From Rhizobiales bacterium Y(2018) (lineage in GTDB: Bacteria; Pseudomonadota; Alphaproteobacteria; Rhizobiales; Aestuariivirgaceae), in assembly GCA_005502925.1 (NCBI GenBank), contig SCPD01000001.1:868001-932000 (forward strand): a stretch of DNA of 64,000 nucleotides, in the 5' to 3' direction. The notes under the pieces were generated by a model. It had not been told where the DNA came from. It worked only from the letters and a program-made list of their open reading frames with translations, and did no database searches. Position numbers and translations under genes: made by a program. This document shows, one piece after another, positions 1-64,000 of this stretch. Every line of letters starts with the position of its first letter. Position 1 is the stretch's first letter.

Positions 1-798
1 GACGAAATCGACAAGCTCCTGAAGCGCGGTGAAGGCTGGCTCGACCGGCATCCGGCGAAGGATCTGATCGTGCGGCGCTATCTACGCCATCGCGGACTGC
101 TGGCCCGCGCGGCGCTCGAACGCCTGGCGCCGCAGACTCAGGACGAAGCGGCCGAGACCGAGACACAAAATGCGCCTGAGGAGACGCTCGAGACGCCGAT
201 GCGCCTGCATGATGCGCGGCTCGAAGCGGTCGTCGCCGCCCTGCGCACCATCGGCCCCAAACGCATCGTCGATCTCGGCTGCGGCGAAGGCAAATTGCTG
301 CAGCTCCTGCTGCGCGAAAGCTGGGCCCGCGAGCTGATCGGCCTCGACCCGTCGGTGCGCGTGCTGGAACGCGCGGCGCGGCGTCTGAAGCTCAACCAAC
401 CGGGCGGACCACCGGAAGGCCGGCTGACGCTGCTGCACGGGTCGCTCACCTATCGTGACGATCGCTGGGCCGGCGCCGACGCGGCGGTGCTGGTCGAGGT
501 TATCGAGCATCTCGATCCCGACCGCCTGCCCCTGGTGGAGCGTGTCGTCTTTGGCGCCGCGCGGCCCAAATCCATTGTCGTCACGACGCCCAATGCCGAT
601 TACAACATCCTGTTCCCGACACTCTCCGCCGGCGCCTTTCGTCATCCCGATCATCGTTTCGAATGGTCACGTGCGGAATTCGCGGCCTGGGCGGACAGGA
701 TCGGTGCGACTTACGGTTATCGGGCGGTCATCTCCGGCATCGGCCCTGAGAATGAGAGCCATGGCGCGCCGTCCCAGATGGCGGTGTTCACCCGATGA
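1..798 (+). CDS. hen1: Hen1 3'-terminal RNA ribose 2'-O-methyltransferase (C-terminal part; 5' end outside window)
   Basis: The reading frame is open from base 1, so only the last 265 residues are visible. Hen1 methylates the 2'-OH of the terminal nucleotide at an RNA 3' end. In bacteria it acts with Pnkp during sealing of cleaved RNA and protects the repaired site from being cut again. The visible part holds the SAM-binding motif IVDLGCGEG, the metal-binding stretch EVIEHLD, the TPNADYN motif and a downstream His-containing stretch HPDHRFEWSRAEF, all typical of the bacterial Hen1 catalytic domain. The first visible residues (LDRHPAKDLIVRRYLRH) fit the linker after the Hen1 N-terminal domain. 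Its TGA overlaps the Pnkp ATG in an ATGA, so the two are translationally coupled. Bacterial Hen1 is usually about 450-480 residues, so roughly 200 residues should lie upstream of the window. Confidence 0.93.
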   Translation, partial: DEIDKLLKRGEGWLDRHPAKDLIVRRYLRHRGLLARAALERLAPQTQDEAAETETQNAPEETLETPMRLHDARLEAVVAALRTIGPKRIVDLGCGEGKLLQLLLRESWARELIGLDPSVRVLERAARRLKLNQPGGPPEGRLTLLHGSLTYRDDRWAGADAAVLVEVIEHLDPDRLPLVERVVFGAARPKSIVVTTPNADYNILFPTLSAGAFRHPDHRFEWSRAEFAAWADRIGATYGYRAVISGIGPENESHGAPSQMAVFTR

Positions 799-3371
799 GG
801 AAAAGTGACCAATTTATCGAGGTGCCGGACTTCGCCCTTGTCGTGCTCATCGGCTCGACCGGCTCCGGCAAATCGACCTTTGCTGCGAAGCATTTCCGGC
901 CGACGGAGGTGATCTCTTCGGATCGCTGCCGTGGCCTTGTCGGTGACGACGAGACCGATCAGAGCGTCACCGGCGACGCCTTCGATCTGGTGCGTGAGAT
1001 CGCTGGCAAACGCCTCAAGAACCGCAGGCTCACGGTCATCGATGCCACGAATGTGCGTGCCGCCGACCGCAAGAGCTGGATCGAGCTCGCCCGGCGCTGG
1101 CACGCTTTGCCGGTCGCCATCGTGATCGATCCCGGCATCGATATCTGCATCGAGCGCAATCAGAGCCGGCCCGACCGTCCCTTCGGCGGCGAGGTCGTGC
1201 GCCGCATGGTATCGGAGATTCGCCGAAGCCAGCGCGGCCTCGAAGGTGAGGGATTCCGCCAAGTCTGGAAGCTGACGAGCGCAGAGGACGTCGACGCCGC
1301 GACCCTGACGCGTGTGCCCTTGTGGACCGACAAGCGCACCGATCAGGGCCCCTTCGACATCATCGGCGATGTGCATGGCTGCGCCGACGAGTTGCAGGAG
1401 CTGCTCATCAAGCTCGGTTATGAAATCACGTGGTCGGACGCGAGTGGAACGCGCAATGTCGCCGTCAGTCATCCGCAAGGCCGCAAGGCGGTGTTTGTCG
1501 GCGATCTCGTCGATCGCGGCCCCAATTCCCCTGACGTGCTGCGCATCGCCATGGACATGCAGGCGGACGGCACCGGGCATGTCGTGCAAGGCAATCACGA
1601 CCGCAAGCTCGAGCGCTGGCTCGCCGGCCGCAAGGTCACCATCGCGCATGGCCTGCAGCAGACGATCGACCAGTTGCAGGCGGAGAGTGACGACTTCCGC
1701 AAGAGCCTGCCGAAATTCCTGAGCGGCCTGCGCAGCCATGTCTGGCTCGACCAGGGCCGCCTCGCGGTGGCGCATGCGGGACTCAAGGCCGAGATGATCG
1801 GACGCGGCTCCGGCGCGGTGCGTGAATTCGCCTTGTTCGGCGAGACCACGGGCGAGATCGACGAGTTCGGCCTGCCGGTGCGCGCTGACTGGGCCACCAA
1901 TTATCGCGGCGACACCACCGTCGTCTATGGCCACACACCGATGCTCAAGGCGGACTGGGTCAACAATACGATCTGCATCGACACCGGCTGCGTGTTCGGC
2001 GGCAAACTCACGGCCTTGCGCTGGCCGGAGAAGGAACTCGTCGAGGTCGCCGCCGCCAAGGTCTGGTCCGAGCCTTTGCGACCGCTCGCGGCGCCCCAGT
2101 CCGATACATCGGCACAGGCCGAGGCGGATCAGCTTCTCGATATCAAGGATGTCAGCGGGCGGCGCTGGATCGACACCGAACTCAGAGGCCGCATCGTGGT
2201 GGCGGAGGAGAATGCCAGCGCCGCGCTCGAAGTAATGAGCCGTTTCGCGCTGGCGCCGCAATGGCTGACCTATCTGCCGCCGACCATGTCGCCGTCGGAA
2301 ACCAGCGAAGCGGAAGGATGGCTAGAACGTCCTGAGGAAGCCTTCGCGCATTTCCGCGAGCGCAATGTCACCGAGGTCATATGCGAGGAGAAGCATATGG
2401 GCTCACGCGCAGTCATCGCGCTGTGTCGATCCGCGGTGGTTGCCCAGATGCGCTTCGGGATTGCGGGGGATGAAAGCGGCGCCATCTGGACGCGTACCGG
2501 CCGCAGCTTCTTCAGTGATGCCGCAATGACCGAAGGCCTGCTTGCGCGCTTGCGCGATGCCGTTGACGCCACACGACTGTGGGACGAGCTCGGCAGCGAC
2601 TGGCTGCTCTTCGACGCCGAGATCATGCCCTGGTCTGCCAAGGCGAATAGCCTGATCGAAAGCCAGTATGCGCCGGTCGCCACGTCCTCTGCCGCAGGTT
2701 TCGCCGCCGCCATCGATGCCCTGACCCGCGCCCTATCCCGCACCAGCGAGGTCGATGCTTTGCGGGAACGTTTCGCCGAACGGGCGCGGCGCGCCGCACT
2801 CTATGGCAAAGCCTGGGCGCCTTATGTCTGGCCGGTGTCGGGTATCGAGGATCTCAAAGTGGCGCCTTTCCATCTCCTGGCGAGCGAAGGACGCGTCTGG
2901 TTCGACCAGGATCACGTCTGGCACATGTCCCTTGCCGGCCGCCTGGCCGACGCTGCTAATGGCGTCGTCACTCGCACCGCTTGGCGTCAGGTGGCGCTCG
3001 CCGATGACGCGGCCTGTGCCGACGCCATCCGTTGGTGGGAAGATTTCACCAGCAAAGGCGGCGAAGGCATGGTGGTCAAGCCGCGTGATTTCGTCAGCCG
3101 CGGACCGAAAGGCCTGATCCAGCCCGCCCTCAAGGTGCGCGGGCGCGAATATCTGCGCATCATCTACGGGCCCGAATATGATGCGCCCGACAATCTCATG
3201 CGCCTGCGCCAGCGCGGTCTCGGCGGCAAGCGCGCTCTCGCGCTCAGGGAGTTCGCGCTCGGCCATGAGGCGCTGAAACGCTTCGTCGCGCGCGAGCCGT
3301 TGCGGCGGGTGCATGAATGCGTCTTCGCGGTGCTGGCGCTCGAAAGCGAACCGGTCGATCCGCGGCTCTAA
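795..3371 (+). CDS. pnkp: Pnkp: polynucleotide kinase-phosphatase-ligase (RNA repair)
   Basis: This 858-residue three-domain RNA-repair enzyme heals and seals broken RNA ends together with Hen1. The N-terminal kinase has the P-loop GSTGSGKST (residues 20-28, Lys26), which phosphorylates 5'-OH ends. The central metallophosphoesterase carries GDVHG (Asp192, His194), GDLVDRG (Asp237, Asp240) and GNHD (Asn267, His268), and removes 2',3'-cyclic phosphates. The C-terminal module is a ligase-type nucleotidyltransferase with CEEKHMGSR (predicted adenylated Lys533) and the distal motif GEGMVVKP. The length matches bacterial Pnkp (about 850). The start overlaps hen1 by 4 bp. The stop TAA overlaps the stop of the convergent methyltransferase gene. 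All motifs look intact, so the protein should be active. Confidence 0.96.
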   Translation: MRKSDQFIEVPDFALVVLIGSTGSGKSTFAAKHFRPTEVISSDRCRGLVGDDETDQSVTGDAFDLVREIAGKRLKNRRLTVIDATNVRAADRKSWIELARRWHALPVAIVIDPGIDICIERNQSRPDRPFGGEVVRRMVSEIRRSQRGLEGEGFRQVWKLTSAEDVDAATLTRVPLWTDKRTDQGPFDIIGDVHGCADELQELLIKLGYEITWSDASGTRNVAVSHPQGRKAVFVGDLVDRGPNSPDVLRIAMDMQADGTGHVVQGNHDRKLERWLAGRKVTIAHGLQQTIDQLQAESDDFRKSLPKFLSGLRSHVWLDQGRLAVAHAGLKAEMIGRGSGAVREFALFGETTGEIDEFGLPVRADWATNYRGDTTVVYGHTPMLKADWVNNTICIDTGCVFGGKLTALRWPEKELVEVAAAKVWSEPLRPLAAPQSDTSAQAEADQLLDIKDVSGRRWIDTELRGRIVVAEENASAALEVMSRFALAPQWLTYLPPTMSPSETSEAEGWLERPEEAFAHFRERNVTEVICEEKHMGSRAVIALCRSAVVAQMRFGIAGDESGAIWTRTGRSFFSDAAMTEGLLARLRDAVDATRLWDELGSDWLLFDAEIMPWSAKANSLIESQYAPVATSSAAGFAAAIDALTRALSRTSEVDALRERFAERARRAALYGKAWAPYVWPVSGIEDLKVAPFHLLASEGRVWFDQDHVWHMSLAGRLADAANGVVTRTAWRQVALADDAACADAIRWWEDFTSKGGEGMVVKPRDFVSRGPKGLIQPALKVRGREYLRIIYGPEYDAPDNLMRLRQRGLGGKRALALREFALGHEALKRFVAREPLRRVHECVFAVLALESEPVDPRL

Positions 3372-4189
3372 TTCGACCGGCGCGCCAGAAGGGCGAGGCG
3401 CGAAAGCCGCCTCTCGCTCGCGAGCAGCGCCGCGGTTTCGAGGAAACGCTGCTGGCCCGCGAACACCTCATCGCCTTCGATCTCGCGCAATGCCTTTTCG
3501 CGCCGGGCCCGCGCCGCCAGCCAGCCTTTAGCGTTCGCGGCCATGTTCGGCGTGCGGTCCTCGACATGCTCGACCTCGAAGCCGGCTTCCTTCAGAAGCG
3601 CCTCGTCGAGCCCGGCCGGCACGAAGACGAAATGTCCAATCGAGGCACGCACCGCGATCTCGGCATTGGTCACCGGCCCGGTCAGGACGATGGGATCGGT
3701 GAATAGCAGACGCCCACCCGGCTTGAGCACACGGCACCATTCCGCCAGGACGTGCGGCCGATCCGGCAGGTGATTGATCGCGTCGATGCAGGTGATGGCG
3801 TCAAAAGTCGCATTCATGAAAGCGAGGCGCTCGGCGGCGTTGCCCTGGTAGAATTTCGTACGCCCTTCATAGCCGAGCTCACGCGCCGAGGTCTTTGCGC
3901 TGGTAATCGCGTCGGCATGCAGATCGACGCCCGAGACATGGCAGCCGGTCTTCTGGGCGATACGCAAAGTCGGCTTTCCCGATCCGCAGGCGAGATCGAG
4001 CAATTGGCTGGAGCGCGCCAGATGCAACCAGCCGATGAAAAGATCCTGCTCCTCGGCAGTCACCCATCCCGTCTGGCCGATATCCTCGCCAAAGGCCTCG
4101 CAGCGAATCTCGCTATAGAGCTCGCTGGCAAAATTGCGGTAGCTGGCATCATAAAGATCGACGCGCTTGCCGGTTTCGGACGTCTTCAT
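3368..4189 (-). CDS. Class I SAM-dependent methyltransferase, substrate unknown
   Basis: This 273-residue methyltransferase of the Rossmann (class I) fold shows motif I LLDLACGSGKPTLRIA, an acidic motif II (VSGVDLHADAI), motif IV ITCIDAINHL and the post-motif VLKPGGRLLFTDP. These resemble the Methyltransf_11/UbiE-like families. I chose the ATG at 4189 because AGGACGG lies just upstream; a further start at 4243 would add 18 residues without a ribosome site. The gene is convergent with pnkp, with a 4-bp overlap of the stop codons. Substrate cannot be read from sequence. Position beside Hen1-Pnkp is probably incidental because it is transcribed on the other strand. Confidence 0.85.
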   Translation of the reverse strand: MKTSETGKRVDLYDASYRNFASELYSEIRCEAFGEDIGQTGWVTAEEQDLFIGWLHLARSSQLLDLACGSGKPTLRIAQKTGCHVSGVDLHADAITSAKTSARELGYEGRTKFYQGNAAERLAFMNATFDAITCIDAINHLPDRPHVLAEWCRVLKPGGRLLFTDPIVLTGPVTNAEIAVRASIGHFVFVPAGLDEALLKEAGFEVEHVEDRTPNMAANAKGWLAARARREKALREIEGDEVFAGQQRFLETAALLASERRLSRLALLARRSN

Positions 4190-4350
4190 GTTCCCGTCCT
4201 GTCGTTGAATGCGCACCCTCGCATTGTCGTGGTATTCCCCCAAAGCGCGATAGGCAAGTCGCCTTCGAAACCTCCGCGCTTGCGCTCCCCGGCCAAATCG
4301 CTATTCTGAAATAATTCGCCATACAGTATAATTTTGTGAAGTTTTTCTTC

Positions 4351-5505
4351 ATGCCCACTCAATCGTCTTTCCACTATCAGCCCGCAACGGCCGCCGATCG
4401 GCCAGCCATTGCCCGTGAATTGGCGCTGGGTTTCGGTTTTTCCCCGGAAAGAGCCGCCGAATATATCGAGAATATCGGACTCTCCGACTTCCGGGTACTG
4501 ATGGGCGCGGAAGGCATCGCGGCGATCGCCGCTCTGGCGCGGACCGGCCATTTTCTCGGCGGGCGGAGCGTGCCGGCCGCCAATATCTGCCATATCGCGA
4601 TCGCGCCGCAGTGGCGCGGGCATGGCCTCGCGCGTCAGCTTCTGGCCGAACTGGAGGCCGAAGCCCTGGCGCAGGGCGCGGCGATGACCACCCTTTTCGC
4701 CTCGGCGCGGCCCGTCTATCGCAAAGCCGGCTATGAGCTGGCAGGATCCGAGATCATCTATGAGGCCGAGACCGCGGCCCTGCCTACTCGCTTGAAAGAT
4801 ATCGCCTTCCAGGCGGTGACCGGCGACATTGCGCAGCGCCTGAGTGAGGCCGCACCAGCACGCGCCGCGATCCATAACGGACTTCTCGACCGGGCGGACT
4901 CGCATTGGCGCGAGCTTCTGCGCGAGCCGCGTCATGCGCTCGCCGCTTATGCGGTCGCTGGCGATGTCAGCCGTGGCTATGCGCTGGTCGACACAGCGGA
5001 TGAAAATTGCCTCAGCTTACGCGACTGGCACGCGCGGGATGGTGCGGCGGCGGAAGCGATCCTCGCCTTTCTCAGTGGTTTCCGCTCGGTCTATCCGAAA
5101 TTGCACTGGCATGGCGCGCCCAATGATGATCTCATCTTCGCCATGCCGGACAAGGGCTGGAAGCTCCTGCATCAGGAAGATTTCATGGCGAAGCTCATCG
5201 ATCCCCGACAGGCGCTCGCGGCCCGCGGTTATGCCTGTGCGGACGCCCAGCTCGACTTCACGCTGATCGGCGAGACACAGACGCGCTTCGGCCTGGCGAT
5301 CTCGAATGGCAAGGCGACGGTCACGCAACCAACTGGCCGCGCCGGCGTGTCCCTGAAAGAGATCGACATCGCACCGCTGTTCACGAGCTATCGCTCGGCG
5401 AGCTTCCTGGCGCGCGCCGGCCGCCTCGCTGGCGACGCGGCCGCGATTGCCCTGTGCGACCTGATCTTTGCCGGACCTTCTCCCTGGTCGGCCGAGCATT
5501 TCTGA
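4351..5505 (+). CDS. Eis-like GNAT N-acetyltransferase
   Basis: This 384-residue protein has an N-terminal GNAT acetyltransferase domain: the acetyl-CoA loop is HIAIAPQWRGHGLARQLL, with an R/Q-x-x-G-x-G/A signature in QWRGHGLA. It is followed by a second GNAT-like part and a C-terminal sterol-carrier-like region, the layout of the Eis (enhanced intracellular survival) family at about 400 residues. Eis proteins acetylate amines on aminoglycosides and other substrates; the natural substrate here is unknown. An in-frame GTG at 4336 would add MKFFF, but a TATAAT at 4327-4332 lies only 4 bp before it, so the ATG at 4351 is preferred. Neither start has a clear Shine-Dalgarno site. Divergent from the methyltransferase gene. 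Confidence 0.82.
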   Translation: MPTQSSFHYQPATAADRPAIARELALGFGFSPERAAEYIENIGLSDFRVLMGAEGIAAIAALARTGHFLGGRSVPAANICHIAIAPQWRGHGLARQLLAELEAEALAQGAAMTTLFASARPVYRKAGYELAGSEIIYEAETAALPTRLKDIAFQAVTGDIAQRLSEAAPARAAIHNGLLDRADSHWRELLREPRHALAAYAVAGDVSRGYALVDTADENCLSLRDWHARDGAAAEAILAFLSGFRSVYPKLHWHGAPNDDLIFAMPDKGWKLLHQEDFMAKLIDPRQALAARGYACADAQLDFTLIGETQTRFGLAISNGKATVTQPTGRAGVSLKEIDIAPLFTSYRSASFLARAGRLAGDAAAIALCDLIFAGPSPWSAEHF

Positions 5506-5518
5506 GAGGAACCGCACT

Positions 5519-6346
5519 TTGAACACCAATCTCATCGCCCGGCTGCGCAGCGTCTCGGCCGATATGACACCGGCGCTCGAACGTGTCGCCACCGCCGTGC
5601 TCGCCCAACCCGATATCGTACTCTATCAGAGCATTACCGAGCTCGCTGATCATTCGAAGTCCTCGGAAGCCACCGTTATGCGCTTCTGCCGCGATCTCGG
5701 TTTTTCGGGCTTCCAGGACTTCAAGCTGACGCTGGCGCGCGAACTCGCCACCCGTGATGCGTCTCCATCGCCAAACGGCCAGGGCGATGCGTTGCAGGAA
5801 TTGGTAGCGACCGCCATCACGGCGCTCCAGGAGACGGAGAAACTGGTCGATCGCAAGGCGCTCGAGCAAGCGGCCAAAGTGCTTCTCGCGGCCCGCCATA
5901 TCGCCATATTCGGCGTTGCCGCTTCCGCCGTCACCGCCGAATATCTCGCTTATAAATTCACCCGCATCGGCCTCATGTGCCGGGTGGGCTCGGATGCACA
6001 TCTCGCCATGATGACGGCGGCGACCGCCAACTCCTCCGTCGTCCAGATCATCGTGTCGAGCAGCGGGTCGACCATCGATGCGGTCAAGGTGGCGGAAGTG
6101 GCGCGCGCCAGCAAATGCACGGTGATCGGCATCACCAACCGCTCGAAGAGCCCGCTGGTGGCCCTGAGCGACATCACCTTCGTCGCCTCCTGGCCGGAGA
6201 CACCGCTGACCGGCGGCGCCTTCCCCTCCAAGATCAGCCAGCTTCTTATTGTCGACGCCCTGATTTCCGCTATCCTCAAGGCCGACGCGGCACGGCGCGG
6301 CGTCATCGATGTGACCGCGGAGTCCGTCAGTGACCGCAACTACTGA
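5519..6346 (+). CDS. RpiR-family transcriptional regulator (HTH + SIS)
   Basis: This 275-residue regulator has an N-terminal RpiR helix-turn-helix (ITELADHSKSSEATVMRFCR) and a C-terminal SIS sugar-phosphate-binding domain (HIAIFGVAASAVTAEYLAYK, IVSSSGSTIDAVKVAEVAR, VIGITNRSKSPL). The TTG start at 5519 is chosen because GAGAGGA (5503-5509) lies 9 bp upstream; an earlier in-frame start would sit inside the preceding gene. It heads a run of genes that includes a ROK kinase, NanE and a sugar importer, so it is likely the local repressor or activator responding to an amino-sugar phosphate such as ManNAc-6-P. Repeats at 7221-7248 are candidate binding sites. The 3' end overlaps the ROK gene by 17 bp. 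Confidence 0.9.
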   Translation: MNTNLIARLRSVSADMTPALERVATAVLAQPDIVLYQSITELADHSKSSEATVMRFCRDLGFSGFQDFKLTLARELATRDASPSPNGQGDALQELVATAITALQETEKLVDRKALEQAAKVLLAARHIAIFGVAASAVTAEYLAYKFTRIGLMCRVGSDAHLAMMTAATANSSVVQIIVSSSGSTIDAVKVAEVARASKCTVIGITNRSKSPLVALSDITFVASWPETPLTGGAFPSKISQLLIVDALISAILKADAARRGVIDVTAESVSDRNY

Positions 6347-7223
6347 GCCGACCGTCGTCGTCGATATCGGCGGCACCAAAATCGCCGTCGCCCGCGTCGA
6401 AAACGGCGCCATCACCGAACGCCATCAGATCGCCACGCCGCGCACCGGCCATGGCAGCGACCTGACCGATGCGGTCGCCGCCACGGTGCGCAAGATCACG
6501 ACGCAGCCGGCGCGGCTCGGCGTCGCCACCACCGGCATCGTTGCCGATGGCTGCCTCACCGCGCTCAATCCCGGCACACTGCCGGTCGAGAACAATTATC
6601 CGATCGTCGCGGCGCTACGGCGGCGGGTCGGCGTTGCGCCGCTCGCCGTCAATGATGCGCAGGCCGCCGCCTTTCATGAAAGCCGCTCGCTCGACGGCAC
6701 CGCCAAACGCCTCGCTTTCATCACCGTATCGACCGGCATTGGCGCCGGCATCGTTCTCGACGGCCAGTTGCAGACGGGCCGCCATGGACTTGCCGGCCAT
6801 GCCGGCCATATCACCGTCGACTGGTCGGGTCCGCTGTGCGGCTGCGGCCGGCGCGGCTGTGTCGAGATGCTCGCCTCCGGCACCGCCATCGCCAAACGGG
6901 CCAGCGACGTCACTGGCCGGGAAATGAGCGCGCCCGCCGTCTTCGCGGCGGCGCATAAGGGTGACGAACAGTGCGGCAAGGTGATCGAGGACGCCGTGAG
7001 TGCCCTCGCCGCGATGATCGCCGATCTGGTCGCAAGCCTCGATCTCGACGTCATCCGCCTGGGCGGTGGAGTCGGCCTGGTGCCGACCTTCCTCAACCGC
7101 CTGCGCGACACGATGGAGCGCCTGCCCCCGGTTTATCGCCGCCCGGTCGAGCCCGCACGCGGCGGCGCCGAAGCCGGCCTTTTGGGCGTTGCCGCCCTGT
7201 TAGACGAAAAATTTCTTCACTGA
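6330..7223 (+). CDS. nanK: ROK-family sugar kinase, probable N-acetylmannosamine kinase
   Basis: This 297-residue ROK kinase has the ATP phosphate loop DIGGTKIAVARV near the N-terminus, the substrate/catalytic motif GHAGHITVDW and the ROK zinc site CGCGRRGCVE. It is followed directly by NanE, the epimerase that uses ManNAc-6-phosphate, so phosphorylation of N-acetylmannosamine is the likely reaction; glucokinase or GlcNAc kinase activity is possible from sequence alone. The GTG start overlaps the end of the RpiR gene by 17 bp, which implies coupling. The stop TGA is the first base triplet of a tandem repeat that may be an operator. Confidence 0.87.
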   Translation: MTATTEPTVVVDIGGTKIAVARVENGAITERHQIATPRTGHGSDLTDAVAATVRKITTQPARLGVATTGIVADGCLTALNPGTLPVENNYPIVAALRRRVGVAPLAVNDAQAAAFHESRSLDGTAKRLAFITVSTGIGAGIVLDGQLQTGRHGLAGHAGHITVDWSGPLCGCGRRGCVEMLASGTAIAKRASDVTGREMSAPAVFAAAHKGDEQCGKVIEDAVSALAAMIADLVASLDLDVIRLGGGVGLVPTFLNRLRDTMERLPPVYRRPVEPARGGAEAGLLGVAALLDEKFLH

Positions 7224-7248
7224 CGAATTTTTGTTGACGAATTTTTTC
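7221..7248 (+). promoter_or_regulatory. Tandem 14-bp direct repeat, candidate RpiR operator
   Basis: TGACGAATTTTTGT (7221-7234) is followed immediately by TGACGAATTTTTTC (7235-7248), identical at 12 of 14 positions, with a degenerate third copy GACGAAAAATTTC at 7203-7215. The block lies between nanK and nanE and is much more AT-rich than its surroundings. A run of similar half-sites next to RpiR-regulated sugar genes fits an operator or an internal promoter for nanE onward. Function is inference. Confidence 0.45.
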
Positions 7249-7292
7249 TTTTTTCTTAACGTCGACCTCGGTTTCACAGAAACGGGGGTCCC

Positions 7293-7976
7293 ATGCGGCC
7301 GCACGTGGCGCTCACTGAATTGGCCGGTAAACTGGTGGTGTCGTGCCAGGCCGATGCCGGCATGCCGCTCGACGGCGAGTCTTATATATTAGCGCTGGCG
7401 CGCTCGGTCCTCCTGGGCGGGGCGGCCGGCGTCCGGATCCAGGGCATCCGCAATGTACGCGCCGTGCGCGCCGCCGTCTCCGTCCCGATCATCGGCATCG
7501 TCAAGGCCAGCCAGCCGGACAGCCCGGTCTATATCACCAGCCGCGTGCAAGAGGTCGAAGCGCTCGCCGATGCCGGCGCCGACATCATCGCCTTTGATGC
7601 CACCGACCGGCCGCGGCCCGAAACGGTCCCTGCCCTCTGCCGGGCCATCCATGCGCATGGTCTTGCCGCGATGGCCGATATTTCGACACTCGCCGAAGCC
7701 GAGGCCGCTCTTGCCGCCGGGGCCGATGTCGTCGGCACCACGCTTGCCGGCTACACGGATCACTCACGCCAGCTCGACGGGCCCGATTACGCGCTGATGC
7801 AGGATCTGGCCAAAGGCAGCCTGCCCTTCGTGGCCGAGGGCAAGATCTGGACACCTGAAGAGGCCCGCCGCGCCTTTGAGATCGGCGCCCAGTTCGTCGT
7901 CGTCGGTTCCGCCATCACCCGGCCCGACGTCATCACCCGCCGCTTTGTCGATCATCTCAATCAGGTCAAGTCATGA
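7293..7976 (+). CDS. nanE: N-acylglucosamine-6-phosphate 2-epimerase (NanE-like)
   Basis: This 227-residue TIM-barrel protein matches NanE, which converts ManNAc-6-phosphate to GlcNAc-6-phosphate. Recognisable stretches are LVVSCQADAGMPL at the N-terminus, GAAGVRIQG, PIIGIVK, the catalytic region AGADIIAFDATDRPRP, MADISTLAEA and the phosphate-binding end EGKIWTPEEARRAFEIGAQFVVVG. The size is typical (about 225-235). It follows nanK after 69 bp and overlaps the next gene by 4 bp (ATGA). No neuraminate lyase is visible, so ManNAc rather than sialic acid may be the entry point. Confidence 0.92.
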   Translation: MRPHVALTELAGKLVVSCQADAGMPLDGESYILALARSVLLGGAAGVRIQGIRNVRAVRAAVSVPIIGIVKASQPDSPVYITSRVQEVEALADAGADIIAFDATDRPRPETVPALCRAIHAHGLAAMADISTLAEAEAALAAGADVVGTTLAGYTDHSRQLDGPDYALMQDLAKGSLPFVAEGKIWTPEEARRAFEIGAQFVVVGSAITRPDVITRRFVDHLNQVKS

Positions 7977-8983
7977 GCACTTCCGTCAAGGTCGCCGTCA
8001 TCGGCGCGGGTTTCATGGGATCGATGCATGCCTCGATCTTCGCTCAATCCCCGGGTGCGAAGCTCGTCGCCGTCGTAGACCAGAATCTGGATCTCGCCCA
8101 AACGATCGCCGCCAAACATCCAGGCTGCCGCGCCTATGGCAGCCATGACGAGCTTCTGGCGGCCGAGACGCTCGATCTCATCAGCATCTGCACACCCGAC
8201 AATCTGCATCGCGACGCGGCTCTCGCCGCCGCGGCCAAGGGCGTCCATCTGTTCATCGAGAAACCCATCGCCTCGACGATGGAGGACGGCGAGGCGATCA
8301 CCGCCGCCGCCGACAAGGCTAAGATCAAGCTCAGCGTCGGTTATCTCCTGCGTTTCGATCCGCGCTACGCGCAGGCCCGCCGACTGATCGCCGACGGCAA
8401 GATCGGTGATCCGATCCATCTCTATGCCAGACGCAACAGCGCCCGCACCGAAGGCCCCAAACGTTATGGCGGCAAGCTGCCGCTGGCGCTCCATGTCACC
8501 GTGCATGACGTCGATCTCGTTCTGTGGATGCTCGAAGGCCAGGAACCGGTCTCGGTCTATGCACAGACGACCGACAAGCTCCTGGGCACATCCGGCACGC
8601 AGGACACAATCGGCGCCATCGTGCGCTTCTCGAGCGGCACGCTCGCCACTTTCGAAAGCGCCTGGTCGCTGCCGGCCGGCGCCCGCCACATGATCGACGC
8701 CCGCCTTGAGCTCATCGGCACGCAAGGCTCTTTCGAAGTGCAATGCGGCGACAGCGGCCTCTATTTCGCCGATGCCGCCTCCTCACGCGAGATCGACACC
8801 CAGCATTGGCCGTCCTTCGACGGTGTGGTGCGCGGCGACCTGCGCGAGGAGCTGCAGGCGGTGCTGCGCTGGATCCGGGGGACGGATGAGCCGCTGGCGA
8901 CCGGACGCGATGCGCTCAGATCGCTGGCGCTTACCCGCGCGATGATGAAGTCGGCAGAGACCGGCGAAATCGTGAAGCTCTAA
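7973..8983 (+). CDS. Gfo/Idh/MocA-family NAD(P)-dependent oxidoreductase
   Basis: This 336-residue protein has an N-terminal Rossmann fold (VAVIGAGFMGSMHA, residues about 6-19), the family motif FIEKPIAST with the conserved EKP, and the C-terminal substrate domain typical of glucose-fructose oxidoreductase/inositol dehydrogenase relatives. It overlaps nanE by 4 bp and precedes the sugar-binding-protein gene, so it should act on the same imported sugar or derivative. A likely role is oxidation of a hydroxyl on an amino sugar or glycoside, but the substrate is unknown. There is no signal peptide, so it is cytoplasmic. Confidence 0.88.
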   Translation: MSTSVKVAVIGAGFMGSMHASIFAQSPGAKLVAVVDQNLDLAQTIAAKHPGCRAYGSHDELLAAETLDLISICTPDNLHRDAALAAAAKGVHLFIEKPIASTMEDGEAITAAADKAKIKLSVGYLLRFDPRYAQARRLIADGKIGDPIHLYARRNSARTEGPKRYGGKLPLALHVTVHDVDLVLWMLEGQEPVSVYAQTTDKLLGTSGTQDTIGAIVRFSSGTLATFESAWSLPAGARHMIDARLELIGTQGSFEVQCGDSGLYFADAASSREIDTQHWPSFDGVVRGDLREELQAVLRWIRGTDEPLATGRDALRSLALTRAMMKSAETGEIVKL

Positions 8984-9014
8984 CTCAACAACAACTCAGC
9001 AAAGGGAGACGAAA

Positions 9015-10310
9015 ATGGATAGAAGGCATTTCCTCACGCTCACCACCGCGCTCGCCGCGACGGGCGTCATCGGCCAGCCCCTCACGGCGCGGGCGGCGCA
9101 GCCCTATGCCGGCCAACGCGTCTCGGTGCTCCTCGAAGGCCATCCGACCTCGGATGCCATCCAGAAGCTGCTGCCGGAGTTCAAGGAACTCACCGGCATC
9201 GATGTCGAGCTGGAAATCATCCCAGAACAAGACATCACCGCCAAGATGCTGCTCGAATTCTCCTCGAAGTCGGGGCGCTACGACATCGTCCAGAACAACA
9301 TCATCTACATCAAGGGCTTTGCCGATGCGGGCTACATCGTGCCACTCGACGATCTGCTCAAGGCCAATCCGGATCACTACGACAAGGCCGATTTCGTGCC
9401 GGGCTATATCGACACCGCGATGAGCGACGGCAAGCTCTATGGCCTGCCGGTCTATGGCGAGAGCACCTTCCTGATGTATCGCAAGGATCTGTTCGAGCAG
9501 CATGGCATCGCGGTGCCGAAGAGCTTCGACGACATCGAGGCCGCCGCCAAGACGATCTCCGAGAAGACCAACAAGGAAATCGCCGGCATCACCATGCGCG
9601 GCCAGCAGGGCATTCAGGGCGTCTATGTGTGGGCGGCCTATCTCTGGGGCATGGGCGGCTCGTTCCTCGATGAGGCCGGCAAATCAGCGCTCGGCACGCC
9701 GGAAGCCGCCAAGGCGCTCGAAGCCTTTGCGCGCGTGCTGCGTGATTACGGTCCGGTCGGCGTCGCCAATTTCGGCTGGGAAGAGAACCGGCTGCTGTTC
9801 CAGCAGGGCAAGGCGGCAATGACGCTCGATGCCACCGTCAACGGCGCTTACAATGAAGATCCGGCGGCTTCGACCATTGTCGGCAAGGTCGGCTATGTGC
9901 CAGTGCCAATGCAGGCCGACAAGCCCAAGGGCGGCTCTTCCTCGCTCGCGGTGCATTGCATGTTCGTCTCCGCCGATTCCCAGGTGAAGGACGCGGCCGC
10001 GGTCTTCGCTTCCTGGGCCACCGCCAAGGCGCAGCAGATCAAGTCGGTCAAGAGCGATCCCAATTCGGGTGTCACCTCGCTCGGCGCGATGGCAGACGAA
10101 GAGTTCGTCAAGCGTTATGGCGCCTTCAAGGACGCCATGCTGCAGGCGATCGGGCAAGGCAATCCGCAATATCTGCCGACCGTGCCGCAGGCGAATGAAA
10201 TCATCAACAATACCGGCATCGCCGTCTCCAAGGCGCTGGCCGGTACCGCAACGGCAGCGGAAGCGCTCAAAGAGGCGGATGCGGCCAACCAGGCGGCGCT
10301 TTCCAAGTAA
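9015..10310 (+). CDS. ABC transporter substrate-binding protein, family 1 (sugar)
   Basis: This 431-residue periplasmic binding protein of the MalE/UgpB type has an N-terminal signal starting MDRRHFLTLTTALA with probable cleavage after ARA; the RRHFL core resembles a twin-arginine signal. Family-1 features include the N-lobe start VSVLLEGHPTSDAIQKLLPE, a GYIVPLDDLL stretch and YGLPVYGEST. A strong ribosome site (AAAGGGAGA) lies just before the ATG. It feeds the two permeases and ATPase that follow; the ligand is probably the sugar processed by NanK/NanE. A stem-loop follows the gene (10324-10360). Confidence 0.93.
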   Translation: MDRRHFLTLTTALAATGVIGQPLTARAAQPYAGQRVSVLLEGHPTSDAIQKLLPEFKELTGIDVELEIIPEQDITAKMLLEFSSKSGRYDIVQNNIIYIKGFADAGYIVPLDDLLKANPDHYDKADFVPGYIDTAMSDGKLYGLPVYGESTFLMYRKDLFEQHGIAVPKSFDDIEAAAKTISEKTNKEIAGITMRGQQGIQGVYVWAAYLWGMGGSFLDEAGKSALGTPEAAKALEAFARVLRDYGPVGVANFGWEENRLLFQQGKAAMTLDATVNGAYNEDPAASTIVGKVGYVPVPMQADKPKGGSSSLAVHCMFVSADSQVKDAAAVFASWATAKAQQIKSVKSDPNSGVTSLGAMADEEFVKRYGAFKDAMLQAIGQGNPQYLPTVPQANEIINNTGIAVSKALAGTATAAEALKEADAANQAALSK

Positions 10311-10323
10311 CTTGTCCGACTGC

Positions 10324-10360
10324 CCCGCTGCCCGGTCTCCTCCGCCGGGCGGCGGGTTTT
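10324..10360 (+). terminator. Stem-loop with T-run between binding-protein and permease genes (attenuator/partial terminator)
   Basis: CCCGCTGCCCGG (10324-10335) pairs with CCGGGCGGCGGG (10345-10356) at 11 of 12 positions around a 9-base loop, followed by TTTT at 10357-10360. It sits in the 62-bp gap after the binding-protein gene. Such hairpins commonly raise the level of binding protein over the membrane subunits by partial termination or 3'-end protection. Confidence 0.7.
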
Positions 10361-10372
10361 CCATGGGACCCT

Positions 10373-11248
10373 ATGAACCAGGACGCCACACGATATTTCT
10401 ACCAGCCGGTGCTGATCTTCCTCGGCGCCGTCTCGCTCGTGCTGACGGCCTATGTCACCTGGTTGACGCTCAACGACCTGTCGCTGATGAAGCCGCAGGC
10501 GCAGAAATTCGTCGGCCTCGACAATTACTGGCGCCTTCTGACCGATGCGCGCGGCCTCGGTGCTCTGTGGCGCACCGCCCTCTTCACCATCGCCGTCACC
10601 ACGATCGAAATCCTGCTGGGCCTCGCCATCGTCCTCTATCTCGACCGTGAGTTCAAAGGCCGGCGCCTGGTGCGGGCCCTTCTGCTGGTGCCGATCATCA
10701 TGACGCCGGTCGTCGTCGGCCTCACTTGGCGTTTCATGTTCGATCCCTCGACCGGTATGGTGAACTATGTGCTGTCGCTCCTCGGCCAGGACCGGCCGAT
10801 GGACTGGCTCGGCAATCCCGCCATCGCCCTTTTTGCGGTGATGATCGCCGATATCTGGCAATGGACGCCCTTTGTCGCTTTGCTCACGCTTGCCGCCCTC
10901 GAAGCGCTGCCGACCGATCCCCTCGATGCGGCGCGTGTCGACGGCGCCAAGGAATGGCAGGTCACCTTCTATGTGCTGCTGCCGATGCTCAAACGTGCGC
11001 TTCTCATCGTGGCGTTGATCCGCGCCATCGACAGCGTCAAGGCCTTCGACCTCTTCTACATCATGACGCGCGGCGGGCCGGCGCTCTCGACCGAGACGCT
11101 CAATCTCTATGGTTATATCGCCGCTTTCACCAATTTCGATGTCTCCTATGCGATGACCATCGCGCTCGTCCTCACCGTCGTCACCAATATCGCGCTGCTC
11201 GCCGTCTATGGCGTGATGTTCCCGGCACGCAATGAGGCACGGGCATGA
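10373..11248 (+). CDS. ABC sugar permease, MalF/UgpA type
   Basis: This 291-residue inner-membrane permease has about six hydrophobic helices and the cytoplasmic EAA loop EALPTDPLDAARVDGAKEWQ that contacts the ATPase. The size and spacing fit the first permease of CUT1 sugar importers. It overlaps the second permease by 4 bp (ATGA), consistent with a one-to-one complex. It works with the binding protein (9015-10310) and the ATPase (12062-13120). Confidence 0.92.
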   Translation: MNQDATRYFYQPVLIFLGAVSLVLTAYVTWLTLNDLSLMKPQAQKFVGLDNYWRLLTDARGLGALWRTALFTIAVTTIEILLGLAIVLYLDREFKGRRLVRALLLVPIIMTPVVVGLTWRFMFDPSTGMVNYVLSLLGQDRPMDWLGNPAIALFAVMIADIWQWTPFVALLTLAALEALPTDPLDAARVDGAKEWQVTFYVLLPMLKRALLIVALIRAIDSVKAFDLFYIMTRGGPALSTETLNLYGYIAAFTNFDVSYAMTIALVLTVVTNIALLAVYGVMFPARNEARA

Positions 11249-12057
11249 TGAAACGCGCTTTGTTCTGGATCGGCCTCCTGGCGCTTCTCGTGCTGGTGCT
11301 GTTTCCGATCTATTGGGTGGTCGCCACGTCATTGAAGACGGTGAAGGACGCTTTCGCCCAACCACCCGTCTTCCTGTTCGAGCCGACCTTCGCCAATTAT
11401 GCGAAAGTGCTGCAGAACAGTGTGTTCCTGCGCGGCTTCTTCAACAGCCTTCTGGTCTCGATCACTGCCAGCGTGATCGCGGTGGCGGTCGGGGCGCTCG
11501 CCGCCTATGGACTCGTCCAGCAGAATGCCGGGAAGCGCCGCGCGCACGAGAAATTCATCCTCGGGCTTCGCATTGCACCAGCCCTCATCTTCGTGGTGCC
11601 GACCTATTATCTCGCGGTGCGCGTCGGCATGCTGAACAGCCACGCCTTGCTGATCGCCGTCTACGCCTTCGTCAACATTCCCTTCGCCATCTCGATGATG
11701 ATCACCTTCTTCGAGGATATCCCGCACGAGCTCCGCGATGCGGCGCGGGTCGATGGCGCTAAGGAATTCCGCATCTTCTGGAGCGTCATCCTGCCCCTCG
11801 CCCGTGGCGGGCTCGTCGCCACCCTGATCCTGTGCGTGCTCTTCACCTGGAACGAATTCTTCATTGCGCTGGTGCTCAGCGGGCGGGACACCCAGACCCT
11901 GCCGGTGACCATTACCTCCTTCCTCACCTTCCAAGGCATCGAATGGGGACCGCTCACCGCGGCGGCGACGCTGATCATGCTGCCCATGGTGGTACTGGGG
12001 CTCCTGGTGCAGGGCAATGTGGTGCGCGGCATGACCCTCGGCAGCGTCAAAGGATGA
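11245..12057 (+). CDS. ABC sugar permease, MalG/UgpE type
   Basis: This 270-residue membrane protein is the second CUT1 permease. It shows the N-terminal helix LFWIGLLALLVLVLFPIYWV, a substrate-domain start TSLKTVKDAF, and the EAA loop DIPHELRDAARVDGAKEFRI. Length is usual for MalG-type subunits (about 270-290). The start overlaps the first permease by 4 bp and it ends 4 bp before the ATPase gene, so the importer is one transcription unit. Confidence 0.92.
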   Translation: MMKRALFWIGLLALLVLVLFPIYWVVATSLKTVKDAFAQPPVFLFEPTFANYAKVLQNSVFLRGFFNSLLVSITASVIAVAVGALAAYGLVQQNAGKRRAHEKFILGLRIAPALIFVVPTYYLAVRVGMLNSHALLIAVYAFVNIPFAISMMITFFEDIPHELRDAARVDGAKEFRIFWSVILPLARGGLVATLILCVLFTWNEFFIALVLSGRDTQTLPVTITSFLTFQGIEWGPLTAAATLIMLPMVVLGLLVQGNVVRGMTLGSVKG

Positions 12058-12061
12058 CAGA

Positions 12062-13120
12062 ATGACAGCAGCTCTGGTTCTTAAGGACATCTCGAAGTCC
12101 TATGGCGAGGTCCCGGTCCTCAAGGGTGTGAATGTCGAGGCGGCGCCCGGCGACTTCATCGTGCTGCTCGGCCCCTCGGGCTGCGGAAAGTCGACGCTGC
12201 TGCATGCCATTGCCGGCCTCCACAGCATCAATGCCGGCGAGATCGTCATCGACGGGCGCAATGTGAATGACGTGCCGACACGCGAGCGTGACATCGCCAT
12301 GGTGTTCCAGTCCTATGCGCTCTATCCCAATATGACGGTCGCCGAGAATATCGGGTTCCCGCTCAAGATGCGCGGCATCGCGACGATCGAGCGGCGGAAG
12401 CTCGTCGAGAAGGTCGCGCAAGGCCTGCAGATCGAGGCGCTGCTCGAGCGCACGCCGCGCCAGCTCTCAGGCGGCCAGCGCCAACGCGTCGCGATCGGCC
12501 GGGCGCTGGTGCGCGAACCCAAAATCTTCCTGTTCGACGAACCCCTTTCCAATCTCGACGCAACTTTAAGGGTCGAGATGCGCACCGAGATCAAGACGCT
12601 GCACCGGCGCATCGGCAAGACCATCGTCTATGTGACACACGACCAGATCGAGGCGATGACGCTCGCCACCAAAATCGTGGTGCTGAACAAAGGTGTCATC
12701 CAGCAGATCGGCGCGCCGGCCGAGGTCTATGGTCGACCGGCCAATCTCTTCGTCGCCCGCTTCATCGGCACGCCGGCCATCACCCTGATCGACGGTAGGA
12801 TCAGCGGCCAGCAATTCATCGCCGATGGTGACGGACTGACGCTTCCGGTACCCGCTTTGCAGGACGGACGGCGGATCAACTTGGGCCTACGGCCGGAATT
12901 CCTGCATCACAATCCGGAAGGCAAGACCGCCTGCCGCGCAGTGGTCGAGATCGTCGAACCGACCGGGCCGGAAGACATCGTCCTGCTCAAGGTTTCAGGG
13001 CAACGGGCGACGGCAAAATGGCCGACCGGACTGGCCAAGGCCGGCGAGGAACGCATGATCGGCATCGATGCGAAAGGCGCTTTGTTCTTCGATCCCGAAA
13101 ACGGAGGGAGAATCGGATAG
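12062..13120 (+). CDS. Sugar ABC transporter ATP-binding protein (UgpC/MalK type)
   Basis: This 352-residue ATPase has Walker A GPSGCGKST, Q-loop VFQSYALYPNMTV, signature LSGGQRQRVAIGRAL, Walker B IFLFDEPLSNLD and H-loop VYVTHD, followed by a C-terminal TOBE-type regulatory domain (RPEFLHHNPEG region). It powers the sugar importer encoded just upstream. Length is typical of the MalK/UgpC group (about 350-370). Confidence 0.95.
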   Translation: MTAALVLKDISKSYGEVPVLKGVNVEAAPGDFIVLLGPSGCGKSTLLHAIAGLHSINAGEIVIDGRNVNDVPTRERDIAMVFQSYALYPNMTVAENIGFPLKMRGIATIERRKLVEKVAQGLQIEALLERTPRQLSGGQRQRVAIGRALVREPKIFLFDEPLSNLDATLRVEMRTEIKTLHRRIGKTIVYVTHDQIEAMTLATKIVVLNKGVIQQIGAPAEVYGRPANLFVARFIGTPAITLIDGRISGQQFIADGDGLTLPVPALQDGRRINLGLRPEFLHHNPEGKTACRAVVEIVEPTGPEDIVLLKVSGQRATAKWPTGLAKAGEERMIGIDAKGALFFDPENGGRIG

Positions 13121-13156
13121 CTGGCGCGTTTCAGGCGCAGCGCGTAGCCTGGGCCG

Positions 13157-14770
13157 ATGATCGTTGATTCCGATGAATGGCGTGCGCAGGCCGTACTCGG
13201 CAATTATGCCGAGCAGCCCGACGCCGGCGCTCTCACCGCCACACGCATCTGGTCCTATGCGGATGCGCTCTCCTATGCGCCGGGTGAACGTGTGGACGTG
13301 CACAGTTCGACCAATGCCAGGACTTACGATCTCACCGTCCTGCGTGATGGGCTTCGGCAGGAAATCGCCCTCGAACGCCGTGGCCTGCCAGGGAAGCTTC
13401 ATCCGATTCCACAGGACTGCTCGATCAAAGGCTGTGGCTGGCCGGTAGCCTTGGAGTTCGAGATCGGCGCTAACTGGCCTTCGGGTGTCTATATCGTCCG
13501 CACCCAGGCCCTGCAGGACGGCGCCGTCGCCGACACGCATGATCATCTGCTGATCGTCCGGCCCATCCCTAAAACGCAGGCGCCCGGACGGCTACTCCTG
13601 ATCGCCGCCACCGCGACCTGGACCGCCTATAATGACTGGGGCGGCTCCAATCATTATCAGGGCTACACCGGCCCGAATGGTGATCTCTTCTCCGCCGAGC
13701 TCAGCCTCTATCGGCCACTCGCCAAGGGGTTCGTGACACTGCCGCCCGATGCGCCGCGCCCGGTGCTGACCGAGCCGCCGGCCCGGATGGCGGAGCCCCG
13801 CTATCCGCATATGGAATGGGCCTATTCAAACGGCTACAGCAAAAAATATGCGTCCGCCGGCTGGGCGAGCTATGAGCGTCATTTCGTGCGCTGGGCGGAA
13901 GATGCCGGCTATCAGGTCGATGTCATTTCGCAGACCGATCTGCATTTCAGGCCCGAGATCATCTCCGCCTACTCCTGCCTGGTGATGGTCGGCCATGACG
14001 AATACTGGTCCTGGCAGATGCGCGATGCGATCGACGCCTATGTCGACCAGGGCGGCCGCATCGGCCGCTTCGCCGGCAATTTCCTGTGGCAGATCAGGCT
14101 CGAGAACGAAGGCCGCACCCAGATCTGTCATAAATATCTGGCGACGAAGAACGATCCCTATATGCAGACCGGCCCGCGTCATCTGGTGACCGAGGCCTGG
14201 GAAGCGCGCGAAATCGGCCGGCCCGGTTCGTCGACTTTCGGCCTCAATGCGACGCGCGGCTTCTATACCGGCTGGTCCGGCTGTTCACCGCGCGGGCCCA
14301 AGGGCTTTCCCATCTATCGGCCGGAACATTGGGCTTTTGCCAATACCGGCCTTTATTATGGCGATGTGCTGGGCGCCCGCTCCTGCATCTTCGGCTATGA
14401 GGTCGATGGGCTCGATTACGAGATCCGCGGCGGCCTTCCCTATGTCGCCCCCGGCGAACAGGCGCCGGAAGGAATCGAGATACTGGCGCTGGGCCTCTCC
14501 TCGACCATCGAGGAAGGCCCGACCATCGTGCCGGGCAAGGTGTTTCTGGGAGCTGAGGATGCCGAATATGTCGCCTCCGTTCTGAAAGGCAGCAGCGATG
14601 CGGCGGCAGTCGAGGCGACGAAACGCGGCTCAGGCATGATCGTGAACTTCCGCCGTGGTCGGGGCGAAGTATTCCATGCCGGCACCTGCGAATGGGTGGC
14701 GGGGCTGCAGCGCCAGGACGACATGGTCATGCAAGTGACGCGCAACGTGCTCGACCGCTATCTCGTCTGA
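13157..14770 (+). CDS. N,N-dimethylformamidase large-subunit-like protein
   Basis: This 537-residue protein matches the C-terminal domain family of N,N-dimethylformamidase beta (large) subunits: GWPSGVYIV-like sheet region (here NWPSGVYIVRTQ), LIAATATWTAYNDWGGSNHY, and VMVGHDEYWSWQMRDAIDAY with FAGNFLWQIRLE. Characterised members hydrolyse dimethylformamide using a mononuclear iron site, with a small subunit; no small subunit is visible here. It follows the ATPase gene by 36 bp on the same strand, so it probably belongs to the sugar-import operon and may cleave an amide on the imported compound. That role is inference. The 3' end overlaps the convergent aapM-like gene by 13 bp. Confidence 0.8.
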   Translation: MIVDSDEWRAQAVLGNYAEQPDAGALTATRIWSYADALSYAPGERVDVHSSTNARTYDLTVLRDGLRQEIALERRGLPGKLHPIPQDCSIKGCGWPVALEFEIGANWPSGVYIVRTQALQDGAVADTHDHLLIVRPIPKTQAPGRLLLIAATATWTAYNDWGGSNHYQGYTGPNGDLFSAELSLYRPLAKGFVTLPPDAPRPVLTEPPARMAEPRYPHMEWAYSNGYSKKYASAGWASYERHFVRWAEDAGYQVDVISQTDLHFRPEIISAYSCLVMVGHDEYWSWQMRDAIDAYVDQGGRIGRFAGNFLWQIRLENEGRTQICHKYLATKNDPYMQTGPRHLVTEAWEAREIGRPGSSTFGLNATRGFYTGWSGCSPRGPKGFPIYRPEHWAFANTGLYYGDVLGARSCIFGYEVDGLDYEIRGGLPYVAPGEQAPEGIEILALGLSSTIEEGPTIVPGKVFLGAEDAEYVASVLKGSSDAAAVEATKRGSGMIVNFRRGRGEVFHAGTCEWVAGLQRQDDMVMQVTRNVLDRYLV

Positions 14771-15858
14771 AGATCATTGGCATGGCCGCGATGGAGCCGA
14801 TGCTCCAGCGCCTGGCTGTATTTCGACATGCCGTAACAGATCACCCAATAGACGAGTGCGGTAAAGACATAGGCCTCATATTCAAAGCCGCGCCATTCGG
14901 GGCTGCGCAGCACCACCTGTGCCATGCGTAGGAAGTCGAACAGGCCGATGATCGCCACCAGCGAGGTGTCCTTGAACAATTCGATGAAGGAATTGACGAT
15001 GCCGGGAATGGAGATCTTCAATGCCTGCGGCAGGATGATGAGGCGATAGGCATTGAAGGTCGACACCCCCAGCGCATGTGCCGCCTCGAACTGGCCCTTG
15101 GGGATGGCGGCAAGACCGGCGCGCACCGCTTCCGCCGTATAGGCCGACTGGAACAAGGTGATCGCCACCAGAGCGCGTCCCACCTTGTCGAGATCGACAT
15201 CGGAAGGGAAGAACAGTGGCAGCAGATTGGCCACCATGAACAGCACGGTGATCAGCGGATTGGCGCGCCAAGCCTCGATGAAAGTGACGCAGATGATGCG
15301 GATCGCCGGCAGCCTGGACCGCCGGCCGATGGCGAGCAGGATGCCGAGCGGCAGCGACGCGACGATGCCGACGCTCGCGAGTACGAAGGTCAGCATGAAT
15401 CCGCCCCATTGCGAGGTCGGCGCCTCGACGAGGCCGAACAGACGGCCATTGATGAGGCCGTAAGCGAGTAGCGGATAGAGCGTGGCGAGCGCCAGGAGGT
15501 GCCAGCCCTTGTGCCGATATCCGTTCACGAACAGAGGGCCGGCAATCGGCACCAGCAGGCTGAAAGCGACGAGCGGACGCCAGATCTGGTCGGGATGGCC
15601 ACCATAAAAGAGCCCGAACATGATCTGGGTGAAACGCATGCGGATCACTGTCCAACAGGCGCCTTGCGGATTGGCGTCACACAATGTCCGATCATTGCCG
15701 CTCCAGGTGGCTTTGATCAGCGCCCAATCGATGAGGCCGGGCAGCGTCCAGGCGAGCACCGCCAAGGCCACCAGTGTGAAAGCGGCGCTTGCCGGTGTGG
15801 CGAAAAAGTTGCGCTTGAGCCAACTTACTAGGCTCGTGTCGCTTGAGGGAGCCGGCAT
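14758..15858 (-). CDS. aapM: Amino-acid ABC transporter permease (AapM-like)
   Basis: This 366-residue permease of the His/Glu/Gln family (PAAT) resembles AapM of the rhizobial general L-amino-acid system: a long N-terminal region with extra helices before the permease domain, then FILASVGIVASLPLGILLAIGRR-like core (here VLASVGIVASLPLGILLAIG), EAWRANPLITVLFM, and the EAA loop AGLAAIPKGQFEAAHALG. The start ATG directly abuts the upstream permease stop (15859), so the two are co-translated. The expected ATPase gene (aapP) does not follow; the next gene is convergent. Confidence 0.88.
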   Translation of the reverse strand: MPAPSSDTSLVSWLKRNFFATPASAAFTLVALAVLAWTLPGLIDWALIKATWSGNDRTLCDANPQGACWTVIRMRFTQIMFGLFYGGHPDQIWRPLVAFSLLVPIAGPLFVNGYRHKGWHLLALATLYPLLAYGLINGRLFGLVEAPTSQWGGFMLTFVLASVGIVASLPLGILLAIGRRSRLPAIRIICVTFIEAWRANPLITVLFMVANLLPLFFPSDVDLDKVGRALVAITLFQSAYTAEAVRAGLAAIPKGQFEAAHALGVSTFNAYRLIILPQALKISIPGIVNSFIELFKDTSLVAIIGLFDFLRMAQVVLRSPEWRGFEYEAYVFTALVYWVICYGMSKYSQALEHRLHRGHANDLQTR

Positions 15859-17079
15859 CTAACGCTCCTTGATCGCGACGCGACTGTTGTAAGCATTCAT
15901 CGTGAAGGAGGTCAGCAGGCTGACGGTGGTGAAGAACGCCATGGTAACGGCGATGATGATGATGGCCTGGCCCGTCTGATTGAGCGTCGCACCCATCCAG
16001 ATATTGACGATGTCGTCATAGCCCACCGCCACCGCCAGCGATGAGTTCTTGAAGAGATTGAGATACTGGCTGATGGTCGGCGGGATGATGATGCGCAAGG
16101 CCTGCGGCATCTCGACGAGACGCAACGACTGGAAGCGCGACAGGCCGAGCGCCTTCGATGCCTCGCGCTGGCCTTTGGGCACGGCGATGATGCCGGCGCG
16201 CACGGTTTCCGCGATGAAGGCGGCGGTCGAGACGGTCAAGGCCCACCAGAGCGACAGAAGCGAGACCGGAATCCAGAAGCCGCCCGCCACTCCCATCCGT
16301 TCGAGACGCGGCGCATCGAAGACCGGCGCCGCGAACCAGACAAGCCCGACCACGACACCGAAACTGACGATGGCGACCGTCACGATCTCGCGGCCGGTCC
16401 GTTCCGGAGCCCTGCCCCACCGCAGCAACACAATGATCGCGGCTATTGCCACGACGAGCGCAAGCCAGGCTAGACCAGGAGTGGCAAAGCTGATCCGGCT
16501 CAGAAACACGCCTTCACGATTGACCAGTCCGGCTGAGCCAAGGATCCAGCTCTCCTTGCGCGCCGGCAGCAGCGGCAGGATGGCGATGAAATGCCAGAAG
16601 AAAACCTGCAGCAGAAGCGGCAGGTTGCGGAAGGTCTCAATATAGGCGGAGGCCAGACGGCGGGCCAGAAGGTTGGTGGAAAGCCGCATTACCCCAATGA
16701 TCGTGCCGAGCACGGTTGCCGAGACGATGCCGGCGGCAGCGACCAGCAAAGTGTTGCCGGCACCGATGACGAAGACCTGCCAATAGACGCCATTGCCGCG
16801 CACGAAATTGATGAAGGGCGAGAAGCCGATATTGAAGGGCGCCGTCGTCCACAGAAAGCCCGGGTCGATCACGAGGCCGCGGCTGCCCATATTCGCGGCG
16901 GCGTTGCGCAGCAGGAGCACCAGCACCAGCACAACGAGGCCGACCGCCAGTCCTTGCGCCAGGCGGCCCAGCATGGCGGGATTGCGATACCATGCGGGAG
17001 GGGACGTGCGCGGCAACGGAAGCTCCGAAAATACTGGAAGGGTCGCGGACAACCTATTGGAATGTCTAAGCAAGACCAT
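15859..17079 (-). CDS. aapQ: Amino-acid ABC transporter permease (AapQ-like)
   Basis: This 406-residue PAAT permease resembles AapQ: an N-terminal helix LAQGLAVGLVVLVLVLLLRN, the insert GFSPFINFVRGNGVYWQVF, the permease start ATVLGTIIGVMRLSTN, ETFRNLPLLLQVFFWHF, and the EAA loop AGIIAVPKGQREASKALG. It pairs with the AapM-like protein. No binding-protein gene (aapJ) precedes it; the gene upstream is a divergent aminotransferase. The annotated ATG lacks a clear ribosome site, so the true start could be slightly downstream. Confidence 0.87.
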   Translation of the reverse strand: MVLLRHSNRLSATLPVFSELPLPRTSPPAWYRNPAMLGRLAQGLAVGLVVLVLVLLLRNAAANMGSRGLVIDPGFLWTTAPFNIGFSPFINFVRGNGVYWQVFVIGAGNTLLVAAAGIVSATVLGTIIGVMRLSTNLLARRLASAYIETFRNLPLLLQVFFWHFIAILPLLPARKESWILGSAGLVNREGVFLSRISFATPGLAWLALVVAIAAIIVLLRWGRAPERTGREIVTVAIVSFGVVVGLVWFAAPVFDAPRLERMGVAGGFWIPVSLLSLWWALTVSTAAFIAETVRAGIIAVPKGQREASKALGLSRFQSLRLVEMPQALRIIIPPTISQYLNLFKNSSLAVAVGYDDIVNIWMGATLNQTGQAIIIIAVTMAFFTTVSLLTSFTMNAYNSRVAIKER

Positions 17080-17149
17080 TGCAGAAGGGCGAAGTCCAAA
17101 TGCTTAAACGTCAATCGACTTCGCCGCGCGGCTTGCCTCTAGTCCGCTC

Positions 17150-18475
17150 ATGACCCTCCTCGACGATTATCGCGCGAAAACCACCCGTTCCGCCGCATTG
17201 GCGACCCAAGCCGCCCAGGTCTTTGTGGATGGCGTCACCACCGACACGCGCTCCTTCGAGCCTTACGGCATCGCCATCACGCGGGGTGCCGGCACACGGA
17301 AATGGGATGTCGACGGCAATGAATATCGTGACTTCTTCGGCGGCCATGGCTCCTTGATGCTCGGCCACTGCCATCCAAAGGTCACCAGCGCCATCCAGAA
17401 GGCGGCGGCGCGCGGCGTGCAATTCGCCGCTAATACGCCCGAGGAAGTGACCTGGGCGGCAGCGATCAAGTCACATGTCCCGTCGGCCGAGCGGGTGCGC
17501 TTCACCGGCAGCGGTACCGAGGCGACGCTTCTCGCCATCCGGATCGCGCGCGCCTTCACCGGCCGGGCCAAGATCCTCCGGGTGCGCAGCCACTATCATG
17601 GCTGGCATGATTTCGCCGTGTCGGGTTATGCGAGCCATCATGACGGCTCGCCTGCTCCCGGCATCCTGGCCGAGATCGCGCGCAACACCATTCTCGTCGC
17701 GCCCAACGACGAGAGCGAAATCAGAGCGGCGATTCAGGCTCATGCAAACGAGCTGGCGGCGGTGATCCTCGAGCCGCTGGGCTCGCATTTCGGCATGGTC
17801 CCGACCCACAATGATTTCGTGATCGCTGCCGCCCAGGCCGCGCAGGCGCACAAGGTGCCGTTGATCCTAGATGAAATCATCACCGGCTTCCGCCTGGGAC
17901 TGGCCGGCTTCCAGGGACTGTTCGATCTCAAGCCCGATCTCACCTGTCTCGCCAAGGTCGCCGCCGGTGGCCTGCCCGGCGGCGTCGTCTGCGGATCAGA
18001 GCAAATGATGTCGGTTCTGTCGCGCACCCAGGCGCAGAACAAGGTACTGCATCAGGGCACTTTCACCGGAAATCCAGTGACGGCTTCGGCGGCCATCGCC
18101 ACGATCGGCGAAATCGCAACGACAAACGCATGTGAGATCGCGACGGCCAATGGGGCGAAGGCCCGGGCCCGCCTGGATGAGGCCTTCAGACGCGTAAATG
18201 TTCCCTGGCGTGTCTACGGGCAATATTCCTCATTCCATATCCTGCCTGACGCTCCCGACGGTGCGGATCTTTCCACCCTGCCCGTCAGCCTCCATGCCGG
18301 ACGCCCGGTGAAGCTCCTGCAATCGCTCCGCATGGCGATGATCCTCGAAAGCGTCGATATCGCCTCACGCGGCAGCGGCTTTCTTTCGGCGATCCATGAC
18401 GAGGCCGATATCGAGGAGTTGGGCCTCGCCGTGGAACGTGCCTTGCTCAGGCTGAAGGCTGAAAACATCGTCTGA
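17150..18475 (+). CDS. Class III PLP aminotransferase, glutamate-1-semialdehyde aminomutase-like
   Basis: This 441-residue PLP enzyme of fold type I has the GSA-aminomutase/class III pattern: VRFTGSGTEATLLAIRIARAF (cofactor phosphate site), HYHGWHDF, LILDEIITGFRLGLAGFQ (cofactor Asp) and the PLP lysine in CLAKVAAGGLPGG (Lys269). It is probably not HemL: the context is amino-acid transport and catabolism, and the sequence belongs to the broader HemL-like aminotransferases. It is divergent from aapQ across 70 bp, and its stop abuts the stop of the convergent APC permease. Confidence 0.88.
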   Translation: MTLLDDYRAKTTRSAALATQAAQVFVDGVTTDTRSFEPYGIAITRGAGTRKWDVDGNEYRDFFGGHGSLMLGHCHPKVTSAIQKAAARGVQFAANTPEEVTWAAAIKSHVPSAERVRFTGSGTEATLLAIRIARAFTGRAKILRVRSHYHGWHDFAVSGYASHHDGSPAPGILAEIARNTILVAPNDESEIRAAIQAHANELAAVILEPLGSHFGMVPTHNDFVIAAAQAAQAHKVPLILDEIITGFRLGLAGFQGLFDLKPDLTCLAKVAAGGLPGGVVCGSEQMMSVLSRTQAQNKVLHQGTFTGNPVTASAAIATIGEIATTNACEIATANGAKARARLDEAFRRVNVPWRVYGQYSSFHILPDAPDGADLSTLPVSLHAGRPVKLLQSLRMAMILESVDIASRGSGFLSAIHDEADIEELGLAVERALLRLKAENIV

Positions 18476-19879
18476 TCAGCGGCGGGCGCCGATCAGCGCC
18501 CCCACTGCCGCGGTCACCAAGACCAGCAACGGCAACACAACCGCCAGCAGCCCACCCGTTCCGACCAGGATGTCGAACCGCAACGCCGCAAGGCCGCCGA
18601 TTATCGCGAGAACGAGGCCCGCGATCACCGGCAGAACCACCGTGGTCATCCGATTGCCGTCTTGCCGCCGCGAGAAGAAGAGCGCGATGGCAAAGGAGGT
18701 TACGGTCATCGCCGCGACGATCGCCAGCGTGCCGGTATTGATGAGCCAGGAGAACAGAGCCAGGATCGGATGCGCGCCGGCAAGAATAAAAACCAGCAGC
18801 ACCACGGCCCCGATGACGCTCTGCAGCAGCGATCCGAGATGCGGGCTCTGATGCGCCGCATGCGTGCGGTAGAGCGCCTCCGGCAGCAGGCGATGGCGCG
18901 CCAGCACGAAGACATAACGGGCAACATTGTTATGGAAGGCGAGCAAGGACGCGAAGACGCTGGTGACGAACAGGACGCGCATCAGCCGCGTGAAGTTCGG
19001 CCCCAGATAGTCGTTGCCGAGTACGAACAGGAAATCGGTCGGATCGTTCATGCCGCCCAGCACATTGCCGATATTGCCGAGCCCGCCGCCATTGATCATG
19101 CAGAGCGCGGTGAAGGCGTAAAAGACACCGATCAGCAGAACCGAGAGATAGGTGGCGCGCGGAATCGTGGTCTCGGGATTCTTTGCCTCCTCGCTGTAGA
19201 TCGTCGTCGCCTCGAAGCCGACAAAGGTGCTGAAGGCGAAGAGCAGAGCGATCGCCAGCGAGCCGCCCATCACATATTCAGGGGCGAGCGGCGCCAGGGT
19301 GAAGGCGCCGGCCGGCCCGCCCTTGCCGACGATCACCAGATCGAGAAAGCCGACGACGATGAATTCGAGTAGTACCAGCACACCCAGCACCTTTGCCGAA
19401 ACATCGATCTGGCGGTAGCCCAGCGCGCCGACCACCGGAAGAGCGATTACCGAATAAACCCACCACGGCAACGCCAGGCCGGTCTCGGCCGTCACCAGCA
19501 TCTCGCAGGCGGCACCGAACAGGCCATAGATGCCGATCTGCAGCGCATTGTAGCCGACAAAGGCGAGGTAAGCGGTGGTGCCGGCCGGCACGCGACCGGC
19601 AGCCCGCAAAGTGAAGCTGAAGAAGCCGCCGGCTTCCGGCACATGGCGCGCCATGGCGGTATAACCGACCGAGAAGACGATCAGGCAAAGCGCCGCCAGC
19701 ACATAGGCGCCCGCGGCGCCAGCGCCATTGCCGAGCAACATGGCGAGTGAGCCGCTGCCGGCGATCGCCGCCATCGGGGCTGCCGCCGACGTCACCAGGA
19801 AAACGATGGCCGGAGTGCCGAGCGCGCCCGCCCGCAAGGATTGCCCGGACGATGCCGGAATGGCTGTCGGATGTGTCAT
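18476..19879 (-). CDS. APC-family amino acid/amine permease
   Basis: This 467-residue membrane protein has about 12 hydrophobic helices and APC-superfamily features: the N-terminal IVFLVTSAAAPMAAIAGSG segment, FVGFEATTIYSEEAKNPETT after helix 5-6, and LFVTSVFASLLAFHNNVARY. The EAKNP motif is characteristic. Start at 19879 is preferred because GGGGAGAGAGAC precedes the ATG; a start at 19930 would overlap the upstream gene. It probably imports the amine or amino acid used by the flanking aminotransferases. It follows the class III aminotransferase by 47 bp on the same strand. Confidence 0.88.
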   Translation of the reverse strand: MTHPTAIPASSGQSLRAGALGTPAIVFLVTSAAAPMAAIAGSGSLAMLLGNGAGAAGAYVLAALCLIVFSVGYTAMARHVPEAGGFFSFTLRAAGRVPAGTTAYLAFVGYNALQIGIYGLFGAACEMLVTAETGLALPWWVYSVIALPVVGALGYRQIDVSAKVLGVLVLLEFIVVGFLDLVIVGKGGPAGAFTLAPLAPEYVMGGSLAIALLFAFSTFVGFEATTIYSEEAKNPETTIPRATYLSVLLIGVFYAFTALCMINGGGLGNIGNVLGGMNDPTDFLFVLGNDYLGPNFTRLMRVLFVTSVFASLLAFHNNVARYVFVLARHRLLPEALYRTHAAHQSPHLGSLLQSVIGAVVLLVFILAGAHPILALFSWLINTGTLAIVAAMTVTSFAIALFFSRRQDGNRMTTVVLPVIAGLVLAIIGGLAALRFDILVGTGGLLAVVLPLLVLVTAAVGALIGARR

Positions 19880-19926
19880 GTCTCTCTCCCCTTTCTTTAA
19901 GCGAGTTTGTCCCGCTTTTGGTTTGC

Positions 19927-21270
19927 TCAATTGTCCATGGCTGTTGCCGTGAAGGCGGCATCGAGCGCCGCCAGGATGATGTCGCCCTCGGCCGCGCTTA
20001 AGATCAGTGGCGGCGAGATCACGATGTAATTAGCGGCCGGGCGCAGCACCGCGCCTGCCTGGCGCGCCAGATCCGCGATGCGCCGCGCCACCGCCGGCGA
20101 CGCCGGCGCCTTGCTGGCGCGATCGGTGACGAGATCGAGACAGATCATCAAGCCCTTGCCGCGCACATCGCCAATGAGGGGAAAGCGGTCCTTGAAGGCC
20201 TGCAGCCGTGCGAGAAGACGCGTTCCTTCGCGCGCGGCATTGTCGGCCAGGGCCTCGCGTTCTGTAATGTCGATCACCGCCAAAGCGGCGGCGCAGCCCA
20301 AAGGATGGCCGGAATAGCTGTAGCCATGCATATGGGCGGCCGGCGTGTCGGCGCGCTCCCAGGCCTCGGCGATGCGCTGGTTGATGAGCGTCGCGCCCAG
20401 GGGCACGTAGCCTGAAGTCAAACCTTTCGCCAGGCACATGATATCGGGCCTGACGCCCCACAGGCGGCAGCCGAACCAATCACCGAGCCGGCCGAAGCCC
20501 GTGATGACCTCATCGGCGATCATCAGCACGCCATAACGATCGCATACCTCGCGCGCGCGCCGCCAATAGCTCGCCGGCGGCACGATGTAGCCACCCGCTC
20601 CTTGCGCCGGCTCGGCGATGAAAGCAGCGACCGTGTCGGGTCCCTGATTGAGGATCTCGCGCTCGAGCAGTGTGGCGCAGATGGCGGCGAGCTCTTCCGG
20701 ATCATCGGTGAACGGATTGCGATAGAGCCAGGGTGTCTCGACCTGATGGCAACCGGCCAGCAACGGCTCATAGGCCTGGCGGAAGGCGGCATTGCCGTTG
20801 AGCGATGTGCCGCCGAAATGCGTGCCGTGATAGGCATTGCGCAACGAAATGAATTTGGTGCGCGCCGCGGCTCCCTCGAGCTTCCAATATTGCCGGGCGA
20901 CCTTCAGAGCCGTTTCGACGGCATCGGAGCCGCCGCTGCCGAACAACACGCGCGCCATACCTTCGGGCGCCGTCAGCTCGAGCAGCTTTTCGGCGAGAGC
21001 GATGGACACCGGCGTCGCGGTTCCATCGAATGAGGGATAATAAGCGATCCGGTCGAACTGCTCGATCAGGGCGGCGCGCACTTCCGGGCGACGATGGCCG
21101 ACATTCACATTCAGAAGACCGCCCCGCCCGTCGACATAACGCCGGCCCGCCTGATCGGTGATCCACACACCCTCGCCTTCGGCAATGATCAGCGGACCAT
21201 GACCGGCGAATTCGACCGGCGCCGTCATCGGATACCATTGCGGATGCGGTTGGCCTGCGGCTTTCAACAT
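19927..21270 (-). CDS. Class III PLP-dependent omega-aminotransferase
   Basis: This 447-residue omega-aminotransferase has the family's opening block PHPQWYPMTAP with GEGVWITDQAGRRYVDGRGG, the cofactor site VLFGSGGSDAVETALK, the AYHGTHFGG motif, LMIADEVITGFGRLG (PLP Asp) and the Schiff-base lysine in CLAKGLTSGYVPLGA. Members transfer amino groups from beta-alanine, GABA, taurine or polyamine derivatives to pyruvate or 2-oxoglutarate. Start at 21270 was preferred to 21297, which gives 9 more residues and lies closer to the divergent regulator. It precedes the APC permease and is divergent from an AraC regulator that likely controls it. Confidence 0.9.
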   Translation of the reverse strand: MLKAAGQPHPQWYPMTAPVEFAGHGPLIIAEGEGVWITDQAGRRYVDGRGGLLNVNVGHRRPEVRAALIEQFDRIAYYPSFDGTATPVSIALAEKLLELTAPEGMARVLFGSGGSDAVETALKVARQYWKLEGAAARTKFISLRNAYHGTHFGGTSLNGNAAFRQAYEPLLAGCHQVETPWLYRNPFTDDPEELAAICATLLEREILNQGPDTVAAFIAEPAQGAGGYIVPPASYWRRAREVCDRYGVLMIADEVITGFGRLGDWFGCRLWGVRPDIMCLAKGLTSGYVPLGATLINQRIAEAWERADTPAAHMHGYSYSGHPLGCAAALAVIDITEREALADNAAREGTRLLARLQAFKDRFPLIGDVRGKGLMICLDLVTDRASKAPASPAVARRIADLARQAGAVLRPAANYIVISPPLILSAAEGDIILAALDAAFTATAMDN

Positions 21271-21358
21271 GAATTCATCCCTCGCCTGTGCCGCCACTAT
21301 CGGGGAAGAGCACTCTGCCCTCCTTGCAGTTCATGCCAAAAACTTGATATTCTATGCC

Positions 21359-22372
21359 ATGGCTTCCTTGCCAATGATCCGCGCCAGCCTGATTTCCGCC
21401 GTCGTCACGGAGATGGCAAAAGCCGGCTGCGATCCCGCTCCGCTGCTGCGCCGCTATGGCTTTTCGGGCGCGACGCTGAGCAATCCCTATGCGCTGGTCG
21501 CTCTCCACCGCTTCGTCGGCTTTTGCGAGGATGCCGCCCTGCAGACCGGCGATGAAGCGCTGGGCCTCAAGGTCGGGCAGACGGTGTCGAGCGGCCAGCA
21601 AGGTCCGGCAGGTTTCATCTTCAGCGCCTCGAGGACGGTCGGCGAGGCGCTACGCCGATATGTGAGGCTGATGGCGGCCTGGCAGGATGCCGCCCATACC
21701 GGCGTCGTCGCCTTCGGCCCCGGCGCGCAGGCCTATATCTATCGCATCACCGACGAGCGCATCCGGGCGCGGCGCCAGGATGCCGAGCTCACGCTGAGCA
21801 TCGTGTTTCAGCAGCTCAAATCGGTGCTCGGACGCGACTGGCGGCCGCTTGCCGTGCATTTCGAGCATCCGGCGCCTCGCGATCTCAAGGCCTATCGCAA
21901 GATCTTCGGCAGTCTCCCCAACTTTGGCGAGCCGATCAACCGCCTCGTCATCACCCAGAGCGATCTCGCTTCCAAGCTCACGCCTCAGGATCACAGCCTG
22001 TGGCCTTTCATCGAGCGTCATCTCGGCGATCTTTCCAAGGAGCGCCAAACGTATCTCTCCATCCGCGCCCAGGTCGACAATGCCATCGTCAACCGGATGG
22101 GGCTCGGAGATGTCGGGCTTCCCACCATCAGCGCCGATCTCGGCCTGTCGGTGCGTAGCCTGCAGCGGCGGCTCGATGAAGAAGGCGTCACCTTCACCGG
22201 CCTACTGCGCGCGGCGCGCCGGCGCGTCGCCGAAGCGAGCCTGCGCAAGCCCAAGGCTCGCGTGAGCGACGTGGCCCAGGCGCTCGGTTATGCCGACAGC
22301 GCCGTGCTCACCCGCGCTTTCCGGCGCTGGACCGGCAAGACGCCACGGCGGTTCGCAAAGCCGCGGCCGTGA
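21359..22372 (+). CDS. AraC-family regulator with N-terminal sensor domain (OruR/ArgR-like group)
   Basis: This 337-residue regulator has a C-terminal AraC DNA-binding domain (PTISADLGLSVRSLQRRLDEEG, then VSDVAQALGYADSAVLTRAFRRWTG) and an N-terminal arabinose-binding-like sensor domain of the group that includes the ornithine regulator OruR. It is divergent from the aminotransferase-permease operon across 88 bp, so activation of that operon by an amino acid or amine is the likely function. The ATG at 21359 is chosen over an in-frame start at 21269 that would overlap the divergent gene. Confidence 0.88.
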   Translation: MASLPMIRASLISAVVTEMAKAGCDPAPLLRRYGFSGATLSNPYALVALHRFVGFCEDAALQTGDEALGLKVGQTVSSGQQGPAGFIFSASRTVGEALRRYVRLMAAWQDAAHTGVVAFGPGAQAYIYRITDERIRARRQDAELTLSIVFQQLKSVLGRDWRPLAVHFEHPAPRDLKAYRKIFGSLPNFGEPINRLVITQSDLASKLTPQDHSLWPFIERHLGDLSKERQTYLSIRAQVDNAIVNRMGLGDVGLPTISADLGLSVRSLQRRLDEEGVTFTGLLRAARRRVAEASLRKPKARVSDVAQALGYADSAVLTRAFRRWTGKTPRRFAKPRP

Positions 22373-22476
22373 CTTGCCTCCCTGGCAATGGCGTTTGTCG
22401 CAAAGATGTTTGACAGAGGCCGGCTCCTGCCCACAGTTGAGGATAGATTTCTCCGCAGCTTCCTTACGGTTATCCC

Positions 22477-23652
22477 ATGACAGACTGGTCGAACCATTTT
22501 TCCCAGCACGCGCGATGCGCCATCCCCTCGGCGATCCGCTCTCTCTCGGAATTTCCGCGCGCCACGGATTCGATCCCCTTCGGCCCCGGCGAGCCTGATG
22601 CCTCGCTGTTTCCCGTAGCTCTCATGCGCGAGGCGCTCGACGCCATCCTGACAGACGAGACCTCCGCGCGCAGTGCCCTGCAATATGGGCCTAGCGAGGG
22701 CCATCCGATGCTGCGCCGTCTCGTCGCCGAACACATGAATAAACGCGGCGTCGCCTGTGCGCCTGACAACATCCTGCTCACCAATGGCGCCCAGCAGGCG
22801 CTCAATCTCGCTTCAGAGGTGTTCGTCGACCCCGATGACACGGTGCTGGTGCAAGTGCCGACCTATCCGGGCGCCTTGCAAGTGTTCCTGGCGCATGGCG
22901 CACGCCTGGCCAATGTGGTCAAGGCTGATGCCGACACACGGCCGGCGCTCATCTATGCCATGGCGAATTTCCAGAATCCGACCGGCATTTCGCTTTCCGT
23001 CGAACAGCGGCTTGAGCTCGTCACTTTGGCACACCGGCTGGATACGGTGCTGGTCGAGGATGACCCCTACGAAGTATTGCGCTTCGACGGCGACGCCTTG
23101 CCATCCCTCCTCGCGCTCGACACCGAGACGCGCTCGATCGAGGAGGCGCGCACGCTTTATCTCGGCACCTTCTCCAAGTCGGTTGCGCCCGGCTTGCGCG
23201 TCGGCTGGGCCGCCGGTCCACGCGTCCTCATCGAAAAGATGGGCCTCCTCAAGCAGACCGAAGATCTGCAGCCCAACTCGCTCGCGCAAGCGGGCCTCGT
23301 CAGGCTGCTGGAACACGGCCTCGAACCCTTCGCCGCGCGTGTCCAGGCCGCCTATCGGATCCGGCGCGATATCATGGCGGAAGCGCTGCGCCAGGACTTT
23401 GGCAATCGCGGCGCCTGGCGCGTGCCGCAAGGCGGCTTCTTCTTCTGGCTGACGCTGCCTGAGCATATCGACACGGCAAAACTCCTGGAACACGCCGCCA
23501 AGCTCGGCGTCACCTATGTGCCGGGCGCCGCCTTCACGCCCGATCGCTCGGGTGCGAACACGCTGCGCCTGAGCTTCTCGGCGGCGGCGCCAGAGCGGAT
23601 CGCCGAAGGCGTCAGGCGCCTCGCTTGCGCCTTCGATGAATATTGCGAGTGA
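22477..23652 (+). CDS. PLP-dependent aminotransferase class I/II (2-aminoadipate/MocR-catalytic type)
   Basis: This 391-residue fold-type-I aminotransferase resembles LysN/MocR catalytic domains: FGPGEPDASLFP, ALQYGPSEGHPMLRR, LTNGAQQALNLA, NFQNPTGISLS and the PLP lysine in LGTFSKSVAPGLRVGW (Lys234). There is no GntR helix-turn-helix in front, so it is an enzyme rather than a MocR regulator. It lies 104 bp downstream of the AraC gene on the same strand. Substrate is unknown; alpha-amino acids such as 2-aminoadipate or aromatic amino acids are typical. Confidence 0.88.
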   Translation: MTDWSNHFSQHARCAIPSAIRSLSEFPRATDSIPFGPGEPDASLFPVALMREALDAILTDETSARSALQYGPSEGHPMLRRLVAEHMNKRGVACAPDNILLTNGAQQALNLASEVFVDPDDTVLVQVPTYPGALQVFLAHGARLANVVKADADTRPALIYAMANFQNPTGISLSVEQRLELVTLAHRLDTVLVEDDPYEVLRFDGDALPSLLALDTETRSIEEARTLYLGTFSKSVAPGLRVGWAAGPRVLIEKMGLLKQTEDLQPNSLAQAGLVRLLEHGLEPFAARVQAAYRIRRDIMAEALRQDFGNRGAWRVPQGGFFFWLTLPEHIDTAKLLEHAAKLGVTYVPGAAFTPDRSGANTLRLSFSAAAPERIAEGVRRLACAFDEYCE

Positions 23653-23675
23653 CCGAACTCAAGCTCGATCTACAA

Positions 23676-23785
23676 CCCTCACCCTGAGGTGGCCGCGCAG
23701 CGGCCCTCGAAGGGTGGCAAGCGGCACGCCCGTCATCCCGGGAACATGCTTCGAGGCTCGCTTCGCTCGCACCTCAGCATGAGGT
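23676..23785. repeat. Paired palindromic intergenic repeat (Rhizobiales-type element)
   Basis: Two related imperfect palindromes occupy the gap between convergent genes. The first runs from 23680 to about 23716 (arms CACCCTGAGG and CCTCGAAGGGTG). The second runs from 23745 to about 23784 (arms CATGCTTCGAGG and CCTCAGCATG, with CGCTTCGCTCGCA in the loop). Sequences of this form recur many times in Rhizobiales intergenic regions. The two hairpins could also end transcription from both sides; this is the only convergent junction in the window with such space. Confidence 0.6.
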
Positions 23786-23790
23786 CGTCT

Positions 23791-25242
23791 CTAGAACGGA
23801 TAGAAACGCGGGCCGGACTGGATGGTGATCCAGCGGAGCTCGGTGAAGGCGTCGATGCCGGCACTGCCGCCGAAGCGGCCGAAGCCCGAGGCTTTGGTGC
23901 CGCCGAAGGGCATTTGCGGCTCGTCATGCACCGTCGGTCCGTTGATATGACAGATGCCGGTCTGCAATTGTCCCGCCACGCGAGTAGCTTCCGCGATATC
24001 CTCGGCAAAGACCGCCGCCGACAGGCCATAACCGGTGTCATTGGCGATGCGGATACAGTCTTCGGCATCCTGCGCGTGAACGACCGTGGTCACCGGCCCA
24101 AAGCTTTCTTCCGCATAGATGCGCATCGCGGGCGTCACTTGATCTACGATGGTCGCCGGCATGATGGTGCCCTGGCGAGCACCCTTCGTGATGATGGCGG
24201 CTCCCTTTGCATTCGCGTCGGCGATCAGCTCATCGATACGCGCCGCCGCCGGCTCGCTCACCATGGCGCCGAGCTCGGCCTCGCCTAGCGCTGGATCCTT
24301 CGCCGTCAAAGCCAGAGTGCGCTTGGAGAATTTTTCGACAAAGGCTTGCGAGACCTTCGCATCGACCACGATACGCTCGGTCGACATGCAGATCTGACCC
24401 TGATTCATGAAGGCGCCGAAGATCGCCGCATCCACCGCCTTGTCGAGATCAGCACTTTCGAGCACCACCAAAGGCGACTTGCCGCCGAGCTCGAGGAGCA
24501 CGGGCTTGAGCTCAGCTGCCGCCTTCTGCGCAATGATGCGGCCGACCCTGGTCGAGCCGGTAAAATTGATCCGCCGCACCGCCGGATGTTCGATGAGGCT
24601 CGCCACGACGGCCGGCGTGTCCTCGGCGGACGCGTGCAGCACATTGGCTTCGCCGCTGTCGAGACCGGCGGCGAGCAGACACTCGCCGATGAGATCATGC
24701 GTGGCCGGACAGGTTTCCGAGGTCTTGAGGATCACCGCATTGCCGCAGGCCAAAGGCATCGCCACGGCGCGCGCGCCCAGGATGATCGGGGCGTTCCACG
24801 GCGCGATGCCGAGGCAGACGCCCGCCGGCTGGCGTACCGACATTGCGATATTGCCAGGAACATTGGTCGGAATGACCTCGCCCTTGATCTGGGTCACCAT
24901 CGCCGCCGCCTCGCGGAACATGTTGGCGCCCTCGGCGACATTGTAGCTGGCCCAGCCGCGCGTCGCGCCGGTCTCGGCCATCATGCGCTCCACGAAATCG
25001 TCGTGCCGCGCCAGCATGATATCGGCCACCGCGTTCAACCTGGCACGACGCTCGCCCGGCGCCAGCGCCGCCCAGGCCGGAAACGCCGCCTGTGCCGCCC
25101 GCGCCGTCGCCTCGGCATCGGCGTGACAGGCCGACGCCGCACGGGACACGGTCTCGCCGTTCACCGGATTGGCGCGTGCAAAGCTGCGTCCACCTTCCGC
25201 GCCCACACGCTTGCCGCCGATGATGAGATTTGGTTCGAACAT
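23791..25242 (-). CDS. NAD(P)-dependent aldehyde dehydrogenase (salicylaldehyde/vanillin dehydrogenase-like)
   Basis: This 483-residue aldehyde dehydrogenase has the cofactor region GIAPWNAPIILGARA, the glutamate loop LELGGKSPLVV, the nucleophile cysteine in NQGQICMSTERIVV and the C-terminal MPFGGTKASGFGRFGG. The closest familiar subgroup is the benzaldehyde/salicylaldehyde/vanillin dehydrogenases. GGGAGGAAGATC precedes the ATG. It ends a same-strand run with a hydroxylase, an FAH-family hydrolase and a dioxygenase, so it likely oxidises an aromatic aldehyde, possibly one made by the benzoylformate decarboxylase at 29689. Confidence 0.9.
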   Translation of the reverse strand: MFEPNLIIGGKRVGAEGGRSFARANPVNGETVSRAASACHADAEATARAAQAAFPAWAALAPGERRARLNAVADIMLARHDDFVERMMAETGATRGWASYNVAEGANMFREAAAMVTQIKGEVIPTNVPGNIAMSVRQPAGVCLGIAPWNAPIILGARAVAMPLACGNAVILKTSETCPATHDLIGECLLAAGLDSGEANVLHASAEDTPAVVASLIEHPAVRRINFTGSTRVGRIIAQKAAAELKPVLLELGGKSPLVVLESADLDKAVDAAIFGAFMNQGQICMSTERIVVDAKVSQAFVEKFSKRTLALTAKDPALGEAELGAMVSEPAAARIDELIADANAKGAAIITKGARQGTIMPATIVDQVTPAMRIYAEESFGPVTTVVHAQDAEDCIRIANDTGYGLSAAVFAEDIAEATRVAGQLQTGICHINGPTVHDEPQMPFGGTKASGFGRFGGSAGIDAFTELRWITIQSGPRFYPF

Positions 25243-25262
25243 GATCTTCCTCCCGATGAAAG

Positions 25263-26840
25263 TCAGCCGGCGCGCAGCAAAGTTGCCTGAGGCAGCAAGG
25301 TCTCGATCCTGGACAGTGGAACCGCCGCCGCGACATAGCGGTCGGGCCTGAGCAGGAAGGCATGGTCGCGATAGGTCCGGAACGGCTTGCCGCTGGTGAA
25401 ACGCGACACATCGCGGAAGACCGGAAATTCGCCAGCGACCGGATTCATATATTCCGGCGTCAGGCCGATAATGCCGATGCCTCCCTTCTGGAGGGCGTGC
25501 AGATCCGCGCTGGCGATCTCCTCTTCCGGCCGCTCGGCAAAGAGGATCAACGCCGGCCCCTGCCCCAGAACATCATCGAGCCGGTGGCGCCGATGATTTT
25601 CGTCTTCGATTACCGGCTGCGGGAACAGGCGGCCGACCAGTGTCTGCCTCCGTGGACGTTCATCCGGCCACAGCAGGCCACGCTCGAAGCGCGGCTTCGG
25701 CTTGTACCGCATCTGCGCCACATAATCGCGTGCCGGCGGATAAAGCCCGAGCAGACGGAACCCCACCCGGGTCAGCAAAGCCTTGACGCCGGAGGACGGC
25801 ATCATCACCCGTCCCATGCGCAAGGCGAGGCCGATCATCTGCCCGGCATGGGGCTTGCGCTCCGCTTCATAACTGTCGAGCAGATCCGCTGGCAAATCCT
25901 GAGAATCCACAGCCGCGGCGAGCTTCCAGCCGAGATTATGCGCATCGCGCAACCCGCTATTCATGCCCTGACCGGCAAAGGGCGGCGAAAGATGCGCCGC
26001 ATCACCGGCAAGGAGGACACGGCCCTCCCGCCATTTCTCGGCCATGCGGGCATGGAACGTATAGACCCGCACCCGCCGGAAGAGCGCCTGCTCATCGGGG
26101 CCTACTTCGCTCAGGAGCCGGCGCACGAAACTCTCCTCGGTTGCCGTCTCCTCATTTTCATGCTGATGCAGCATGAACTCATAACGCCGGATACCGCGCG
26201 GCCCCGGCAACGAGATGCAAGGGCGTGCCGGATTGCAGAAGACCTCCGTATGGCGGAAGCGGTTTTCCGTCTTGACCAGATCGACGATCAGCCAGCGCTC
26301 GGCAAAGGTGGAGCCTTCCATCTCGACCGCGAGAGCGCGGCGTACGGCGGAGCGCCCACCGTCGCAGCCGACGAGGAATTTGGCCGAAACACTGTGTCCG
26401 GACGCGAAGTGGGCGGTGACCGTGCTCTCGTTCTGGGAAAAGGACAGCCATTCCTCGCCAAAACGCTGCACGACATGGGGATAACGATCGAGCCCATCAC
26501 GCAGGATTTTTTCGAGCACCGGCTGCTCGAAGGCGTTGCGTTTGTCGAAGCCATATTCCTGCGACAAGGGATCGACGCTCGCGAATATCCTGCGGCGCGG
26601 CGACATATAACGCGACCCATAGGCCCGGGCGACGATGTCCAGCACAGCCTTGTCTAGGCCGATCGCCTGCATGGTGCGCATCGATTCATCATCGATCGAC
26701 ACGGCGCGCGGCTCGTCCACGGTCGAGGCATTGCGCTCGACCAGCAGCGTCCTTACCCCGAAGCCGCCGAGAAGGTTGGCGAGTGTCAATCCCGTCGGCC
26801 CGGCGCCGACGATCAGCACATCGGTTTCGAGCCCTTCCAT
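25263..26840 (-). CDS. FAD-dependent aromatic hydroxylase (MhpA/PheA-like)
   Basis: This 525-residue class A flavoprotein monooxygenase has the dinucleotide motif VLIVGAGPTGLTLANLL at the N-terminus, the DG motif VGCDGGRSAVRRAL and the FAD-binding GDAAHLSPPFAGQGMNSGLR. The length and C-terminal thioredoxin-like tail fit 3-(3-hydroxyphenyl)propionate hydroxylase (MhpA) relatives, which hydroxylate a phenol next to its OH group to give a catechol-type ring. Its ATG overlaps the FAH gene stop by 1 bp (TGATG), so they are coupled. The exact phenolic substrate is unknown. Confidence 0.9.
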   Translation of the reverse strand: MEGLETDVLIVGAGPTGLTLANLLGGFGVRTLLVERNASTVDEPRAVSIDDESMRTMQAIGLDKAVLDIVARAYGSRYMSPRRRIFASVDPLSQEYGFDKRNAFEQPVLEKILRDGLDRYPHVVQRFGEEWLSFSQNESTVTAHFASGHSVSAKFLVGCDGGRSAVRRALAVEMEGSTFAERWLIVDLVKTENRFRHTEVFCNPARPCISLPGPRGIRRYEFMLHQHENEETATEESFVRRLLSEVGPDEQALFRRVRVYTFHARMAEKWREGRVLLAGDAAHLSPPFAGQGMNSGLRDAHNLGWKLAAAVDSQDLPADLLDSYEAERKPHAGQMIGLALRMGRVMMPSSGVKALLTRVGFRLLGLYPPARDYVAQMRYKPKPRFERGLLWPDERPRRQTLVGRLFPQPVIEDENHRRHRLDDVLGQGPALILFAERPEEEIASADLHALQKGGIGIIGLTPEYMNPVAGEFPVFRDVSRFTSGKPFRTYRDHAFLLRPDRYVAAAVPLSRIETLLPQATLLRAG

Positions 26841-27697
26841 CAGATGCGGGCTTCGTTCTCGACGCGGTTGACGAGCCGGCCTATGCCGCCGATCTCGACT
26901 TCGATCACATCACCGGCCTTGAGATAGGATGGTGGTTCGCGGCGATCGCCGACGCCGCCCGGCGTGCCGGTCAGGATCACATCGCCAGGACTAAGGGGCG
27001 TGAAGGTCGAGCAATAAGCGATCAGGCGCGGGATGGAGAAGATGAGGTCCGCCAGCGTGGCGCTCTGTAACGTCTCGCCATTGACCCTCGTCGCGATCGG
27101 CAGCCGCCTGTAATCGGCCACCTCGTCGGCGCTGACCAAAGCAGGTCCAAAAGCGCCGGTTGAGGGGAAGTTCTTGCCCGGCGTGAATTGATGCGTATGG
27201 CGTTGCCAGTCGCGCACCGTCGCGTCATTGTAGCAGGCATAACCCGCCACATGCGCCATGGCGTCTTTCTCGGCGATGTTGCGGCCTCCCCTGCCGATGA
27301 CCACGGCGAGCTCGCCTTCGTAATCGAGGGCGTTGGAGACGTCCGGCTTCACGATGGCCTCGCCATGGGCGATCTGTGTGTCGGCGAAACGGGTGAAGAC
27401 CGAGGGATACTGCGCGACAGGACGCCCGGTCTCATGACGATGCGTCTCATAATTGAGGCCGATGCAGAGGATCTTGGCCGGGTCCGGAATGACCGGTAGA
27501 AGCGTCACGTCGCTGAGCGCGAGCTCTGCCGGACGATCCTTAGCGAAGGAACGGATCTCGCGCAGAAGGTCGCCCGCAATCGCCTGTTTGAGGGTGGCGA
27601 CGGTGCGATCGAGACGTCCGGCGAGAGCGATCACGCCGCCCTCCGTCAGAGCGCCGAAGCCCGCCTGCCCCAATCTTGTGTAGCTGATCAATCTCAT
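26840..27697 (-). CDS. Fumarylacetoacetate hydrolase-family protein
   Basis: This 285-residue FAH-fold protein carries the metal-binding pattern of the family: ALDYEGELAVVIGRGG (two acidic ligands), YACYNDATVRDWQ, FTPGKNFPSTGAFGP and ILTGTPGGVGDRREP. Members include fumarylpyruvate hydrolases and hydratases/decarboxylases of meta-cleavage pathways. Its position between an extradiol-type dioxygenase and a phenol hydroxylase points to processing of the ring-cleavage product. Overlaps the hydroxylase start by 1 bp. Confidence 0.88.
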   Translation of the reverse strand: MRLISYTRLGQAGFGALTEGGVIALAGRLDRTVATLKQAIAGDLLREIRSFAKDRPAELALSDVTLLPVIPDPAKILCIGLNYETHRHETGRPVAQYPSVFTRFADTQIAHGEAIVKPDVSNALDYEGELAVVIGRGGRNIAEKDAMAHVAGYACYNDATVRDWQRHTHQFTPGKNFPSTGAFGPALVSADEVADYRRLPIATRVNGETLQSATLADLIFSIPRLIAYCSTFTPLSPGDVILTGTPGGVGDRREPPSYLKAGDVIEVEIGGIGRLVNRVENEARI

Positions 27698-27738
27698 AGT
27701 CTTGTCCTCGATAGATTTCCGTCCACGCGCAGCTCCAA

Positions 27739-28575
27739 TCAGGAGCGCATGATCGCCTTGCCCCAGAGATTCAACGTGCGCGGCTCCTGCGGCCAGTCCT
27801 TCACCGGCCGGTCATGCACGACCTCGAGCTCGGCCGAGACCTCGATCCAGTTGCCGTCCGGATCCTCGATGAAGATGAAGAGATTGTTGCCCGGTCCGTG
27901 GCGTCCCGGTCCCCACATCAGGGGAATGCGCCGTGCGGCGAAGCGATCACACCAGTCGCGGATGACATTCCAATCGCCCGCCTCGTAGCTGTGATGGTCG
28001 ACGCCCTGGCGATTGGATTTGAAGCAGGCGAGTGTGTGATGCTCGTGATTGGAGCGAACGAAACACGTGGCGAGCTTGCCATCCTTGTGCACAACCCTGT
28101 CGGAGAGCGCGAAACCGAGCTTGCCATGGAAGAAGTCCTGAAAGGCCTCGACATCGAAGGTCGCAAAAGTGAGATGCTGGGTCGGGCCCTTCAAACCCGC
28201 CTGCGCCGTCTCGGGCTTCGCCAGACCGAAGCAGATGACATGACCATCGGGCGATTGCACCGCGAAGGCGCCGTCCTCGAAATAGAGTGACGGGCTTGCC
28301 AGGATCACGAGGCCTTCAGCTTCGGCCCGCGCCCGGAGCTCGGCAAGTCCCTCAGCGTCGCGACAGGCGAGACCCGCATAGCCAAGCTTCCGGCCCTCTC
28401 CTTTCTTCGCCACGAAGCGGCGGGCGGGACCGCTGCAGCGCCATTCCTCCGGCCCAACCTGCTCGACGGTCATATCCATCGCATCGGCATAGAACTCGGC
28501 CAGCGCGCGCGGATCGGCGCTCTCGAAGGCGACATGATGCAGATAAGCTCCTGCCCGGACGGCGGTCAGCGACAT
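27739..28575 (-). CDS. Extradiol ring-cleavage dioxygenase (VOC, type I)
   Basis: This 278-residue protein has two VOC modules as in 2,3-dihydroxybiphenyl/catechol 2,3-dioxygenases. Candidate iron ligands are the His in QHLTFATFD, the His pair in DHHSYEAGDW and the Glu in GNWIEVSAELE, giving a 2-His-1-carboxylate site. AAGGAG precedes the ATG. It is the first gene of the minus-strand aromatic operon and is divergent from a LysR regulator. It should open the catechol-type ring made by the MhpA-like hydroxylase. Confidence 0.86.
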   Translation of the reverse strand: MSLTAVRAGAYLHHVAFESADPRALAEFYADAMDMTVEQVGPEEWRCSGPARRFVAKKGEGRKLGYAGLACRDAEGLAELRARAEAEGLVILASPSLYFEDGAFAVQSPDGHVICFGLAKPETAQAGLKGPTQHLTFATFDVEAFQDFFHGKLGFALSDRVVHKDGKLATCFVRSNHEHHTLACFKSNRQGVDHHSYEAGDWNVIRDWCDRFAARRIPLMWGPGRHGPGNNLFIFIEDPDGNWIEVSAELEVVHDRPVKDWPQEPRTLNLWGKAIMRS

Positions 28576-28706
28576 CTCAACTCCTTGGAATTCGGATAAT
28601 TGGAACTTTTGACTTGCTTAAATTATCAATATTTGAGATTTTTGTAACTGCAAATTTTGGCAACTGCCCTTCTCAAATCGTCATGCGCCATTCCGGGAGG
28701 ATTTCG
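28576..28706. promoter_or_regulatory. Divergent control region between dioxygenase operon and LysR gene
   Basis: This 131-bp AT-rich gap separates the dioxygenase (minus) from the LysR gene (plus). It holds TTGACT at 28609-28614 and an imperfect dyad TCAATATTTGA at 28627-28637 that fits a T-N11-A style LysR site. The GGGAGGA at 28695-28701 is the LysR ribosome site. Operator assignment is inference. Confidence 0.4.
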
Positions 28707-29606
28707 ATGCGACGTGAAATGCTGGATGATCAATTGACACCGCGCACATTGCGGCTGATCGCGGCCATCGGCCGGCATGGCCATCTCACGCGTGCTGCCG
28801 AAGAGGTGCATATCGTGCCGTCGGCCGCGAGCCGGCGCATCCGCAAGCTCGAAGATGTGCTCGGCGCAGAAGTCCTGAACCGGCAGGCCAATGGCCTCAC
28901 TCTGACCCCCGTCGGGCTCGCCATTGCGAGCCATGCCGCCGCCCGGGCCGAGGGCCTCGATCTTCTCAAATCCGATATCGACAGGTTGAAAGGCGGCGCC
29001 GCGGTCGATCTCCGCCTCGCCGTCTCAGGGCCTGTGCTATTCGGCGAACTGCCGGAACAGCTGCGCGGCTATCTTGCGAGCAATCCGCATGTTCATCTCT
29101 CGGTCATCGAGCAGACGACCCCCGCCATCGCGCAAAGCCTGCTCGAGGGCCAGGCCGATGTCGGCATCGTGCTGGGCGCTCTCGACTATCCGAGCCTGCA
29201 ATTGTCGCTCTACCGTTCCGACCGGCTCGCAGCGGTGGTCCCGCGCGATCACCGCCTCGGTCAGAGGCTCGAGGTTCATCTCGATGATCTCGCCGACGAG
29301 CTTCTCATCATGCCCCGCACCTCGATGATTGCCGACCTTATCGCCGTCATGGCGCAGCGGAGCGGCGTGCATCTGCGCCAGGGTATCGATGTCAACGACT
29401 TCGCCTCGACCTGCCGCGTCGTCGAAGGTGGACTCGGCATCACGGTGATGCCGGCCGGGACATCAGCGGCTGAGATCGCCAAGCGCGGTCTCGCTTCGAT
29501 CCCGCTCGACCATGACTGGGCGCGTTGCGACATCTTCCTCGCGACAAAGAATGGCGCCGAGGCGCAATCCGCCTTGTCGGGACTGAAGCACGCGCTGTTG
29601 CATTGA
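28707..29606 (+). CDS. LysR-family transcriptional regulator
   Basis: This 299-residue LysR regulator has an N-terminal winged HTH (LRLIAAIGRHGHLTRAAEEVHIVPSA, ASRRIRKLEDVLGAEVLNR) and a periplasmic-binding-like effector domain. ATG at 28707 is chosen because GGGAGGA lies 5 bp upstream; a start at 28683 has none. It is divergent from the extradiol dioxygenase operon and upstream of the benzoylformate decarboxylase gene, so it likely senses an aromatic intermediate and controls one or both. The subgroup resembles LysR proteins of ring-cleavage pathways. Confidence 0.9.
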   Translation: MRREMLDDQLTPRTLRLIAAIGRHGHLTRAAEEVHIVPSAASRRIRKLEDVLGAEVLNRQANGLTLTPVGLAIASHAAARAEGLDLLKSDIDRLKGGAAVDLRLAVSGPVLFGELPEQLRGYLASNPHVHLSVIEQTTPAIAQSLLEGQADVGIVLGALDYPSLQLSLYRSDRLAAVVPRDHRLGQRLEVHLDDLADELLIMPRTSMIADLIAVMAQRSGVHLRQGIDVNDFASTCRVVEGGLGITVMPAGTSAAEIAKRGLASIPLDHDWARCDIFLATKNGAEAQSALSGLKHALLH

Positions 29607-29688
29607 CAACAACCACGTTTGTTCAAAAACCACTCGACGGCGCGCGCACCGCAGAGTTTTCCTCCCTTCTCGTGAAGCGGGAGGATGA

Positions 29689-31272
29689 ATGCGATCGACA
29701 GTACGAACCGCCACGCTGGCGCTCTTGCGCGAGCTTGGCCTCACAACGGTTTTCGGCAATCCGGGCTCGACCGAGCTGGCGTTTCTCGCCGACTGGCCAT
29801 CCGACTTCCGCTATGTGCTGGGCTTGCAGGAATCGGTCGTCGTCGGCATGGCCGATGGCTATGCGCAGGCGACCGGTCGCGTCGCATTCGTCAATCTTCA
29901 TTCGGCTGCCGGTGTCGGCCATGCGCTGGGCGCTATCTTCACAGCCACTAAGAACCAGACGCCGCTCGTCATCACCGCCGGCCAGCAGGCACGATCCCTG
30001 CTCGCTCTGGATCCCTTCCTCGGCGCCGAGCAAGCGGCGGAATTCCCCAAGCCGCATGTGAAATGGGCGATCGAGCCGGCGCGGCCCGAGGATGTGCCGC
30101 TCGCCATCGCGCAGGCCTGGCAGATCGCCATGCAAGCCCCATGCGGTCCCACTTTCGTGTCGATCCCCTCCGATGACTGGGACAGGCCCGCCGAACCTGT
30201 CGTGCTTAAGCCAAAGAGTCATTTGCTGGCACCCGACCCGGACGGCCTCGCCGAAATCGCTCGCGCCCTCGAGGCGTCCCGCCGGCCGGCCATCGTCTTC
30301 GGGCCTGGCGTCGGCCGCGAGAACATGCAGGATGAAGTGACGGCCCTCGTCGAGCACCTCGACGCTGATGTCTGGGCGGCGCCGATGATCAGCCGCGATG
30401 GCGTCGCGCAAGATCATCCGTGCTTCGCCGGCTTCCTTCCGGCCGCTTCGGGGCCGCTGGTCAAATCACTGGAGCGCTATGATTGCATTCTGGTGCTGGG
30501 CGGGCCGGCCTTCCTGCTGCATGTTCCCGAGGGGCTTGAGGTCCTGGCGCAGTTGCCTCCCCTCTTCCAGATCACCGATGATCCCAGATCCGCCATCGCT
30601 TCGCCGCGCGCTACATCGCTTGTCGCGTCCTTGCGGCTCGCGGTACCGGCCCTGGCGCGTCTCGTCGCACACCGGCCCGCCACGGTATCGAAGTTTCGCG
30701 ATCCGATCGCCGCACCATCGACCGACGCAACGCTCACTCCCGAACTTGCCGTCCATATCGTCGCAAGCCTCGCGCCAAATGATGCCGTCTTCGTCGAGGA
30801 AGCCCCATCGCATAAGACCGCGATCCAGCGCTTCCTGCCCATCGGCAAGGCGCAAGGCTTCCATGCGATGGCGAGCGGTGGACTTGGCTTCGGCCTCGCC
30901 GCCGCGGCTGGCCTCGCGCTCGGCCGCCCGCAGCGCCGGGTGGTGGCGCTCATCGGCGACGGCTCCGCGATGTATTCGATCCAGAGCCTGTGGAGCGCGG
31001 CACGAGAGAAACTTCCGGTCACCTATGTCATCCTCAACAACCGCGGTTATGGCGCCATGCGCGCCTTCAGCCGGATGATGCAGATCCGCAATGTCCCTGG
31101 CATCGATGTGGACGGTATCGACTTCGTCGCTTTGGCGCGCGCGCTCGGCTGTCCCGCCGCGTTGGCGGAGACCGCCGAAGAGCTCGACCGCGCCTTCCGC
31201 CAATCGCTCGCTAATGAAGGACCGATGCTGATCGAGGTGAGTGTCGGCAGCGAGATCGCCACGCTTTTCTGA
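29689..31272 (+). CDS. mdlC: Benzoylformate decarboxylase-like thiamine-diphosphate enzyme
   Basis: This 527-residue ThDP enzyme aligns with benzoylformate decarboxylase (MdlC), which converts benzoylformate to benzaldehyde and CO2. Active-site markers of that family are present: FGNPGSTE (Ser27), GLQESVVVGMADGYA (cofactor-activating Glu48), NLHSAAGVGHA (His71) and the ThDP/Mg motif GDGSAMYSIQSL ending in ILNN. GGGAGGATGA precedes the ATG. In this context it would supply an aromatic aldehyde to the aldehyde dehydrogenase at 23791. Related acetolactate-synthase-like enzymes lack the Ser/His pair, so the assignment is fairly firm. Confidence 0.9.
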   Translation: MRSTVRTATLALLRELGLTTVFGNPGSTELAFLADWPSDFRYVLGLQESVVVGMADGYAQATGRVAFVNLHSAAGVGHALGAIFTATKNQTPLVITAGQQARSLLALDPFLGAEQAAEFPKPHVKWAIEPARPEDVPLAIAQAWQIAMQAPCGPTFVSIPSDDWDRPAEPVVLKPKSHLLAPDPDGLAEIARALEASRRPAIVFGPGVGRENMQDEVTALVEHLDADVWAAPMISRDGVAQDHPCFAGFLPAASGPLVKSLERYDCILVLGGPAFLLHVPEGLEVLAQLPPLFQITDDPRSAIASPRATSLVASLRLAVPALARLVAHRPATVSKFRDPIAAPSTDATLTPELAVHIVASLAPNDAVFVEEAPSHKTAIQRFLPIGKAQGFHAMASGGLGFGLAAAAGLALGRPQRRVVALIGDGSAMYSIQSLWSAAREKLPVTYVILNNRGYGAMRAFSRMMQIRNVPGIDVDGIDFVALARALGCPAALAETAEELDRAFRQSLANEGPMLIEVSVGSEIATLF

Positions 31273-31273
31273 T

Positions 31274-31786
31274 TCAAGACATGCCGGCTGACGACGCTGC
31301 CAACGCCGTGAGATAGAGGCCGAGCCCGAACACTGTATGCGTGAGCAGGCTACGGAACCTGGCGACCATCGGCTTCGGTGTCTTGGCGGCGGCGATGCCC
31401 AGGCCGAGGCCCGGCTGCATCAGGAAGAACGGCGCCGCGATCGTCGCCCAGCCGACAAGAAGGGCCGGAAGCAAAGTCGGCTGACGGGCCCAATCGAGCT
31501 CCCAGATCGCCAGCAGGATGCCGGCGAAGACAATGCCGATCGCATAATGTGCGCTCCAGCCGATCGCCGTCTCGCCCCTGATGGGCGTCGCCTTGCCAAT
31601 GCTGTCGTGAACGAACCGGCCCGCCGGCATATGGCCGATCCAGCGGCCGACAAGCCCCCAATTCATGGAGGGAATGTCGAGAAGCCGCTTCAGGGCGAGC
31701 GCCCAAAGATCGATCAGGACCGTCGCACCAGCGCCAACAACAAGAGAATAAGCAGCAAATTCAAGGGTTTCATTCATGGATTCCAT
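31274..31786 (-). CDS. DUF2938-family membrane protein
   Basis: This protein of about 170 residues matches the DUF2938 family: four hydrophobic segments, the first motif AGATVLIDLWALALKRLL, MNWGLVGRWIGHMPAGRF, WSAHYAIGIVFAGILLA and a C-terminal HTVFGLGLYLTALA. No biochemical role is established. Start choice is uncertain: ATG at 31786 or 31777; a TTG at 31795 would lie inside the palindrome at 31787-31812. It is divergent from an ArsR-rhodanese gene, so it is probably the target of that regulator and may handle a sulfur compound (inference). Confidence 0.75.
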   Translation of the reverse strand: MESMNETLEFAAYSLVVGAGATVLIDLWALALKRLLDIPSMNWGLVGRWIGHMPAGRFVHDSIGKATPIRGETAIGWSAHYAIGIVFAGILLAIWELDWARQPTLLPALLVGWATIAAPFFLMQPGLGLGIAAAKTPKPMVARFRSLLTHTVFGLGLYLTALAASSAGMS

Positions 31787-31812
31787 ATCATTCAATTATT
31801 TAATTGAATGAT
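31787..31812. promoter_or_regulatory. Perfect 12-bp inverted repeat, ArsR-type operator
   Basis: ATCATTCAATTA (31787-31798) and TAATTGAATGAT (31801-31812) are perfect inverted copies separated by TT. The element lies between the divergent DUF2938 and ArsR-rhodanese genes, and AT-rich 12-2-12 dyads with TTCA/TGAA arms are typical of ArsR/SmtB-family operators. Binding by the adjacent ArsR protein would repress both genes. Confidence 0.75.
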
Positions 31813-31839
31813 TGAAGCAGATTGACTAAGCTTTTGTCA

Positions 31840-32526
31840 ATGAGCGAAGCAACGCCCCATTCCTTCTTTGCTGAGCTGGCTGAATTGGCCCGCGGCCTCG
31901 GTCATGCCCATCGCCTGCTGCTGCTCGATCACATTGCGCAAAACGAGCATTCGGTGGAACGCCTTGCCGAGTTCGCTGGCCTTTCCCTCGCCAATGCCTC
32001 GCAGCATCTCCAGCATCTCAAACGCGCCGGCTTCGTCACGACGCGGCGGGATGGAAAACGCATTCTCTATCGGCTGGGAGATGGCCCGACCGCTCCGCTT
32101 CTCGCCGCTCTCAAGTCGCAGGCCGCGTTCAATCACACACAGCTCACCACCTTCATCGCCGACAGCCGCTCGCGGCCCGACCGGCTCGAAGCGATCGATG
32201 CCGAGGAGCTCCTGCGCCGGATGCGTGAAAACAGCGTCACCTTGCTCGATGTGCGCGCTGAAACAGAATATGCCGTCGGCCATGTGCCCGGTGCGGTCAA
32301 CATCCCGCTTCCGGAACTCGAGCGCCGGCTCGCCGAGCTGCGCAAGGATCAGGAAGTGATCGCCTATTGCCGTGGCCCGCATTGCGCGCTTTCCGCCGAG
32401 GCGGTCCGGGCCTTGTCCGCCAAGGGGTACAAGGCCCGGCATTTCGACAGCGGATTGCCCGGCTGGCAGGCCCTGGGCCTCGCAACTTCCTCGCTTCAAT
32501 CCTCCGGCAGCAAAGCCGGGTTGTAG
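31840..32526 (+). CDS. ArsR-family HTH regulator fused to a rhodanese domain
   Basis: This 228-residue fusion has an ArsR winged HTH (VERLAEFAGLSLANASQHLQ, HLKRAGFVTTRRDGKRILYRL) and a C-terminal rhodanese domain (TLLDVRAETEYAVGHVPGAV; active-site loop YCRGPHC). Rhodaneses carry persulfide sulfur on the loop cysteine, so the regulator probably senses reactive sulfur or uses the domain in sulfur transfer. Start ATG at 31840 is preferred; an upstream TTG at 31822 would add six residues. It overlaps the convergent VOC gene by 31 bp at its 3' end. The adjacent palindrome at 31787-31812 is its likely operator. Confidence 0.9.
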   Translation: MSEATPHSFFAELAELARGLGHAHRLLLLDHIAQNEHSVERLAEFAGLSLANASQHLQHLKRAGFVTTRRDGKRILYRLGDGPTAPLLAALKSQAAFNHTQLTTFIADSRSRPDRLEAIDAEELLRRMRENSVTLLDVRAETEYAVGHVPGAVNIPLPELERRLAELRKDQEVIAYCRGPHCALSAEAVRALSAKGYKARHFDSGLPGWQALGLATSSLQSSGSKAGL

Positions 32527-32918
32527 ACGATCTCCCAGAGGTGACCATCGGGATCTTGGAAATAGCCGGCATAGCCGCCCCAGAAGGTCTTCTGCGCCGG
32601 CTTGACGAGGCGCGCCCCGGCCGCGAGCGCCTGGCGCATCACCTGATCGACCTCGCTCTCGCTTCTTACATTGTGACCGATTGTGAACTCGGTCGGGCTG
32701 CGCGGCGTCTCCTTGATGCCGGCATCATGGGCAATGTCGCTGCGGGGGAAGACGGCGAATTTCAAACCCTGCGCGAGGTCGAAGAAAGCGACTTCGCCAT
32801 GCTCGAATTTCTGGCCGATGATGCCTTCGGTCGGCAGGCCTAAGCCATCGCGGTAGAAGCGCAAGGCGGCATCAAGGTCATCGACGCCGACCGTCAGGAC
32901 GCTGATTCTGGGTTTCAT
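32496..32918 (-). CDS. VOC-family protein (glyoxalase-like)
   Basis: This 140-residue single-subunit VOC protein has two beta-alpha-beta-beta-beta repeats: ISVLTVGVDDLDAALRFYRD at the start and WGGYAGYFQDPDGHLWEIVYN at the end, the latter with the usual metal-ligand Glu. Members bind or modify small molecules (glyoxalase, fosfomycin or bleomycin resistance); here the substrate is unknown. The ATG at 32918 has GGAG upstream. Its 3' end overlaps the ArsR-rhodanese gene by 31 bp. It is divergent from an AraC gene. Confidence 0.85.
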   Translation of the reverse strand: MKPRISVLTVGVDDLDAALRFYRDGLGLPTEGIIGQKFEHGEVAFFDLAQGLKFAVFPRSDIAHDAGIKETPRSPTEFTIGHNVRSESEVDQVMRQALAAGARLVKPAQKTFWGGYAGYFQDPDGHLWEIVYNPALLPED

Positions 32919-33004
32919 GATTTGGACTCCATTAATGTCGCGCCATAGTGGCCCGAGCCCGCTTGGCATTTCTTGAATATTCCGGCCAATGCTACACTGC
33001 CCTC

Positions 33005-33772
33005 ATGATTGTGCATAAACCGATGGGGGCAGCGCCCGCCGCTGCGGTGGGCGAGTTCCATGAGCGGCCAGTCGTCCCGGCGCTGCGCAATGTTTTTGCC
33101 GCAGTGTGGACACATCACATGCCCGAGGCCGCCGCGCCGCCAATCATCGTGGCGCCCGACGGCACGATCGACCTGCAATGGATCGGTGGCGCCCTGCGTA
33201 TTGCCGGTCCCGACAAGGAGCCGCAGACCGAGATCATTCCGGCGGGAACCGAGATCATCGGATTCCGCTTCCATCCCGGCGCAGCCCATGCCTGGCTTGG
33301 CCTGCCGATGTCGGAGATCACCAGCCAGCGGGTGGCGCTCGAGGATCTGTGGGGCGTGCGGGCCCGTCGTCTCGCGAAGAGCATCCGCGATGCCGCAGAT
33401 ATTGAGCGCGCCCTGCTTGCGGATCGGGTTGAGCATCTCTCCGGCGACACGGTCATGCGCGCCGCCTTCACCTTGATCATACAAGGCGCACCGGAAGGCG
33501 TGGCGCTCATCCCCTGGCTCGCCCGCGCGCTGCTTATGAGCGAGCGCAGCCTCAGGCGCCGCTTCGATGAGAATTTCGGCTATGGCCCGAAGACGCTGGA
33601 TCGCATCTTGCGCTATCAGCGCTTCCTGCGTCTGCGCCGCGCCTCGCCCAAGACACCGACCGCCCTTCTCGCGCTCGATGCCGGTTATTCCGACCAGGCG
33701 CACCTGGTGCGCGAAAGTCGCCGTCTCACCGGGCTGACGCCGGCTGCGAAAGTCCCTTATCCAGCTCGCTGA
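33005..33772 (+). CDS. AraC-family transcriptional regulator
   Basis: This 255-residue protein has a C-terminal AraC-type HTH (WLARALLMSERSLRRRFDENFG; ALLALDAGYSDQAHLVRESR) behind an N-terminal region with a DUF6597-like cupin-type sensor (IVAPDGTIDLQWIGG, GFRFHPGAAHAWLGLPMSEI). It is divergent from the VOC gene, which is a plausible target. No ribosome site is clear, and ATG at 33023 is an alternative start. Effector unknown. Confidence 0.84.
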   Translation: MIVHKPMGAAPAAAVGEFHERPVVPALRNVFAAVWTHHMPEAAAPPIIVAPDGTIDLQWIGGALRIAGPDKEPQTEIIPAGTEIIGFRFHPGAAHAWLGLPMSEITSQRVALEDLWGVRARRLAKSIRDAADIERALLADRVEHLSGDTVMRAAFTLIIQGAPEGVALIPWLARALLMSERSLRRRFDENFGYGPKTLDRILRYQRFLRLRRASPKTPTALLALDAGYSDQAHLVRESRRLTGLTPAAKVPYPAR

Positions 33773-33833
33773 TCTGGATGCGGCTATGGCATCGCGCAGG
33801 GCAAGCGGGTAAGTGTACAAAATTGACAGGATT

Positions 33834-33846
33834 GCGATTGAATCGC
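33834..33846. promoter_or_regulatory. Small perfect palindrome upstream of the double-wHTH gene
   Basis: GCGATTGAATCGC is a perfect 6-1-6 dyad located about 10 bp before the proposed start and just downstream of a TTGACA (33823-33828). It could be an autoregulatory operator. Evidence is only positional. Confidence 0.3.
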
Positions 33847-33855
33847 CTCATTACA

Positions 33856-34764
33856 ATGCCCGTTGCTTCAGGAAAAGACATTCTCACACCGCAGGCGCTG
33901 GCGGCGCTGCGTGCCCATCCGCGCTTCGGGGAAGCGCTCAGGGCATCAGCCGAGGGGTTGATCGCCCTCCATCGCCGCAACCGGGTGATGAGCTGGTTCC
34001 TCAGCGACCGCCCTCTGGCGCTCATCGGCCATGCGGTGATCTATCTTCATCTCGAGGGACGTGCCGATGATCCCTTGTCCGGCTTGACCCCGAGCCGGTT
34101 CCGCAACTTCTGCCGGACCAACGGCCTGTGCAGCCCCGGCCGGGCCAGTGCGATCCTGGCTTTCATGCGCCTGACCGGACATATCGAATCGGTTCCGCAT
34201 CCGGGCGACCGGCGCGTCACCCAGCTGCGCCCGAGCGAGAAGCTGATGGAAATCGCGCGCGCGCGCCTAGCGCGCCAGTTCCCGGTCATAACCTTGCTTC
34301 GCCCCGACATCGCGCCGGCGGTCCACGGATTGGGCGATCCGGATTTCGAGGCGGCGCTGTTCCGGGCACTCGGCACCTGGTTCATATCCGGCAGCCGCAT
34401 TCTCGATCACGCGCCGAGCTTGCATCTCTTTGCCGGTCGCGACGCCGGCATGCTGATCCTCTACAGCCTTATGCTTGCGGGTGGTTCGGACAGCCACCCG
34501 GTTTCCCAGGAACCGCTGCCCATCTCCATCTCGGCTCTCGCCAAGCAGTTTCAGGTTTCCCGCACCCATGTCCTGCGGCTGCTCCGCGATGCCGAAGCGG
34601 CAAGCCTCCTTACCCGCGGCGCCGATACGATCAGCCTGAGCGCCGGCCTCGCCGATGACCTGCAGAACATGCAAGCGGGCTTGTTCCATCTGCTCGCCAC
34701 ATGCGCGGCGGAAGCTCTCGCTGCCCTGCCGGACCGCTCGATGCCGGACCGGATCGCGGTATAG
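33856..34764 (+). CDS. Putative DNA-binding protein with two winged-helix regions, family unknown
   Basis: This 302-residue protein is not one I recognise by family. Two segments look like winged helix-turn-helix domains: residues roughly 75-135 (FCRTNGLCSPGRASAILAFM, then a basic wing HPGDRRVTQL) and residues roughly 220-275 (ISALAKQFQVSRTHVLRLLR, DAEAASLLTRG). The part between is hydrophobic and helical (LHLFAGRDAGMLILYSLML) and could dimerise or bind a ligand. There is no signal peptide. It follows the AraC gene and precedes the molybdopterin enzyme gene by 98 bp, so control of that enzyme is possible. An upstream start at 33778 exists but has no ribosome site. Confidence 0.7.
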   Translation: MPVASGKDILTPQALAALRAHPRFGEALRASAEGLIALHRRNRVMSWFLSDRPLALIGHAVIYLHLEGRADDPLSGLTPSRFRNFCRTNGLCSPGRASAILAFMRLTGHIESVPHPGDRRVTQLRPSEKLMEIARARLARQFPVITLLRPDIAPAVHGLGDPDFEAALFRALGTWFISGSRILDHAPSLHLFAGRDAGMLILYSLMLAGGSDSHPVSQEPLPISISALAKQFQVSRTHVLRLLRDAEAASLLTRGADTISLSAGLADDLQNMQAGLFHLLATCAAEALAALPDRSMPDRIAV

Positions 34765-34862
34765 AGTCAGCGCAAACTGGCCTGAGGCATCGACGCGCAA
34801 GTGGACAGGCAGCCGTGTTGGTGGCCGTGCTATGATCGGCGCGACGCAAGCCGGAAAGCCAG

Positions 34863-36902
34863 ATGATCGCCACCGAGACGATAAAGACGACCTGCCCCAG
34901 AGACTGCTACGACGCCTGCGGGATGATCGTGAACAAGCGCAATGGCGTCATCGCCAATGTACTGGGCGATCCCGACCATCACATCACCCGGGGCGCACTC
35001 TGCGGCAAATGCGCCATAGCCTATAATGGCGCCTGGCGTGACCCGGCCCTCAGGCTTTCGACACCCTTGCGACGCGTCGGCGCCAAGGGCAGTGGTAAAT
35101 TCGCACCGATCTCGTGGGATGACGCGCTGAGCGAGATCGCCGCCCATCTCAATCAGATCCTGGCCAAGGGCCAGGCGCGCAGCATCATCCATACGCATTA
35201 TACCGGCACCGTGGCGCTTCTCGCCGGTGCCTTTCCAAGCCGCTTCTTCAACCGGATCGGCGCCACCGAGGTTGATCCCGATACGGTCTGCAACAAGGCC
35301 GGCCATGCGGCGCTGGAGCTGGTTTTCGGCAATTCGCTCGACGGCTTCGATCCGCGCAGCGCCAACCGATCGCGCGCCCTCCTGATCTGGGGTGCCAATC
35401 CGTCTCATTCGGCGCCGCATCAGGACAAGTTCTGGCTGAAGGAAGCGCGCGCCCACGGCGCCAAGCTCATCGTCGTGGACCCGATCGGCCACGATACCGC
35501 ATTGGCCGCCGACCTCCACCTCAAGCTCAGGCCCGGCAGCGACGCGGCGCTCGCTTTCGCGCTGCTCAATGTGCTCGACGCAAGAGGCCTCATCGACCAC
35601 GGCTTCCTCGCAAAACACACGGTCGGCTGGGAAGAGATGATGCCGGCGATCCGGGCGATGACGCCGGCGCGTGGCGAAGAACTATGCGGCGTGCCGGCCC
35701 GGCTCATCGAAGAAGCGGGCGTCCTCTATGGTCATGGTCCATCGCTCCTGTGGCTCGGCCAGGGCGCCCAGCGGCAGCCACAGGGCGGCAATGTGTTCCG
35801 GGCGATCTCCGCCCTCGTCGCCTTCACCGGTAATCTCGGCAAGGAGGGCGCCGGCTTCTGCTATATGAATGGCGGCACGGCGCGCGGCATCGACATGGCG
35901 ATGGTGACCGAGCCGTCGCTTGCCCGCGACGGCATCGGCTCGTTCAGCCATATGGATCTCGCCGCCACGCTCGAAGACACGGAGCGCGCCCGCGCCTTCA
36001 TCAACTGGAACAACAATCCGGCCGCCTCCTCGCCCGAGCAAGGGCGTCTGCGCCGGGCACTCCAGCGCGACGATCTTTTCCATGTCGCCATCGATCTCTT
36101 CCACACCGATACGACACGTTATGCCGATATCGTGCTGCCGGCGGCGAGCTTCCTCGAATTCGACGATCTGGTGCTGCCCTATTTCGATCTGACCTTGTCG
36201 GCGCAAGTAAAGGCCGGCGAGCCGCCGGGCGAAGCGCTCTCCAATCAGGAAATATTCCGCCGCCTCGCGGCGGCAATGGGCTTCAATGAGCCAGCGCTCT
36301 TCGAAACCGACGCGGCGTTGATCGCCCGGCTCCTCGCCACAACGCCCTATCGCGGCACTTTCGCCGATCTCGCCAAGGCCGGCACCGTCACCTTGTTTCC
36401 GGAGCCTCGCATTCAATTCGCCGACCTCGCCTTCGCCACGCCATCCGGCAAGATCGAGCTCGCCAGCGCGCGGGCGGAAGAGCAAGGCCTGCCGCGCACA
36501 GCCCAGCCCGAGGCCGATGCGCCACCCGCTCCCGGTCACTTACGCATCCTCTCTCCCGCCTCACTGTGGCTGATGAATTCGAGCTACGGCAATGACAAGG
36601 TGATCCGCCGCAGGCTCGGTCCGCCGACGATCATGCTGCATCCCGAGGACGCGGCGGCGAACGGCTTCGCCGAGGGCGACGAGGTATTGCTCGCCAATGA
36701 AACCGGTCGGCTGTCGCTCACCGTCGCCCTGTCGGACGCGGCTCAGCCGGGCGTCGGCATCGTCCACAAAGGCCGCTGGCCGGGCACGTCGCCCGACGAC
36801 GTCAATGTCAATGCGCTGGTCTCGGCGCGCAAGAGCGACATGGCCGAAAGCACCGCCGTGCATGGCACGGAGGTGCGCCTGCTGCATCCCGGGCGCGCCT
36901 GA
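34863..36902 (+). CDS. Molybdopterin-dependent oxidoreductase, DMSO-reductase superfamily
   Basis: This 679-residue catalytic subunit has an N-terminal [4Fe-4S] site CPRDCYDAC with a last Cys in LCGKC (residues about 11-50), followed by the bis-MGD-binding domains (NPSHSAPHQDKFWLKEARAH, LKLRPGSDAALAFALLN, VAIDLFHTDTTRYADIVLPA) and the C-terminal cofactor-binding domain (MLHPEDAAANGFAEGDEV). The DPDTVCNKAG stretch may supply a Cys ligand to molybdenum. The group includes formate dehydrogenase-like and thiosulfate/polysulfide-type enzymes. No signal peptide, so cytoplasmic. No electron-transfer subunit lies nearby, which makes the electron acceptor unclear. Confidence 0.86.
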   Translation: MIATETIKTTCPRDCYDACGMIVNKRNGVIANVLGDPDHHITRGALCGKCAIAYNGAWRDPALRLSTPLRRVGAKGSGKFAPISWDDALSEIAAHLNQILAKGQARSIIHTHYTGTVALLAGAFPSRFFNRIGATEVDPDTVCNKAGHAALELVFGNSLDGFDPRSANRSRALLIWGANPSHSAPHQDKFWLKEARAHGAKLIVVDPIGHDTALAADLHLKLRPGSDAALAFALLNVLDARGLIDHGFLAKHTVGWEEMMPAIRAMTPARGEELCGVPARLIEEAGVLYGHGPSLLWLGQGAQRQPQGGNVFRAISALVAFTGNLGKEGAGFCYMNGGTARGIDMAMVTEPSLARDGIGSFSHMDLAATLEDTERARAFINWNNNPAASSPEQGRLRRALQRDDLFHVAIDLFHTDTTRYADIVLPAASFLEFDDLVLPYFDLTLSAQVKAGEPPGEALSNQEIFRRLAAAMGFNEPALFETDAALIARLLATTPYRGTFADLAKAGTVTLFPEPRIQFADLAFATPSGKIELASARAEEQGLPRTAQPEADAPPAPGHLRILSPASLWLMNSSYGNDKVIRRRLGPPTIMLHPEDAAANGFAEGDEVLLANETGRLSLTVALSDAAQPGVGIVHKGRWPGTSPDDVNVNALVSARKSDMAESTAVHGTEVRLLHPGRA

Positions 36903-37132
36903 ATCCTACAAGATACTGAAAATAATCGGTTTTTCTGCTCTTCGGTAGTCTCACAATTTATCGTCTGCGTTGTGTTTTTCCGCACATTTTGCGACATTGC
37001 CTTGGCGTTACAGTTGTGCCCGTGAAACCCCCGGCGGTAATCATAAGCAAATAAATTACCCAAAGGCACTTCCGTTTCAGTCGCTTTTGTGCTGATTTAT
37101 CTGACAATTCCGCGAGGGCTTGAGAGGGACCT
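36903..37132 (+). promoter_or_regulatory. AT-rich 230-bp control region upstream of the muramidase gene
   Basis: The stretch is clearly richer in A and T than flanking genes (for example AGCAAATAAATTACC near 37046-37060) and ends with GAGAGGGACCT before the ATG at 37133. No gene fits in it. It is the longest gap on this side of the window and probably holds the promoter of the 37133-42083 pair. I see no dyad strong enough to call an operator. Confidence 0.4.
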
Positions 37133-39358
37133 ATGGCTGATCTTACGATCACTGCCGACCTGTTGACTCGTGCCGCGAAACGAAACTGCTACGCCGTCCC
37201 ATCGACGGGGATGGTCTTCTTCGGAATCCGCGGCCTTAAGCCGGAACTTCCCATCGATACCAACTTCGGCCAGAGCCGCGCCGGGCAGTTCTCTTCCATC
37301 GACTTCCAGCACATGAACTGCACGCTCGGCCAATGGAAGGTCGAAAGCGGGGATATCGCGATCTTTCCCGGCTCGACGGTTCCCTCGATGCCGAACATCG
37401 TCAGAGCGAGAGAAAGAGGCGGCACCGGCACGAACATGCTCATGCTCGGGCGTTATGAGCATGAGAAGGGTATTCACAAGGCGACGAAGCCAGGCGGTCA
37501 CCGGGCATTCCGGCAAGCCATGTTCTTTCCCGTCTGGCGTACGATCGACAATCTCTCCTACGATCTCTCCGACAAGCTCGATCTCGGCAGTGACGCCGGC
37601 TCATTCGTCTGGGACAACCTCCATTCAGCCTATTCCGACAGTCTCGATGGCTATAGCAGCGCCGGCTGCCAGGTCGTGTGCGGCCTGCCGCGCTCGCCCG
37701 CGCGCAACAACCAGCCCGAGACCGGTCCTTGGCGAACTTTCATCGACAACGCCTATGGGATCAGCCAAAACCGCTTCGTCTATCTCCTGTTTTCCGCCGA
37801 GGAACTCGCTTTCCTCGACAAGGCCGAGATTGCCAAGGATGTGACACAGCTCGTCCGCTTCGGCTCCTCAGGCCCGCCGGTCAAGGACATCCAGTCGGCG
37901 CTGACCACGAAGGGTCTGCTGCAAGGAGATCCCGACGGTGATTTCGGCCGAGATTCGCTGCGTGCGCTGATGGCGTTCCAGGCGAGGTCCATGGGCCCAT
38001 CGGCTGCCGATGGAGTCTGTGGTGGCAATACGGCATCGATGCTCGGCGTCACTTTGCCCACCCTCACAAAAGCCAAAGCGGCGCCGCAACCCAGCCAGCC
38101 GGCGCCATCCGCCACCGGTGATAATCCTGAACTCGAAGACGAAAGCGATCTCGACGATGCGACATTGCAACGGCTGCGCGTCATCATTCTCGGTTTGACG
38201 GGCGCCCAACCGATCCTCACTACAACCACCCCCAGCACCACGGTCCCTGCTCCCATGACCACTTCCCAGTTCGACGCCGAGCGCTCGCGCGCCAATTTCG
38301 AACGCGCCCAGGCTCTCATCAAGGAATTCGAAGGCGGTTTCGTCGACGATCCCAAAGATCCCGGCGGAGCGACGAATTTCGGCATCACCCATAGGACCTT
38401 GGCGAGCTGGCGCAAGAAGCCCGTCACCAAGCAGGATGTCTTCAACATGTCCTATGACGAGGCCAAGGACATCTACTTCGCCGAATATTGGTCGAAAAGC
38501 TCCTGTGGCTCGATGCCCGGCCCGCTGGCGCTTCCGGTCTATAATGTCGCCGTGCATGCCGGTCCCGGAGCAGCGGGCAACTTCCTGCGTCGCGCGCTCA
38601 ACCAGAACGGCGCGACGCTGAAGTCCGAGGGCATGATCGATGACGAAACGATCGGCGCCCTGGCCAAGGCGCGACTGGGAGATCTGACGAGCGACTTCAT
38701 CGATCTTTACGAGGCCAAGCTTCGCGCTCATCCGAATTTCGCCCACTTCAAGAACGGCTTCCTCAGACGGGTGGCCAAGCTGCGAGTGGAGTCGGACAAG
38801 TGGCTCGCCGAAACAGGCGCCGAAATACTCGTCACGCCCCCGATCGAACCTGACAACGAAGGAGTGTCAGCCGTGTCCAACAAGGAAGAGTTGATCGCCG
38901 AACTCAAGAAACTGCTGCCCGCCATTCTGGCAGGTGGCGCTGTCGCAACAGGCGCCACCACGACATCCACAGTACAGCCCGGGGTCGCGGCGCCGGGATC
39001 GGCCATGCCGCAGGATCAGGCAGACGCCATTGCCGCCATTCTGCGTCAGATCCTGGAGAGCAGCGCCGGCAAGCCGACCCTCACGCCGGTGAACGGAGCT
39101 CTGGGCCTTACCATCGGCAAGCTCCTCGATGGACGCAAGAGCTTCATCGGTATCGTCGGCGCGGTGCTGAGCTCGCTCCTCTCCCCCACTGCGGGTGTAG
39201 GCGCGGCGAGTACGCTGGGGCCGCTTGCCGCCCTGCTGCCGGGCGCGCTCGGCACTTTCCTCTCCGGCGTAGCGCCAGTGCTCTTGCCGATATTCCTGGC
39301 GCTGACAGCCTGGGGTGGGCTCGGCAAGCTGGACAAATACGCAGCGCAACAGAAGTGA
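37133..39358 (+). CDS. Multidomain murein hydrolase: LDT-like N-terminus, PG-binding domain, GH108 muramidase, holin-like tail
   Basis: This 741-residue protein has four parts. Residues 1 to about 230 form an unfamiliar domain with His164 and the GYSSAGCQVV motif (Cys179), which resembles the catalytic H...S-x-G-C pattern of YkuD L,D-transpeptidases. Residues about 236-300 are a PG_binding_1 domain (VRFGSSGPPVKDIQSAL, DGDFGRDSLRALMAFQ). After a Pro/Thr linker, residues about 390-560 are a GH108 muramidase with the catalytic pattern KEFEGGFVDDPKDPGG (Glu400) and NFGITHRTL, followed by the matching peptidoglycan domain. The last 73 residues are strongly hydrophobic (AVLSSLLSPTAG; PVLLPIFLALTAWGGLGKLD) like tails of phage endolysin-holin fusions. 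GAGAGGGACCT precedes the ATG. No classical signal peptide. A lipase gene follows on the same strand. Confidence 0.85.
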   Translation: MADLTITADLLTRAAKRNCYAVPSTGMVFFGIRGLKPELPIDTNFGQSRAGQFSSIDFQHMNCTLGQWKVESGDIAIFPGSTVPSMPNIVRARERGGTGTNMLMLGRYEHEKGIHKATKPGGHRAFRQAMFFPVWRTIDNLSYDLSDKLDLGSDAGSFVWDNLHSAYSDSLDGYSSAGCQVVCGLPRSPARNNQPETGPWRTFIDNAYGISQNRFVYLLFSAEELAFLDKAEIAKDVTQLVRFGSSGPPVKDIQSALTTKGLLQGDPDGDFGRDSLRALMAFQARSMGPSAADGVCGGNTASMLGVTLPTLTKAKAAPQPSQPAPSATGDNPELEDESDLDDATLQRLRVIILGLTGAQPILTTTTPSTTVPAPMTTSQFDAERSRANFERAQALIKEFEGGFVDDPKDPGGATNFGITHRTLASWRKKPVTKQDVFNMSYDEAKDIYFAEYWSKSSCGSMPGPLALPVYNVAVHAGPGAAGNFLRRALNQNGATLKSEGMIDDETIGALAKARLGDLTSDFIDLYEAKLRAHPNFAHFKNGFLRRVAKLRVESDKWLAETGAEILVTPPIEPDNEGVSAVSNKEELIAELKKLLPAILAGGAVATGATTTSTVQPGVAAPGSAMPQDQADAIAAILRQILESSAGKPTLTPVNGALGLTIGKLLDGRKSFIGIVGAVLSSLLSPTAGVGAASTLGPLAALLPGALGTFLSGVAPVLLPIFLALTAWGGLGKLDKYAAQQK

Positions 39359-39467
39359 ACCGCGGCGCTGCCCGCGCGGTGAAAAAAGAGATAAACGGGC
39401 CGCATTGAGTGGGGAAGGCGCGGACGAGCAAGATCCGCGCGTAAGGAACGACGAGGGCGCTGCCGGG

Positions 39468-42083
39468 ATGACCGGCAATGGGGATGGGGAACGGCACATG
39501 GGCGGCAGGAATCTTGTCGTCTTGGCCGACGGCACCGGCAACAGTGCCGCCAAGGCTTTCAAGACGAATGTCTGGCGTCTTTATGAGGCGCTCGACCTGA
39601 ACGGAGCCGATCAGATCGCTGTTTTCAGTGACGGCGTCGGCACATCGAGCTTCAAACCTTTCCAGGTCATCGGCCTCGCTCTCGGCTTCGGCGTCAAGAA
39701 GCGCGTGCTGGCCCTCTACAAGTTCCTCTGCCTCAATTACCAGCCAGGCGACCGGATCTATGCCTTCGGCTTCAGCCGCGGCGCCTTCACGATCCGCATG
39801 CTGGTCGGGCTCATTCATCGCGAGGGCTTGGTCAAATTTACCTCGACCCAGGAGCTCGACCGCAATGCGGTCGCCGCCTATCGCGCCTATCGCCAGAAGG
39901 CCTTTCAGGCTCGGATGTGGTGGACTACGAGTTCTCGTCGCTTGCGCGATCGATGCATAGAGGTCTGGAACAATTTCACCCGCGGCAAACCCTATTCTGA
40001 GGTAAGGCCCAAGGCGGGTGATCCGCGCGCGGCGGAGAGTGTGAAGGTGCATTTCCTGGGTGTCTGGGACACCGTGGCCGCCTATGGTCTGCCCATCGAT
40101 GAGCTGACGCGGGCCGTCGACCGCTGGATCTGGCCGATGTCCTTCGGGCGTGGCCTTCTCTCCTCCGTCAAGCGCGCACGCCAGGCTTTCAGCATCGACG
40201 ATGAAAGACGAACCTTCTTCCCCATTCCCTGGCTGGAGAGTGAGCGCGAAGACCTGCAACCAAAGAACGATGAGCCGCCACGCCTCAGGCAAGTATGGTT
40301 CGCCGGCGCACATGCCAATGTCGGTGGCGGTTATCCCGATGATCGGCTGGCCTATATTCCCCTGTGCTGGATGATCGGGGAAGCGGCGGAGGCCGGCTTG
40401 CGCTTCGATGCCGAGATCGTCGCCGACTATTGGGATAGTGCCTCGGAGAGCGGCCGCCGTTACGATCCGCGTTCGGGCGTGGGCGTCTTCTATCGCTATC
40501 ATCCGCGCTCCGCTCAGGAGCTCATGAACGGCCTTTCGACAGAGACCGACGCCCCCAAAAGGCTTCCCCTTGTCGATGCCAGCGCCATCATCCGCATGGC
40601 GAAGGGCTCCGATCAGTATGGTCCGATCGCCTTGCCGGAAGAAGTCGAGGTGCTCACGCCTTATGACGACGTCGTCCCCCTCACCCAGCTCGGTGGTGCG
40701 ACCAAGGTTGCCCCGCCGCCCAAGCGGCCCGACAAGCTGCCGCTTCCGGTGGGCCGGACCCGCGATCTGCAGGCCATGCAGCAATCTCTTTCCGATGTCG
40801 CCAATAAGATCGTAGCGGCCAGGGGCCCGCTACGCTCCGAGCGCGTGGACTTGATGCACGACAGCGTCTGGTGGGGACGCGCGCTTTATTATGTATCCCT
40901 GGTACTCTTCGTCCTGGCCGGGCTTTATCCGCTCTATGCCGGCTATCCGACGATCGGGATCATCTCCGATCTCAATGACATTCTCGGCGGCGTCATCGGC
41001 CCGGTGATAGAACTGCTGCGCAGTTTCCTCCCCGCCATGGTGGCACCCTGGCTGCAGGCAATCACCGACAATCCGGCTGGCGCCCTGGCGCTCGGTGTGG
41101 CGATCGGCGGCTGTCTGTGGATCGGCAAGTTCCTGCGCATCCGCATTCACGACCGGGCGCGCGCCGTCTGGAATATCGACCATCAGGAGGATAAGGCCAA
41201 CAGCGGCGAGGCGCGCAAGGACGCGCAGCGCCGTACACTGTGGGGTTCGGCCCTCATCTTCCTGTTCAGCTCCGTAGTGGCGCTGGTCGTCTCGTCTCCA
41301 CTGACCACCAAGTCCCTCATCACCGCCGGCGTTCTATTTGGGATTGCGGCGATATGCGCCCTGCTGGCGGCAAGGCTCGGCCGCGCCGAGACCAAGGCAG
41401 AGGCAAGCGCGCCGCCACGGACACTGCGCTTCGCGCGCGCAATCCGGAAGAATGATGCGGCAATAGCCCTCTATTGCTTCCTCAAGAATACCGGGCTTCC
41501 CCTGGTCTTTCTGGTTCTCACGTCGGTCTTCCTCCTAGCCGGCCTCAACAAGGCGACATTCGAGATCGTGAGCTCGATCGGAAAGATCTGTCCTGAGCCC
41601 GGTCCGGCCAATGCCACCATGGCCGGCACGTTCGACACGACGAAGAATATGTGCGCGGATACCGGCATCGATCTGGTGAAGGGACAGAGCTACAAGATCA
41701 AGATCGATATTCCGCAGAACACCGCCTGGAAGGATGCATCATATTGCGCCGGGGTTTACGGTGTCGATGACACCATCGCTTGGCCGGACTCTCTTCCCTT
41801 CTATTTTGGGGCATCGGCCAAGCGCTGGTGGTCGGAGCCCTATTTCCGACCGATCGCGCGCATCGGCCGGCGTGGCAATGACGAATATGCCCTCGTCCCG
41901 ATCAAGGCACCGGAGTCGAGCAACAAATGCGAAGCAGGCAATCTGGAAGCCCTCATCACCGCGCGGAAAACCGGCCGGCTTTATCTTTATGTCAATGACG
42001 CCGTCGTCTCCGTGCCGGGACTGCACAATTTCTTCTACGAGAACAATGAGGGCTCGGCGAATTTCTCGGTGGAGAAGTTCTAG
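39468..42083 (+). CDS. DUF2235 (Tle1-like) lipase with membrane helices and lectin-like C-terminal domain
   Basis: This 871-residue protein begins with a DUF2235 alpha/beta-hydrolase domain: VLADGTGNSAAK, AFGFSRGAFTIRML (nucleophile Ser103), GVWDTVAAYG (Asp201) and FAGAHANVGGGY (His282), the triad layout of Tle1 phospholipases. About five hydrophobic segments follow (near residues 469-490, 538-554, 590-610, 615-637, 676-697). The last 150 residues (about 720-871) form a beta-rich domain ending GRLYLYVNDAV and FYENNEGSANFSV, like PA-IL/galactose-binding jelly rolls. The start could be ATG 39468 or 39498; the latter has GGGGA upstream. It follows the muramidase gene by 109 bp and is probably co-transcribed. 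Stop lies 1 bp from the convergent LysR gene. Confidence 0.84.
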   Translation: MTGNGDGERHMGGRNLVVLADGTGNSAAKAFKTNVWRLYEALDLNGADQIAVFSDGVGTSSFKPFQVIGLALGFGVKKRVLALYKFLCLNYQPGDRIYAFGFSRGAFTIRMLVGLIHREGLVKFTSTQELDRNAVAAYRAYRQKAFQARMWWTTSSRRLRDRCIEVWNNFTRGKPYSEVRPKAGDPRAAESVKVHFLGVWDTVAAYGLPIDELTRAVDRWIWPMSFGRGLLSSVKRARQAFSIDDERRTFFPIPWLESEREDLQPKNDEPPRLRQVWFAGAHANVGGGYPDDRLAYIPLCWMIGEAAEAGLRFDAEIVADYWDSASESGRRYDPRSGVGVFYRYHPRSAQELMNGLSTETDAPKRLPLVDASAIIRMAKGSDQYGPIALPEEVEVLTPYDDVVPLTQLGGATKVAPPPKRPDKLPLPVGRTRDLQAMQQSLSDVANKIVAARGPLRSERVDLMHDSVWWGRALYYVSLVLFVLAGLYPLYAGYPTIGIISDLNDILGGVIGPVIELLRSFLPAMVAPWLQAITDNPAGALALGVAIGGCLWIGKFLRIRIHDRARAVWNIDHQEDKANSGEARKDAQRRTLWGSALIFLFSSVVALVVSSPLTTKSLITAGVLFGIAAICALLAARLGRAETKAEASAPPRTLRFARAIRKNDAAIALYCFLKNTGLPLVFLVLTSVFLLAGLNKATFEIVSSIGKICPEPGPANATMAGTFDTTKNMCADTGIDLVKGQSYKIKIDIPQNTAWKDASYCAGVYGVDDTIAWPDSLPFYFGASAKRWWSEPYFRPIARIGRRGNDEYALVPIKAPESSNKCEAGNLEALITARKTGRLYLYVNDAVVSVPGLHNFFYENNEGSANFSVEKF

Positions 42084-42084
42084 A

Positions 42085-42975
42085 CTAGCGGGCTGCGGCA
42101 GCCTCGATCGTGCTCTCCACCGACTTTCTGAGAATATTGGCGAAGTCGGTGTAGAAGCCGCGAATGACATTGGCTTCATGCGTCAGCACGACGATATGAA
42201 CGATGAGACGCTGCTTCAGCTTGCGCAGGAAGAGGCCGGGCCGCAGCATGCTCTGCGCCGTCAGCCGATCGACGATCGCGGCGCCACAGCCGGCCGCAGC
42301 GAAAGCGCAAGCGAGGTAATAGGTCTGTACTTCGATGGCGGGCGCATAGCTGCAGCCGAGCCTTTCGCGCTCGCTGGCAATCATGCCGCCGACACCGTCG
42401 CTGCGCGAAAGCCCGATGAATTCATGGTCGGCGATCTCCGCCAGGTCGAACTCGCCGCCATCCTTGGGCCCGAGATAGACCAGGTCGATCTCACCGACGA
42501 CCTGCGTCCTGATATCGGGGTGCTCATCGGGGAATATGGAAACCGCCAGATCGAGCTGGCGTGAGCGCAAGCCGGCGAGAAGCGCCTCGATATGGTTGGT
42601 TTCGACCTCACAGACCACCGAGGGATAGGTCTTGCGAAAATCACGGATGGTCTTCGGCATGATCGACAGGCCGAGGCTCGGCAGGCAACCGACATGCAGG
42701 CGCCCCTGCGGGAAGCGCCGCAAATTGGCGGACAGCTTGCGCAGCTGATCGAGACCGGAATTCAGCTTGGCGACCTCGACATAAAGAAGTTCCGCCTCCG
42801 CCGTCGGCAGCAGCCGTCCCTTCACGCGCTCGAACAGCTTGAATCCAAGGGAAGATTCAGCGTGCTGCAGCACCTTGCTGGCGGCAGGCTGTGAGACGCC
42901 CAGGAGTACTGCCGCCTTACTGATCGACCCGGCCTGCTTGATGGCGTGGAACACCTCGATATGGCGCAGTCGCAA
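42085..42975 (-). CDS. LysR-family transcriptional regulator
   Basis: This 296-residue LysR regulator has the HTH FHAIKQAGSISKAAVLLGVS with QPAASKVLQHAE and an effector domain (LHVGCLPSLGLSIMPKTIRDF). It is divergent from the peptide ABC importer operon over 203 bp that holds two dyads fitting LysR sites, so it likely controls that operon in response to an imported peptide or amino acid. It resembles the OccR/NocR-like group in overall layout. Its stop is 1 bp from the stop of the lipase gene. Confidence 0.9.
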   Translation of the reverse strand: MRLRHIEVFHAIKQAGSISKAAVLLGVSQPAASKVLQHAESSLGFKLFERVKGRLLPTAEAELLYVEVAKLNSGLDQLRKLSANLRRFPQGRLHVGCLPSLGLSIMPKTIRDFRKTYPSVVCEVETNHIEALLAGLRSRQLDLAVSIFPDEHPDIRTQVVGEIDLVYLGPKDGGEFDLAEIADHEFIGLSRSDGVGGMIASERERLGCSYAPAIEVQTYYLACAFAAAGCGAAIVDRLTAQSMLRPGLFLRKLKQRLIVHIVVLTHEANVIRGFYTDFANILRKSVESTIEAAAAR

Positions 42976-43001
42976 AGAACATCCTCCCCAACAGCAAGCC
43001 T

Positions 43002-43029
43002 ATAACCTGAAGTTATGGATGTAATCCAT
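43002..43029. promoter_or_regulatory. Two adjacent dyads, candidate LysR binding sites
   Basis: ATAACCTGAAGTTAT (43002-43016) is a 5-5-5 dyad that contains the LysR T-N11-A pattern. ATGGATGTAATCCAT (43015-43029) is a perfect 6-3-6 dyad directly overlapping it. They lie 27-54 bp upstream of the LysR start and about 150 bp upstream of the importer start, as expected for LysR recognition and activation sites. Confidence 0.6.
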
Positions 43030-43178
43030 ATTCCGATTTGACCATTTAGGCATTCCTCTCAAGATTGCCCTTATGGGACAGGCTCCGGCATGCGAGCGGC
43101 GGCTGCCGACTATCATTCGCAAACGGCCTGTTCCAACCCAATTCATAACCAGGAATATAGATCCGGGAGGAGTTTAAC

Positions 43179-44729
43179 GTGCGCATTCGGAACTCGATAT
43201 TTGGCCTTTCACGCCGGGCTCTATTGGCCCCGGCCCTCTTTGCCCTCCTCGCGACCAGCGCCCTGACCGCGGGTCCCTTCGCCTCGGCCGAGGCCGCCAC
43301 GTTGAAAGTCGGCGTGCGCGAGGACGCCCTCACCATCGACCCCATCGCCTCCAGCGACAATGCGTCGATCTGGGCCGAGCTGCAGATCTATGACCAGCTC
43401 GTCCGCCCGAGCAAGGACGGCACCAAGCTCGAGCCTGGCATCGCCGAATCCTGGACCGTCTCGCCGGATGGCAAGGAATATCAATTCAAGCTGCGCAGCG
43501 ACGCCAAGTTCTCGGACGGAACGCCGGTCACGGCGAAGGACGTCGAATTCTCACTCAAGCGCGCAGCCGGCGAGAAATCGGAATGGGGGCGCTTCTTCCG
43601 GCCCATCACCTCCTATGAGGTCGTTGACGACCATACGATCGTGATGAAGCTGGAGAAGCCCTTCACCCCGATCATCAACAATCTGGCGATGTTCAGCGCC
43701 TCCATTCTTCCCGCCAAGCTGGTCGAGGCACAGGGCGAAGCCTTCTTCGAGAAGCCGATCGGCTCTGGCCCCTTCAGTCTCTCGTCCTGGGCGCGCGGCC
43801 AGAAGATGGAGCTCGCCAAGAACCCTCACTATTGGGAAAAGGGCAAACCGGCCATCGACGGCGCCACGCTCGAAATCGTGCCGGAAGACAATTCGCGCGT
43901 TCTCAAGCTCAAGGCCGGCGAACTCGATGCGATCATCGAGGTGCCGTTCAACCAGGCAGCCGCCCTCAAGAGCGATGCCAGCGTCAAGGTCGGCCTGGCG
44001 CCGGTGTTCCGCATCGACATGGTGCAGATCAACACGACCAAGAAGCCGTTCGACGACGTGCGTGTCCGCCAGGCGATGAACTACGCCATCGACAAGGAGG
44101 CGCTGGTCAAGGGCGTCTTTCATGGCGACGCGGTTGCCGCCACGACTTCCATCCCGGTCATGGCCTATCACAATGAAGAGCTGAAGCCCTACCCGCTCGA
44201 TCTCGACAAAGCAAAGGCGCTGCTCAAGGAAGCTGGCCTCGACTCCGGCTTCAAGACCAGCATGCTGGTGCGCGGCGGCGACGTGACCAGCCGCCAGATC
44301 GGCAGCGCCATCCAGGCGTCGCTGCGCGCCATCGGCATCGAGGTGGAGCTGCAGACCATCGAAGGGTCCTCGCAGTTCAGCACCACCAAGGCCGGCAATT
44401 TCGAGTTGTCGCTCTCCTATGCGACGAGCGACACGATCGACCCGGACCAGCTGGTCGGCTTCACCATGGTCAATCCGGAGCGTGCCAACGCCTTCCACTC
44501 GCAATGGAAGGACGACCGCGTCAATGAGCTCTACGCGCTCGAACGCTCGACCAATGAAGGCGAGGAGCGTGGCAAGATGTTCAAGGAGATCGAAGCGCGG
44601 GTGCATGAGGGCGCTCCGTTCATCTTCCTGTTCATGCCGAAATCGGCCTACGCGATGCGCGCCAATGTCGAGGGCTTCGAGGTCCTGCCGACGGCGAACT
44701 ATTCGCTGAAGGACGTGGTGATAAAGTAA
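43179..44729 (+). CDS. Peptide ABC transporter substrate-binding protein, family 5
   Basis: This 516-residue binding protein of the DppA/OppA type begins with a signal peptide (MRIRNSIFGLSRRALLAPAL, cleavage likely after ASAEA) and carries the family's DGTKLEPGIAESWTVSPDGK block and YEVVDDHTIVMKL. GGGAGGAG (43165-43172) precedes the GTG start. It captures peptides or similar ligands in the periplasm and delivers them to the downstream permeases. It is divergent from the LysR gene. Confidence 0.93.
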   Translation: MRIRNSIFGLSRRALLAPALFALLATSALTAGPFASAEAATLKVGVREDALTIDPIASSDNASIWAELQIYDQLVRPSKDGTKLEPGIAESWTVSPDGKEYQFKLRSDAKFSDGTPVTAKDVEFSLKRAAGEKSEWGRFFRPITSYEVVDDHTIVMKLEKPFTPIINNLAMFSASILPAKLVEAQGEAFFEKPIGSGPFSLSSWARGQKMELAKNPHYWEKGKPAIDGATLEIVPEDNSRVLKLKAGELDAIIEVPFNQAAALKSDASVKVGLAPVFRIDMVQINTTKKPFDDVRVRQAMNYAIDKEALVKGVFHGDAVAATTSIPVMAYHNEELKPYPLDLDKAKALLKEAGLDSGFKTSMLVRGGDVTSRQIGSAIQASLRAIGIEVELQTIEGSSQFSTTKAGNFELSLSYATSDTIDPDQLVGFTMVNPERANAFHSQWKDDRVNELYALERSTNEGEERGKMFKEIEARVHEGAPFIFLFMPKSAYAMRANVEGFEVLPTANYSLKDVVIK

Positions 44730-44749
44730 CCGGCAACGACGCGTTTCTT

Positions 44750-44775
44750 CCGTCCGGTCTCCAGGGACCGGGCGG
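44750..44775 (+). other. Stem-loop between binding-protein and first permease genes
   Basis: CCGTCCGGTC (44750-44759) pairs with GACCGGGCGG (44766-44775) at 9 of 10 positions around a 6-base loop. No T-run follows, so mRNA 3'-end protection is more likely than termination. It occupies the same place as the hairpin at 10324-10360 in the sugar importer operon. Confidence 0.6.
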
Positions 44776-44790
44776 CGGACCGATTTGATC

Positions 44791-45732
44791 ATGAAGATAG
44801 TCTTCTTCTGCCTGTCGCGGATGATCCAGCTCCTGCCGGTGTTGCTCGGCATCACCGTGGTGGCGTTTCTGCTGCTGCGCGTCATGCCGGGCGATCCGGC
44901 GACGCTCATGCTCGGCAGCCGCGGCACGCCGGAAGACATCGCCAAGCTCAATGAGCAGCTCGGCCTCAACCAGCCCCTGTGGCATCAATATCTCCGCTTC
45001 ATCGGCGATCTGGTCCAGGGAAGCTTCGGCCGCTCGATCGCCTACAAAGCCGATATCGGCCCGCTCATCCTGGAGCGCCTGTGGCCGAGCTTGGCGCTCG
45101 TCGGCCTTTCCACCATCATGGCAGTCGTCATGACCGTGCCGCTCGCGATGCTGACGGCGGTCCGGCGCGGCGGCGTCATCGATCAGATCGTGCGCGTGGT
45201 CTTCGTGATGGCGATGTCGATGCCGGCCTTCTGGCTCGGTGTCCTCCTGGTCCTGTTGCTTGCCATCTATGTGCCGTTGTTCCCGGTGTCTGGCTATGGC
45301 GAAGGCTTCTGGGACAGGCTGCATCATCTGATCCTGCCCGCCTTCATCATCGCGCTCGGCACGGCCGCCTTGACCATCCGCTCGCTGCGCAGTTCGATCA
45401 TCGCAGTTCTCGGCGCCGACTATGTCGATACTGCGCGGGCCAAAGGGCTCGTCGAACGTGACGTGCTGTGGCGCCATGTCTTCCGCAACTCACTGACCTC
45501 GACGATTTCGGTCCTCGCCGTCCATACGAGCTGGGTGATCGGCGGAACCGTGGTCATCGAGACGGTCTTCGGCATACCGGGCCTCGGCTCGCTGCTCGTC
45601 TCCTCGATCTCGGCACGCGATTACCCCATGGTGCAGGCGCTGACCGTCACCTTCGCGACGCTCGTCGTCATCATCAACCTCCTGACCGACCTTGCCTACG
45701 CCCTGGTCGATCCGCGCGTGACACTGTCTTGA
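44791..45732 (+). CDS. Peptide ABC permease, DppB/OppB type
   Basis: This 313-residue membrane protein has the DppB N-terminal pattern (PVLLGITVVAFLLLRVMPGDPA), HQYLRFIGDLVQGSFGRSI and the EAA loop YVDTARAKGLVERDVLWRH. Start ATG 44791 is preferred; a TTG at 44785 would add two residues. Its stop overlaps the TTG start of the next permease by 4 bp. It forms the translocation pore with the DppC-like subunit. Confidence 0.92.
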   Translation: MKIVFFCLSRMIQLLPVLLGITVVAFLLLRVMPGDPATLMLGSRGTPEDIAKLNEQLGLNQPLWHQYLRFIGDLVQGSFGRSIAYKADIGPLILERLWPSLALVGLSTIMAVVMTVPLAMLTAVRRGGVIDQIVRVVFVMAMSMPAFWLGVLLVLLLAIYVPLFPVSGYGEGFWDRLHHLILPAFIIALGTAALTIRSLRSSIIAVLGADYVDTARAKGLVERDVLWRHVFRNSLTSTISVLAVHTSWVIGGTVVIETVFGIPGLGSLLVSSISARDYPMVQALTVTFATLVVIINLLTDLAYALVDPRVTLS

Positions 45733-46568
45733 GCCGTCTCATCTCCACAGAAACGACCGAGAGATTCCGGCGCAACCGGAATCTGCATATCGGTCTTACC
45801 TTGTTGCTGGCGCTGGTCCTCGCCAGCCTGATCGGGCCGCTCGTCGTGCCTTACGATCCGCTCGCCATCGACTTCGGCAACGCGCTCACCGCGCCGAGCC
45901 TCACCCATCCGTTCGGCACCGACGATCTCGGCCGCGACGTGCTCGCCCGCGTCGTCGCCGCCGCCAAGGTGGACCTCCAGGTCGTCGCGGTCTGCGTGCT
46001 GCTTCCTTTCCTTATCGGATCGACCATCGGCCTCATCTCCGGTTATTTCGGCGGCTGGCTCGACCGCATCCTGATGCGGCTCGTCGATATATTGTGGGCT
46101 TTCCCCTTTTACGTCCTGGTCATCAGCATCGTCGGAGCACTCGGCCCCAGCATCGCCAATATGTATCTGGCCTTCACCCTGGTGGTGTGGATCTCCTTCG
46201 CCCGCATCGTCAGGGGCGAGGTGCTGCTCGCCAAGGAGCTCGACTATGTGAAGGCCGCCTCGGTCCTGGGCTACAGCCATATCCGCATCATGTTCCGGCA
46301 CATTTTGCCCAATGTCATCACGCCGGCCATCGTCTTCATGATGGCCGATGTCGTGCTCACCATTCTCGCCGTCACATCGCTCGGATTCCTCGGGCTGGGC
46401 ATCCAGCCGCCGACGCCGGAATGGGGCGTGATGATCGCCGACGGCCGCAATTTCATCCAGGACGGCTGGTGGATCTCGCTGTTTCCCGGCCTCGCCATCG
46501 TGCTGGTCGGCGTCACCTTCACCTTTCTCGGCGACGGGCTCGATGACTTCCTGAGGCCCAAAGCATGA
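45729..46568 (+). CDS. Peptide ABC permease, DppC/OppC type
   Basis: This 279-residue permease shows the DppC opening (NRNLHIGLTLLLALVLASLI, then HPFGTDDLGRDVLARVV) and the EAA loop ELDYVKAASVLGYSHIRIMF. No ATG is available at the expected place; the TTG at 45729 overlaps the upstream stop (TTGA) and gives a protein of normal length with the correct N-terminal helix. It overlaps the next ATPase gene by 4 bp. Confidence 0.9.
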   Translation: MSRLISTETTERFRRNRNLHIGLTLLLALVLASLIGPLVVPYDPLAIDFGNALTAPSLTHPFGTDDLGRDVLARVVAAAKVDLQVVAVCVLLPFLIGSTIGLISGYFGGWLDRILMRLVDILWAFPFYVLVISIVGALGPSIANMYLAFTLVVWISFARIVRGEVLLAKELDYVKAASVLGYSHIRIMFRHILPNVITPAIVFMMADVVLTILAVTSLGFLGLGIQPPTPEWGVMIADGRNFIQDGWWISLFPGLAIVLVGVTFTFLGDGLDDFLRPKA

Positions 46569-47542
46569 GCGCGCCTCTGCTCAGCGTGCGCGACCTCAAG
46601 GTCACCTTCGCCGGCCGCGGCCGCACCGTGACCGCGGTCGATGGCGTCAGCTTCGACATCCGGCCGGGCGAGATCTTCGGGCTGGTCGGCGAATCGGGCT
46701 GCGGCAAGAGTGTCACCTGCCGCTCACTGATCCGGCTGTTCGGCGGCGCCGCACCGAGCCGCATGGAAGGCTCGATCACCTTCGAAGACCGCGACCTCGT
46801 CACTCTCAGGAATTCCGACTTCGTCGATATCCGCGGCAGCCGCATCGCGATGATCTTCCAGGACCCGATGACGGCACTCAATCCGACGATGCGCATCGGC
46901 CGCCAGATCCAGGAAGGCCTCATCCGGCATGGCCGGCTCGCCGGCAGGACACCACGCCAGGCTGCCGTCGATCTTCTGAAATCGGTCGGGGTCACCGCAC
47001 CCGAACGGCGGCTCGATGCCTATCCACACGCCTTCAGCGGCGGCATGCGCCAGCGCGTGCTCATCGCCATCGCGCTTGCCTGCAGGCCAAAGCTTCTGAT
47101 CGCCGACGAGCCGACCACGGCCCTCGACGTCACGGTGCAGGACCAGATCCTCAAGCTGATCCTGAAGCTGCGCGCGGAAACCGGCATGGCGGTTTTGTTC
47201 GTCACCCATGATCTCGGTGTCGTCGCGCAGACCTGCGACCGCGTCGCTGTCATGTATGCCGGGCGCATCGCCGAAACCGCCGACACGGCGCAGCTTTTTG
47301 CCAGGCCTTCGCATCCCTATACACAGGCCTTGCTGGGCGCCTTGCCCGCCTTGCACGGCAAGCAGGACCGGCTCGAGCCGATCGGTGGCGCACCGCCCGA
47401 TCTGTCGGCGCCGCCCCCCGGCTGCCGCTTCCATCCGCGCTGCCGCTTCGCCGTCGGCCAATGCGCGCGCGAGGAGCCGCCGCTGCTCGACGTCGAGCCG
47501 GGCCATTTGAGCGCCTGCCTGCGGATGAAGGAGATCGCATGA
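46565..47542 (+). CDS. Peptide ABC ATP-binding protein, DppD/OppD type
   Basis: This 325-residue ATPase has Walker [12 protein letters not shown], signature [17 protein letters not shown], Walker [13 protein letters not shown] and H-loop LFVTHDLG. The C-terminal oligopeptide-type motif [17 protein letters not shown] holds cysteines for the iron-sulfur site seen in this group. It overlaps the upstream permease and downstream ATPase genes by 4 bp each. Confidence 0.94.
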
Positions 47543-48549
47543 GCGCCTCCTCACCCCTGCTCGAGATCAGCCATGTGTCGAAGGCCTACGCACTCGACCA
47601 CAGTCTGAGCGACATGCTCGCCCGCAAAGCCCGGGCCAGGCTCCAGGCGCTGCGCAATGTCAGTCTCACCGTCAAGCCCGGCGAGATCCTGGGTGTCGTC
47701 GGCGAGTCGGGCTGCGGCAAGTCAACGCTGGGCCGCTGCATCGTCGGCCTCGACAAGCCAGATCAGGGCAGCTTCGCCTGGCAGGGCGGCGCCTTCGACG
47801 CTGACCGACATGCCCGCGCCCGCCAGATCCAGATGGTCTTCCAGGACCCTTACGCCTCGCTCAATCCGCGCATGACGCTCGGCGCCATGCTGGACGAGAT
47901 CCTCAAGGTTCATGGCATGGCGGCCGACGCGGCGGCCCGGAGCAAACGCATCGACGAATTGCTGCTGATGGTCGGCCTGACGCCGGCGCTCCGGGAACGG
48001 TTGCCACATGCGATCAGCGGCGGCCAGCGCCAGCGCATCTCGATCGCCCGGGCGCTCGCCGTCGAGCCCCGCCTGCTGATCGCCGACGAGCCGGTCTCGG
48101 CGCTCGATGCCAGCGTCCAGGCGCAGATCATCAACCTGCTCGCGGATCTGCGCGCCAAGCTTGGCATCGCCATCCTGTTCATTGCGCATGACCTCAATGT
48201 GGTGCGCCATATCAGCGACCGCATAGCGGTCATGTATCTGGGCGAGATCGTCGAGATCGCCGAGACCGAAAGCCTGTTCGCCGAACCTCGGCATCCCTAT
48301 ACGAGAGGCCTCCTCGCCGCGATCCCGATGCCTGACCCGCGCATCCGCACGCAGGCACCCGGCATAGAAGGCGAAGTACCGGATCCCCTGGCGCCGCCTG
48401 CCGGCTGTGGCTTCTCGACCCGCTGTCCCTTCGTGCTGCCGGCCTGCCGGGCCGAGCACCCGGAGCTCATTCCGGAGGGGTCGGAGCACGCTGTCCGCTG
48501 TCTCAATCCGGCGGCCTCCACGGAATTCGATTTCACCCACCGCACCTGA
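47539..48549 (+). CDS. Peptide ABC ATP-binding protein, DppF/OppF type
   Basis: This 336-residue ATPase has Walker [15 protein letters not shown]-loop QMVFQDPYASLNPRMT, signature ISGGQRQRISIARALA, Walker B LLIADEPVSALD and the C-terminal GCGFSTRCPFVLPAC. It pairs with the DppD-like ATPase to power peptide import. Start 47539 gives an ATGA overlap with the previous gene; an upstream in-frame start would be inside it. Confidence 0.94.
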   Translation: MSASSPLLEISHVSKAYALDHSLSDMLARKARARLQALRNVSLTVKPGEILGVVGESGCGKSTLGRCIVGLDKPDQGSFAWQGGAFDADRHARARQIQMVFQDPYASLNPRMTLGAMLDEILKVHGMAADAAARSKRIDELLLMVGLTPALRERLPHAISGGQRQRISIARALAVEPRLLIADEPVSALDASVQAQIINLLADLRAKLGIAILFIAHDLNVVRHISDRIAVMYLGEIVEIAETESLFAEPRHPYTRGLLAAIPMPDPRIRTQAPGIEGEVPDPLAPPAGCGFSTRCPFVLPACRAEHPELIPEGSEHAVRCLNPAASTEFDFTHRT

Positions 48550-48576
48550 CGATCACTACAATCCGGGAAACACTTC

Positions 48577-49491
48577 ATGTCGTCCAACACCAAGCCATCG
48601 GCAGCAAAAATCGGCGCCGAACTCGTCGCCTGGAGCGCCGAGCGTTTCGCCCCTCATGGCGTCACCGGCGATGATTTCGCCATCACGCTGCATCTTCATG
48701 CGGGTGAAACAGGCCCGGTGGCCAGCAGCTTCTCCTATCGCGGCGACGTCGCCTTCTATCCCTGCAGCGTCGTCAAGATGTTCTACCTGGTGGCCCTGGA
48801 GCAGGCCTATGAGGACGGCCGCCTCAGCGAAACGCCGGAGCTCGCCCGTGCCGCGCATGACATGATCAAATGGTCGAGCAACATGGCGACCAATTACATC
48901 ATCGACCATCTGAGTGGAACGACCGGCGACCTCGAGCTCGGCCTCGTAGACATGGAGCGCTGGGTCGAGGCGCGTGAAATTGTAAACCGCTATTTCCGCT
49001 CGCTCGGCCTAGAGGAGCTGGCCGGCATCAACGTGTCGCAGAAGCTCATGGACGACCAGCGCTATGGGCGCGAAAACATCTATGTGCGGCGCGGCGGCAA
49101 CAATCACAACCGGCTCACCAGCGACGCCGCTGCGGCGATCCTGGCCAGGATCATGAGCGGTGATATGATTTCAGCCGATCGCTCACGAACCATGTGCGAC
49201 ATCCTCCATCGGCCAAACACGAAGGAATTCCGCGAAACGCCGCATGCGCAGCTCCTGGGCTTCCTCGGAGAAGGCATGCCGGAGGGGGCGCGCATCTGGT
49301 CGAAGGCCGGCTGGACCGGCTGGACGGGCGACGAGCTTGCGAGCTATCGGCGCCATGACGCCCTGCATGCGGTACTACCTGGCGGTGAAGCCTTCACGCT
49401 CGCCGTCTTCACCCAGGGCAAATGGCCTTCCGACAGCCTTACCCTGCTGCCGGAGATCGGCGCGAAGGCGGCGGCGCTGATTGCACGCTAA
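48577..49491 (+). CDS. Class A beta-lactamase-fold serine hydrolase, probably cytoplasmic
   Basis: This 304-residue protein has the serine beta-lactamase/PBP pattern: the nucleophile motif YPCSVVK (Ser64, Lys67), KWSSNMATNYI (SxN-like element) and the third motif WSKAGWTGW (K-A-G in place of KTG). The protein begins without a signal peptide, unlike secreted class A beta-lactamases, so a cytoplasmic peptidase or amidase acting on imported peptides is more plausible than drug resistance. It follows the DppF-like gene by 27 bp and is the last gene of the importer operon. Ends 2 bp from the stop of the convergent molybdenum-subunit gene. Confidence 0.82.
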   Translation: MSSNTKPSAAKIGAELVAWSAERFAPHGVTGDDFAITLHLHAGETGPVASSFSYRGDVAFYPCSVVKMFYLVALEQAYEDGRLSETPELARAAHDMIKWSSNMATNYIIDHLSGTTGDLELGLVDMERWVEAREIVNRYFRSLGLEELAGINVSQKLMDDQRYGRENIYVRRGGNNHNRLTSDAAAAILARIMSGDMISADRSRTMCDILHRPNTKEFRETPHAQLLGFLGEGMPEGARIWSKAGWTGWTGDELASYRRHDALHAVLPGGEAFTLAVFTQGKWPSDSLTLLPEIGAKAAALIAR

Positions 49492-49493
49492 TT

Positions 49494-51800
49494 TCAATCG
49501 ATCAGCTTCTCCAGCGTGATCGGCAGATCGCGGATACGCTTGCCGGTCGCGTGATAGACGGCATTGGCGATCGCCGGCGCCACGCCGACAATGCCGAGCT
49601 CACCCACCGCCTTGCCGCCCAAGACCGAGGCGTGGAAGTCCGGCACGCCGACCGAGATGACTTCGATGTCAGGTATGTCGGCATTGGTGGCGATGAGATA
49701 GTCGCCGAGATTGTTGTTGATGACTCGCCCTTTGCGCCGATCGACGAGCCCTTCCTCGAGCAGCGCCTGGCCGATGCCCATGATGATGCCGCCTTTCCAT
49801 TGGCTTTCAGCGAGCTTGGGGTTGTAGAGACGCCCGGAATCGAGGGCCGAGACGACCCGCGACACCCTGACCGTTCCAAAATCCTCATCGACCCGGACCT
49901 CGATGAAATGGACGCACCAGGCGTGAAGCGAATAGTCGCCCTCGGTCGGCGAGCGCATGCGTGTGATGGTCGTGTAGGTCTTGTGCTTTTCGGCAGCGCT
50001 GTTGTTGGTTTCCGGCAGCGTATCGCGCAACACTTCGATCTTATCGCGGCCGAGACGGCGCATCAGCTCGGCGATCGTGACCTCCTCGCCGCCGCGCGGC
50101 GAAGAAATGACACCGTCCGCAACACTGAGCGTGTTCGCCTGGAGAGCGCGGAAGGGCGAGTTGGGGTCGCTGATGGCGAGACCAATAAGCTCATCGCGCG
50201 CCGCCAGCGCCGCCTTGTGGACGGCCCCGGTCATAAGATTGGCAAGCTGCGATCCGCCGGCCACCGGCGCGCCGGGCAAAGCCGAGTCACCGAGCTTCAC
50301 CTCGACCTGATCCACCGGCAAGCCGATCGCGTCGGCTGCCGTCTGGGCCAGAATCGTGTAAGTGCCCTGCCCCATATCGATGCCGCTGCTCGCCACTTCG
50401 GCGCGGCCATCGGCGAAGAGCCCGACCATCGCCTCGCCGGCGGTGCGACGGACCGGATAGGTGCCCGCCGCGACGCCCCAGCCGATCAGATGATGGCCGT
50501 CACGCATCGAACGGGGCTCCGGTTTGCGCTTTTCCCACCCGAAAGCCTTGGCGCCCGCTTCATAGGCCTCGCGCAATTGCCGCGTCGACCAGGGCTTTTT
50601 CGCATGCGGGTCCTCCTCGGCATAATTGCGGAGCCTGATCGCCACCGGGTCGATACCGACCTCGTAGCTGAGCTCATCGATGGCGCATTCGATGCCGAAG
50701 GCGCTCGGATTCTCGCCCGGGGCCCGCAAGGCGCTTGGCAACACCGTGTTCACCGGCACCACCGTCTGACGGGCGGCGAGATGGGGCGTCGCATACATCA
50801 GCGCCGTGACCGAGGCCAATGGCTCGCCCCACACGCCATCGACGGACGTTTCATTGGCGCCCGTCTGGACGATCGACAGCAACTTACCCTCCTCCGTCGC
50901 GCCGAGCTTCAAGGTCTGGCGCGTGGCGGGGCGGCCGCCAAAGGCGGTGAAGGTCTGCGGCCGGGTCAATGCCAGCTTAACCGGACGATCGAGCATCTTC
51001 GCCGCGCAGGCGGCAATGGCGCCATGCGCCAGAGCGAAGGCCTTCGAGCCGAAGCCGCCGCCGATGAAAGGCGATACCAATCGCACATTTTCATATGGAA
51101 CGCCGAACCATTCGGCATAGGTGCGCGACATACCGTTGATCCACTGGCTCGGCTCCCAGACGGTGAGCTTGTCGCCGCTCCATTGCGCCACCAGCCCATG
51201 CGGTTCGATCGGCACGTTATATTCGCGCGGCGTGCGATAGGTCGCTTCGATCCGCACCGGCGCCTCGGCCAAGGCCGCTTCGGCCTCCCCCCAGGAAACC
51301 GCCAGATGGTCGAGCGCCATGCCTTCGCCCGAACGCGGATCGTCATAAGTGGCGATCGCATCGGTCTCCTCGTAATAGACCTTGACGAGTGCCGCGGCGG
51401 CGGTCGCCTGCTCGAAGGTCTCGGCCACCACGGCGGCGATATGCTGGCCCATGAAGTTGATCACATTGGTGAGCGCCAGATAAGGCCCTTCAGGTCCCGG
51501 CGTATCAAGCCATGTCGTTGCTGATTTCAACGGCATGATCCTGTCAGGGGTGAGCACCATGAGGACGCCGGGCGCGGCGTCGGCCGCCGTCGTGTCGATG
51601 ACGCCGATCCGGCCGGCACCGATGGTGCTCTGCACGATCACCGCATGACAAAGACCTTCAAGATGATGCTCGAGCGCATAACGCGCCGCACCGGTGATCT
51701 TGGCCGGGCCGTCTATGCGGGACAGGCGACTGCCGAGAGAGGCACCGCCGTCGGACGCGTCGCCGCGTTTGACTTTCGCAGGCAGAATGTCCGTCGTCAT
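49494..51800 (-). CDS. Aldehyde/xanthine dehydrogenase-family molybdenum-binding subunit (PaoC-like)
   Basis: This 768-residue subunit of the xanthine oxidase family binds the molybdenum cofactor. Visible blocks are [38 protein letters not shown] (cofactor domain), [20 protein letters not shown] and the C-terminal [20 protein letters not shown] with the catalytic-type Glu. It is the last of three genes transcribed in the order iron-sulfur, FAD, molybdenum, with a 4-bp overlap to the FAD subunit. By comparison with PaoABC it should oxidise aromatic or aliphatic aldehydes, but the substrate is not certain. Confidence 0.92.
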
Positions 51801-52780
51801 GCCAAGCCTCCGACTTTCATGATGGCGCGCGTCACGACACGTGGCGCCAGGTCGATCTTGTAGTGATTGTCGCCTTGCGCCGCCGCACCCGTCATGGCGA
51901 GCAGGCTCGCCTCTCTCACCGCCTCGGGCTCGAGCGGCTTGCCGATGAGCGCCTTCTCGACGTCGCGCGCGCGCCAGGGCTTAGTGGCGACACCGCCCAG
52001 CGCCACGCGCAGATCGCGAATGGTCTTGCCGTCGGGCTCGAGCTCCATTCCGACCGCGGCGCTGGCGGCCGCAAATTCATAAGACTGGCGGTCGCGCACC
52101 TTGAGATAGGTCGAGCGCCGCGCCGCCGCGGAAGCCGGTATGGTCACCGCGGTAATCACTTCGCCTGGTTCCAACGCATGCTCGCGCTCGGGCGTCATGC
52201 CCGGCAGCAGGAAGAAGTCGTCCGTGGCGATACGGCGTTCGCCCAGATGTACTACCGCGTCGAAGGCGCTAAGCACTACCGCAAGGTCACCCGGATTGGT
52301 GGCGATGCAGACCTTGCTCGTGCCCAATACCGCGTGATTGCGGGTGATGCCGCCCAAGGCGGCACAGCCCGAGCCCGGATCGCGTTTGTTGCAGGCGGGA
52401 AAGGCCAAAGGATCGCGGAAATAGGCGCAGCGCGTGCGCTGCAGGAGATTGCCGCCGATGGTCGCCATATTGCGTAACTGCGCCGAGGCGGCCTGCCAGA
52501 GCGCTTCCGAGACGGCCGGAAAATTTTCGCGGATCGCAGCGTCCGCGGCGACATGGCTCATCTTGGCGAGAGCGCCGATATGGACGCCGGCCGCGCCAAA
52601 GGTAATCGCATCGAGGCCTTCCAGATGCGTGATATCGATCACCTTCACCGGCGCGGCCACGCCGCATTTGGCGAGATCGAGCAAGGTGGTGCCGCCGGCG
52701 AGCAGCATGGCGCCGGGCTCGGCGGCGAAACGGCGGGCTTCGGCCAGCGATGCGGGACGGGCATAGTCGAAATCCCTCAT
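51797..52780 (-). CDS. FAD-binding subunit with extra Cys cluster (PaoB-like)
   Basis: This 327-residue FAD subunit has the [14 protein letters not shown] and [13 protein letters not shown] regions and the cysteine pattern [18 protein letters not shown] with [10 protein letters not shown], typical of subunits that hold an additional [4Fe-4S] cluster (PaoB, 4-hydroxybenzoyl-CoA reductase). It passes electrons from the 2Fe-2S subunit. Start 52780 has GGAGGTGATG upstream and overlaps the small subunit by 4 bp. Confidence 0.9.
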
Positions 52781-53253
52781 GACATCACCTCCTTCGCCTC
52801 GCGCACCGCCGCGACGATATGCGGATAGGCGCCGCAGCGGCATAGATTGCCGGACATGTATTCGCGGATCTCGGCATCGGAGCCGGCATGGCCCTCCTTG
52901 ATGCAGGCGACCGCCGACATGATCTGGCCCGGCGTGCAATAGCCGCATTGGAAAGCGTCCTGGGCAAGGAAGGCGGCCTGCACGGGATGCAGATCGGCGC
53001 CTTCCGGCGTCAGCCCTTCGATGGTGGTGACCGCCCTGCCCTCGACCTGGGCGGCGAGCGTGAGGCAGGCGAGCACGCGCTCGCCATCGACATGCACGGT
53101 GCAGGCGCCGCATTGACCCTGATCGCAGCCCTTCTTCGAGCCGGTGAAGCCCAGATGCTCGCGCAGGGCATCGAGCAAGGTGACGCGCGGCTCGACGGTC
53201 AGTTCATGCGACGCGCCGTTGACAGCAAGCTTGAGAGTCAAGGATTTAGACAT
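52777..53253 (-). CDS. 2Fe-2S subunit (PaoA-like)
   Basis: This 158-residue subunit has both [2Fe-2S] sites: [16 protein letters not shown] with a later Cys, and [13 protein letters not shown] with [12 protein letters not shown]. It shuttles electrons in the three-subunit enzyme. In E. coli PaoA carries a Tat signal; here translation from 53253 (GAGGCC upstream) gives [13 protein letters not shown] without one, so the complex is probably cytoplasmic. It is divergent from a TetR gene. Confidence 0.92.
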
Positions 53254-53332
53254 GAATTCGGCCTCACTCTGTCTTCCGTAATAGGCATGACATTTCGGAT
53301 CCGGATGGGGTAACAAATCAGAGGCGTCGCGA

Positions 53333-53359
53333 TATAATCGGAGGCGCCTCCGGATAATA
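53333..53359. promoter_or_regulatory. Perfect palindrome flanked by divergent -10-like boxes, TetR operator
   Basis: CGGAGGCGCCTCCG (53339-53352) is a perfect 14-bp palindrome. On the plus strand TATAAT (53333-53338) adjoins it, and on the minus strand TATTAT (53354-53359) follows after 1 bp. A TetR-family regulator bound here could block both the oxidoreductase operon and its own gene. Promoter roles are inferred from sequence. Confidence 0.65.
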
Positions 53360-53412
53360 CTTAGAAACACGCCGGTGAGAATTCAAGCCCCCAATTGTGT
53401 TGGGTATGTGAA

Positions 53413-54039
53413 GTGAACGCGAAGCGGACGGCAAAAAACAGCAAGACCGCCCCTGCCCTGGCGGAAAAGCCCATGCGCGCCGATGCCCTGCGCAATCGCG
53501 AGAAGCTCATCGAGGCGGCGGGCAAGGCCTTCGCCGAATATGGCATCGAGACGTCGCTGGAAGAGATCGCGGCGCGCGCCCAAGTCGGCATCGGCACTCT
53601 CTACCGGCATTTTCCGACGCGCGAGCATCTGGTCGAGGTCGTTTATGGCCACGAGGTCGAAGCGCTGTGCCGAGCGGCCGAGGAGCTGGCGCACAAATAC
53701 CCGCCCGACAAAGCGCTCGCCGCCTGGATGCAGCGTTTTGTCGACTATATCGCGGCCAAGCGCGGCATGGCCAACAGCCTCAAGCTGCTGATCGCCAGCA
53801 ATTCGGAATTCTTCGCGGCGACGTCCGGCAAGATCCCGGCCGCCCTGCAGCAACTCGTCGATGCCGCCATCGCGCAAGGCGCCATCCGTTCGGACATCGA
53901 CAGCTCCGACGTCCTCCATGCGCTTTCGGGCATTTACAGCCTCCCGCAGACGCCGGACTGGCGTGAACGCTCGCGCCGTCTGATTACACTTCTGATGGAC
54001 GGCCTCAAAGCCGGCGCCAGAACGGCAAACCTCTCCTGA
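53413..54039 (+). CDS. TetR-family transcriptional regulator
   Basis: This 208-residue TetR regulator has the HTH LIEAAGKAFAEYGIETSLEE with IAARAQVGIGTLYRHFPTRE and a ligand-binding domain with a TetR_C-like helix set. The GTG at 53413 is chosen; ATG at 53473 is also possible, and both lack strong ribosome sites. It is divergent from the PaoABC-like genes and probably represses them through the palindrome at 53339-53352. Confidence 0.86.
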   Translation: MNAKRTAKNSKTAPALAEKPMRADALRNREKLIEAAGKAFAEYGIETSLEEIAARAQVGIGTLYRHFPTREHLVEVVYGHEVEALCRAAEELAHKYPPDKALAAWMQRFVDYIAAKRGMANSLKLLIASNSEFFAATSGKIPAALQQLVDAAIAQGAIRSDIDSSDVLHALSGIYSLPQTPDWRERSRRLITLLMDGLKAGARTANLS

Positions 54040-54201
54040 GGTGAGCGCATAACGCGTCCATGACAGACCGCCGTAATGCTTCGGCATCATCTCTGACATG
54101 ACAAGGCGCCGCCCCGTTCCAGTCACAGTCCTGAGGCAATTGAGTCGCAAGGCAAAGCGTGACTCAACCGCCTAACGCGATCCACCACATTGACCGATCC
54201 C

Positions 54202-54822
54202 ATGTCCTCGCTTGAGCTTACTTCGACCGTGTCGGCCACAGTCGCCTATCTATTGAGCTTCGGATTGGCCGGCGCCGGCTGCCTCGCCGCGATGGAAAGA
54301 TTTGCGCCTCTCCTTCCCTCCTATATCCTGCTGATGTTCCTGGGCCTTGCGGTGCCCGACAGCACGACGCTCGCTCTGACCATCGGCGTAACGACATTCG
54401 GTTCGCTCATCGGCGGGCTCGGCTGGTTCGTGATCGGATGGGCGCTCGGGCCCGACCGGGCACGCGCGGTGGTCGCCAAATATGGCAAGTACATACTCCT
54501 GAGAATACCGCTCTATGACCGGCTGACCGATGCCTACCGCCGCCATCATTTCTGGGTCACGCTCTCAGGGCAGATCATCCCGGCGGCCAGGCTCTATCTT
54601 CCGCTGCCCGCCGGGGTACTGAGGCTCGATCCGCGCATCTTCCTGGCGGCGACGACACTCGGCTGCCTGATCTGGAACGCCCCCTTCGTGTATCTGGGCT
54701 ACAGCTTGCGGAGCGGCGGGCGCGACCCCATCCAAACCGGCTTCTGGGCCTCCATCGCCCTCCTCGCCGTCGAAGGCGCCATTCTGCTGCTGTTGCGCTT
54801 TCGCAAGAAGGCGGCGTCCTGA
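54202..54822 (+). CDS. DedA-family (SNARE-associated) membrane protein
   Basis: This 206-residue membrane protein matches the DedA family of lipid-scramblase-related proteins: an N-terminal helical hairpin, MERFAPLLPSYILLMFLGLA (the conserved Glu-containing re-entrant region), SGQIIPAARLYLPLPAGVLR and final helices ending in RFRKKAAS. ATG at 54202 is preferred over TTG at 54190. It abuts the stop of the convergent RNA-ligase gene with no gap. Confidence 0.85.
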   Translation: MSSLELTSTVSATVAYLLSFGLAGAGCLAAMERFAPLLPSYILLMFLGLAVPDSTTLALTIGVTTFGSLIGGLGWFVIGWALGPDRARAVVAKYGKYILLRIPLYDRLTDAYRRHHFWVTLSGQIIPAARLYLPLPAGVLRLDPRIFLAATTLGCLIWNAPFVYLGYSLRSGGRDPIQTGFWASIALLAVEGAILLLLRFRKKAAS

Positions 54823-55440
54823 TCAGGATGACGCTATCGGCTCCGGCAGCGACCAGTTGCCGAGCGTGTTATAACGCGAGCGACCTCTCTCGCTGTGAAT
54901 GAGCGAGAAGTCCTCCACGGTAAAGCGGATCGGATCTATGGTCCGCTTGAGCACGACCTTCGGACCGTAGAGCAGCGTGACATGCGGGGTGAAGTGATCG
55001 GCCGCTTTCAATCCCCAGTCCCGCAGCGCCGAACCCAGTGAGCGGTGCAATTCCACCAACGGCGCGCTTTCACCGAGCAGAACCAGAGCATGCCTGCCGG
55101 GCTTGCCATGCTTCGGGGACTTTACCTCGAAGCTCTGAACATGATTGAGCGTCACATCGAAAGGCGGTAACGCGACGGTCTGGCCGGCCCGCCTGGCACC
55201 ATGGATGATAGCCGATGGCAGATGCGCAAAATCACCAATAAAATGCAGGGAAATATGCAGGAGCTCTCTCGGGCGCAGGCTTCCCTGGACATCATGCTCC
55301 GCGCAGAAGCCACGCCGGAACCGCTCCACCCGACGGGCCGTATCGCCATCGAGGCGAACGCCCATAAATAACCGTTCCGAACGCGGCGGCCATTTCTGAG
55401 TGCTGATACCCGTACCAAGATCGAATGCAACCTGTGCCAT
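54823..55440 (-). CDS. thpR: RNA 2',3'-cyclic phosphodiesterase / 2'-5' RNA ligase family (ThpR-like)
   Basis: This 205-residue 2H phosphoesterase has the two H-x-S/T motifs of the family, LLHISLHFIGD and FTPHVTLLYG, set as in ThpR/LigT. The family opens 2',3'-cyclic phosphates and can join 2'-5' ends in vitro. The start at 55440 has GAGGGTGG just upstream; a GTG at 55452 is possible. No RNA-repair gene lies next to it, so a housekeeping role is likely. Confidence 0.85.
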   Translation of the reverse strand: MAQVAFDLGTGISTQKWPPRSERLFMGVRLDGDTARRVERFRRGFCAEHDVQGSLRPRELLHISLHFIGDFAHLPSAIIHGARRAGQTVALPPFDVTLNHVQSFEVKSPKHGKPGRHALVLLGESAPLVELHRSLGSALRDWGLKAADHFTPHVTLLYGPKVVLKRTIDPIRFTVEDFSLIHSERGRSRYNTLGNWSLPEPIASS

Positions 55441-55527
55441 AACCACCCTCACGCAACTGACTGACCTTCACAGTCATAGAACAAAATAAGAACATACGCA
55501 AGTGTGTTTTAGAATTACTCGCCATTT

Positions 55528-55944
55528 CTAGCTTGGCGTCCTGCTTTCATTGCGTTTGCGCGACAGGATGCAGGCAACGGCAAGGCCGCCGATGACGGAA
55601 ACATGCTCGAGCGCCACCGTCATGTCACGGAACGCCGCCTCGCCCGCCTTCGCCCAGAAGGGATGCGCGATCGGGATGGTGAGAATGGTGAAGACCGCGA
55701 GCGCCGTCGCGGCAAGCCAGGTGCCACGGCCGAGGATAATCATCGCCGAGGCGCCAAGCTGTAAGATCAGGGTCGCCAGATTGAAGGCCCAGCCCGGATA
55801 GCGGCCGAAACTCTCCATGACCGCCGCATTGGCGCTGAAATCCAGCACCTTGGCGAGGCCGCTGGTCCAGAAGACGAAGGTGAGCAAAAGACGCGCGAGG
55901 ACATCGAAGGCGCGCGAGTCGAGGACCATTCCGAGGTTCGGCAT
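55528..55944 (-). CDS. DoxX-family membrane protein
   Basis: This 138-residue membrane protein has four hydrophobic helices and the family pattern: RLLLTFVFWTSGLAKVLDF, NLATLILQLGASAMIILGRG, and AIAHPFW-like (here PIAHPFWAKAGE). It begins 3 bp after the MFS gene stop on the same strand, so it is co-transcribed with the SoxR-controlled pump. DoxX proteins are linked to redox stress in several bacteria, which fits. Confidence 0.82.
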   Translation of the reverse strand: MPNLGMVLDSRAFDVLARLLLTFVFWTSGLAKVLDFSANAAVMESFGRYPGWAFNLATLILQLGASAMIILGRGTWLAATALAVFTILTIPIAHPFWAKAGEAAFRDMTVALEHVSVIGGLAVACILSRKRNESRTPS

Positions 55945-55947
55945 GAT

Positions 55948-57378
55948 TCAGCTCCTTCCGCCGTTGGTGGGGCGCAGTACGCGCACCGCCACCACAATGG
56001 CGAGCAAAGGCGCGGCGGCGAAGACACCGGCCAGCCACAAGGCTGCCGACGAGGCACCCACAAGCCCGCCTGGTTCGGCAAGGCCGGCGATATTCGCCAC
56101 CATGCCGGCGAGAGCGGTGCCGAAAGCAATGGCGAAGAGCTGCACGGTCGTCATGCCACCAGCGGCAAGATCCTGCTCGGTCGCGGGTGCGCTCTGATAG
56201 ATGCGGGTGACGAGCCCCGGCCAGGCTATGCCGATGCCGAAACCGACCAGAAGAAGACCAGCACAGATCGGCGCGAGAATGGCGAGGTCTCCCTGGCCAT
56301 GGAGCGGCACGAACGCCGCAAAAAGCACCAGGCCCGTGAGCACCAGGACGGGTCCCAGCAAGATCAGACGGGCTCCAGCACTTTCCTGCCAGCGCGAGCT
56401 CAATATGGAGCCGATCGTCCAGCCGATCGCCATCAAGGCCGCGAGATAGCCAGCCCAGAGCGGCGACTGACCATGCAGGACCTGCAACAGATAAGGCACG
56501 AAGATTTCAGGCTGCATGCCCAGCATCAGAAGCGCGATGGTGCAGTAGAGCGCCCCCAAGGGTGTGGCGATGCTGAAGGAGTTGCGCGGCAGGAGACGCG
56601 CCTCAGTCCTGCCCTCCACCAGAGCGATCAGGGCGATCATTGCAAGCGCGGCGCCAAGACCAGCGGCGTTCCAGGCGATGTCCTCGGCCAAGCTGCCGGC
56701 CGAGACGGCGAGCACCGCGCCAGTCAACAGCACCAGCTGCGGCAGCGGGAGAGCAGCGCGCTCATTCCTGTCCCAGCTGCTTCTGGGGAGCGTCGAAAAG
56801 GCGATGAGCGTGAAGGCAGCGACGAAAGGCAGAAGCGACCAGAAGGCGGCACGCCAGGCATGATATTCGGCGAAGACTCCACCGACCGCCGGTCCGACCA
56901 GCGCCGCGATGCCGAACATCGCCGAGATGAGCGCGATGACGCGGCCCCATAATCTTTCCGGCAGCACGAGACGCGTCAGGCCATAGGCCAACGCATAGAG
57001 GAAGCCGCCACCCACTCCCTGGATGCTGCGCCCCGCCAGCATGATCGGCATGTTGACGGCCAGCGAGCAGATGAGCGTGCCCATGCCGAAGAGCAAGGCG
57101 GCGATGACATAAGCGCTGCGCGGACCGGCGCGCTTCAAAAGGTTCGCCGCCAATGCCGCACCGAGGATCGAAGCGACGACAAACAATGTCGTGGCCCAGG
57201 CATAGAATTCGAGGCCGCCAACATCGGCGATGACTGAAGGCATCACCGTCGTCGCGATATACATATTCACCGCATGCAGCGTTACGCCGCCGGCCAAAAC
57301 CAGAGCATAGATGCCATGTCTTCCACTGAGGAGATCACTCCATCCGACAGGCGCCGGATCGGTCAATTCATTCGTCAT
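55948..57378 (-). CDS. MFS transporter, DHA2/EmrB-like drug efflux pump
   Basis: This 476-residue protein has about 12-14 hydrophobic helices and DHA2-like motifs: ATTVMPSVIADVGGLEFYAW, AGRSIQGVGGGFLYALAYG (motif with GRSIQG), and RVIALISAMFGIAALVGPAV (motif C). The start at 57378 has GGAG upstream. A SoxR-type promoter (57420-57450) drives it directly, so it probably exports redox-active compounds such as phenazines or quinones. Confidence 0.88.
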   Translation of the reverse strand: MTNELTDPAPVGWSDLLSGRHGIYALVLAGGVTLHAVNMYIATTVMPSVIADVGGLEFYAWATTLFVVASILGAALAANLLKRAGPRSAYVIAALLFGMGTLICSLAVNMPIMLAGRSIQGVGGGFLYALAYGLTRLVLPERLWGRVIALISAMFGIAALVGPAVGGVFAEYHAWRAAFWSLLPFVAAFTLIAFSTLPRSSWDRNERAALPLPQLVLLTGAVLAVSAGSLAEDIAWNAAGLGAALAMIALIALVEGRTEARLLPRNSFSIATPLGALYCTIALLMLGMQPEIFVPYLLQVLHGQSPLWAGYLAALMAIGWTIGSILSSRWQESAGARLILLGPVLVLTGLVLFAAFVPLHGQGDLAILAPICAGLLLVGFGIGIAWPGLVTRIYQSAPATEQDLAAGGMTTVQLFAIAFGTALAGMVANIAGLAEPGGLVGASSAALWLAGVFAAAPLLAIVVAVRVLRPTNGGRS

Positions 57379-57419
57379 GTCGGCACTCCAATTCGCGACC
57401 GAGGTCGCAGCCGACACGC

Positions 57420-57450
57420 CCTATAGGACCTCAACCAAAGTTGAGGTCAA
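57420..57450 (-). promoter_or_regulatory. SoxR-activated promoter with 19-bp spacer and SoxR box
   Basis: On the minus strand TTGACC (57450-57445) and TATAGG (57425-57420) are separated by 19 bp, the overlong spacing used by MerR-family activators. Between and around them lies the dyad CCTCAACTTTGGTTGAGG (57446-57429), 18 bp long and close to the E. coli soxS SoxR box CCTCAAGTTAACTTGAGG. It overlaps the soxR stop codon and lies 42 bp before the MFS start. SoxR bound here would activate the pump and DoxX genes. Confidence 0.88.
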
Positions 57451-57917
57451 GCATCACGCGTGCGTCTGTGTGGCACCAAACGTCGCGGGCCTGGCCCACG
57501 CTTGCCCAACACGTCATCCGGATTTCGCAACGGGCATTCCGCCAAGGAAAGGCAGCCGCAGCCGATGCAGCTGGTGATCTGGTCGCGTAGTTGCGTCAGG
57601 CTGACGATGCGCTCCTCCAGCATGTCCTTCCAGGTATTGGTGAAGCGCCGCCAGTCGCTCGCCGTGGGCACATGATCATGCGGCAGGTCGGCCAACGCCT
57701 CATGGATGACGGCAAGCGAAATGCCGGCGCGCTGCGCGATGCGGATGATGGCGATGCGGCGCAGCACGGCACGGTGATAACGGCGTTGATTGCCAGCGGT
57801 GCGCCAGCCTACGATCAACCCCTTACGCTCATAATAATGCAAGGTGGACACCGCGACGCCACTGCGTCGCGCCACCTCGCCCACCGCCAGAGTCTGTTTG
57901 GCGTCGCCCTTCTTCAC
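57447..57917 (-). CDS. soxR: Redox-sensitive MerR-family regulator SoxR
   Basis: This 156-residue SoxR has the MerR HTH VGEVARRSGVAVSTLHYYER with the wing RTAGNQRRYHRAVLRRIAII, a dimerisation helix and the [2Fe-2S] cysteines C117-X2-C120-X-C122-X5-C128, exactly the SoxR spacing. Oxidation of the cluster by redox-active drugs switches it to an activator. The GTG start overlaps the malic enzyme stop by 4 bp (GTGA), so SoxR is made as part of the malic enzyme transcript. Target promoter is at 57420-57450. Confidence 0.94.
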   Translation of the reverse strand: MKKGDAKQTLAVGEVARRSGVAVSTLHYYERKGLIVGWRTAGNQRRYHRAVLRRIAIIRIAQRAGISLAVIHEALADLPHDHVPTASDWRRFTNTWKDMLEERIVSLTQLRDQITSCIGCGCLSLAECPLRNPDDVLGKRGPGPRRLVPHRRTRDA

Positions 57918-59563
57918 GCCAGCGGCCGATAGGCCGGCCGGTACACCTTTTCAGCCATATAAGCGGCGAGATCATCGGGCGCCGGCACACCTGCGAGCCC
58001 GTGATCGAAGATGTAACGCGCCACGGCACGGGCGACATTGAGCGACACATCGAGAATCATCGATTGTGGCGGATAGATGAGACCGGTCGCGATCTGCGCC
58101 GGCGTCACCTGCTCGGCCAGTGCGCGCGCCGCGACAATGAACATCTCGTCGGTGACTCGCGCGGCCTCCGTCGCATAGATCGCCATGCCGACCGCCGGGA
58201 AGATATAAACATTGTTACCCTGGCTCGGCAGGAAGGTCTTGTCGCCGAGATAGACCGGCTGGAATGGGCTGCCGCTGGCAAAGACGGCCCGGCCGTCGGT
58301 CCAACGATAAGCCTCTTCCGCCGTACATTCCGAATGCGAGGTCGGGTTGGAATAGGGAAAGATGATCGGCCGCGCATTGAGCTTCGCCATCGTTTCGATG
58401 ACGGTACGGTCGAAAGCCTTGCCGACACCCGACACGCCGATGATGGCGGTGGGCTTCAGCACCTCGATCGCGGCGGTGAAATTGTCGAGCGGCGCATGTT
58501 CATGGGCGAAGGGTTGCTGGAAGGGTGTGAGGCCCTCGCGCTTCGACTGAATGAGGCCGCCAATATCGAAGAGCCAGCAGCGCCGCTTTGCTTCGGCCGC
58601 CGAAAGCCCATCCTGCTCGAGCGCCTTGGCGAGGAGTGCGGCAATGCCGGTCGCCGCCGTGCCGGCGCCCAGAAACAGAAAGCGCTGATCCTTGAGCGCG
58701 CCATCGACGATCTTCGAGGCGGCGATAAGGCCCGCGAGCGCCACCGCGGCGGTGCCCTGTATGTCGTCGTTGAAGCAACAGACCTTGTCGCGATAGCGCG
58801 CCAAGATGGGTGCCGCATGCGGCAGCGCGAAATCCTCGAACTGGATGCAGGCACGTGGAAATACGTCCTGCACCGCCATGATGAATTCGTCGATGAATTC
58901 GTCATACTCAGCACCAGTGATCCGCGGCTGACGCAAACCGAGATAGAGTGGATGCTTGATGAGCGCCTCATTGTTGGTGCCGACATCGACAGTGATCGGC
59001 AGCGTCACCTTGGGCGGCACGCCGGCGCAGGCCGTATAAAGAGCCAGCTTGCCGATCGGGATGCCCATGCCGTTGATGCCGAGATCGCCCAATCCCAGAA
59101 TACGTTCGCCATCGGTGACGACGATGAAACGCACATCCTTATGCGGCCAGTTGCGCAGGAGATCGCGCAGCTGACCCTTGCGGGTGATCGACAGATAGAC
59201 ACCGGCCGGGCGGCGCAGGATCTGGTCGAATTTCTGGCAGGCCTCGCCGACGGTCGGCGTGTAGACGAGCGGCAGGAAACGCGCCGGGTCGGACATCAGC
59301 GCCTTGAAGTAGAGCGTCTCGTCATTGTCACGCAGCGAGGACAGAAAGATATACCGCTCGAGATCGGTCGGCTTGTAGTCGAGTTGGACCAGGACCCGCT
59401 GCAGCCTTACCTCCTCATCCTCCACCCGGTCCGGCAGCAGGCCGACCAGCCCGAATTTCTCGCGCTCGGCCTCGGTGAAGGCGGTCGAGCGATTGAGCGC
59501 CGGATCGCGCAGCAGCGCCACGCCGGTCGGATGATTGGTGAGCGGTGTCGGTTTAGCGGTCAT
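57914..59563 (-). CDS. maeA: NAD-dependent malic enzyme
   Basis: This 549-residue enzyme oxidatively decarboxylates malate to pyruvate. It has the N-terminal malic domain with YTPTVGEACQKF and VVTDGERILGLGDLGINGMG, CFNDDIQGTAAVALAG (metal-binding Asp region), the NAD(P) motif FLFLGAGTAATGIAALL, and PIIFPYSNPTSHSECTAEEA. Size (about 550-570) is that of MaeA/SfcA rather than the longer MaeB fusion. AAAGGAC precedes the ATG at 59563. It is the first gene of a unit that continues into soxR. Confidence 0.95.
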   Translation of the reverse strand: MTAKPTPLTNHPTGVALLRDPALNRSTAFTEAEREKFGLVGLLPDRVEDEEVRLQRVLVQLDYKPTDLERYIFLSSLRDNDETLYFKALMSDPARFLPLVYTPTVGEACQKFDQILRRPAGVYLSITRKGQLRDLLRNWPHKDVRFIVVTDGERILGLGDLGINGMGIPIGKLALYTACAGVPPKVTLPITVDVGTNNEALIKHPLYLGLRQPRITGAEYDEFIDEFIMAVQDVFPRACIQFEDFALPHAAPILARYRDKVCCFNDDIQGTAAVALAGLIAASKIVDGALKDQRFLFLGAGTAATGIAALLAKALEQDGLSAAEAKRRCWLFDIGGLIQSKREGLTPFQQPFAHEHAPLDNFTAAIEVLKPTAIIGVSGVGKAFDRTVIETMAKLNARPIIFPYSNPTSHSECTAEEAYRWTDGRAVFASGSPFQPVYLGDKTFLPSQGNNVYIFPAVGMAIYATEAARVTDEMFIVAARALAEQVTPAQIATGLIYPPQSMILDVSLNVARAVARYIFDHGLAGVPAPDDLAAYMAEKVYRPAYRPLA

Positions 59564-59653
59564 GTCCTTTTCCCCCGAACGGTCAGATGCAGAGGGCCTG
59601 TCGATTCTCGTCGGTCCCAGATATAAAAGATAGCGGGGGCCGGAGACAGGCAA

Positions 59654-60082
59654 ATGAATGAAGTCATTAACTTCGGCAGCATCAATCTCGAATTCTTCCA
59701 CACCAAGGAAACGACGGCCGGCAGCCTCGACATGTTCCGCATGACGGTCCAGCCCAGAGGCCGCGTCCCGGTGCCGCATTATCACGAGAGCTGGGACGAA
59801 GCGGTCTACGGTCTCTCCGGCACCTTGCATTTTACCGTCGACGGCAAGACTGTCCCGGTCGGGCTTGGCGACACGCTCTTCATCAAGCGCGGCGTCGTCC
59901 ATGGTTTCAACAATGTCACCGAGGAACCTGCCACGTGCCTTTCAGTGCTCACTCCTGGCGTGCTCGGTCCCGGCTATTTCCGCGAGATCGCCGCCCTTCT
60001 CAGCGCCGGCGCGCCCGACCCGCAGCGCATCAAGGAGATCATGCTGCGTCACGGGCTGGTGCCAGCGCCACCAAAGGCGTGA
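59654..60082 (+). CDS. Cupin-domain protein
   Basis: This 142-residue single cupin has motif 1 VPVPHYHESWDEAVYGLSG (metal-binding His/His/Glu) and motif 2 GDTLFIKRGVVHGFNN. Function unknown; cupins of this type include small dioxygenases and isomerases. GGAG lies about 10 bp before the ATG and TATAAA is upstream, so it has its own promoter in the 90-bp gap from maeA. Its stop abuts the stop of mltB. Confidence 0.85.
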   Translation: MNEVINFGSINLEFFHTKETTAGSLDMFRMTVQPRGRVPVPHYHESWDEAVYGLSGTLHFTVDGKTVPVGLGDTLFIKRGVVHGFNNVTEEPATCLSVLTPGVLGPGYFREIAALLSAGAPDPQRIKEIMLRHGLVPAPPKA

Positions 60083-61276
60083 TCAGTTCCCGGCGAGCGC
60101 CTTCAGGATACGTTTGCTGGGCCGGCCATTGGGTTTCATGCCGGCCTTCTTCTGCGCTTCCTTGATCGCCGCGACGGTGATCGGGCCGATGCGGCCGTCC
60201 GCCTCGCCCTCATAATAACCACGCTGGATCAGCAATTCCTGCAGACGCTTGCGCTCGGCCCGGCTCAGGCCCGGATCATCGGTCGGCCAGGGCGTCTTGA
60301 GCGCAGCCTTGCCGGCCAGGCGGTCGGATAGGTAGCCGATCGCCAGTGCGTAGGACTCCGCCGCATTGTAGGAGAAGAGCGCATCGAAGTTGCGCGATAC
60401 GAGGAAGGAAGGGCCTGACGGCCCCGCCGGCCGGATGAGTCCATAGGAGCCGCCGGACGGCAGTGCCGTGCCATCGGCGCGGGTGATGCCCTGCTTGACC
60501 CAGGCCGAGGCCGGCGCCTTGCGCGAGCGGCCGACCGGTCCCTTGTAGGAGGCCGGCACCTTCACCTCGAAGCCCCAGGGGAGACCCGACTGCCAGCCGG
60601 CCTTATCGAGGAAATTGGCAGCGGAAGCGAGCGAATCGGGAACCGAGCGGATGGTGTCGCGGCGGCCATCGCCGTCGAAATCGACGGCAAGGCGGCGATA
60701 GGTCGACGGCATGAACTGCGTCTGGCCGAAAGCGCCCGCCCAGGAGCCGGTGAGGTCGGCCAGCCTGATGTCGCCGGCCTGTACGATACGCAGGGCCTGG
60801 ATGAGCTCGGCCTTGAACACAGCCGGCTTCTTGCCGCCACAAGCGACATTGGGCAGCGCATGCGGCAGGAAGAAATCGCCCTTCTCGCGGCCGTAGTTGC
60901 TCTCGATGCCCCATAGCGACGCGAGAATGAAGCGGTTGACGCCATAGGCCCGCTCGACCGCAAGCAACGTCTTGTCATGGGTGCGCATCATCTTGGCCCC
61001 GTCGACGAGCCGGGCCTCGTCGACCAGGAAGGCCATGTAATCCCAGATGGCGAGACGATATTCGGGCTGGGTCCTGGAGAAGCGCACCGCTTTCTCGTCG
61101 AAAGCGATACCTTTGAAGGCGGCATTGACGATTTCGGGCTTGATGCCGGCTTTGAGCACCTCGGCGCGCACACCTTTGACACAGCCTTCGAACGACGCCC
61201 AGGCGGGGTTCACCAGAAAGCCTGTCGCAAGTGCCATGGCGCAGGTACCGATCAACCGGGGAAGAAAACGAGTCAT
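60083..61276 (-). CDS. mltB: Lytic murein transglycosylase B family with PG-binding domain
   Basis: This 397-residue periplasmic enzyme has a signal peptide (MTRFLPRLIGTCAMALATGF, cleavage near NPAWA), the MltB catalytic domain with LWGIESNYGREKG (catalytic Glu125), FGQTQFMPSTYRRLAVDFDG and a C-terminal PG_binding_1 domain (LQELLIQRGYYEGEADGRIG). It cleaves glycan strands with 1,6-anhydro ends. Start 61276 has AGGATGG upstream; an in-frame ATG at 61375 would overlap the next gene and add a non-signal sequence. Confidence 0.93.
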   Translation of the reverse strand: MTRFLPRLIGTCAMALATGFLVNPAWASFEGCVKGVRAEVLKAGIKPEIVNAAFKGIAFDEKAVRFSRTQPEYRLAIWDYMAFLVDEARLVDGAKMMRTHDKTLLAVERAYGVNRFILASLWGIESNYGREKGDFFLPHALPNVACGGKKPAVFKAELIQALRIVQAGDIRLADLTGSWAGAFGQTQFMPSTYRRLAVDFDGDGRRDTIRSVPDSLASAANFLDKAGWQSGLPWGFEVKVPASYKGPVGRSRKAPASAWVKQGITRADGTALPSGGSYGLIRPAGPSGPSFLVSRNFDALFSYNAAESYALAIGYLSDRLAGKAALKTPWPTDDPGLSRAERKRLQELLIQRGYYEGEADGRIGPITVAAIKEAQKKAGMKPNGRPSKRILKALAGN

Positions 61277-61352
61277 GACGCCATCCTGAAAATGAGGGCG
61301 CAGACTACCAGCTGGCCGTGCCGATGTGAATCGGTTTGCCATCACGCTTTGG

Positions 61353-61958
61353 TCAAAGGATTTGCAGCCATTCATGTCCCGGATGGGCGGCCGCCAAGCA
61401 TGTTTTCAGCCAATCCCGTTCATCAAGGGCCAGCTTCGGCAAAGCCTTCGCGAAGTCGGCTTCGTCCTTGCCGCGCCTGTGCTTCGCCTTGAACAGGAGC
61501 AACGCCGCCGGCTTCAGATAAGGCAGCCCGTCCCCAGTCATGCCGACCATTTCACCGCGCGGCCGCATAATGGCGGGATCTCTCTTGTACTTCCACATAT
61601 CCGGCGTTCCCGGCTCCATCATCATGTCGACCCGCCAGCATCGCGCAGCGCAATCCTGGCACCAGATCTGCCAAATGGCGGCTGGCGGTTCCGCGCCGGC
61701 CGGCAGAGGCTCAACGATACCGTCTCCGGCCGTGTAGAAATCCATGCCGGTCAAGACTTGGCGGAAGGCGGCCACGTCCTCGCGCAGGATCGTGAATTCA
61801 AGATCCTCGTGATCACGGGTCTGATGGCCATGCCAAAGGTCGAGCGCCCACCCGCCCGCTATACACCATGGCCGCGCGATGCCGCTCAGCCGGCGGCCAA
61901 GCTCGGTCGGATGCCACGCGCACCATGCGTCATGCGCCAGCATTGCTTGCAGTGTCAT
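61353..61958 (-). CDS. Nucleotidyltransferase-fold protein, AadB/aminoglycoside adenylyltransferase-like
   Basis: This 201-residue protein has the nucleotidyltransferase signature PWCIAGGWALDLWHGHQT and HEDLEFTI, as in ANT(2'')-type enzymes (GGWA...TRxHxDxE pattern). Similar chromosomal proteins exist without proven drug activity, so substrate is not established. Transcribed in the same direction as mltB with 76 bp between, and separated from the flavoprotein gene by 39 bp. Confidence 0.8.
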   Translation of the reverse strand: MTLQAMLAHDAWCAWHPTELGRRLSGIARPWCIAGGWALDLWHGHQTRDHEDLEFTILREDVAAFRQVLTGMDFYTAGDGIVEPLPAGAEPPAAIWQIWCQDCAARCWRVDMMMEPGTPDMWKYKRDPAIMRPRGEMVGMTGDGLPYLKPAALLLFKAKHRRGKDEADFAKALPKLALDERDWLKTCLAAAHPGHEWLQIL

Positions 61959-61997
61959 GAAACGGTCTGCCCCTATGAGGGGCCGCTCTATACGGCA

Positions 61998-63788
61998 TCA
62001 CTCCGATCGGGTGAAGCCGTCGGCGCTCCACCCCTCGCTGCCGACGCCATGATGGACGACGAAGAGTCCATCGGGATCGTATTGGCGCTTCACTTGAAGC
62101 AGTTTCTCATAATTTCCACCCCAGAAGGCCTTCCGCCAATCCGCCTCGAAGAAGTCGCTTTCCGACACATAGGAGCCGGCCTCGGGCGCCAGATCCCGCA
62201 GCACCTGCATCGCCTTCTTCACCGCTTCTGCTTCTCGGCGCGCCGTTGTGACATCAGGCTCATAACCTGGCACACCGGGATAGGCTGGTGGTCCCGAGGC
62301 CCCCGCGATGGCCAATGCGAAAGCGTCGAGAACTTGGGGATTCATCGCAGTGTCGCGCGCCGCGGCGATCGCCTCGGGCGGCGCGCCGGCCAATCCCTTG
62401 TTGAAGTGAAGCGAGACGTTCCAATGACGCGATGCGCGGAACAAGGCCTCGGCAAGAGACGACTGCCGCTCGCCGGCTAGGAGTGACGCGGCAAGCCAGC
62501 GTGACTGGTAGCCATGAAAGACCTGTCCCGCCTCTTCTTTGTTGCTGGTCCAGAACAGATTTCCTTCAGGCGCGCCCGGCCGGTCGTCTTCAATGACGAG
62601 GCCGGGCAGGCTCTTGAGAAAAGCCGGCGTCCAGAATTCACGCGCCGGCGCGGCCAGAATGGCGGGCTGCTGCGCGAAGGCATAGTCCTGCGGCGAAGCC
62701 TTTACCCAGTCGAAGAAAGGCCGCCACAATGCCTCCGCCTGCGCCTGCTCCAGCCCCTGGAACACCATGGCGATGCCGAGTTCATGACCGGGGCGGAAGC
62801 TCAACTGCTCACCCCACTGCGGATTGAAAAGCGCCTCGGCATAGAAGGAAACGATCCTGTCGATCAGGCGGCGGAAAGCCTCCGCCGATGACGCCTTGAT
62901 GGTGGCGAAGACGCCGCCGAAGAAGGCCGGAAAGTCATGCGTGCGCAAGGTCAGCCGCGTCACCACGCCGAAGCTTCCACCGCCCCCGCCCTTGATGGCC
63001 CAGAAGAGGTCGGGGTTGGTGCAGGCATTGACGATCCGAACCTCGCCGTCGGCAGTCACGATCTCGGCTTCGATCAGGCTCGCCGCCGCCAGGCCATAGG
63101 TTTTCGAGAACGGTCCGAAGCCGCCGCCCTGGACGAGCCCTGCCACGCCGACTGTGAGACAGCCGCCGCCTTGCACATAACGCCCGGCCTCACGCGCTAC
63201 CATGTCATAGGCCTGTCCCCACAGGGCGCCCGCCCCGATCGACACCGCCGGCTGAGGGGTGGAGCAGCCTTGCGCCACAAAGGCGTCGTGGACGGTGATG
63301 GCGTTCAAACGGCGCGTCCAGATCAGAAGCGAATCCGCGGCACTCGATGCGCCGTGATAGCTGTGGCCACCGCCTTTGACGACGAGCCGCAATCGGTGTG
63401 CACGGGCGAAGTTGACTGCGGCCACGACATCGGCTGTGGTCTCGGCCGCCACCGCATAGACGCTTGGCCGCGAGGTCCAGGCATCGACCCAGCCCAGCGC
63501 CTGGGTCAAACCCGCTTCGTCGCCGAGATAATAGGGATTGCCCAGCGGGGCGAAGACGGCCGCCGACCTGGGGCGATCCGTCGAGCCGATGCAAGGCGGG
63601 ATCGGAGACGCAACCGCGATCAGCCGGTCCTTCACCAAGGCTCGCAGGCCTTCCCAATCCGCCCGCGACGGCCAGCCCAGATCACTGGGACGGACGCGAA
63701 CGAGCGGAAGCTCCGCGGCAGCGGGCCAGCGCGGCAGCGCGACAGACAGGCCGGCCAGCGCCGCGCGGAGAAATAATCGCCGTTTCAT
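61998..63788 (-). CDS. Berberine-bridge-type FAD-dependent oxidoreductase
   Basis: This 596-residue flavoprotein has an N-terminal export signal MKRRLFLRAALAGLSVALP (twin-arginine-like RRLFL), a PCMH-type FAD-binding domain with VVKGGGHSYHG (His for covalent FAD) and GGCLTVGVAGLVQGGGFG, whose Cys matches the second, cysteinyl flavin link of this family, and the C-terminal BBE motif YDPDGLFVVHHGVGSEGW. Bicovalent FAD attachment is therefore likely. It oxidises a sugar, alcohol or alkaloid-like substrate in the periplasm. Start 63788 follows GAGGGG and overlaps the 29-residue upstream ORF by 1 bp. Confidence 0.9.
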   Translation of the reverse strand: MKRRLFLRAALAGLSVALPRWPAAAELPLVRVRPSDLGWPSRADWEGLRALVKDRLIAVASPIPPCIGSTDRPRSAAVFAPLGNPYYLGDEAGLTQALGWVDAWTSRPSVYAVAAETTADVVAAVNFARAHRLRLVVKGGGHSYHGASSAADSLLIWTRRLNAITVHDAFVAQGCSTPQPAVSIGAGALWGQAYDMVAREAGRYVQGGGCLTVGVAGLVQGGGFGPFSKTYGLAAASLIEAEIVTADGEVRIVNACTNPDLFWAIKGGGGGSFGVVTRLTLRTHDFPAFFGGVFATIKASSAEAFRRLIDRIVSFYAEALFNPQWGEQLSFRPGHELGIAMVFQGLEQAQAEALWRPFFDWVKASPQDYAFAQQPAILAAPAREFWTPAFLKSLPGLVIEDDRPGAPEGNLFWTSNKEEAGQVFHGYQSRWLAASLLAGERQSSLAEALFRASRHWNVSLHFNKGLAGAPPEAIAAARDTAMNPQVLDAFALAIAGASGPPAYPGVPGYEPDVTTARREAEAVKKAMQVLRDLAPEAGSYVSESDFFEADWRKAFWGGNYEKLLQVKRQYDPDGLFVVHHGVGSEGWSADGFTRSE

Positions 63789-63877
63789 CAGCCCCTCACC
63801 GCGAGAGGACATGGCGCCGCTCCCGTGCTACAGCAGCGGGCCACAGCAGGCGGTACGGTGTTCAAGGTTCTGGCCAT
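63788..63877 (-). CDS. Possible 29-residue leader peptide upstream of the flavoprotein gene
   Basis: An ATG at 63877 with AGGAGAG just upstream opens a 29-codon frame, ending at a TGA (63790-63788) that overlaps the flavoprotein ATG as TGATG. The peptide MARTLNTVPPAVARCCSTG continues with APCPLAVRG and contains three cysteines. It could be a translational leader that couples expression to the flavoprotein, or a chance frame; no family is recognised. Confidence 0.4.
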   Translation of the reverse strand: MARTLNTVPPAVARCCSTGAAPCPLAVRG

Positions 63878-64000
63878 GAGACTCTCCTGTGGCGTGATTG
63901 ATGATGTCCCTGTGGGCCGGAGCGGACCTTTCAGAAAGCCTGAAGGGACGAATGGCGGGCCCTGCGCCGCGAGCGGCGGCGCCTCATGACGGCAGAGACC
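63878..64000. other. End-of-window stretch without a supported gene
   Basis: This 123-bp stretch has no convincing gene. On the minus strand a frame is open from the window edge to a TGA at 63931-63933 and encodes only a basic 20-odd residue tail, which may be chance or the end of a gene lying beyond the window. A GC-rich hairpin-like run lies near 63965-63985. Confidence 0.3.

Follow-up and report, generated by a model that had tools for sequence, protein, structure and literature searches.

A wall hydrolase with a C-terminal membrane domain beside a DUF2235 membrane lipase in Rhizobiales: a candidate phage-independent cassette for opening the cell envelope

Gram-negative cassettes for lysis or release are known mainly as combinations of holin, endolysin, and spanin, and both phage lysis cassettes and the T10SS bring about release by cutting the wall and opening the membrane. 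Among phage endolysins, Enc34 and M4Lys have their wall-cutting domain on the N-terminal side and a membrane domain at the C terminus (two-helix in Enc34), with no Sec signal described, and M4Lys lyses Escherichia coli without a holin (PMC8943055, PMC7143992). Overproduction of a phage endolysin with such a membrane domain is reported to lyse E. coli in a manner that depends on the domain but on neither holin nor Sec (PMC7143992; PMC8943055 on the related Enc34). Outside phage, the small typhoid toxin islet combines the muramidase TtsA and the phospholipase TtaP with toxin subunits as cargo (PMC11525133). TtaP is a phospholipase A2 of 125 aa resembling DUF1353 proteins, for which the authors favor a role in toxin secretion but found no phenotype (PMC11525133).

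We analyzed a gene pair, A and B, in a 64,000-nucleotide stretch (the window) of the 7.1-Mb genome of Rhizobiales bacterium Y(2018). As the original prediction held, a murein hydrolase gene (A) is followed on the same strand, after 109 bp, by a DUF2235 lipase gene (B); both are intact ORFs with Pfam support, the start of B being unproven. Like Enc34 and M4Lys, A has its wall-cutting domain on the N-terminal side of a C-terminal membrane domain, and the membrane domains are alike by description. Unlike these phage lysis genes, whose catalytic family is given as PHA02564 (PMC8943055, PMC7143992), A combines GH108 with PG_binding_1 and an SxGC domain, lies outside phage, and is paired with a lipase. 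The typhoid islet offers the parallel of a muramidase and a phospholipase in a small non-phage locus, but TtaP as described is a small PLA2 and not a DUF2235 protein, and no counterpart of the toxin subunits is seen at A-B (PMC11525133). T6SS Tle1 effectors share with B a PF09994 catalytic domain with conserved Ser, Asp, and His; B differs from them by its roughly five predicted membrane helices, its C-terminal domain, and its genus, which has no VipB. As for the GTA and prophage endolysins of the order, these have a GH108 catalytic domain like that of A, but their neighbors include GTA tail and holin families and give no DUF2235 or patatin match. Finally, in contrast to the T10SS and phage cassettes, the wall hydrolase here carries a putative membrane hairpin of its own and the second component is a lipase; we recognized neither a spanin gene nor a separate holin gene beside A-B.

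Gene A (37133..39358, + strand, as are all features given here) encodes a 741-aa wall hydrolase with syntenic orthologues in two further genomes, G054 and G057. Pfam, alignment, and hydropathy give the domain order SxGC domain, PG_binding_1, GH108, and C-terminal two-helix domain. The N-terminal SxGC domain (residues 1-235, 37133..37837) contains two motifs, DN(L/I)H and YSSxGC, in which D161, N162, H164, S176, G178, and C179 are invariant in all seven aligned relatives; none of the seven members matches a Pfam family here up to E 1. We take the SxGC motif to resemble that of YkuD, as a likeness of motif only. A YkuD L,D-transpeptidase identity was not adopted, as no member gave a Pfam YkuD match at E ≤1, a true YkuD scoring 1.7e-21. 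The SxGC regions of A and of a Sinorhizobium GH24 enzyme align with an hhalign probability of 91.4 (from shallow profiles), and a weak match of residues 98-184 to phrog_3000 (E 1.3e-4, PHROGs) leaves room for a remote phage link of this domain. Its structure prediction, from a two-sequence alignment, was unusable (mean pLDDT 33.9).

The PG_binding_1 domain of A (residues 246-304, 37868..38044; Pfam E 1.5e-8) is followed by Glyco_hydro_108 (residues 396-477, 38318..38563; E 7.4e-24), in whose EGG motif E400 is presumably the catalytic residue. This is an endolysin catalytic domain, since residues 382-610 also match the endolysin family phrog_315 (E 1.4e-33, PHROGs). A PDB sequence search returned a structural relative of the GH108 part, 7dnp, a "secretion activator protein" (2.9e-23); TtsA is, we assume, a GH108 enzyme too. 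The C-terminal domain (residues 641-741, 39053..39355), recognized by hydropathy and an alignment of seven sequences, matches no Pfam family up to E 1 over its ~100 residues. Its hydrophobic stretches, 671-689 and 706-724, would form a membrane hairpin with both ends inside, and by eye no signal sequence is seen at the N terminus of either A or B. Both this domain and the SxGC domain had been missed by the original prediction.

Gene B (39468..42083) is an intact ORF for an 871-aa DUF2235/Tle1-like membrane lipase (Pfam PF09994). The 109-bp gap to A is measured from the ATG at 39468; the frame is open from a GTG at 39315, and the start is not proven. As in T6SS Tle1 proteins, the catalytic domain is of the DUF2235 family (residues 14-304, 39507..40379; PF09994, E 5.2e-67). 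S103 (in GFSRG), D201, and H282 are invariant in 14 of 14 long homologues and, by analogy with TleB as described in PMC12421835, would form a Ser-Asp-His triad. Hydropathy bears out the membrane helices claimed for B, with about five predicted in residues 472-693 (40881..41546), near residues 472, 538, 590, 617, and 675. By the positive-inside rule the loops 557-589 and 636-674 are probably cytosolic, so that the lipase domain would lie on the inner side and residues 694-871 on the outer. This C-terminal domain (41547..42080), predicted from hydropathy to be periplasmic, contains two cysteines, C708 and C729, that are conserved in all 14 long homologues. Its description as lectin-like found no backing: the C terminus has no Pfam match and B no PDB match by sequence, both up to E 1, and an AlphaFold model from the single sequence was unusable (mean pLDDT 39.3). 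For A and B alike, the predicted topology comes from hydropathy and charge.

In the window the neighbors of A-B are genes for a molybdopterin oxidoreductase, a LysR protein, and a peptide-transporter binding protein; neighborhood genes were called by a simple script, which may have misplaced some starts or erred on small genes. A and B are found together, in the same order, in three of the five genus genomes (the window's own, G054, and G057), flanked in all three by the same molybdopterin oxidoreductase and LysR genes. The other two (G055 and G056), one of them only 87% complete, have neither A nor B, and no more than distant LysR matches (25% and 24% identity at best). Genus, family, and order are used here as assigned by the search database. 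The dN/dS values of 0.20 (A) and 0.11 (B) against G054, and 0.18 (A) and 0.22 (B) against G057, indicate purifying selection on both genes. The A-B gap is free of terminator-like sites; there is one inside A, at 39237, and the region holds eight such sites, against 3.8 in shuffles. A contig search with A as query gave one relative. A second GH108 stretch in the same genome (G000:C22:580066-580887; loci L002 and L037) is 70% identical to A residues 370-648, has one in-frame stop, and lies 3' of a repetitive ORF of at least 2969 aa.

Wall enzymes from Sinorhizobium, Tateyamaria, and a genome of another family, G145, end in a stretch that aligns with the last 100 residues of A, with 19 invariant columns in seven sequences. 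This C-terminal domain is a sequence handle for finding further cases. Of 397 genomes searched in the order, 13 match its profile, 11 strongly (E ≤3e-20; two weak matches, G403 and G218 at E ~5e-4, were excluded and a 117-aa fragment of a carrier enzyme in G177 was kept); of 385 in the class, two match, the window and another that scores weakly. In Pfam terms the carrier enzymes are diverse: PG_binding_1 with GH108 in the window, M15_4 with GH108 in G145, VanY with GH108 in G096 and Tateyamaria, GH24 phage lysozyme in S. meliloti and G146, M15_4 with a below-cut-off GH19 match in G351, and PG_binding_1 with an unnamed region in G365 and G382. By similarity alone, G152 goes with G145, G269 with G351, G394 with G382, and the enzymes of Ensifer, R. 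leguminosarum, and other Sinorhizobium with the GH24 enzyme of S. meliloti. The GH24 enzymes also carry the SxGC region that aligns with the N-terminal domain of A.

Homologues of the two genes are adjacent in other genomes, which agrees with the claim that wall- and lipid-directed enzymes form a conserved unit. A DUF2235 gene is the immediate neighbor in two of the 11 strong carrier loci, the window and G145, where a GH108+M15 relative precedes DUF2235 in the order A to B. Three more have a patatin match next door (G365, 3.3e-10; G351, 4.9e-6; G269, 3.2e-5), the latter two under the Pfam cut-off. Together, a lipase-like neighbor is found at 5 of 11 carrier loci vs. 0 of 38 GH108 genes lacking the domain (Fisher p 2.4e-4), the control being not context-matched and drawn, by our choice, from the top of the GH108 list, one locus per genome and not merged by genus; with test loci of the same genus merged and controls unmerged, the figures are 4 of 8 vs. 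0 of 38 (p 4.3e-4). The 38 come from 40 control loci, no gene having been called at the GH108 position in L149 and L152. Their 76 neighbors, scored with in-house DUF2235 and patatin models beside the Pfam families listed (25 of 45), gave no in-house match up to E 10; eight match GTA tail families and three GTA_holin_3TM. Plain GH108 genes of the order often neighbor GTA or phage genes, and this GTA-type neighborhood is itself the contrast to the carrier loci. Several carriers count against a cassette: G096 (whose neighbor is BON/OmpA), G152, G177, G382, G394, and Tateyamaria have no lipase neighbor. In G146 the neighbor is alpha/beta-hydrolase-like but below cut-off (DUF900, E 0.038) and was not counted as a lipase. 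A GxSxG motif was not found in the patatin-like proteins of G269 or R. leguminosarum, again a point against. An extra survey around G145, in four genomes, added nothing.

Plasmids extend the pairing. Full-length relatives of the S. meliloti wall enzyme (GH24, SxGC, and C-terminal domain) occur in 12 plasmid records, and in nine of these an intact DUF2235 gene lies no more than two genes from the wall gene: S. meliloti BL225C, S. fredii NXT3, six E. adhaerens (one species, with adjacency in four taken from match coordinates), and R. leguminosarum RCAM1365. At the two E. adhaerens loci that we read, a different, shorter type of DUF2235 protein is encoded 65 bp after the wall gene. In RCAM1365 the DUF2235 protein is divergent; after the wall gene comes one for a multi-helix protein that shares 40% identity with the patatin-like protein of G351, and then one for a large protein with a GHSFG motif, so that the two lipase types are combined here. 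The S. meliloti BL225C and S. fredii clusters have DUF1353 genes within or next to them, a further parallel to the typhoid islet, where TtaP resembles DUF1353 proteins. A full-length match to B occurs in four plasmid records; the two from Sinorhizobium have the wall gene, and those from Caballeronia and Microvirga have no A-like gene.

Three Sinorhizobium clusters (L057:8902-20409, L058:9007-18113, and L181:3198-12603) hold DUF2235, GH24+SxGC wall enzyme, and caspase-family genes, and a 710-aa-type protein with a CxTHDYC motif, which we take to be phospholipase-A2-like; in L181 the DUF2235 gene is a remnant and a pYEATS protein is present, and the first two clusters have DUF1353 genes within them or alongside. 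The N-terminal domain of A also occurs with PG_binding_1 in Rhizobium proteins with other C termini (L062:8974-16789 and L063:8815-15707), in L062 near SIR2-family genes and a trypsin-endonuclease fusion.

Our favored reading, held tentatively, is that A and B form a two-gene, phage-independent cassette that opens the producer's own envelope, for lysis or for release. The synteny in three of five genus genomes, the G145 pair, the excess of lipases at carriers over controls, the nine of 12 plasmids, the predicted topology, and the reported holin-free lysis by an anchored phage endolysin (PMC7143992) speak for it. A would act as an endolysin-like wall hydrolase, with a muramidase and a second domain that perhaps acts on peptides, and its own C-terminal membrane hairpin would make a separate holin unneeded. 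B would reside in the inner membrane as a phospholipase whose catalytic domain faces the cytosol, and its periplasmic C-terminal domain could sense a signal. On a trigger, B would damage the membrane and A would then reach and cut the wall, so that the producing cell would lyse or let out a large cargo. We infer here co-transcription, the enzyme activities, the topology, self-targeting, the trigger, and the cargo. Since no signal sequence is seen and the catalytic domain of B is predicted to be cytosolic, self-directed opening is favored over attack on neighbors. One point from the phage literature counts against the cassette: for C-terminally anchored endolysins, the route of the enzyme across the membrane is itself described as unexplained (PMC8943055). 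No cargo gene was recognized at the pair, and the third linked gene, for immunity or cargo, that had been envisaged did not materialize, none being common to the loci read.

The main competing explanation, which we judge possible but unlikely, is that A and B are toxins delivered into competitors by another route, the swapped domains and an exchanged A allele reflecting an arms race. DUF2235 is the domain of T6SS Tle1 lipases (PMC12421835), and the full-length Caballeronia homologue of B (34% identity) sits in a VgrG/PAAR-like/DUF2169 cluster. Moreover, between the window and G054, dS is 1.29 for A, about five times that of its neighbors, and 0.18-0.29 for B and seven flanking genes, and the drop in identity (L035) runs from ~37200 to ~39300 with sharp borders; A but not B was thus apparently replaced by recombination with a distant allele. 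Such an exchange fits delivery, or a role against phage, at least as well as it fits a cassette. Against delivery, VipB (PF05943) is absent from all five genus genomes, one of which is 87% complete, in a search that detects it in E. coli, one of 14 control genomes; no immunity-like gene is common to the loci read; and B is predicted to be a resident multi-helix protein with a cytosolic catalytic domain. The want of VipB in the genus sustains the claim that the pair lies outside a T6SS and was our reason for rejecting an orphan T6SS effector. A phage-sheath family matches in two of the five genomes, above cut-off in G054 only. At a separate locus (L039, in G029), the large proteins next to a distantly related GH108 protein (34% identity) appear to resemble parts of an extracellular contractile injection system.

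Patatin-like lipases are known defense effectors, and the S. meliloti and S. fredii clusters contain caspase-family genes along with those for DUF2235 and the wall enzyme. Both observations would suit an anti-phage suicide device, in which infection sets off both enzymes and kills the cell before phage can be released. We nevertheless hold it to be quite improbable: neither A nor B has a PADLOC match up to E 0.1, no sensor gene is seen beside the pair in the window, and a wall hydrolase would presumably help, not hinder, late phage release.

We give similarly little credence to an incidental adjacency, with A a stray endolysin derived from phage or GTA and B a separate lipase. In its favor, the GH108 part resembles phage endolysins, with the phrog_315 match and with whole A matching 177 phage records, the GH108 part alone being covered among the 25 matches listed. 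A wall enzyme like our reference proteins adjoins only one of 17 long DUF2235 loci of the order (G145) and is absent at 16, in a comparison of neighbors by BLAST and motifs that could miss unlike wall enzymes, which also counts against a cassette; the 17 are 16 loci plus G025, chosen by score and open frame, with G083, G316, and G441 left out. In addition, three Sinorhizobium plasmids keep the wall gene with a DUF2235 remnant (S. meliloti ml28 and S. medicae SU277) or with no DUF2235 within 6 kb of it (S. americanum). However, the pairing recurs in other families, with nonhomologous catalytic domains and different gene orders, beyond the control, and in 50,697 phage records B has no match at E 1e-5 and A residues 1-235 and its last 102 residues have none up to E 0.01. 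Pattern scans of viral contigs, which can miss distant relatives, found no relative of the N-terminal domain of A or of B and one of the C-terminal domain, in a VanY+GH108 enzyme on an IMG/VR contig (L137), after which comes a multi-helix protein whose patatin match is below threshold (0.0023). A prophage lysis cassette was rejected on the non-phage neighbors of A-B and the lack of a phage match for B; the original prediction had likewise seen no obvious prophage lysis cassette, and of the A-architecture loci read, one of them on that contig, none looked like a complete prophage.

Of the parts expected of a T10SS-like release system, domain types for a wall hydrolase and a putatively membrane-active partner are both present outside phage. 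The C-terminal domain on swapped catalytic parts (GH108, GH24, or GH19-like; M15 or SxGC), with DUF2235 or patatin-like partners, suggests modularity. With less confidence than for the locus itself, we raise the possibility of an undescribed class of lysis or release cassettes in Alphaproteobacteria, used for programmed lysis or cargo release, in which bifunctional wall hydrolases with this C-terminal domain and interchangeable lipases (DUF2235, patatin-like, perhaps alpha/beta hydrolases) would replace holin and spanin. If it holds, such a recurrent combination of membrane lipase and anchored wall hydrolase would be a further means of opening the envelope. It bears on why TtaP, a phospholipase for which no role was found, travels with the typhoid islet muramidase (PMC11525133). 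Among the matches listed in the open-access literature, no paper concerned such a wall-hydrolase/lipase pair.

Further arrangements were noted at other loci. In G437, a long DUF2235 gene (L100:7724-13014) lies beside a gene for a divergent 724-aa protein with a stretch like the PG-binding domain of A (45%, 3e-6). Elsewhere, a wall hydrolase, a multi-helix patatin-like protein, and a large GHSxG protein form three-gene sets (L129:780-9289, L133:431-9075, L184:6001-13755, and L185:6001-12368), with the wall gene of L185 reduced to 188 aa. The large proteins give no blastp match at 1e-5 across the two lineages concerned; the patatin-like proteins are 40-45% identical, and the gene orders are opposite.
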